Shown here piece by piece: positions 1-25,535 of a DNA stretch of 25,535 bases. A program made the translations under genes and the position numbers. The notes beneath the pieces were generated by a model that was given only the letters and a program-made list of their open reading frames with translations, was not told the DNA's origin and ran no database searches. Numbering within the stretch: the stretch's first letter is position 1; every line of letters begins with the position of its first letter. The DNA lies in assembly GCA_024696725.1 (NCBI GenBank), contig JAILGO010000052.1:1-25535 (forward strand). The letters run 5' to 3'. Source of the stretch: Eubacterium sp. (lineage in GTDB: Bacteria > Bacillota > Clostridia > Oscillospirales > Acutalibacteraceae).

Positions 1-1
1 G

Positions 2-190
2 GGCTCCGTTACCTATGCAAAAGTAAAAGGTGACAAAAAGCTTTCGATTAATAAAAACTCGGGCAAAATCACCGTTAAAAAAGGACTAAAAAAAGGCACG
101 TATAAATTAAAGGTTAAGGTTTCCGCAGGCGGTAACGCCAACTATAAGGCAGGCTCAAAAGCCGTAATCATCATAATTAAAATCGTCTGA
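2..190 (+). CDS. C-terminal fragment of Ig-like surface protein
   Basis: The window opens inside a reading frame that runs for 62 codons to a TGA. The fragment is rich in Lys, Gly, Thr and Val and has alternating beta-strand character (for example ITVKKGLKKGTYKLKVKV, then NYKAGSKAV). This is the pattern of the last bacterial Ig-like or cadherin-like repeat of large secreted Ruminococcus-type cell-surface proteins. There is no sortase signal at the end, so this part gives no clue to anchoring. The start and the rest of the protein lie outside the window. A terminator follows at once. The family call comes from general pattern recognition, and the function is unknown. Confidence 0.6.
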   Translation, partial: GSVTYAKVKGDKKLSINKNSGKITVKKGLKKGTYKLKVKVSAGGNANYKAGSKAVIIIIKIV

Positions 191-194
191 TATA

Positions 195-227
195 AAAAAG
201 CTGACGCAACGCGTCAGCTTTTTCTTT
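195..227. terminator. Bidirectional rho-independent terminator
   Basis: A perfect stem, AAAAAGCTGACGC / GCGTCAGCTTTTT, with a 3-nt AAC loop (195-223) and further T-rich sequence. It sits between the converging ends of the surface-protein gene and the XRE gene. The A-run and T-run flanks let it work on both strands. Confidence 0.9.
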
Positions 228-992
228 TTATCTTTTTTTGTAAAGCACCAGCTCGGGATTTGCGCCCTCCGCCTCATACGTGCATATCAGTATGAAGTCC
301 ATATTGGCAAGCACCCCGAAGCAACGGTCGCCGCCGAATTCAGACTCAAGCTGATTGCCGAGATAGGTTGTGCCGTCGTCAAGGAATTTAACCTTTTCGC
401 CGCTCGGGAGGCGGTATTCAAGATTAACGTATTTTCCGACAAGCGCGTTAAGGCTTTCAAGCTTCGGCATACCCTCTACGTTCAGCGCGTTAATCTCGTC
501 GATAAGCTGCTTTTTGAACTGCTCGAACTCTCCGTTGTCGCTCAGCTCCTCATATCTTTTCCAGTAATTCAGAGTAGGAAGCAGCTGCTTCATATATTCC
601 CTTGCCTGCTCCTCGGAAAAGCCGTCCCCTGCAAGATGACCGGCGCAGACGTCAATCAGCTCGTCCATATCGCTGTAAGTGTACGTTCCGTCGGCGTAGC
701 ACCACTTACAGTATTCCTCGTTGAGCGAGCCGTCGGCGTTTCTTCCGATAAGCTCGTCCTCAAGCGGCATACCGCAGCACTGACATACAAGCTTTTGCGG
801 CGAGCCGAGCAGGGTGTTTATTGATACCTCAAACAGCTTTGAAAGCAGCTTCAGCGTCTCCGTATTAGGTACGGTTTCGCCGTTTTCCCAGCGCGATACC
901 GCCTGACGCGTTACAAAAACCTTCTGAGCAAGCTCGTCCTGTGACAAGCCCTTCTTGGTTCTTAACTCATAGATAATATCCTTAGTGTCCAT
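228..992 (-). CDS. XRE-family HTH regulator with zinc-ribbon domain
   Basis: A 254-residue cytoplasmic protein. Residues 1-63 form a Cro/C1-type helix-turn-helix (LSQDELAQKVFVTRQAVSRW, with the usual ENGE and PN motifs). A short link leads to a cysteine cluster at C70, C72, C73, C95 and C98 (CQCCGMPL ... YCKWC), which matches the putative zinc-ribbon domain often fused to XRE HTHs in Firmicutes. The last 90 or so residues resemble no domain I know. The ATG has a good Shine-Dalgarno (GGGAGGTG, 998-1005) and its own promoter candidate. The gene lies 77 bp downstream of the GH31 gene on the same strand. It is probably a DNA-binding repressor or activator, but its target cannot be read from the sequence. 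Confidence 0.85.
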   Translation of the reverse strand: MDTKDIIYELRTKKGLSQDELAQKVFVTRQAVSRWENGETVPNTETLKLLSKLFEVSINTLLGSPQKLVCQCCGMPLEDELIGRNADGSLNEEYCKWCYADGTYTYSDMDELIDVCAGHLAGDGFSEEQAREYMKQLLPTLNYWKRYEELSDNGEFEQFKKQLIDEINALNVEGMPKLESLNALVGKYVNLEYRLPSGEKVKFLDDGTTYLGNQLESEFGGDRCFGVLANMDFILICTYEAEGANPELVLYKKR

Positions 993-1009
993 TACTGCAC
1001 CTCCCGTAT

Positions 1010-1045
1010 ATTATACTAATATAACAAAATGGAAAATACAATCAA
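1010..1045 (-). promoter_or_regulatory. Candidate promoter of the XRE/zinc-ribbon gene
   Basis: Read on the minus strand, TTGATT (1040-1045) is followed after 16 bp by TATATT (1018-1023). An alternative -10, TATAAT, lies at 1010-1015 with a poor -35. Either would give a short leader ahead of the GGGAGGTG ribosome-binding site, so the regulator may be transcribed apart from the upstream GH31 gene. Confidence 0.45.
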
Positions 1046-1069
1046 CCCGCTGTTGCCCTGAAGCAGAGC

Positions 1070-3385
1070 TTAAGCCTGCTCCTCGCAGCGATGAATTTCA
1101 ATCAGCTCGCTGACTGAAAGAGCGACGGGCTTCGGAAGAACGGTGTTTTTAAGCGCCTTACCGAATTCCTCAACGGTCTGAGCCTTTTCAAGCGGACGGA
1201 ACGCTGCGCGCTTAAACTCCGTCGGCGCCTGCCAGCGCGACATACGGCATATAACCTCCTCGCGAAGCTCGGGCGGCTGTTTTCTGCTCACGCCTTCCGC
1301 TGTAAGCACGGCTCCCTTTTTAACGTCAACGCCCTTGATTTCAAGAACTACGGGCTCGCCGTCCTTTTCCGAACCGATAACCTTAACCTTATAGTTTCTC
1401 TTTTTCGGAATAACGCTTAAGTCGCCCTCAGCGCCGTTAATCTTAAAGGTCAGCCTGCCGTCGGCATATTCAATTTCAAATTTCGTCGTTGCGGTATGCT
1501 CCTCGCAGTCGGTCTTTCCGTTATCCTCAACGAGAGTAAAGCTTCCGTTACCCGAAACAGCCCATATTTCAAAGCTTTCGGGATTGTCGGTACGGTTTCC
1601 GCCGTCGGCTGAAAGCGGAATAATCGTTCCGTCCTTTGCGAGTACGGGGATTGATTCAAGCTCACGAAAGAGCGTGATTTTTTTATTTCCGTTATAGCTT
1701 CTTCCCGTGAACAAGTCGGTATAACGTCCCTCGGGAAGCCATGCCTCAACGCTTCCGAAATTGTTTTCCTTGTGCTGACGCTCGGTAATCGGACATACGA
1801 TAAGCTCTCCGCCGAAGAGATACTGGTTCGGTACGCTGTACGCCTCCTCCGTCTCGGGATAAGCGTAATACATCGGCTCGCAAAGCGCAAGTCCCTCGCT
1901 GTGCGTTCTTCTGTCCATAGTGAAGAGATACGGAATCATTCTGTGGCGCAGACGAAGCCAGTCCGAAGCGCAGCGGTAAACCTCCGAGCGGAATTTCCAC
2001 GGCTCCTTGCCGAGAAGCTCCATAGAGGTAGAATGAAGCCTTAAAACAGGCGAAAATACGCCGAACTGCACCCAGCGCATATATAAATCGTCGTCGCGGT
2101 AGCCGAAGTGATGTCCTCCGATGTCGTGGCTCCACCAGCTGTATGCGGCGTTTGTTGCGGTAGCGGTAAAATACGGCTGGAATTTAAGCACGCGCCAGCT
2201 CGTCTCGGTATCTCCCGAGAAGCCGAGCGGATAACGGTGAGCTCCGAAGCCTGCGTAACGCGAAAGAATCAGCGGCATTCTTCCGTCCTCAGCGTTATCA
2301 AGATAATGATAGTGATTAAGAGCGTTAAGCGGGTCAAGTCCGGGGACTTCGCTGCTTTTGCCCTGCTGCCAGTCTATCCACCAGAAGTCGACGCCGTCTC
2401 TTTCGTACGGCTTATGAAGAACGTCAAAATATGCGTTCCAGTATTCGTCGCTTCCGCAACGGAATTCTACCGTTTTCTTTGTTTTCGGGTCAATGCCGAC
2501 AGCCTTTGCCATCTCCTCATACATATCCTCGTAGGAGTGAACGCCGTCAGCAGGGTGAAGATTTACGGTTATGTGAAGGTTATCGTCCTTAAGCTTCTTA
2601 AGGAACTCTTTATAATCGGGGAAAAGCGCGGTGTTCCACGAATAGCCCGTCCAGCCGCCGTAATCAACTCCGAATTTTTTCTTAATATCCTTTACCCAGT
2701 GCCAGTCCATATCTATAGTCGCAACGGTAAGCGGAATATCTTCCTTCTTAAATCTCGCCATAAGCTCGAGATATTCCTTCTGCGTATAAGCGTGATAGCG
2801 GCTCCACCATACGCCGAGAGCAAAACGCGGAACAATCGGAACGGGCGAGCTTATTTTATAAAACGCCTGAAGCGTGCCCCGGTAATCCTTTCCGTAAGCA
2901 AAGGCGTAATAGTCAACCGAGCCCGCCGCTCTTTTTATAAAATGTCCGTCGCCGTCTATCAGCATTGATTTACTGTCGTTAAAAAGATACGCGCCGTCCT
3001 CGGTAATAAGTCCGTCGTCGAGCTTAATGCTTCCGAAGGTTCCGTCAAGAGTTCTTGTCGTTCCTTTAAGATTTTTCTGTTTTGAAAAGACCGCGGTTTT
3101 TTCAGTATCCTTAAAGTATACGCTGTACGGCTTGCCCTTTCGGATATTGAAGATTACCTCCTCGGTTTCCGCGTTTATTCCTTCTTCGGCGGGCGTAACC
3201 TTAAGCATACCCGCCGGCGCCTTTCTGAACCATACGGCAAAGCTTGCCAAATCTGTACTGTTCCCCGACTTTTCAACCCTTATAAGCCTCGGCGTAAGAT
3301 AGGTAATTCTTACCCCGTAGCCGCAGAAAATCTGCTCGGCGCCTGCCCTCGGGTCCGTCTTTGCAATAAGAGATTTTTTTAACAT
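1070..3385 (-). CDS. Glycoside hydrolase family 31 alpha-glycosidase
   Basis: A 771-residue retaining alpha-glycosidase. It has the GH31 layout: an N-terminal beta-sandwich to about residue 190, then a (beta/alpha)8 barrel starting at GVWWSRYHAYT, then C-terminal beta domains from about residue 515. The nucleophile is Asp338 in FWWIDWQQG and the acid/base is Asp392 in SGDTETSW. The flanking barrel motifs (ATIDMDWHW, TVNLHPADG, SWWSHDIGG, FSPVLRLHS) are also present. The WIDWQ form of the nucleophile motif differs from the WxDMNE form of classical alpha-glucosidases, so the substrate is uncertain (glucosidase, galactosidase or another alpha-sugar). No signal peptide is seen, so it is probably cytoplasmic. 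The Shine-Dalgarno is GGGGGAG. No sugar transporter lies beside it. Confidence 0.92.
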   Translation of the reverse strand: MLKKSLIAKTDPRAGAEQIFCGYGVRITYLTPRLIRVEKSGNSTDLASFAVWFRKAPAGMLKVTPAEEGINAETEEVIFNIRKGKPYSVYFKDTEKTAVFSKQKNLKGTTRTLDGTFGSIKLDDGLITEDGAYLFNDSKSMLIDGDGHFIKRAAGSVDYYAFAYGKDYRGTLQAFYKISSPVPIVPRFALGVWWSRYHAYTQKEYLELMARFKKEDIPLTVATIDMDWHWVKDIKKKFGVDYGGWTGYSWNTALFPDYKEFLKKLKDDNLHITVNLHPADGVHSYEDMYEEMAKAVGIDPKTKKTVEFRCGSDEYWNAYFDVLHKPYERDGVDFWWIDWQQGKSSEVPGLDPLNALNHYHYLDNAEDGRMPLILSRYAGFGAHRYPLGFSGDTETSWRVLKFQPYFTATATNAAYSWWSHDIGGHHFGYRDDDLYMRWVQFGVFSPVLRLHSTSMELLGKEPWKFRSEVYRCASDWLRLRHRMIPYLFTMDRRTHSEGLALCEPMYYAYPETEEAYSVPNQYLFGGELIVCPITERQHKENNFGSVEAWLPEGRYTDLFTGRSYNGNKKITLFRELESIPVLAKDGTIIPLSADGGNRTDNPESFEIWAVSGNGSFTLVEDNGKTDCEEHTATTKFEIEYADGRLTFKINGAEGDLSVIPKKRNYKVKVIGSEKDGEPVVLEIKGVDVKKGAVLTAEGVSRKQPPELREEVICRMSRWQAPTEFKRAAFRPLEKAQTVEEFGKALKNTVLPKPVALSVSELIEIHRCEEQA

Positions 3386-3443
3386 AATATTACTCCCCCG
3401 TATTTACTTTAACCCGCCGCAGATTCGGGCTTACGACGGTATA

Positions 3444-4385
3444 TTATCTGTCGTTTCTCTTTTTTACGTCCTTTGCGATATATATCGGGCGGTTTTTGAC
3501 CTGCTGGTATATCTTTGCAATATACTCGCCGATAATTCCGACGGTGAAAAGAAGCACGCCGCCGAAAAAGCTTATAAGTATAACAAGCTGAGTAAAGCCG
3601 TCGACGCTGATATGCGCGGTAAGCTTTCTTATTACGGTAACGATAAGATAGATTAACGAAGAGGCGGTTGCGATACTTCCGATATATATCGAAAGCTTAA
3701 GCGGTGCGGTGGAAAACGCGATTATTCCCGTTATCGCGTATCTCATAAGCTTGCCGAGGCTCCACTTCGTTTTTCCGCTGTTTCTTTCCTCGGCTTTGTA
3801 TTCAAGATAATGAACGTTAAAGCCTACCCAGCTGAATATTCCTTTTGAGAAACGGTGATATTCCCCGAGCTCAAGCACGGCGTCGCGGACCTTACTGCTG
3901 AAAAGACGGAAATCGCTCGCTCCGTTTTTAAACTCAATTTCGGCAATACGGTTAATAAGCTTGTAGAAGAGATTTTTTAAGACGCTTTTTCCCTTCCCCT
4001 CGCTTCTCTCCTTCTGATAAGCGCATACGCAGTCAATATCGGGGTTAGCTTTAACGGTGTTATACATTTCAAGCGCAACCTCGGGACGCTGCTGAAGGTC
4101 GGCGTCTATTATACAGATATAATCTCCCGACGCCTGCTGAAGCCCTGCATAAATAGCGGACTCCTTGCCGAAGTTTCTCGAAAAGTCAACGACCGTAATA
4201 TTGCTGCTGTATTCAAGCTTAAAGAGCTCGTCGAGGCGCTCGGCGGTTTTGTCGGTGCTGCCGTCGTTTATATAAATATATTCAAGTCTTACGCCCGTGT
4301 TATCAAAAGCCTTCTGAGTCTCGTCGAAAAGCTTTCTGACGTTTCCCTCCTCGTTATAGCAGGGAATAATTAAAGATAAATCCAT
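3444..4385 (-). CDS. Membrane-anchored GT2 glycosyltransferase (GtrB/DPM1-like)
   Basis: A 313-residue family 2 glycosyltransferase that transfers a sugar from a nucleotide donor to a polyprenyl phosphate or cell-envelope glycan. The GT-A domain has LSLIIPCYNEE at the start, INDGSTD near residue 40, the metal-binding DAD at about 94-96 (IIDADLQQRPE), and an SDFRLFS loop. Two C-terminal transmembrane segments (about residues 225-260 and 265-295) give the GtrB/ArnC/YkoT architecture. I start it at ATG 4385 because GGAG lies 8 nt upstream and homologues begin this way. An in-frame TTG at 4418 would add 11 residues but lacks a ribosome-binding site. It is separated from GH31 by 58 bp and may be co-transcribed with it. 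Confidence 0.9.
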   Translation of the reverse strand: MDLSLIIPCYNEEGNVRKLFDETQKAFDNTGVRLEYIYINDGSTDKTAERLDELFKLEYSSNITVVDFSRNFGKESAIYAGLQQASGDYICIIDADLQQRPEVALEMYNTVKANPDIDCVCAYQKERSEGKGKSVLKNLFYKLINRIAEIEFKNGASDFRLFSSKVRDAVLELGEYHRFSKGIFSWVGFNVHYLEYKAEERNSGKTKWSLGKLMRYAITGIIAFSTAPLKLSIYIGSIATASSLIYLIVTVIRKLTAHISVDGFTQLVILISFFGGVLLFTVGIIGEYIAKIYQQVKNRPIYIAKDVKKRNDR

Positions 4386-4423
4386 ATCTTCCGCTCCGAA
4401 ATCTTTATATTTTTTCAATCATA

Positions 4424-4452
4424 ATTCTACCATATCGCCGTAGCTTTTTCAA
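4424..4452 (-). promoter_or_regulatory. Promoter of the GT2 gene
   Basis: On the minus strand, TTGAAA (4447-4452), a 17-bp spacer and TAGAAT (4424-4429) form a good housekeeping-sigma promoter 38 bp upstream of the ATG at 4385. Transcription would start at about 4417, which leaves the TTG at 4418 outside the message and supports the downstream start. Confidence 0.6.
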
Positions 4453-4478
4453 CCTTATTAATTTTAACACAAGGTTGA
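4449..4478. promoter_or_regulatory. 8-bp inverted repeat across divergent -35 boxes
   Basis: TCAACCTT (4449-4456) and AAGGTTGA (4471-4478) are perfect inverted repeats with 14 bp between them. The left arm overlaps the -35 of the minus-strand GT2 promoter, and the right arm overlaps the -35 of the plus-strand ymdB-like promoter. This geometry suits a dimeric regulator acting on both promoters. No regulator can be assigned. Confidence 0.4.
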
Positions 4479-4502
4479 TATTGTATTTATCCGCCTTATA
4501 AT
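4475..4502 (+). promoter_or_regulatory. Promoter of the ymdB-like / recG operon
   Basis: TTGATA (4475-4480), a 16-bp spacer and a perfect TATAAT (4497-4502). It lies 39 bp upstream of the ATG at 4542, and the leader has only a weak purine-rich ribosome-binding region (GAAAGAAAGAGA). Confidence 0.7.
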
Positions 4503-4541
4503 GTATAATATACTCTATATTGAAAGAAAGAGACCGATACT

Positions 4542-5315
4542 ATGAAGGTACTTGCAATAGGCGACGTCGTTTCCTCTTCGGGATGCGAATATTTAAGAGA
4601 AAAGCTTTTCGGGCTTAAAAGAGAATATGCCGCGGATATCGTAATCGTAAACGGTGAAAACTCCGCTCAGGGCAACGGCGTAACGCCTCAGAGCGCTCAG
4701 TTTATTTTCGATTCGGGCGCCGACGTGATAACTCTCGGAAATCACGCGCTGCGCCGTCCCGAGATATACGATTACCTTGAGGAAAACGAGTTTATTATCC
4801 GCCCTTCGAACTTTCATAAAAGCGCGCCCGGAAGAGGCTCTGTAATTCTCGACAAGGGCGCTGCAAGGGTAGCGGTAATCAACCTTCAGGGGACCGCGTT
4901 TCTTGACAACAACGAAAACCCGTTCGACGCGGCGGACAGAGAAATCGAAGCGGTAAAGGCAGAAGGCGCGGACATAATTATAATTGATTTTCACGCCGAG
5001 GCTACGGGCGAAAAAAGAGCGCTCGGCTTCTACGTTGACGCGAGAGCTTCCGCGCTTTTCGGAACGCACACTCACGTTCAGACCTCCGACGAGCAGCTTC
5101 TTCCCGGAGGTACGGGATATATTACCGATATAGGTATGACGGGACCGTATTATTCCGTTCTCGGCGTAAAGCCCGAGCTGATAATTAAGAAGCTTAAAAC
5201 GAATCTTCCCGTAAGGTTTGAAAACCCGGACGGTCCGTGCGTGCTCGAGGGCTGCTTTTTTGAAATTGATAACAAAACGGGTAAAACCGTTAATATTGAG
5301 AGGTTCAGGGTATGA
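4542..5315 (+). CDS. ymdB: YmdB-type metallophosphoesterase / cyclic-nucleotide phosphodiesterase
   Basis: A 257-residue homologue of Bacillus subtilis YmdB (usually about 264 residues). That enzyme is a dinuclear-metal phosphodiesterase that hydrolyses cyclic nucleotide phosphates and affects colony development. All expected metal ligands are visible: D8 (IGDVV), E39 and N40 (NGEN), N67 and H68 (GNH), H151 (DFHAEA), and H176 and H178 (GTHTHVQT). The tail ITDIGMTGPY and KTNLPVRF matches the family closely. One deviation is GNHALR where the family usually has GNHTWD; this is a second-shell change. It is the first gene of an operon and overlaps the next gene by 4 nt (ATGA). In many Firmicutes ymdB follows RNase Y, but no RNase Y gene is present here. 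Confidence 0.92.
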   Translation: MKVLAIGDVVSSSGCEYLREKLFGLKREYAADIVIVNGENSAQGNGVTPQSAQFIFDSGADVITLGNHALRRPEIYDYLEENEFIIRPSNFHKSAPGRGSVILDKGAARVAVINLQGTAFLDNNENPFDAADREIEAVKAEGADIIIIDFHAEATGEKRALGFYVDARASALFGTHTHVQTSDEQLLPGGTGYITDIGMTGPYYSVLGVKPELIIKKLKTNLPVRFENPDGPCVLEGCFFEIDNKTGKTVNIERFRV

Positions 5316-6808
5316 TAAAAAAGCTGACGGCAGTTTTACTTACAATTTTAATATGTGTATTAAGCCTCAGCGCCTGCACCGCAGACAAGCCCGTACAGCC
5401 CGCCGTTACTACGGAAACCGCTGAGGAGTCGAGCGTAAGGAGCGTCGACGCCTCGGGCTTCAAGCTCAGCTATTCAAAGTCCGACAGTCTTAACCCGTTC
5501 GAGTCCGAAACGCTTAATAATCAGGTGCTTGAAACGCTCGTTTTCGAGAGTCTGTTCATTCTTGACGAAACGTGGGAGGCGCAGGCGCTTCTCGCCGAGA
5601 GCTATGAGTATACCGACAGCGAAACTCTCGTAGTAAAGCTCAAAGAGGGCGCGGTTTTTTCAAACGGTAAAAAGCTTCGTGCGGAAAACGTCGTTTATTC
5701 CTTTAAACGCGCTAAGGACTCGCCGCGCTGGAGCGCCGCGCTTTCGGGCTTTTCCTCAGCCGAGGAGAAGAGCGAATACGAGGTTAAATTTAACCTTACC
5801 TCCCCGAACCCCGAAGCGCATAAGCTTCTTACCTTCGCAATCGCAAAAATGGACCCCGATAAAAATGGCTATCCCATAGGAAGCGGACGTTATAAGTACG
5901 GCGAGGGCGCGGGACTTGTATATCTTGAGGTTAATCCGAAATACCGCGGCGATTTCAACCCGCATTTCACCAAGCTGCTTTTAATAAACATCACGGACGA
6001 AACGAGTATTGAAAACGCCGTGAACATCGGAAATATAAGCCTTGCATTCCGCGATATGTCAAAGGGAAGCAAGAATAAAATCCAATGTAATAAGAAGCCC
6101 GTTAATTTAAACAATCTTGTTTATCTCGGTATAAACTGCGAAAGCGGTATTACCGCGAACGCGTATATCCGAAAGGCAATATCTCTCGCTATCGACAGAG
6201 ATACTCTCGTTAAGAGCGCTTACCGCGGTTACGCAAAGCCCGCGCTTTCGGTGTTCAACCCCGCCTGTAAGCTGGGTAAAAGCACCGCTGTTTTTAAAAG
6301 CACAGCCGATACGGACGGCGCGGTTCAGGCTATCGCACAAAGCGGAATAGATAAAAAGGACCTTAAGCTCGATATCCTTACAAGCTCAAGCGAGGGCAAG
6401 TCCGACGCGGCGCAGCTTATTAAGCAGCAGCTTGAAGCGGTAGGCTTCAAGGTAACCGTAAATAAGGAAAAGCCCTCGACCTTCAGCACGGAGGTTAAAT
6501 ACAGACATTTTAACCTCTACGTCGGCGAAACAAGGCTTACGGGCGATATGGGACTGAAAAGCTTTTTCGGCGGCGGCGCGACCTCTTACGGAATCGACGG
6601 AGATTTTGAAACCGTAAAATCCTATAAGGGCTATTTAAACGGAGAAAACGAAATAGGTAAGTTCGTGCTTGACTTTTCTCAGGAGCTTCCGTTCGTTCCG
6701 CTTTTATACCGTCAGGGAATGCTCTGCTATTCCTATTCGCTTCGCGGCGATATGCAGGGCTATACGGATAACTATTTTTCAAATATTGAGGATTGGTATT
6801 TTAACTGA
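5312..6808 (+). CDS. ABC transporter substrate-binding lipoprotein, family 5 (OppA-like)
   Basis: A 498-residue extracytoplasmic lipoprotein. Its signal peptide is a lysine-rich N-terminus and hydrophobic core ending in the lipobox LSAC, which puts the lipidated cysteine at C22. The mature part follows the SBP_bac_5 pattern (SLNPFESE; QVLETLVFESLF; ETLVVKLKEGAVFSNGKKLRAENVVYSFKRA; IRKAISLAIDRDTLV), typical of oligopeptide, dipeptide or nickel binding proteins. It is slightly short for the family. It overlaps the upstream gene by 4 nt and recG by 1 nt (TGATG). No permease or ATPase gene is next to it, so it is an orphan that must use a transporter encoded elsewhere or act as a sensor. The ligand is unknown. 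Confidence 0.9.
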   Translation: MIKKLTAVLLTILICVLSLSACTADKPVQPAVTTETAEESSVRSVDASGFKLSYSKSDSLNPFESETLNNQVLETLVFESLFILDETWEAQALLAESYEYTDSETLVVKLKEGAVFSNGKKLRAENVVYSFKRAKDSPRWSAALSGFSSAEEKSEYEVKFNLTSPNPEAHKLLTFAIAKMDPDKNGYPIGSGRYKYGEGAGLVYLEVNPKYRGDFNPHFTKLLLINITDETSIENAVNIGNISLAFRDMSKGSKNKIQCNKKPVNLNNLVYLGINCESGITANAYIRKAISLAIDRDTLVKSAYRGYAKPALSVFNPACKLGKSTAVFKSTADTDGAVQAIAQSGIDKKDLKLDILTSSSEGKSDAAQLIKQQLEAVGFKVTVNKEKPSTFSTEVKYRHFNLYVGETRLTGDMGLKSFFGGGATSYGIDGDFETVKSYKGYLNGENEIGKFVLDFSQELPFVPLLYRQGMLCYSYSLRGDMQGYTDNYFSNIEDWYFN

Positions 6809-8829
6809 TGAACGTTAGGGATTACAGTATTCAGTACGTAAAGGGAGTAGGCGAAAAAAGAGCTCAGCTGTTCAATAAGCTGGGCATTTTCACCGTTGAC
6901 GACCTTATCCGGTATTATCCGCGAACCTATCAGAACAGAAGTAAAACAAAAACCGTTCTTGAGGCGGAAAACGGCGAGCTCGTCACAATAAAAGCAACTA
7001 TGATTACTCCCGTCAAGGAGTCGTTAATCCGAAAAGGGCTTACGCTTTATAAGTGTGATTTCACGGACGGCGAAAACGTTATCCACGTTACAATCTTTAA
7101 TAATAAATACCTCGCTAAATCGCTGAGAACCTACGACGATTATATCCTTTACGGAAAGCTTGAAAAAAGCTTTACGAGGGCTTCCATGAGCTCCCCGGAG
7201 ATTGAAAAAGACGAGGCGGCGATAGGCATTCTTCCCGTTTATCACGCTACCGAAAAGCTGAGCTCTAAATCAATAGCTAAGGTAGTGCGCGCGGCGCTCG
7301 ATAAATTCGAATTATTCGAGGAAACGCTCGACGATGAAATAAGGCTTAAGTACGACCTGTGCTCGCTTGATTTCGCGTTAAGAGAGATTCACTTCCCTTC
7401 GGACGAAAAGAGCATCGAAAAGGCGAGAAAGCGCCTGATTTTCGAGGAGCTTCTTACGCTTCAGCTCGGTCTCCTTAAGCTCAAAGACAAGAAGCAGACT
7501 AAAAATGAAATCGTTATTAAGAACGATTATACCGACGAGTTTGCCGCCCTTCTTCCCTATACGCTTACGGGCGCGCAGAAAAGAGCTATCGCCGACTGTA
7601 TCGGGGATATAGGCTCCGATACGGCAATGAACAGGCTTATTCAGGGAGACGTCGGCTCCGGTAAAACAGCCGTCGCGGCGGCGGTAATGCACACCGTAAT
7701 TAAAAACGGATACCAGGCGGCAATGATGGCGCCTACCGAAATTCTCGCTGCTCAGCATTTTGAAACGCTCTCAAAAATGCTCGACGGAACAGGGATAAGA
7801 ATTGCCCTGCTCACGGGCTCGACGAAGGCTAAGGAAAAGCGCGAGGTTAAAGAAAAGCTGCTCGAGGGCGAAATTGACCTCGCGATAGGAACTCACGCGC
7901 TCATACAAAACGACGTCGAATTCAGGCGCCTTGCTCTCGTTATCACCGACGAGCAGCACCGCTTCGGAGTTGAACAGCGCGCAAACCTTGCTATGAAAGC
8001 GGAAAATCCGCATCTTATGGTAATGAGCGCTACCCCGATTCCGAGAACTCTCGGGCTTATTATCTACGGCGATTTGAATATTTCAGTCCTTGACGAAATG
8101 CCTGAAGGCAGAATGCCCGTAAGGACGGATTTAGTCGATTCCTCCTACCACGAAAGAATTTATAACTTTATAAAAAAAGCCGTTGACAGCGGACGTCAGG
8201 CATATATCGTCTGCTCGCTTGTTGACGAGGGCGAAAGCGAGCTTATTTCGGCTAAGGAATACGCCGAAAAGCTTTCAACCACGGCTTTCAGAGGCTATAA
8301 TCTCGGTCTGCTTCACGGAAAAATGAAGCCGAAGGAAAAAGAAAACGTTATGCTTGCGTTTGCGGGCGGCGACGTTCAGATTCTCGTTTCAACAACCGTC
8401 GTTGAGGTCGGAGTCGACGTACCGAATGCAACGGTTATGCTTATTGAAAACGCCGACCGTTTCGGTCTTTCGCAGCTTCACCAGCTCCGCGGAAGAGTCG
8501 GAAGAGGCGCGGAAAAGAGCTACTGTATTCTCGTGTCGGATAATAAGAGCGAAAGCTCCGCCGAGCGCCTTAAGGTCGTTAAAAGCACCTCTGACGGCTT
8601 TAAGCTCGCGGACTACGATTTAAAGACGAGAGGTCCCGGCGACTTTTTCGGTAAAAGACAGCACGGACTGCCGAGTCTGAAAATCGCCGATATGCTCGGC
8701 GATATGGAGGTCCTGCTAAAAGCGAGAGAATGCGCCGAGGAATTGCTCGGCGGGGACCCGAAGCTCGATAAATATCCTGCTCTCGTAGAAGAGGTTAACG
8801 ATATGTTCCGCAAGGCGGTGAATAATTAA
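6808..8829 (+). CDS. recG: ATP-dependent DNA helicase RecG
   Basis: A 673-residue superfamily 2 helicase that remodels stalled replication forks and Holliday junctions. The N-terminal wedge domain starts with YVKGVGEKRAQLFNKLGI and includes the OB fold. The helicase core has Walker A GDVGSGKT (residues 280-287), the DEQH box (381-384) followed by RFGVEQR, SATPIPRT, and the C-terminal helicase motifs STTVVEVGVDVPN and QLRGRVGRG. The TRG region (TSDGFKLADYDLKTRGPGDFFG) is complete. The length is normal. It is the last gene of the operon, translationally coupled to the lipoprotein gene, and is followed by a strong terminator. Confidence 0.98.
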   Translation: MNVRDYSIQYVKGVGEKRAQLFNKLGIFTVDDLIRYYPRTYQNRSKTKTVLEAENGELVTIKATMITPVKESLIRKGLTLYKCDFTDGENVIHVTIFNNKYLAKSLRTYDDYILYGKLEKSFTRASMSSPEIEKDEAAIGILPVYHATEKLSSKSIAKVVRAALDKFELFEETLDDEIRLKYDLCSLDFALREIHFPSDEKSIEKARKRLIFEELLTLQLGLLKLKDKKQTKNEIVIKNDYTDEFAALLPYTLTGAQKRAIADCIGDIGSDTAMNRLIQGDVGSGKTAVAAAVMHTVIKNGYQAAMMAPTEILAAQHFETLSKMLDGTGIRIALLTGSTKAKEKREVKEKLLEGEIDLAIGTHALIQNDVEFRRLALVITDEQHRFGVEQRANLAMKAENPHLMVMSATPIPRTLGLIIYGDLNISVLDEMPEGRMPVRTDLVDSSYHERIYNFIKKAVDSGRQAYIVCSLVDEGESELISAKEYAEKLSTTAFRGYNLGLLHGKMKPKEKENVMLAFAGGDVQILVSTTVVEVGVDVPNATVMLIENADRFGLSQLHQLRGRVGRGAEKSYCILVSDNKSESSAERLKVVKSTSDGFKLADYDLKTRGPGDFFGKRQHGLPSLKIADMLGDMEVLLKARECAEELLGGDPKLDKYPALVEEVNDMFRKAVNN

Positions 8830-8857
8830 AAAGAAGGGCTGAGCCCTTCTTTTTTTG
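8828..8857. terminator. Bidirectional terminator after recG
   Basis: Stem GAAGGGC (8833-8839) / GCCCTTC (8843-8849) with a TGA loop, flanked by A5 and T7 runs. It separates the convergent recG and HD-hydrolase genes. Confidence 0.92.
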
Positions 8858-8860
8858 TTG

Positions 8861-9532
8861 TTAAACGTATTTTTCAAGCAGCGCTTTTCCCTTTTTATAA
8901 GGCTCACAGACCTCGCGGAGCATATCGTTATAAAACGCTTCGGCGGTTTTTCTTCGCTCCTCCGCGATTTCCCGTCCGCGACGGGTCAGGATTTTTGAAT
9001 ACACCCTTTCGAGCTTATACTTATATTCCTGAAAAAACGAGGCGTCCGGGTCCGCGCTTCCGTCCGAAGGAAATCCGTTTTCCCCGATACTGTAAAGCGG
9101 CTCGGCGTGAGCGCCGTTATAGACGAGCGTTCTCGCGATACCGAGAGTTCCGCACACGTCAATTTTATCTGCGTCGAAAAGTATTTTCGCCTCAATGCTT
9201 TCGGGCGGGTTGTCGCCTCTGAAGCGGTGAGCGCTTATACAGCGGCATACGGCGTCGGTAAATCCCGGCTCAAAGCCGTTTTCGCTCAGAAAACGGCGCG
9301 CCTTTTCAGCCCCGACCTCTGCGTGACAGAGCGAGGGGTTTTCGTTCTGCTCTTTTCTTCCTATGTCGTGCAAAAGACAGGCGGCGATAAGAATATCCCT
9401 GTCCGCATTTTCATATTCTGCTATATCAAGGGCAACGTACAAAACGCGGTAAACGTGCTCTCTGTCGTGAGCGCTGTCGTTCATACAGCTTTGCATATAA
9501 CCTTCAAGCAGTCTGTAGCAATCCTTCGTCAT
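8861..9532 (-). CDS. HD-domain phosphohydrolase (YedJ-like)
   Basis: A 223-residue cytoplasmic metal-dependent phosphohydrolase. HD superfamily residues are H26 (HDREHVYRV), H55-D56 (LLHDIGRK), H70 and D120/D122 (ILFDADKIDVCG). The overall form resembles the uncharacterised YedJ/COG1418 group, which acts on nucleotides or other phosphoesters; the true substrate is unknown. The ATG overlaps the stop of the flavoprotein gene (ATGA), so it is the third gene of that operon and probably translationally coupled. It has no sequence link to reductive metabolism, and its role there is unclear. Confidence 0.85.
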   Translation of the reverse strand: MTKDCYRLLEGYMQSCMNDSAHDREHVYRVLYVALDIAEYENADRDILIAACLLHDIGRKEQNENPSLCHAEVGAEKARRFLSENGFEPGFTDAVCRCISAHRFRGDNPPESIEAKILFDADKIDVCGTLGIARTLVYNGAHAEPLYSIGENGFPSDGSADPDASFFQEYKYKLERVYSKILTRRGREIAEERRKTAEAFYNDMLREVCEPYKKGKALLEKYV

Positions 9533-11601
9533 ACCGTCATGACAGCGCGGAATGCGCTCTGAGTCGCGTTACCGATTGTTCCTCCCTTAGCGGCGTCGCC
9601 GGCGAGAATGCACCTGATTCCCGCTTCCTCAAGCTCCTTTGCGAGCGCGTTGTTCGGGCGCACGCCCATAGAAAGAACTACGAGGTCCGCGGAAAGCTTT
9701 GACTTTCCGCCGCTCTTGCTTTCAACCGTAACGCCGTCGGGCTCTACGGAAACGAGCTTCGTGCCGAGAAGAAATTCCGTGCCGTAAGGCTTGATTCTGC
9801 TCATGCTGTCGTCAACGAACTGAAACCATGCGGCGCCGGCGATTTCGTCAGCCATTTCGATAACCGTAACCTTGTTTCCGAGCTCGTTGAGCTTTTCGGT
9901 CGTTTCAAGTCCCGTAAGTCCCGAGCCGATAACGGCAACGCGTCCGTCCTTAATCTCCTTCCGACCGAGAAGGATTTCCGGCGCGGTAACTACGTTTTCG
10001 CCGTTTATTCCCTCTATGGACTGCGGTCTTATCGGTACGCCGCCCGTCGCGAGAATAACAATGTACGGGTCGAGTTCCTTAAGCATATCCGCCGTCGCTT
10101 CGGTATTGAGCTTAATCTCGATTCCGAGCGACTCCGCTTCCTTTAGCAGGTCCTCAACCGCCCAGTGAAGCTTATCCTTGAACGGTCCCGAAGCAGCGAT
10201 ATTTACCTGACCGCCCGCTTCGCTTTCCTTTTCAAATACAATCGGCTCAAAGCCTCTGCGCTTAAGAGTAATCGCAGCCGTAAGTCCCGCAGGACCTGCG
10301 CCAACGACAGCCGCCTTAAAGCCTCTTCCGCTCTTGGGCATAGAGGCGTATTCCTTCTCAATTCCCACCGAGGGATTCAGCGCGCACTCGCCGACGCCTC
10401 CGACCGAGGCGTTTGCGATAAACGACTTGATACAGTGAAGACAGCCGATACATCTTCTTATCGTATCGCTCTTACCCTCCTCCGCTTTTTTTGCCCAGTA
10501 CGGGTCGCAGATAAAGTTTCGCGCCGAGCCTATAAAGTCCTGATAGCCCTCCTTAAGCTGCTTTTCAGCCTGCTCGGGCGAGCGGATAAAGTTAGCCGCG
10601 ATAACGGGAACGTTAACCGCCTCTTTAACCGCCTTCGCAAGATACGCTCTCCAGCCCGGCTCGAACGACGTCGGCTCAAGCCAGTAGTTATACGTATCGT
10701 AGCACGCGGACGAAACGTTAATTGCGTCGACGCCGAGCGCCTCAAGACGCTTCGCGATTTCAACGCCCGTTTCAAGGTGATAACCCTTGTCGGGGTAACC
10801 GATTTTATCGTAAAACTCGTCGATTGTAAGGCGCACGATAAGCGGGTAATCCTTTCCGCACTGCTCCTTGATTCCGTTTATAATCTCGGTAATGAATCTC
10901 AGCCTGTTATCAAACGAGCCGCCGTACTCGTCGGTACGCTTATTCGTGTTCGGTGAAAGGAACTGATGTAAAATATAACCGTGAGTCGAGTGAAGCTCAA
11001 CCGCGTCAACGCCCGCCTTTTTACAGCGTACCGCCGCCGCGATAAAATCATCGCGGAGCTTATGTATTTCGCGTTTGCTCATTGCGTGGATACGCGTTGC
11101 GCCGTGAGCCGAAAGCTCGCATTTTGACGGCGCCTGAAGCGACATACAAAGCTTCTTCTGCTCGAGACCGAGAAGCAGGGGAGTCGCCTTGAAGAGCGTA
11201 TTCGGAAGCTTCGGGAATTTCTCCGCAAGCGGAGTAATGAGCGGGAGCGTGTTGATTGAGCTCGCGTAGCCCTGCCGTCCGGGGTGATGGAGCTGAATAC
11301 AGAGCTTCGCGCCGTATTTATGAATACGGTTAACCATCTCGCGCATAGGCTCAATATGGCGGTCGGAGCTCATCGATAGCTGAGTAAAACTCGAAGCTGC
11401 GCCCATATCGTTAACCCGGCAGATTCCGGGGATAATAAGTCCGACGCCGCCCTTTGCGCGTTCCTCAAAATAGTTTATCATTCTCTCCGTCGGCTCGCCG
11501 TTAATCTGACCGAGAGAGAATTCCGCCGCAGTCATAACTACGCGGTTTTTAACCTCCATAGTGCCTATTTTCATAGGCGAAAACATTATATCGTAGCTCA
11601 T
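9529..11601 (-). CDS. FMN/FAD/Fe-S NADH:flavin oxidoreductase (2,4-dienoyl-CoA reductase / BaiCD-BaiH type)
   Basis: A 690-residue enzyme with an N-terminal old-yellow-enzyme TIM barrel (about 1-370; LCIQLHHPGRQ, ELHSTHGYILHQFLSPNTN, RTDEYGGS). This is followed by an Fe-S cysteine cluster (C384, C387, C390, C406) and two Rossmann folds: FAD at VVGAGPAGL (about 432-440) and NAD(P) at VIGSGLTGLE. This architecture reduces conjugated C=C bonds of enoyl-CoAs, enones or steroids, as in FadH and the bile-acid enzymes BaiCD/BaiH. Two things are odd. The cluster spacing is C-x2-C-x2-C-x15-C rather than the usual C-x2-C-x3-C-x11-C, and there is an extra segment of about 45 residues after HPGRQ (about 113-160). 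It overlaps both neighbours by 4 nt. The substrate is unknown; an enone or steroid is an inference. Confidence 0.92.
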   Translation of the reverse strand: MSYDIMFSPMKIGTMEVKNRVVMTAAEFSLGQINGEPTERMINYFEERAKGGVGLIIPGICRVNDMGAASSFTQLSMSSDRHIEPMREMVNRIHKYGAKLCIQLHHPGRQGYASSINTLPLITPLAEKFPKLPNTLFKATPLLLGLEQKKLCMSLQAPSKCELSAHGATRIHAMSKREIHKLRDDFIAAAVRCKKAGVDAVELHSTHGYILHQFLSPNTNKRTDEYGGSFDNRLRFITEIINGIKEQCGKDYPLIVRLTIDEFYDKIGYPDKGYHLETGVEIAKRLEALGVDAINVSSACYDTYNYWLEPTSFEPGWRAYLAKAVKEAVNVPVIAANFIRSPEQAEKQLKEGYQDFIGSARNFICDPYWAKKAEEGKSDTIRRCIGCLHCIKSFIANASVGGVGECALNPSVGIEKEYASMPKSGRGFKAAVVGAGPAGLTAAITLKRRGFEPIVFEKESEAGGQVNIAASGPFKDKLHWAVEDLLKEAESLGIEIKLNTEATADMLKELDPYIVILATGGVPIRPQSIEGINGENVVTAPEILLGRKEIKDGRVAVIGSGLTGLETTEKLNELGNKVTVIEMADEIAGAAWFQFVDDSMSRIKPYGTEFLLGTKLVSVEPDGVTVESKSGGKSKLSADLVVLSMGVRPNNALAKELEEAGIRCILAGDAAKGGTIGNATQSAFRAVMTV

Positions 11602-12392
11602 TTTTTCATATCCTCTAACTTTTTCTTAAAGCGGTCGAGCTTATTGCCCTCAAGCTTCCAGTATACCGTTCTGACCGGCGGACAAACGCCCATAAGCACC
11701 TTTGACACGCCAAAAAGGAAGCTCGGAGAAACGAATTTCTTTCCGCTTTCGATTCCGTTAACCATCTTTCTCGCGACAACGTCGGGCTGCTGTACGGGGA
11801 ACGGCTTTTCGAATTCGACTTCGTTGGCAACCTTAAAGAAATTAGTGTCGGTTGCGACGGGATAAAGGCAGGTAAGCTGAAGGTTTTTCGCCTTTTCGAG
11901 CCTGATTGCCTCCTGGAAGCCGTGAAGTCCAAACTTCGTCGCGCTGTAAAGAGCGTAGCCCGGCATCGCCATCTGACCGATAGCGCTTACGGTATAGGCA
12001 AGCTTTCCGTCTCTTCCGTTTAAGTGTTCTCTGTACTTTGAATATGTATAAATCGGAGAAACCGTGTTGACGTTGAAGATTCGCGCGATTCTTTCCCAGT
12101 CGGTATACTCGAAGGGCTCATAGTACGGGAAGCCCGCATTAGCGTAGAACAGGTCGATTTTTCCGCCCCCGAACACCTCGTCAGCCTTTTCAAAGATTGC
12201 GTCGACGCCCTCCTTTGAGCCGATATCGACGTTCATCGGAATAACGTTTTCGGCGAAATCCTTAAGCTTTTCCTCCGCGTTAAGCGACGGAGCGAGAATC
12301 AGGTTTCCGTCGCCCTTTGAAAGAATCTTAAGCACCTCAAGCCCTATTCCGCTTGAAGCACCGGTTAAAACGATATTGTGGTTAGTAAGCAT
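11598..12392 (-). CDS. Short-chain dehydrogenase/reductase (SDR)
   Basis: A 264-residue NAD(P)-dependent oxidoreductase of the classical SDR fold. It has TGASSGIG near the N-terminus, NAG (YANAGFP), a catalytic Ser in the VSAIGQ strand, and YSATK as the Tyr-x3-Lys pair. The start is ATG 12392, with the Shine-Dalgarno AAGGGGTG just upstream. The reading frame extends 26 codons further, to 12470, but that extension contains the promoter and a palindrome, so I reject it. It is the first gene of an operon with the flavoprotein and HD genes (ATGA overlap at 11598-11601). Pairing of an SDR with an enoate reductase suggests sequential C=O and C=C redox on one substrate, which is an inference. Confidence 0.92.
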   Translation of the reverse strand: MLTNHNIVLTGASSGIGLEVLKILSKGDGNLILAPSLNAEEKLKDFAENVIPMNVDIGSKEGVDAIFEKADEVFGGGKIDLFYANAGFPYYEPFEYTDWERIARIFNVNTVSPIYTYSKYREHLNGRDGKLAYTVSAIGQMAMPGYALYSATKFGLHGFQEAIRLEKAKNLQLTCLYPVATDTNFFKVANEVEFEKPFPVQQPDVVARKMVNGIESGKKFVSPSFLFGVSKVLMGVCPPVRTVYWKLEGNKLDRFKKKLEDMKK

Positions 12393-12413
12393 AATTGCAC
12401 CCCTTCTTTTGTC

Positions 12414-12428
12414 GGGTATAATATACCC
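12414..12428. promoter_or_regulatory. Perfect palindrome in the SDR leader, candidate operator
   Basis: GGGTATA-A-TATACCC, with 7-bp arms around one central base, lies about 14 bp downstream of the -10 box and 21 bp upstream of the SDR start. This is the expected place for a TetR- or GntR-type repressor site controlling the reductase operon. No repressor gene adjoins the operon in this window. Confidence 0.5.
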
Positions 12429-12441
12429 TTTTGATAATTTC

Positions 12442-12470
12442 AGTATATAAATTAATAATACGTTTGTCAA
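12442..12470 (-). promoter_or_regulatory. Near-consensus promoter of the SDR-flavoprotein-HD operon
   Basis: On the minus strand, a perfect TTGACA (12465-12470), a 17-bp spacer and TATACT (12442-12447). This is the strongest promoter in the window and fixes the SDR start downstream at 12392. Confidence 0.8.
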
Positions 12471-12478
12471 ATATATAA

Positions 12479-12507
12479 TTGAGTTTTGGTCCGACTTCTG
12501 TTACAAT
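12479..12507 (+). promoter_or_regulatory. Promoter of the MATE gene, apparently leaderless
   Basis: TTGAGT (12479-12484), a 17-bp spacer and TACAAT (12502-12507). The ATG at 12514 starts only 7 nt after the -10 box, so transcription would begin at or next to the start codon. No Shine-Dalgarno precedes the ATG. Confidence 0.5.
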
Positions 12508-12513
12508 ACTGAT

Positions 12514-13887
12514 ATGAAAAAGGATTACCTTAAAAAGATGCGAAACGGAGAGCCGCTCTCCCTTTCAAATCTTCTGTCCATGACTATAAGACTGAGCGTT
12601 CCTACGATGCTCGCTCAGGTATCAATAATACTGATGGAATATATCGACGCCGCGATGGTCGGACGCCTCGGCGGAAACGCGACCGCGGCAATAGGACTCG
12701 TGTCGTCGACCACGTGGCTTATGGGCGGAATCTGCCATTCGTCGGTATCGGGCTTCTCCGTCCTCGCCTCACAGCATATCGGCGCTAACGACGAGAGCGG
12801 CGCCCGACGGATAATGAAGCAGGCGTTTATCTTTGCCCTCGGTATCAGCGCAGCCGTCGCGCTCGCGGGCTCTGCGTTAAGCGGAGCAATCCCCGTATGG
12901 CTCGGCGGTGAAAAGGAAATTCTGTCCGACGCATCGCGCTATCTTCTTATTATCGCGCTTACCTCGCCTGTATATCAGTTCAACAGTATCTGCGTTGCCA
13001 TGCTTCAGGCAAGCGGAAATACGAAAACGCCGTCCGTTCTTGAAACAATGATTTGTATTCTGAACGTACCGTTCAACTATCTTTTTATCTTCGTTCTGAA
13101 AATGGGCGTTACGGGCGCGGCGCTCGGAACCGCGCTCGCCGAGGCGGTTATGATGCTCCCGTTCGGGTATCTTCTTCTTGTAAAATCCCCCGTGTTCCGC
13201 TTAAGGCACGGAGAAAAAACGGAAATCAGAAAAAAAGAGGTATTGCACGCGTTCAGGATTTCGCTTCCGCTCACCTTCGAGCAGACCGTTATGTGCACCG
13301 CACAGATTATGTCGATTAAAATCGTTTCGCCTCTCGGTACCGAGGCGCTTGCGGCGAACTCGCTCGCGGTCACGGCTGAAAGCCTCTGCTATATGCCCGG
13401 CTACGGAATAAGCTCCGCGGCTGCGGCAATGATAGGTCAGAGCATCGGCGCGAAACGGCGCGAATTACAGACAAAGCTGAGCTATATTACCGTCGGCTTC
13501 GGTATGGCGGTAATGGGAATATCGGGAGCGTTTATGTATTTTGCCGCTCCCGCGGTTATGAAAACCCTTACTCCCGTCGCTCAAATTGCCTCGCTCGGCG
13601 CGGCGGTACTTAGGATAGAGGCGTTTGCGGAACCGATGTTCGCCGCCTCGATAGTTTCCTCGGGCGTATTCAGAGGCGCGGGCGATACTCTCGTCCCGAG
13701 CATAATGAACCTTGTCTGTATGTGGGCGGTAAGGCTTCCGCTCTCTGCTTTTCTTGCGGGCGGCTACGGGCTTCGCGGAGTATGGACGGCAATGTGTATT
13801 GAGCTTTGCGTAAGAGGCTCCGCGTTTCTTATAAGACTGATAGTAAAAAACATAAAGCTGAGGAGAGAGCATTATGAACGCGTTTGA
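12514..13887 (+). CDS. MATE-family efflux transporter
   Basis: A 457-residue inner-membrane protein with about 12 hydrophobic segments. The MATE repeat signatures are LSVPTMLAQVSIILMEYIDAAMVGRLG in the first half (positions 12595-12675) and a second-half counterpart near SAAAAMIGQSIGAKRRE, along with GNTKTPSV and GAGDTLVPS at equivalent places. These exporters use Na+ or H+ to move drugs, flavins or other small cationic compounds. Length is normal. The gene is divergent from the SDR operon with 121 bp between the starts, and it overlaps the HAD gene by 14 nt. It may be leaderless (see its promoter). An alternative start at Met9 (12538) has no better ribosome-binding site. The substrate is unknown. 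Confidence 0.93.
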   Translation: MKKDYLKKMRNGEPLSLSNLLSMTIRLSVPTMLAQVSIILMEYIDAAMVGRLGGNATAAIGLVSSTTWLMGGICHSSVSGFSVLASQHIGANDESGARRIMKQAFIFALGISAAVALAGSALSGAIPVWLGGEKEILSDASRYLLIIALTSPVYQFNSICVAMLQASGNTKTPSVLETMICILNVPFNYLFIFVLKMGVTGAALGTALAEAVMMLPFGYLLLVKSPVFRLRHGEKTEIRKKEVLHAFRISLPLTFEQTVMCTAQIMSIKIVSPLGTEALAANSLAVTAESLCYMPGYGISSAAAAMIGQSIGAKRRELQTKLSYITVGFGMAVMGISGAFMYFAAPAVMKTLTPVAQIASLGAAVLRIEAFAEPMFAASIVSSGVFRGAGDTLVPSIMNLVCMWAVRLPLSAFLAGGYGLRGVWTAMCIELCVRGSAFLIRLIVKNIKLRREHYERV

Positions 13888-14443
13888 TTTTGACAACACG
13901 ATATACAAGGGCGAAAGCACTCTTGATTTGTTCTTCTTTTATATCGTAAAAAAGCCGTGGCTCGTTAAATTTCTTCCTACGGTTTTAAAGGCGTTTGCGC
14001 GTTATAAAAAGGGCGGCGTTACCATACCCGAAATCATTGAGCGCTACGTTCCGCTCGTTGAAAAGGATATATTCAGAGTGGTCGATTTTGAAAACGACGC
14101 CGTAGAGTTCTGGGACAAGCATATTAAAAAAATCAAGCCTCTTTATGACGAGCTGAGAAGCGACGACGATTTGATAATTACCGCATCGCCCGATTTCACT
14201 ATAGACGAGGTGTGTAAAAGACTCGGTATTAAAAGAGCTCTGACATCGCGGGTGAATAAGGAAAGCGGAAAAATCGAGTTCGTAAATATCCGCGAGAATA
14301 AAATAAAAGCGTTCAGAGAGGAATACGGCGCCGCGGAAATTGAGAATTTCTATACCGATTCCCCCGTTAACGACGCTCCGCTCATTGAGCTTGCAAAGCA
14401 CGCGTATCAGGTTAAGGGAAATAAAATAATACGCATAAAGTAG
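13874..14443 (+). CDS. HAD-superfamily phosphatase (HAD-IB, SerB-like)
   Basis: A 189-residue cytoplasmic phosphatase with the HAD motifs in order: I, FDFDNT with nucleophile D5 and D7; II, IITASP; III, the Lys in ENKIKAF; IV, YTDSPVND. The helical cap between motifs I and II is typical of subfamily IB, which includes phosphoserine phosphatase and lysophospholipid or sugar-phosphate phosphatases. The start overlaps the MATE gene by 14 nt, with GAGGAGAGAG as Shine-Dalgarno, so the two are co-translated. The TAG stop lies inside the terminator stem. The substrate cannot be deduced. Confidence 0.88.
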   Translation: MNAFDFDNTIYKGESTLDLFFFYIVKKPWLVKFLPTVLKAFARYKKGGVTIPEIIERYVPLVEKDIFRVVDFENDAVEFWDKHIKKIKPLYDELRSDDDLIITASPDFTIDEVCKRLGIKRALTSRVNKESGKIEFVNIRENKIKAFREEYGAAEIENFYTDSPVNDAPLIELAKHAYQVKGNKIIRIK

Positions 14444-14470
14444 GCAATTCATATTGCCTATTTTATTTTT
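14441..14470 (+). terminator. Terminator after the HAD gene, overlapping the next promoter
   Basis: TAGGCAAT (14441-14448) / ATTGCCTA (14453-14460) with a TCAT loop, then TTTTATTTTTT. The left arm begins with the HAD stop codon, and the right arm contains the -35 box of rlmB. Confidence 0.85.
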
Positions 14471-14482
14471 TAATGCTATAAT
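14454..14482 (+). promoter_or_regulatory. Extended -10 promoter of rlmB
   Basis: TTGCCT (14454-14459), a 17-bp spacer and TATAAT (14477-14482), with an upstream TG that makes an extended -10 (TGCTATAAT). The -35 lies in the terminator hairpin of the preceding gene. Confidence 0.65.
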
Positions 14483-14514
14483 CAAAATGGATTATTTTAT
14501 TTAGGAGAAGCAGC

Positions 14515-15270
14515 GTGAAAAACGAAGATATAAAAACAAACGACAACCTCGTTATCGGGCGTAACGCGGTAATAGAGCTCCTTAAAAGCGAGCGCGAAAT
14601 CGAAAACGTTATGGTTGCAAAGGGCGAGCGCGAGGGCTCAATAAGCAGAATTCTCGCTCTGTGCCGCGATAAAGGGATAACCGTTAAAACCGTCGATAAA
14701 AGAAAGCTTGACGCGCTGTGCGCCGGCGCTAACCATCAGGGCGTTGCGGCAAACACCTCGGCTCATGAATACTCAACCGTAGAGGAAATTCTTGCTTTCG
14801 CAGAGGAAAAAGGCGAACCGCCGTTTCTTATTATCTGCGACGAAATCGAGGACAGCCATAATCTCGGCGCGATAATAAGGACCGCCGAAGCGTGCGGCGT
14901 TCACGGAATAATTATTCCTAAAAGACGCGGCGTAGGGCTTAACTTCGTCGTATCTAAAACCTCGTGCGGAGCGCTTGAATATATGAAGGTCGCGAGAGTT
15001 ACAAATCTCGCTCAGACGATAGACGAATTAAAAAAGAAAAATATATGGATTTATGCGGCTGATATGGACGGTCAGCGCTGGGATAAAACCGACTATTCGG
15101 GCGGCGCCGCGCTTGTAATCGGCAGCGAGGGAAAGGGCGTCGGAAGACTCGTTAAGGAAAAATGCGACGTTACCGTAAGCCTGCCTATGCTCGGCAGGGT
15201 TAACTCCCTTAACGCCTCGGTAGCCGCCGGAATAATAATGTACGAAATAGCAAGACAGAGACTGAGCTGA
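14515..15270 (+). CDS. rlmB: 23S rRNA 2'-O-ribose methyltransferase, RlmB/SpoU family
   Basis: A 251-residue SPOUT methyltransferase. It starts at GTG 14515 with a good Shine-Dalgarno (AGGAGAAG). The N-terminal substrate-binding domain (IGRNAVIELLKS; ANHQGVAA) is followed by the knotted SAM-binding domain with its three motifs: DSHNLGAIIRTAEACG, LVIGSEGKGVGRLV, and SLPMLGRVNSLNASVAAGI. By family this is the enzyme that methylates G2251 of 23S rRNA; close paralogues modify tRNA, so the exact site is an inference. The next gene begins 25 bp downstream and is probably co-transcribed. Confidence 0.93.
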   Translation: MKNEDIKTNDNLVIGRNAVIELLKSEREIENVMVAKGEREGSISRILALCRDKGITVKTVDKRKLDALCAGANHQGVAANTSAHEYSTVEEILAFAEEKGEPPFLIICDEIEDSHNLGAIIRTAEACGVHGIIIPKRRGVGLNFVVSKTSCGALEYMKVARVTNLAQTIDELKKKNIWIYAADMDGQRWDKTDYSGGAALVIGSEGKGVGRLVKEKCDVTVSLPMLGRVNSLNASVAAGIIMYEIARQRLS

Positions 15271-15295
15271 TAACTACTGTACGAGAGATGATAAG

Positions 15296-17770
15296 ATGAG
15301 TGAGAATAACAAGCTGTCAATAGACGAAATCATCCGAAGGGCTGAGGAAATCAAGGCTGAGGCACAGCGTCATATCGACTCCGCGGAAAAGAGCCTTTCC
15401 GACAAGGAAAAAGCAAAATCCGAGCAGAAGGAAATCGTAATCGACGAGGCTGAGCACGAAAAAAGGGTTGCCGACGCGGTAAACTTTTTCGAGCCCGAGG
15501 AGGACGTAAAGGAGTACACTCCCGCAAAGAAAGAGGAGGTACGCGCCTTTATCCCCAGGAAGAAAAAAGAATATAAAAACGAAAACGACGACGATATTAA
15601 AATCGTCCCCGTGCCTTTTGAAAACGCTGACGGCGACGCGCCTGCCGTTTCGGCTGCTGACGGAAAGACAAAGCCCGTAAGCCTTGTCGAAGAGGAGGCT
15701 GCGCCTGCGGCTGACGACGGAAAAACAAAGGTCGTCGAGGAAAAAACCGCCGTATTCGTAACAAGCGTTACCGACGACGGCGGAAACGAGGACGGGCTTG
15801 AGCAAATACCGACTATCGTTTCAAAGGACGCGCTCGTCAGCGCTTTCAACGCAGAAGCCGAAAACGATTTCGAGGAGGAATCGGGCGTTCAGATAACCTT
15901 TGAGGGATTCGACGAGGAAACCGACGAGGTTGAAACCGTAAACGAAGAGGACGTTGAACGCGAGCTCGAGGAAAAGCGAAGAGAAACGATAAAGAACTTC
16001 CGTATTTTCGACCCGGAAAAAACGGACGAGTCGCTCGGCAGCGATTCCGATATCAAGACGGATTTTGTCGACCCCGACGAAAGCGAAAGCTTTATAAAAA
16101 CGCTGATTGCTGATAAAAAGAAAACGCGTATAAGAGTTCTTCTTACGGGTATAATCGGAGGTATTCTTCTCATTCTGACCGAGCTCGGCGCCCAGTCCGC
16201 GCTTCCGACAGCGTTCTCGTCGCCTAAGCTGTATTATTTCGCTATCGTTCTCTATGCGGCGGTTATGATTATTAACTATAACGTGTTCTTCCGCGGACTC
16301 AATCTGAAAAAGCCACGGAATTTTGACCTGCCCGTAAGCGTCGGCGCGATTATTATACTTGTTCACACCCTGGCTCTTGCTGTAAGCGGCAGCTTCAGAA
16401 TAGACAACGGCGTGCTTCTCGCGGCGGCAGGCGTTTACGCAATGTGTATGAGTCAGCTCGGCAAGCTGAAAATGATGTCGAGAATTGTCGACAATTTCAG
16501 CTTTATCACATCGCAGGGCGATAAGTACACGCTTGAAAATATAACCAACGCCGTCGACGCGGAGATTATCAGCCGCGGTATGCTCGACGAGGAGCCGAGG
16601 CTTAAAATGAGCGTAAAAACCGATTTTCCGACTCATTTCCTTGAGATTTCCTGTAAGCGGGAGCCCGCCGACAGATTTTCCAACAGAATTTTTATTGCGG
16701 ATATTATCCTTTGCGCCGCTCTTTTCGTCGCCATAGAAATTATCACCCGCGAATACACTACCGCGCTCAACGCGGCGGTCTGCGCGCTCGCGATATCGCT
16801 TCCCTGCTCGGCGCTTACGCTTACCAACTCCCAGCTCTGCGATATTTCCGCGCAGCTTAAGCATTACGGCTCGAGGGTATGCGGCTTCGAGGGAGCCGTT
16901 ATGGCAAGCGACGCCAACGCGATAGTTATGGAGGCGGCTGACCTTTTCGGTAAGGAAAACTGCGGACTTCACGGAATAAAAACCTTTAACGACGAAAAGG
17001 TTGACGACGCTATTATTAATACTGCCGCTGTAATTATTCAGACCAAGAGCCCGCTTCGCTACGTTTTCGACGACGTAATTATCGGTCAGCAGTCTATTCT
17101 CCCGCCCGTTACCGACGTAACCTATGAGGAGCGCCTTGGTACCTCGGCGTGGATATATAATAAAAAAGTTCTCGTCGGAACGCGGGAGCTTCTCCGCGCC
17201 CACGACGTAAAGCCGCCCGAGGAAAGCTTTGAAATGCGCTTTACAAGACGCGGACGCAAAGCGCTCTATCTCGCGGTTGACGGAAAGCTTATCGCTATGT
17301 TCATAGTGAGCTACTCCGCCGATAAGCTCCTTCGGCGCGAGCTGAGAAAGCTTGAAAAAAGCGATATGTGCATTATCGTGAAAAGCGCCGACCCGTATAT
17401 AACCGAGGAAAGCCTTTCCGAGCTTTTCGACCTTCCCGCAGGCTTTATAAGGGTAATGAATTATTCGTCCGCCCGCGCTTACGATAAGTATTCGGGTATG
17501 GAGGTTAAAGACTCTCCCGCCTACGTTGTTCACAGCGGAACGGCGCTCGGACTTCTCGGCGCAATGCGCGGAGCGGAAATAATAGTCGGCTCACGCGGAC
17601 TTATAAGCTTTCTGTGTACCTTCGGAAGCATTTTCGGTCTTACGGCTATCGCCGTTCTTTCCGTACTCGGCGCGTTTACTCAGATTAGCGCGCTCGGAAT
17701 CCTTATATTCCAGGCAATCTGGACCGCCTTTGTATATATTGTAATTAAGCTTAAGGGACTCGGTCTCTGA
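15296..17770 (+). CDS. Degenerate P1B-type ATPase-like membrane protein with acidic N-terminal tail
   Basis: An 824-residue protein. Residues 1-275 are highly charged, Glu/Asp/Lys-rich and probably disordered or coiled. Eight hydrophobic segments follow in the 4+2+2 order of heavy-metal P-type ATPases (from about 280, 311, 346, 370; then IFIADIILCAALF and ALAISLPCSAL; then two near the C-terminus). SLPCSAL matches the CPCALGL metal-site helix. After it, where DKTGT should stand, the protein has E546-A-A-D-L. The nucleotide-domain strand YNKKVLVGTRELL is kept, but TGDN is replaced by K696-S-A-D-P, and no TGES actuator loop is seen. It therefore cannot follow the usual phosphoenzyme cycle. It is probably a sensor, scaffold or regulator, function unknown. 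It lies 25 bp after rlmB. Confidence 0.8.
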   Translation: MSENNKLSIDEIIRRAEEIKAEAQRHIDSAEKSLSDKEKAKSEQKEIVIDEAEHEKRVADAVNFFEPEEDVKEYTPAKKEEVRAFIPRKKKEYKNENDDDIKIVPVPFENADGDAPAVSAADGKTKPVSLVEEEAAPAADDGKTKVVEEKTAVFVTSVTDDGGNEDGLEQIPTIVSKDALVSAFNAEAENDFEEESGVQITFEGFDEETDEVETVNEEDVERELEEKRRETIKNFRIFDPEKTDESLGSDSDIKTDFVDPDESESFIKTLIADKKKTRIRVLLTGIIGGILLILTELGAQSALPTAFSSPKLYYFAIVLYAAVMIINYNVFFRGLNLKKPRNFDLPVSVGAIIILVHTLALAVSGSFRIDNGVLLAAAGVYAMCMSQLGKLKMMSRIVDNFSFITSQGDKYTLENITNAVDAEIISRGMLDEEPRLKMSVKTDFPTHFLEISCKREPADRFSNRIFIADIILCAALFVAIEIITREYTTALNAAVCALAISLPCSALTLTNSQLCDISAQLKHYGSRVCGFEGAVMASDANAIVMEAADLFGKENCGLHGIKTFNDEKVDDAIINTAAVIIQTKSPLRYVFDDVIIGQQSILPPVTDVTYEERLGTSAWIYNKKVLVGTRELLRAHDVKPPEESFEMRFTRRGRKALYLAVDGKLIAMFIVSYSADKLLRRELRKLEKSDMCIIVKSADPYITEESLSELFDLPAGFIRVMNYSSARAYDKYSGMEVKDSPAYVVHSGTALGLLGAMRGAEIIVGSRGLISFLCTFGSIFGLTAIAVLSVLGAFTQISALGILIFQAIWTAFVYIVIKLKGLGL

Positions 17771-17775
17771 CGTTA

Positions 17776-17805
17776 AACCCCCGTACCGTCGGGGGTTGTT
17801 TTTTT
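17776..17805 (+). terminator. Terminator after the P-type ATPase-like gene
   Basis: AACCCCCG (17776-17783) / CGGGGGTT (17790-17797) with a 6-nt loop, followed by GTTTTTTTA. Confidence 0.92.
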
Positions 17806-17904
17806 ACATTTTTCTTTAAGGCGCGTTTATCGCCTGTTGCTTCAATAAAATTTACGGCGTTATATAATAATCGCAACAATATTTTTGCTATATTTATAAA
17901 TCGC

Positions 17905-17933
17905 TTTACTTATTCTTGCGTTTTGCTTATAAT
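17905..17933 (+). promoter_or_regulatory. Promoter of the lrp-pnt operon
   Basis: TTTACT (17905-17910), a 17-bp spacer and a perfect TATAAT (17928-17933), 23 bp before the GTG start. The AT-rich region just upstream (17860-17905) suits Lrp-type autoregulation, but I see no clear palindromic site. Confidence 0.6.
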
Positions 17934-17956
17934 AAAGTTGATACGGAGGTGACGCT

Positions 17957-18406
17957 GTGGATTCGCTTGACTATAAGATTCTTGAATGTCTTAAGGACAA
18001 CGCAAGAGTGAACGCTACCGCAATCGGCGCGAAAATCAATCTTTCCACCTCGGCGGTAATTGAGAGAATCAAAAAGCTTGAAAGCACGGGAATTCTTAAA
18101 AAATATACAATCCTCGTTGACCACAAGCTTCTCGGGCGCGAGCTCACCGCGTTTATCTACGTAAGGCTTGACCACCCTAAGTATTATGAAAACTTCGTAG
18201 AGGTTGTAAAGAATAACGATTCGGTCGCGGAATGTTATTATATCGCAGGCGATTTCGACTTCATTTTAAAGGTAATAACAAAAACCGGCCACACGCTTGA
18301 GGACGTGCTTAACAGCATTAAATCCATTAACGGCGTATCACTTACAAGAACCTCTGTCGTACTGTCAACTAACAAGCACGATATATGTCTGCTTGAAGAA
18401 AAATAA
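17957..18406 (+). CDS. Lrp/AsnC-family transcriptional regulator
   Basis: A 149-residue regulator of normal family length. The N-terminal winged HTH (LDYKILECLKDNARVNATAIG, then STSAVIERIKKLESTGILKKYT; positions 17966-18110) is followed by a C-terminal RAM effector domain (about 65-145). RAM domains usually bind an amino acid and set the oligomeric state. It starts at GTG 17957 with a strong Shine-Dalgarno (GGAGGTGA). It lies just 24 bp upstream of the transhydrogenase alpha gene on the same strand, so it probably controls its own operon in response to an amino acid or the nitrogen/redox state. The effector is unknown. Confidence 0.92.
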   Translation: MDSLDYKILECLKDNARVNATAIGAKINLSTSAVIERIKKLESTGILKKYTILVDHKLLGRELTAFIYVRLDHPKYYENFVEVVKNNDSVAECYYIAGDFDFILKVITKTGHTLEDVLNSIKSINGVSLTRTSVVLSTNKHDICLLEEK

Positions 18407-18430
18407 AATTTAAGAAAGGACTTGAAAATT

Positions 18431-19588
18431 ATGGTAGTAGGTATTCCGAGAGAAATTATGCACGGTGAGGGACGAGTTTCCGCAATTCCCGAAACGGTCG
18501 CAAAGCTTAAGGCTGACGGCTTTGACGTTCTTGTTGAAAAGAACGCAGGCGCAGAGGCGTTCTTCGCAGACGGCGAATACGCTGCGGCGGGCGCTGAAAT
18601 CGTTGACGACGTAGCGGCGCTTTATGAGAGAAGCGACATCATACTCAAGGTTAAGGAGCCTCTTTTCAACGACGAAAAGGGCGTTCACGAAATTGAAATG
18701 ATGCACAGCGGTCAATATCTTATCACCTTTATTCACCCCGCTTCCCCCGTTAATCACGAGATGGTTAAAAAGATGGCGGCTAAGGGCGTTATCAGCTTAA
18801 CGCTTGACGGCGTTCCGCGTATTTCAAGAGCACAGAATCTTGACGCGCTTACCTCGATGAGCACCTGCGCGGGCTATAAGGGAATTCTTATGGCAGCTAA
18901 CGACCTTGCTAAGTTCATTCCTCAGATATTCTGTGCCGTAGGCGTTATTAAGCCCTGTAACGCGCTTGTAATCGGTACGGGCGTTGCAGGTCTCCAGGCT
19001 ATCGCAACGGCTAAAAGACTCGGCGCGGTTACTTACGCGGCTGATATCCGTCCCGCAGCGGCAGAGCAGGCTATGAGCCTCGGCGCAAAGATTGTTGATA
19101 CAGGCGTTTCCTCCGACGTAGCAGTCGGTCAGGGCGGCTATGCGAACGCGCTCAGCGAAGAGTGGATTCTTAAAGAGAGAGAAGCTCTTAAGGAAACGGT
19201 TAAGGATATGGATATTATCTTCTGCTCCGCTCTCGTTCCCTCAAAGCTCGCTCCGGTTATCATTACCGAAGAGATGGTTAAGTCAATGAAGCCCGGCTCC
19301 GTTATCGTCGATATCTCTATCGACCAGGGCGGTAACTGCGAATGCACGGTTCCCGGCGAAACGGCAGTTAAGCACGGCGTAACCATCGAGGGCATTAAGA
19401 ATATCCCCGGTATGCTTCCCACAAGCTCAACCTGGATGTTTGCAAACAATATCTACAACCTTGTTAAATATCTTACAAAGGACGGAAAGCTTGTTCTTGA
19501 TATGAACGACGAGATTGTTCAGGGCATCCTTACTACAATCGACGGCAAGCTTGTTCATAAGGGAGCTCTTGAGGCTATGAGCAAATAA
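18431..19588 (+). CDS. pntAA: NAD(P) transhydrogenase subunit alpha 1, NAD-binding domain I
   Basis: A 385-residue soluble domain I that binds NAD(H) and passes hydride to domain III. It has the AlaDH/PNT N-terminal part (GIPREIMHGEGRVSAIP), the RQD loop RISRAQNLDALTS with Arg, Gln and Asp all kept, and the Rossmann motif VIGTGVAGLQA followed by an Asp at the end of strand 2 (ADIRP). Alone it could be called alanine dehydrogenase, but the two transhydrogenase membrane subunits right after it decide the call. I start at ATG 18431, 10 nt after AAAGGA; the in-frame TTG at 18422 touches that site and is less likely. The alpha subunit is split into two genes, as in Rhodospirillum. Confidence 0.9.
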   Translation: MVVGIPREIMHGEGRVSAIPETVAKLKADGFDVLVEKNAGAEAFFADGEYAAAGAEIVDDVAALYERSDIILKVKEPLFNDEKGVHEIEMMHSGQYLITFIHPASPVNHEMVKKMAAKGVISLTLDGVPRISRAQNLDALTSMSTCAGYKGILMAANDLAKFIPQIFCAVGVIKPCNALVIGTGVAGLQAIATAKRLGAVTYAADIRPAAAEQAMSLGAKIVDTGVSSDVAVGQGGYANALSEEWILKEREALKETVKDMDIIFCSALVPSKLAPVIITEEMVKSMKPGSVIVDISIDQGGNCECTVPGETAVKHGVTIEGIKNIPGMLPTSSTWMFANNIYNLVKYLTKDGKLVLDMNDEIVQGILTTIDGKLVHKGALEAMSK

Positions 19589-19599
19589 GGAGAAAAATA

Positions 19600-19902
19600 A
19601 TGCCACACATTGTTTTAATTATAGTATTTCTTGTTGCTACGGTAGTCGGCTACTTTATTATCAATAACGTACCGTCTCTTCTTCATACTCCGCTTATGTC
19701 GGGTATGAACGCCCTCTCGGGCATTACCGTTCTCGGTGCGCTTACCGTTACGGCGGTCGCGCTTAAGGACAAGAGCGCGGTACTCAGCACAATCCTCGGC
19801 ATTATCGCGATAATCTTCGCGGTTATCAATGTAGCAGGCGGCTTCGGCATCACCGCGAGAATGCTTAAGATGTTCAAAAAGAAAGAGGGGGATGACGAAT
19901 GA
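19600..19902 (+). CDS. pntAB: NAD(P) transhydrogenase subunit alpha 2, membrane part
   Basis: A 100-residue membrane subunit with about three hydrophobic helices, the usual size for PntAB. The family signature appears as LHTPLMSGMNALSGI, close to the usual HTPLMSxTNAISGI. It provides part of the proton channel in domain II. AAGGAG lies before the ATG at 19600, 11 bp after pntAA, and the stop overlaps the pntB start (ATGA). Confidence 0.93.
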   Translation: MPHIVLIIVFLVATVVGYFIINNVPSLLHTPLMSGMNALSGITVLGALTVTAVALKDKSAVLSTILGIIAIIFAVINVAGGFGITARMLKMFKKKEGDDE

Positions 19903-21314
19903 TGACAGGCTTAATCCCCAACACCGTATTCTATATTATCAGCGGCGTTCTCGTTCTCGGCGTGCTTATCGGTCTTTCTCTTATGAGCAAGCCGAAAACC
20001 GCACGCGCAGGTAATGCCTTAAGCGCGGCTTCCGCGGTAATCGCAATCGCGGTTACTATGTATAACTACGAAATCCTAACCGCTCCGTTTATCTGGGGCG
20101 CAATAGCGGTAGGTATAGTTTTCAGTCTTATAATTATCTTTAAGGTTAAAATGATTCAGATGCCTCAGCTCGTTGCCCTTTTAAACGGCTTCGGCGGACT
20201 TTCAAGCGCGCTTGTCGCGGTGCTTTCACACCGTCAGGCTGAGGATAAGTTCTCGTCCTACGCTGCGCTTATTGCGCTCGTCATCGGCTTTGTAACCTTT
20301 ACCGGAAGCCTTGTCGCTGCGGGAAAGCTTGCGAAACTTCTTCCCCAGAAGCCCGTGGTCGTTAAGGGACATACCGCTATTATCGTTATAACCCTTATTC
20401 TTACGGTTCTCGCCGTTATCGTTGACGCTGATTTATGGGTAGTCGCTTTACTCGCGGCTGAATTCGGAATTATGTTCTCTATCCGCGTCGGCGGCGCAGA
20501 TATGCCGATTACGATTTCGCTTCTCAACTCGCTCAGCGGCGTTGCGGGCGGTATCGCGGGTATTGCCGTGGGCGACGTTATGCTCGTTGCTATCGGCGGC
20601 ATCGTAGGCGCTTCGGGACTTCTCCTTACCCAGATTATGTGTAAGGCTATGAACAGAAAGCTTATAAACATTCTTCTCGGAAGCACTTCGGTAAAAGCCG
20701 TTAAGGAAACAGCTCCCGAGGCAGATGCCGAAGAGGCCGCCACAGAGGCGGAAACCGAAGAGGAGCCGGAAGCTGAGGCCGAAGCGCAGGAGACCGAAGA
20801 GGAAAAGTCCGAGCTTACTCCTTCCGAAATTCTCGGTAACGTAAGCAAGGTAATAATCATTCCCGGCTACGGTATGGCTCTCGCTCAGGCACAGAGTAAG
20901 GTAAAAATGCTCGCTGATAAGCTTGAGGAAAAGGGCGCCGACGTTAAGTTCGCAATTCATCCCGTTGCGGGAAGAATGCCCGGCCACATGAACGTCCTTC
21001 TCTGCGAGGTCGACGTTCCCTACGATAAGCTTTACGAAATGGACGTTATAAATCCCGAGTTCGCCGACTGCGACGCCGTAATCGTTGTAGGCGCTAACGA
21101 CGTTATTAACCCCGCCGCTAATACGGCTGAGGGAACGCCGATTTACGGAATGCCCGTTCTCGACGCCGCGGCGGCAAAGAACGTAATTATCTGTAACTTC
21201 GACGAAAATCCGGGTTACGCGGGCGTACCGAATCCGCTTTATAAGATGGATAATACGCTCCTGCTTCTCGGCGACGCAAAGGAAACCGTTCAGACCTTAA
21301 TCGACAGCTTTTAA
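19899..21314 (+). CDS. pntB: NAD(P) transhydrogenase subunit beta, with altered nucleotide site
   Basis: A 471-residue proton-translocating transhydrogenase beta subunit. Residues 1-265 hold about eight or nine membrane helices of domain II. Residues 270-305 are an Ala/Glu-rich, strongly acidic linker. Domain III follows from about 317 with GYGMALAQAQ, HPVAGRMPGHMNVLL, VVGANDVINPAAN and GYAGVPNPLY. Domain III normally binds NADP(H), its 2'-phosphate being held by Lys-Arg-Ser in the strand before GYAG. Here that stretch reads N433-F-D435-E-N-P-GYAG, with no gap against the family pattern, so the phosphate ligands are missing and an acid is present. Proton-coupled hydride transfer is likely, but NADP specificity is doubtful. 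It is the last gene of the operon. Confidence 0.92.
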   Translation: MMTGLIPNTVFYIISGVLVLGVLIGLSLMSKPKTARAGNALSAASAVIAIAVTMYNYEILTAPFIWGAIAVGIVFSLIIIFKVKMIQMPQLVALLNGFGGLSSALVAVLSHRQAEDKFSSYAALIALVIGFVTFTGSLVAAGKLAKLLPQKPVVVKGHTAIIVITLILTVLAVIVDADLWVVALLAAEFGIMFSIRVGGADMPITISLLNSLSGVAGGIAGIAVGDVMLVAIGGIVGASGLLLTQIMCKAMNRKLINILLGSTSVKAVKETAPEADAEEAATEAETEEEPEAEAEAQETEEEKSELTPSEILGNVSKVIIIPGYGMALAQAQSKVKMLADKLEEKGADVKFAIHPVAGRMPGHMNVLLCEVDVPYDKLYEMDVINPEFADCDAVIVVGANDVINPAANTAEGTPIYGMPVLDAAAAKNVIICNFDENPGYAGVPNPLYKMDNTLLLLGDAKETVQTLIDSF

Positions 21315-21325
21315 AATGAATAATG

Positions 21326-21358
21326 AAAAGGCTTCGCCCCGAGGCGAAGCTTTTTTCT
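21326..21358 (+). terminator. Terminator of the pnt operon
   Basis: GCTTCGCC (21331-21338) / GGCGAAGC (21343-21350) with a CCGA loop, an A-run before and T6 after. Confidence 0.92.
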
Positions 21359-21386
21359 TTTCCCGCGTTTCGCGCTTATGACGAAT

Positions 21387-21415
21387 TTGCTCTTAAATTA
21401 AAACTGTGATATAAT
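21387..21415 (+). promoter_or_regulatory. Extended -10 promoter of the esterase operon
   Basis: TTGCTC (21387-21392), a 17-bp spacer and TATAAT (21410-21415) preceded by TGA, giving an extended -10. It lies 35 bp before the GTG start. Confidence 0.65.
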
Positions 21416-21450
21416 GAAACAGGTAATCCGGATAATTGAGGTGATTCACG

Positions 21451-22395
21451 GTGAGCGTTAACAGAGAAATCGCTTTTGAGGGTTTGTTACTTAAAGCAAT
21501 CAGTCCGCTGCCTTATGAAAAAGCGCAGAGATTTATAGGCCCTCTCTCAACAAAGGCAATGGGTCTTTTACCGCTGAAAAGTCTGAACTGCAAAAAAATA
21601 AAAATCGAACGCGGCGACGGAAGCGCCTTCAGAGCCTGCGTAATGAGAGGCAAAAAAACCGAGGGTAAAACGATAGGCGTGTTGTGGCTTCACGGCGGCG
21701 GCTATTCCTTAGGCGCTCCCGAAATGGCAATTATGTCGTTCCCGAGGCAGTTAATAAACAACTGCAACTGCGTCGTTGTATCCCCCGATTATACCCTCTC
21801 CTCCGTAAAGCCGTACCCGGCAGCGCTCAACGACGCCTTCACCGCCCTTCTGTGGCTGAAAGAAAACCGTAAGGCGCTCGGAATAACGTGCGAAAAGCTC
21901 GTCGTAGGCGGCGAAAGCGCAGGCGGCGGACTTACCGCCGCGCTGTGTATATTCGCAAGAGATAAGGGCGAGGACTGTATCGGCTTACAAATACCGCTTT
22001 ACCCGATGCTTGACGACAGGGTCACCGAAAGCTCAAAGCACAACACCGCTCCCGTATGGAACACAAAAGCAAACAAGTCGGCGTGGAGAATCTACCTCGG
22101 CGACAGCGTAATGAATAACGGCGTTTCGCCTTACGCGGCGCCCGCAAGAGAAACGGACTTCGGGGGATTGCCGCCGGCAATATCCTTTATTGGAACGGAA
22201 GAACCGTTTTATGACGAGACGCTTGCCTTTTTTGAAAAGCTCAGAAACGCGGGAGTTGACGCCGCGCTTAAGGAATACAAGGGCGGATACCACGCCTTTG
22301 ATATGCTCGCACCGTACGCCTCTATCAGCAAGGACGCGAACAGGTATTTACTTGCTCAGTATTTAAAATTTACAGAAAAGTATATTCTTGATTAA
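21451..22395 (+). CDS. HSL-family alpha/beta-hydrolase (esterase)
   Basis: A 314-residue serine hydrolase of the hormone-sensitive-lipase family, which cleaves esters of small acids. The oxyanion motif HGGG (81-84, LWLHGGGYSLG) and nucleophile S156 in GGESAGGG are clear, and the catalytic His is H281 (GGYHAFD). The acid position reads GTEEPFYDE, so Glu251 seems to replace the usual Asp of DPL; Glu can serve in this fold. No signal peptide is seen. The GTG start at 21451 follows GAGGTGAT. A CAT-fold gene starts 26 bp downstream and is probably in the same operon. The substrate is unknown. Confidence 0.9.
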   Translation: MSVNREIAFEGLLLKAISPLPYEKAQRFIGPLSTKAMGLLPLKSLNCKKIKIERGDGSAFRACVMRGKKTEGKTIGVLWLHGGGYSLGAPEMAIMSFPRQLINNCNCVVVSPDYTLSSVKPYPAALNDAFTALLWLKENRKALGITCEKLVVGGESAGGGLTAALCIFARDKGEDCIGLQIPLYPMLDDRVTESSKHNTAPVWNTKANKSAWRIYLGDSVMNNGVSPYAAPARETDFGGLPPAISFIGTEEPFYDETLAFFEKLRNAGVDAALKEYKGGYHAFDMLAPYASISKDANRYLLAQYLKFTEKYILD

Positions 22396-22421
22396 CAAAC
22401 GGGATTAACGGAGTGTTAAAT

Positions 22422-23075
22422 ATGAATTATAAAGTAATCGACAGAGAAGCGTATTACCGCAGCGGAGCATACCGTCGCTTTACCGAGGACTGCAGGTGTT
22501 CCGTTTCCATGACGGCACGGATTGACGTTACCCGGCTTGCCGAATACTCAAAGAAAACGGACTCGAAATTCTATATAAATTTCCTTTATATTCTGTCAAA
22601 GGTATTGAACTCCCGCGACGACTATAAAATGGATTATTGGTATAATACCGATAAATTAGTCTGCTACGACGTTATTAATCCTACGCATTACGTTTTCCAC
22701 GAGGATACCCAAACCTGCACGCCCGTTTACTCCGAATACTGCGAGGATTACGATACCTTTTATAAGAACGCCCTGAGGGATACCGAAAAAGCAAAAGAAA
22801 CGCGGGAATTCGGTCTTGACGACGAGAATCATCCGAACTGGTTCGACGCTTCCTATATTTCATGGCTCTCGTATGATTCGCTTAACGTAGAGCTTCCCGA
22901 CGGATACTTGTATTTTCCGCCTATTGTGACCTGGGGAAAATACCGCAAAGAGGGCGAAAATCTTATGATGCCCGTCACCGTACGACTGAATCACGCGATA
23001 GCCGACGGCTTTCTTGTCGCCAACGTATTCCGCCTTCTTGAGCAGGAAATCAAAGCCTTTACAGGCGTTTCATAA
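22422..23075 (+). CDS. Chloramphenicol-acetyltransferase-fold acyltransferase
   Basis: A 217-residue protein of the trimeric CAT family, with normal length and N-terminal pattern (ARIDVTRLAEYSKK; FYINFLYILSKVLN). The catalytic motif HHxxxDG is present as NHAIADGF, keeping the catalytic His (H191) and the Asp of DG. The first His is Asn, as in many chromosomal homologues. I start at ATG 22422, 8 nt after GGAG; the GTG at 22413 lies within that site. Family members acetylate chloramphenicol or unknown acceptors. Location beside an esterase on a chromosome argues for a housekeeping acyl acceptor rather than drug resistance, but this is not settled. Confidence 0.9.
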   Translation: MNYKVIDREAYYRSGAYRRFTEDCRCSVSMTARIDVTRLAEYSKKTDSKFYINFLYILSKVLNSRDDYKMDYWYNTDKLVCYDVINPTHYVFHEDTQTCTPVYSEYCEDYDTFYKNALRDTEKAKETREFGLDDENHPNWFDASYISWLSYDSLNVELPDGYLYFPPIVTWGKYRKEGENLMMPVTVRLNHAIADGFLVANVFRLLEQEIKAFTGVS

Positions 23076-23090
23076 ACATATCGCGATAAT

Positions 23091-23121
23091 AAAAAGCGGA
23101 TGACCTTTCATCCGCTTTTTT
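23091..23121. terminator. Bidirectional terminator between CAT-like and TIGR04076 genes
   Basis: AAAAAGCGGATGA (23091-23103) / TCATCCGCTTTTT (23108-23120) with a CCTT loop. It lies between two convergent genes. Confidence 0.92.
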
Positions 23122-23130
23122 GTGCGCCGT

Positions 23131-23433
23131 TTATTCTATAGTTTCGATAAGAAAGCTTACGGGACGGAACCCGTCGTTACAGGAAAGCATAGCGCTTTTC
23201 GGGTTTTTCATCCAGCCGTCGTAAAAGTTCTCTCCGCCGTGGGCAAGAGTCATAACAAACGGCGAAAGGCTCTCCCACGCGCTTTCGCAAAAGCCGTCGG
23301 GACGCCTTGCGTCCTTTGAAATAAATATATCGCCGATGTTCATATCGCACGCGTGCTCAATCGGGTTTTCGTATTTTTTAATGAGGTCGTCGTGTACCGT
23401 CCGCCTCATAACCGTAATTCTTACGTTATTCAT
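23131..23433 (-). CDS. TIGR04076-family small protein of unknown function
   Basis: A 100-residue soluble protein. Its pattern matches the TIGR04076 family: a short beta start (VRITVMRR), CDMNIGDIF, a Gly-Phe-Cys-x3-Trp segment (DGFCESAWESLSPFV), an ALxxGG-like turn (LAHGGENF), and a C-terminal CNDGFRPVSFLIE. Three cysteines are spaced as in the family and could bind a metal or form disulfides. AAAGGAGAG lies before the ATG. It follows the hydroxyacid dehydrogenase by 46 bp on the same strand and may share its message. The function is not known for the family. Confidence 0.85.
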   Translation of the reverse strand: MNNVRITVMRRTVHDDLIKKYENPIEHACDMNIGDIFISKDARRPDGFCESAWESLSPFVMTLAHGGENFYDGWMKNPKSAMLSCNDGFRPVSFLIETIE

Positions 23434-23479
23434 AACGTTCTCTCTCCTTTGTATAACCGTTCGGAATTAAGTCCTGTTG

Positions 23480-24415
23480 TTATACAAGATATTTTTTGTC
23501 GATTGTGCTGTTAAAATAGTTAATGATATTTTCAGCGGCGAGATTGTTCATTTCAATAAAATTGTTCTTCGTAAACGGTGCGGTGTGCGGCGTTAAAAGG
23601 ATATTGTCAACTCCGCGCAACACGGAATCGGTACACGGCTCCTTTTCAAAAACGTCAACAGCAGCGCCTTTTATTATGCCGCTTTCTACCGCGTTTTTAA
23701 GCGCCTCGGCGTCGACTGTTCCCGAGCGCGCAACGTTTATCAGAACTGCGGTGCTTTTCATTTCTTTAAGCGCGTTTTCATCAATAAGTCCTCTCGTTTC
23801 CTCCGTCAGCGGAAGCGCAAGAACGACGTAATCGCTCTGTTTTAAAAGCTCGTCTAAAGGTGTAAACGCGTAGCTGAGTGCGGGCTTCGGAGTTTTACAG
23901 TAATACATAACGCTCATACCGAAGGCTTCCGCCTTCTTTGCAAGCGCCTGTCCGATTTCACCGAAGCCGATAATTCCGAGGCGCTTTTTGTCCGTTCCCT
24001 CGGTCATAATCCTGTTCCATCTGCCCTGCTGCATATCGCCGTTAAGGGCGTGAATCTGTCTTGCAAAGTAAAGGATATACGCCATTACCTGCTCGGAAAC
24101 TGCGTTTCCTACCGCGCCGACGGTTCTCGCAAGCGCAATATTTAAGTCGCGGCACGCCGCTGAGTCAATGTAATCGTATCCGACTCCTCTTACCGAAACG
24201 AGCTTCAGCCTTCCGCATTTTTCAAGCAGCTGCCTGCTCATAGGCTCAAAGGCGTTGATTACCGCGTCGGCGTCGCGTATCTCGTTAAAATAATCGGTTT
24301 CAGACGATATATTCTTATCCGTTATATCTAAAACCTCAAAGCCGTTTGCACGCAAAAGCTCCGCAGCGTTACATCCATCGAAGAAAAAATTGCGCGCCGA
24401 AATAACTACCTTCAT
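23480..24415 (-). CDS. D-2-hydroxyacid dehydrogenase (PGDH/GHPR-like)
   Basis: A 311-residue NAD(P)-dependent D-isomer-specific 2-hydroxyacid dehydrogenase that interconverts 2-oxoacids and D-2-hydroxyacids. The nucleotide fold has G150-F-G-E-I-G155. The catalytic residues are R230 (VARSG), E259 (FEKEP) and H277 (TPHTAP). The second strand ends in YYCKTPKP without the Asp that favours NAD; a Lys/Thr there resembles NADPH-preferring glyoxylate/hydroxypyruvate reductases. No ACT regulatory domain is present, so it is not a full-length SerA. The Shine-Dalgarno is AAGGTGG (24420-24426). An inverted repeat sits just upstream in the leader. Confidence 0.92.
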   Translation of the reverse strand: MKVVISARNFFFDGCNAAELLRANGFEVLDITDKNISSETDYFNEIRDADAVINAFEPMSRQLLEKCGRLKLVSVRGVGYDYIDSAACRDLNIALARTVGAVGNAVSEQVMAYILYFARQIHALNGDMQQGRWNRIMTEGTDKKRLGIIGFGEIGQALAKKAEAFGMSVMYYCKTPKPALSYAFTPLDELLKQSDYVVLALPLTEETRGLIDENALKEMKSTAVLINVARSGTVDAEALKNAVESGIIKGAAVDVFEKEPCTDSVLRGVDNILLTPHTAPFTKNNFIEMNNLAAENIINYFNSTIDKKYLV

Positions 24416-24431
24416 AAAACCACCTTACAAA

Positions 24432-24467
24432 CAAAACGCAAAGCCGACCTTCCGACATTGCGTTTTG
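24432..24467 (-). repeat. 10-bp inverted repeat in the dehydrogenase leader
   Basis: CAAAACGCAA (24432-24441) and TTGCGTTTTG (24458-24467) are perfect inverted repeats around 16 bases. They end 5 nt upstream of the dehydrogenase ribosome-binding site. No long U-run follows, so it is not a standard terminator. It could be an operator or a leader hairpin. A TATAAT on the minus strand at 24509-24514 is a possible -10 upstream, but its -35 is poor. Confidence 0.45.
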
Positions 24468-24684
24468 CTGTCAATTAATTATTCCCGCTCATAGAAATTC
24501 GCTTGATTATTATAGTAAAATCTTTAAGTGTAAAGTTTTTACTGTAATTTTTTGCACCTGTTTTACACACTTTTTCTCTTTTTCAAACTTTTCAGAGTCA
24601 AAACAGCGTCACGGATTTGGAAAGTTAGTTCGTTTATCATTTGTACAGTCATATTATATCACAAACCAATCGAAAACACAAGAT

Positions 24685-24931
24685 ATGAACCTATTAGAAA
24701 CAGACAATAAAGATTTAGAATCAGCATATAAAAGTAAGCATTTTACCTTTGATGATAACAGTATTAACAATCCAATTGCCGATGACTTGAAAGAATGGAA
24801 GAGAAAAGCAATTCAACTCAAGAATAGCGATATCACCTTTAATGAGTATATGGAATGGAAGCTCCGCAGCAGAAGAAACACACGAGGAACTCAAAAAGCT
24901 TCGTGAGAAGAGAAAAGCAGATAATAAATAA
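24685..24931 (+). pseudogene. Frameshifted small gene of unknown function
   Basis: The frame opened at ATG 24685 codes for 73 residues (ending WKLRSRRNTRGTQKAS). It looks authentic up to DITFNEYMEW, after which it turns basic and unnatural. The neighbouring frame, from about 24855 to a TAA at 24929-24931, reads GSSAAEETHEELKKLREKRK, a natural charged helix, and a terminator follows 6 bp later. A tandem ATGGA ATGGA (24850-24859) sits at the junction; a third copy would join the two frames exactly into a protein of about 83 residues. The gene is AT-rich compared with its neighbours and has no good Shine-Dalgarno, so its 5' end may also be missing. The family was not recognised. It may be a remnant from a mobile element. 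Confidence 0.5.
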
Positions 24932-24937
24932 AGACTT

Positions 24938-24967
24938 ATCCTCTGTCATTGGCAGAGGATTTTGTTT
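24938..24967 (+). terminator. Terminator after the frameshifted gene
   Basis: ATCCTCTG (24938-24945) / CAGAGGAT (24953-24960) with a 7-nt loop, then TTTGTTT. Its position right behind the TAA at 24929-24931 supports that frame as the original 3' end. Confidence 0.75.
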
Positions 24968-24976
24968 GAGGCTTCA

Positions 24977-25000
24977 TTCAACCGTTGGTTGAAAGTTTTT
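24977..25000. repeat. Short palindrome TTCAACC-GTT-GGTTGAA
   Basis: A 7-bp perfect inverted repeat (24977-24983 / 24987-24993) with a 3-nt loop, followed by AGTTTTT. It could be a second weak terminator or an operator upstream of the XRE gene. Confidence 0.4.
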
Positions 25001-25014
25001 CAAGAATCGGGTTA

Positions 25015-25043
25015 TTGCGTTCAAAGCTGATATGCGTTAAGAT
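25015..25043 (+). promoter_or_regulatory. Candidate promoter of the terminal XRE gene
   Basis: TTGCGT (25015-25020), a 17-bp spacer and TAAGAT (25038-25043), 40 bp before the ATG. The match is moderate. A nearer TATAAT at 25065-25070 is too close to the start to leave room for the ribosome-binding site. Confidence 0.35.
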
Positions 25044-25083
25044 GAAATCAGACGGTACCGCCAATATAATTTGAGGTGATAAA

Positions 25084-25535
25084 ATGAATATTTATTTCAG
25101 CGAAAACATTAAACGCTTGCGCAAGGAGCGTGAGTTAACGCAGGAGGCGCTTGCCGATTTCCTCGGCGTTTCTTTTCAGGCAGTCAGCAAATGGGAACGC
25201 GGCGAAAGTTATCCGGATATTGAAATGTTGCCAGAAATTGCGGTATATTTCGGCGTTTCCGTGGATGAATTGCTCGGCGTTAACCGTGCTCAAAACGAAC
25301 AAGAAATACTCAGCATAATTGAAGAATATGACAATCTTACGGATTCCGCAACAAAGCACGAAATCATTATGGATGCAAAGGAAAAGTACCCAAATGATTT
25401 CCGTATTCAACTGCGGTATATGGCAGATTTGGCGTTTCGGAACAACGGCAGGGATTTCAAAGAGCAGTTACCGAAAATCAAGGCAATTTATACTAATATT
25501 CAGAACAACTGCCGGATTGATACAATCCGTATATG
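25084..25535 (+). CDS. XRE-family transcriptional regulator (3' end beyond the window)
   Basis: An open frame runs from ATG 25084 to the window edge (150 complete codons, no stop). The Shine-Dalgarno GAGGTGAT lies 4 nt before the ATG. Residues 5-62 are a Cro/C1-type HTH (IKRLRKERELTQEALADFLG, then FQAVSKWERGESYPDIEMLP and FGVSVDELLG). The rest (IIEEYDNLTDSATKHEIIMDA..., helical, from about residue 75) looks like the C-terminal helical-repeat part common in Firmicutes regulators of this type. It is different from the zinc-ribbon XRE protein at the other end of the window. The target is unknown. Confidence 0.88.
   Translation, partial: MNIYFSENIKRLRKERELTQEALADFLGVSFQAVSKWERGESYPDIEMLPEIAVYFGVSVDELLGVNRAQNEQEILSIIEEYDNLTDSATKHEIIMDAKEKYPNDFRIQLRYMADLAFRNNGRDFKEQLPKIKAIYTNIQNNCRIDTIRI

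Follow-up and report, generated by a model that had tools for sequence, protein, structure and literature searches.

P-type ATPases are recognised by DKTGT, and the Post-Albers cycle as known needs the phospho-Asp motif, a catalytic Lys, a pair of Mg-binding Asp residues, TGE and the metal cysteines; the residue roles of P1B motifs used here follow general knowledge of these enzymes. Since recognition depends on DKTGT, a lineage without it would be missed by motif-based surveys. One such motif-based inventory of P-type ATPases is described in PMC10763278. The closest analogue in kind of the protein described here is TMEM94 (ERMA), a eukaryotic P-type-like membrane protein that is reported to lack TGES and to show no phosphorylation-dephosphorylation cycle in its structures (PMC12134183); the likeness lies in the described P-type architecture without TGES. 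TMEM94 differs in being eukaryotic and in having ten transmembrane helices and a candidate phospho-Asp, D417, proposed as the phosphorylation site (PMC12134183), and its status as a pump is disputed, others calling it a Mg ATPase (PMC13322241). Dead ATP7B mutants (7xuk and 7xun, C983S/C985S/D1027A) are laboratory-made, whereas the family described here is a natural lineage. Our searches of the open-licence PMC literature turned up neither a bacterial pseudo-P1B-ATPase nor such a gene beside rlmB, which does not prove absence from print.

The gene lies in a stretch of Eubacterium sp. DNA of 25,535 nucleotides (the window, meaning the whole stretch that was analysed). The closest relatives of its product are the copper P1B-1 pumps (LpCopA, 3rfu/4bbj; ATP7B; HMA4; PRK10671 and TIGR01525), with which the family shares a colinear core, the eight-helix topology and the N-domain fold, together with the second Gly of GxG, the VG(N/T) glycine and the Asp of TGD. 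Unlike these pumps, the family is without DKTGT, CPC, TGES, GDGxND and SEHP, has an actuator domain about 65 residues shorter and a P domain about 32 shorter, and in the window protein is preceded by an acidic N-terminal region without a Pfam domain. Because the catalytic marks of membership are absent or altered, we do not file the window protein as a P1B pump. The protein divides into this acidic region (residues 1-264) and a P-type-like core (residues 265-824), and the locus is laid out as follows.

14435..14466, + strand: terminator-like hairpin and T tail, upstream of rlmB (consensus scan)
14454..14482, + strand: promoter-like site 5' of rlmB, TTGCCT-17-TATAAT, a TG preceding its second hexamer (10 of 12 consensus matches)
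14515..15270, + strand: rlmB, SpoU-type 23S rRNA 2'-O-methyltransferase, the conserved partner on the upstream side (ORF, Pfam on a homologue, adjacency)
15296..17770, + strand: pseudo-P1B-ATPase gene (ORF of 824 residues, homology to P1B pumps)
15296..16087, + strand: N-terminal acidic region, residues 1-264 (by composition, 78 D/E and 36 K/R)
16091..16507, + strand: predicted helices MA, MB, M1 and M2, residues 266-299, 311-334, 344-363 and 376-404 (AlphaFold2 model)
16508..16663, + strand: actuator domain remnant, residues 405-456, with about 65 residues and TGES gone (model, alignment)
16664..16861, + strand: predicted helices M3 and M4, residues 457-484 and 487-522 (AlphaFold2 model)
16799..16807, + strand: L502-P-C504 at the metal-binding CPC site (alignment)
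16931..16945, + strand: E546-A-A-D-L550 at the phosphorylation motif DKTGT (alignment)
16955..17317, + strand: N domain, residues 554-674, fold kept (structure comparison with 2voy_J)
17384..17395, + strand: S697-A-D699-P700 at the TGDN motif, Asp kept (alignment)
17504..17518, + strand: junction of the deleted MVGDGxND loop, 10 residues after 737 and 22 after 741, exact gap positions being alignment-dependent (alignment)
17543..17758, + strand: predicted helices M5 and M6, residues 750-790 and 799-821, including W809 (AlphaFold2 model)
17776..17797, + strand: terminator-like hairpin then GTTTTTTT, directly 3' of the pseudo-ATPase gene (consensus scan)

A Pfam scan matched SpoU_methylase and SpoU_sub_bind on the rlmB homologue of locus L126. 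The hairpin and promoter-like site 5' of rlmB, together with the hairpin 3' of the pseudo-ATPase gene, suggest that the two genes may form a two-gene transcript, in a consensus scan of the region that found 13 terminator-like sites against 6.8 expected and 8 promoter-like sites against 4.1 expected. The window protein starts SIDEII, and a similar start is found in many, not all, members of alignment A2; SIDEII- or S[VI]DDIL-like starts recur in many distant members of the family, in which the rest of the N-terminal region is strongly divergent. This start (window residues 1-20, 15296-15355) is possibly a short binding motif. Further downstream in the window (18422-21314), ORFs of 388, 100 and 471 residues that follow an Lrp-like regulator resemble, labelled by eye, the PntAA, PntAB and PntB transhydrogenase subunits.

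Homology to P1B pumps and predicted fold

Residues 265-824 are colinear with P1B ATPases. An hhalign comparison of a profile of 35 relatives with 18 canonical P1B pumps aligned 565 columns end to end (E 3.8e-58), the NCBIfam model of the copper-exporting ATPase CopA matched the window protein (E 5.3e-7), and LpCopA (3rfu) was found by phmmer (E 3.7e-4) as the only PDB sequence relative with E below 0.001. Taken together, these matches establish homology to P1B pumps, and the E-values, together with relatives across the order, exclude chance resemblance. Curated cut-offs were missed by far (28.2 against 1316 bits for PRK10671; 16.9 against 346 bits for TIGR01525), and no Pfam family matched the window protein at E 0.01. 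A DUF3742 match at E 0.83 was treated as noise. Among 31 family members, Pfam E1-E2_ATPase matched only two, with a best E of 0.0028.

In the AlphaFold2 model the helices fit the eight-helix P1B topology of 4+2+2, and eight helices are predicted in both structure models. The predicted fold is P-type: the models and structure comparison recover MA, MB and M1-M6 with the N and P domains between M4 and M5, copper P1B pumps are the best structural matches, and the N domain superimposes on 2voy_J with an rmsd of 2.3 Å over 115 residues. An earlier sequence-only reading of this DNA had proposed that the C-terminal 550 or so residues follow a heavy-metal P-type ATPase with 4+2+2 helices, had picked out KKVLVGTRELL as an N-domain strand (residues 623-633), and had suggested structure prediction as a check; the observation is confirmed. 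That reading had noted neither the spread across the order nor the link with rlmB, and neither the shortening of the actuator domain nor the loss of the GDGxND loop.

Loss and retention of P1B motifs

Because many loci come from the same species, site statistics were restricted to 127 family sequences distinct in their last 200 residues, comprising 76 from the window's group (above 585 bits, roughly the genus) and 51 others. A family member was taken to be an ORF scoring above 200 bits to the A1 profile, plus three weak matches adjacent to rlmB, leaving out three partial genes, split or cut, in L031, L051 and L244; motifs were read in fetched loci, other matches in the order being assigned to the family by score alone. 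The split gene in L031 (G058:C38:4428-6539) carries one in-frame TGA, through assembly error or real disruption.

In the window protein DKTGT reads EAADL, as the sequence-only reading had noted. That reading had named homologues with an intact DKTGT as evidence for a simply decayed pump; none of the 127 relatives matched even two of the five residues, and neither the second-position Lys nor the fourth-position Gly occurred in any. The Glu of EAADL (residue 546) is conserved within the window's group, in 73 of 76, but not beyond it, where Glu occurs in 1 of 51 alongside D (15), T (9), S (7), R (5), A (5), K (3), N (2) and single others. Since Glu is so rare outside the group, the proposal that it mimics a phosphorylated Asp fails as a general rule and could at most describe a feature of the window's group; residual chemistry at the Asp aligned in 15 of the 51 seems unlikely.

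The M4 metal site (CPC, CPH or SPC) reads LPC, within the SLPCSAL that the sequence-only reading had set against CPCALGL; both cysteines are present in only 1 of 127, which argues against the suggested metal or redox sensing through this site, and P503 of the same helix is kept in 115. In the nucleotide-binding region SEHP reads TKSP, and its His is found in 0 of 127; the second Gly of GxG (G615, 125/127) and the VG(N/T) glycine (G628, 127/127) are kept. TGDN, described earlier as a lost hinge, reads SADP, but because the window protein and 123 of 127 relatives keep D699, the Asp of TGD, the hinge is altered, not lost. Also retained are Y673 (119/127), W809 (116/127) and F551 (115/127), the last in a new D/E-L-F loop that replaces DKTGT.

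The actuator domain is incomplete, being short by 12+3+18+27+5 residues (about 65) in the alignment. TGES had been reported as not seen, and it is indeed missing from the window protein, but among the 76 members of the window's group 25 show IIS[RK]xhh[TS]GE at the aligned spot, a count based on a text pattern; the [TS]GE stretch is a possible relic of TGES. The MVGDGxND segment, with its Mg-binding GDGxND loop, is deleted (10+22 residues), and the loop deletion recurs in the family profile. Cys 556 (core column C292) is conserved within the window's group. In the order alignment A1 no Cys is near-invariant, such columns being only P, G, G, Y, D and W, and these form no metal-ligand pattern. 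The phosphorylation, metal, dephosphorylation and Mg-binding motifs have all been lost, and with these catalytic elements missing the Post-Albers cycle cannot run as known.

Order-wide distribution and linkage to rlmB

We found a match in 58 of 60 genomes comprising the window's own and its relatives, including 36 of 37 in the same genus (the window's own among them). Across 297 genomes of the order, which we take to be Oscillospirales in GTDB, at at least 90% completeness, a 35-row profile matched 290 with E below 1e-45, and 291 carry the gene once G609, where it adjoins rlmB, is added; the weak matches in G609, G485 and G590 (122-164 bits) each lie directly after rlmB. Carriers include Eubacterium coprostanoligenes ATCC 51222, Anaeromassilibacillus senegalensis and Clostridium sp. 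CAG:217 and CAG:678. The order is common in guts, and many family records are rumen and gut samples. Beyond the order, no match listed scored above 130 bits among 278 genomes of the class or above 126 bits among 295 of the phylum, two samples that share some genomes, and nearly all matches listed there span only model positions of about 200-485; the best 16 class matches outside the order, those that were fetched, keep DKTGT, TGES, CPC and GDGxND. In the class search, 15 order members scored 321-724 bits, except G344 (E 5.6e-20). When 66 family and 21 canonical rows were placed in one tree, each set fell on its own side of a single branch (SH-aLRT 100), a join flagged for long branches. The simplest reading is one origin of the family, the pump probably having been lost once, at or before the base of the order with E. 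coprostanoligenes and Anaeromassilibacillus, and the gene retained ever since behind rlmB.

Open frames are long across the order, and dN/dS was 0.023-0.109 in 16 of the 25 closest pairs (those giving a value, all in the window's group), although dS approaches or exceeds 1 in many pairs; these values indicate purifying selection on the gene within the window's group. The window's genome encodes two further P1B ATPases above the family cut-off, so it has other genes for a pump function. The idea of a pump decayed only locally was rejected on the order-wide presence, the dN/dS values and the motif loss shared by 127 relatives.

Directly upstream of the gene, on the same strand, rlmB was found in 150 of 176 loci, a count not thinned for loci of the same species; the remaining 26 comprise 23 with less than 600 nt upstream, two from one genome in which the genes are unlinked (G037) and the split ORF of L031. 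The gap between the genes has a median of 14.5 nt and does not exceed 60 nt in 102 of the 110 distinct cases, the start being set at whichever of the first six start codons lies nearest, a choice biased towards short gaps. Twenty-one families other than the window's, each represented by one locus, also have rlmB next to the gene, and the rlmB loci of 11 genomes from other orders had no pseudo-ATPase neighbour in the stretch fetched. In G480:C45:4363-5091, an rlmB match contains one in-frame TAA, through assembly error or real disruption.

In the 297 genomes, both genes are present in 290, neither in five, the gene only in one (G414, in which rlmB is not detectable) and rlmB only in one (G350, whose contig ends about 420 nt after rlmB); presence and absence were read by eye from per-genome tables, and the identity of the two 297-genome samples was judged from handle lists. 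G037 keeps both genes, unlinked. The five genomes with neither (G344, G375, G395, G428 and G525) are of high completeness. G375 and G428 form one genus (g231) and agree on the absence of both genes, which looks like a real joint loss, and in the family that holds g231 the genes lie side by side in 7 of the 8 examined genomes having both; G344, G395 and G525 are lone genomes, in which one operon missing from the assembly would look no different. Joint absence is consistent with a functional link, but also with a single deletion or an assembly gap.

Among scanned representatives, the downstream clusters in the window's group encode rubrerythrin (49 loci; L144:5812-6372), a CorA-like protein (27; L151:2395-3348) and Tex (17; L140:7502-9649). 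An EF-G- or ribosome-protection-like GTPase gene, again a translation gene by the one representative scanned, lies about 100 nt downstream on the same strand in L066 (3-1457, - strand) and 10 further loci, 9 of the 11 being outside the genus.

Candidate roles of the protein

Very probably, the gene encodes a retained non-pumping pseudoenzyme, a non-catalytic descendant of a copper-type P1B ATPase. The sequence-only reading had likewise proposed a domesticated, non-pumping P-type ATPase, and the predicted P-type fold and the absence of DKTGT from all 127 relatives bear this out. Such a protein would be unable to form a phosphoenzyme or to run the Post-Albers cycle. Its membrane bundle would act as an anchor and its cytosolic N/P head (G615, G628, D699, Y673 and the remodelled D-L-F loop) as a binding surface or ligand pocket, with the conserved N/P cleft and the remodelled loop as the place where a partner or small ligand binds. 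The role would be that of a scaffold or regulator, not a transporter, and would most likely lie in RlmB's process, 23S rRNA methylation and 50S maturation, which is the first place to look because rlmB is the only constant neighbour. A scaffold coupled to RlmB is a tentative proposal, the link to RlmB being a genomic one; more doubtful is its fuller form, in which a copper pump was converted across a whole order into a fixed, non-catalytic platform in the membrane that works with RlmB and ties 23S rRNA modification or late 50S assembly to that membrane.

About as likely as the RlmB-linked scaffold is a retained pseudo-P1B-ATPase whose nearness to rlmB reflects only a stable operon, its function lying elsewhere, for example in envelope or ion homeostasis. 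The varied downstream genes, with rubrerythrin, CorA-like and Tex in the window's group and the EF-G-like GTPase in other families, point this way, as do G037, with both genes unlinked, and G414, with the gene and no rlmB; the recurrence of rlmB beside the gene in 21 other families and the nearly joint absence of the two genes speak against it. Improbable, though compatible with the eight helices of both models and with P503, is ATP-independent passage of an ion or lipid through the bundle, with the vestigial head as its gate, given the loss of the metal-site cysteines and the lack of a metal-ligand pattern in A1. A metal or redox sensor using the remaining cysteines, to which Cys 556 lends some colour within the window's group, is less probable still, no Cys being near-invariant across the order. 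We consider it very unlikely that phosphorylation has moved to another residue of an enzyme that still cycles: many members have an Asp at or next to the site, and the N-domain fold and TGD Asp are kept, but the Lys and Gly of DKTGT and the His of SEHP are missing in 127 of 127, the window protein has no TGE and the family profile lacks the GDGxND loop. Plain decay of the gene in this genome, as a pseudogene or dying pump, would explain the missing catalytic motifs but is barely credible beside long open frames across the order, dN/dS of 0.02-0.11 and presence in 291 of 297 genomes.

A lineage without DKTGT, hardly visible to Pfam, is thus near-universal in one bacterial order and, within the window's group, under purifying selection. 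If true, the reading as a membrane platform with RlmB would make the family a pseudoenzyme of the P-type ATPase superfamily that nearly all of a bacterial order carries. The family is a natural case for testing which tasks the P-type fold can perform without ATP, and gives a concrete lead to a possible connection between rRNA methylation and the membrane.
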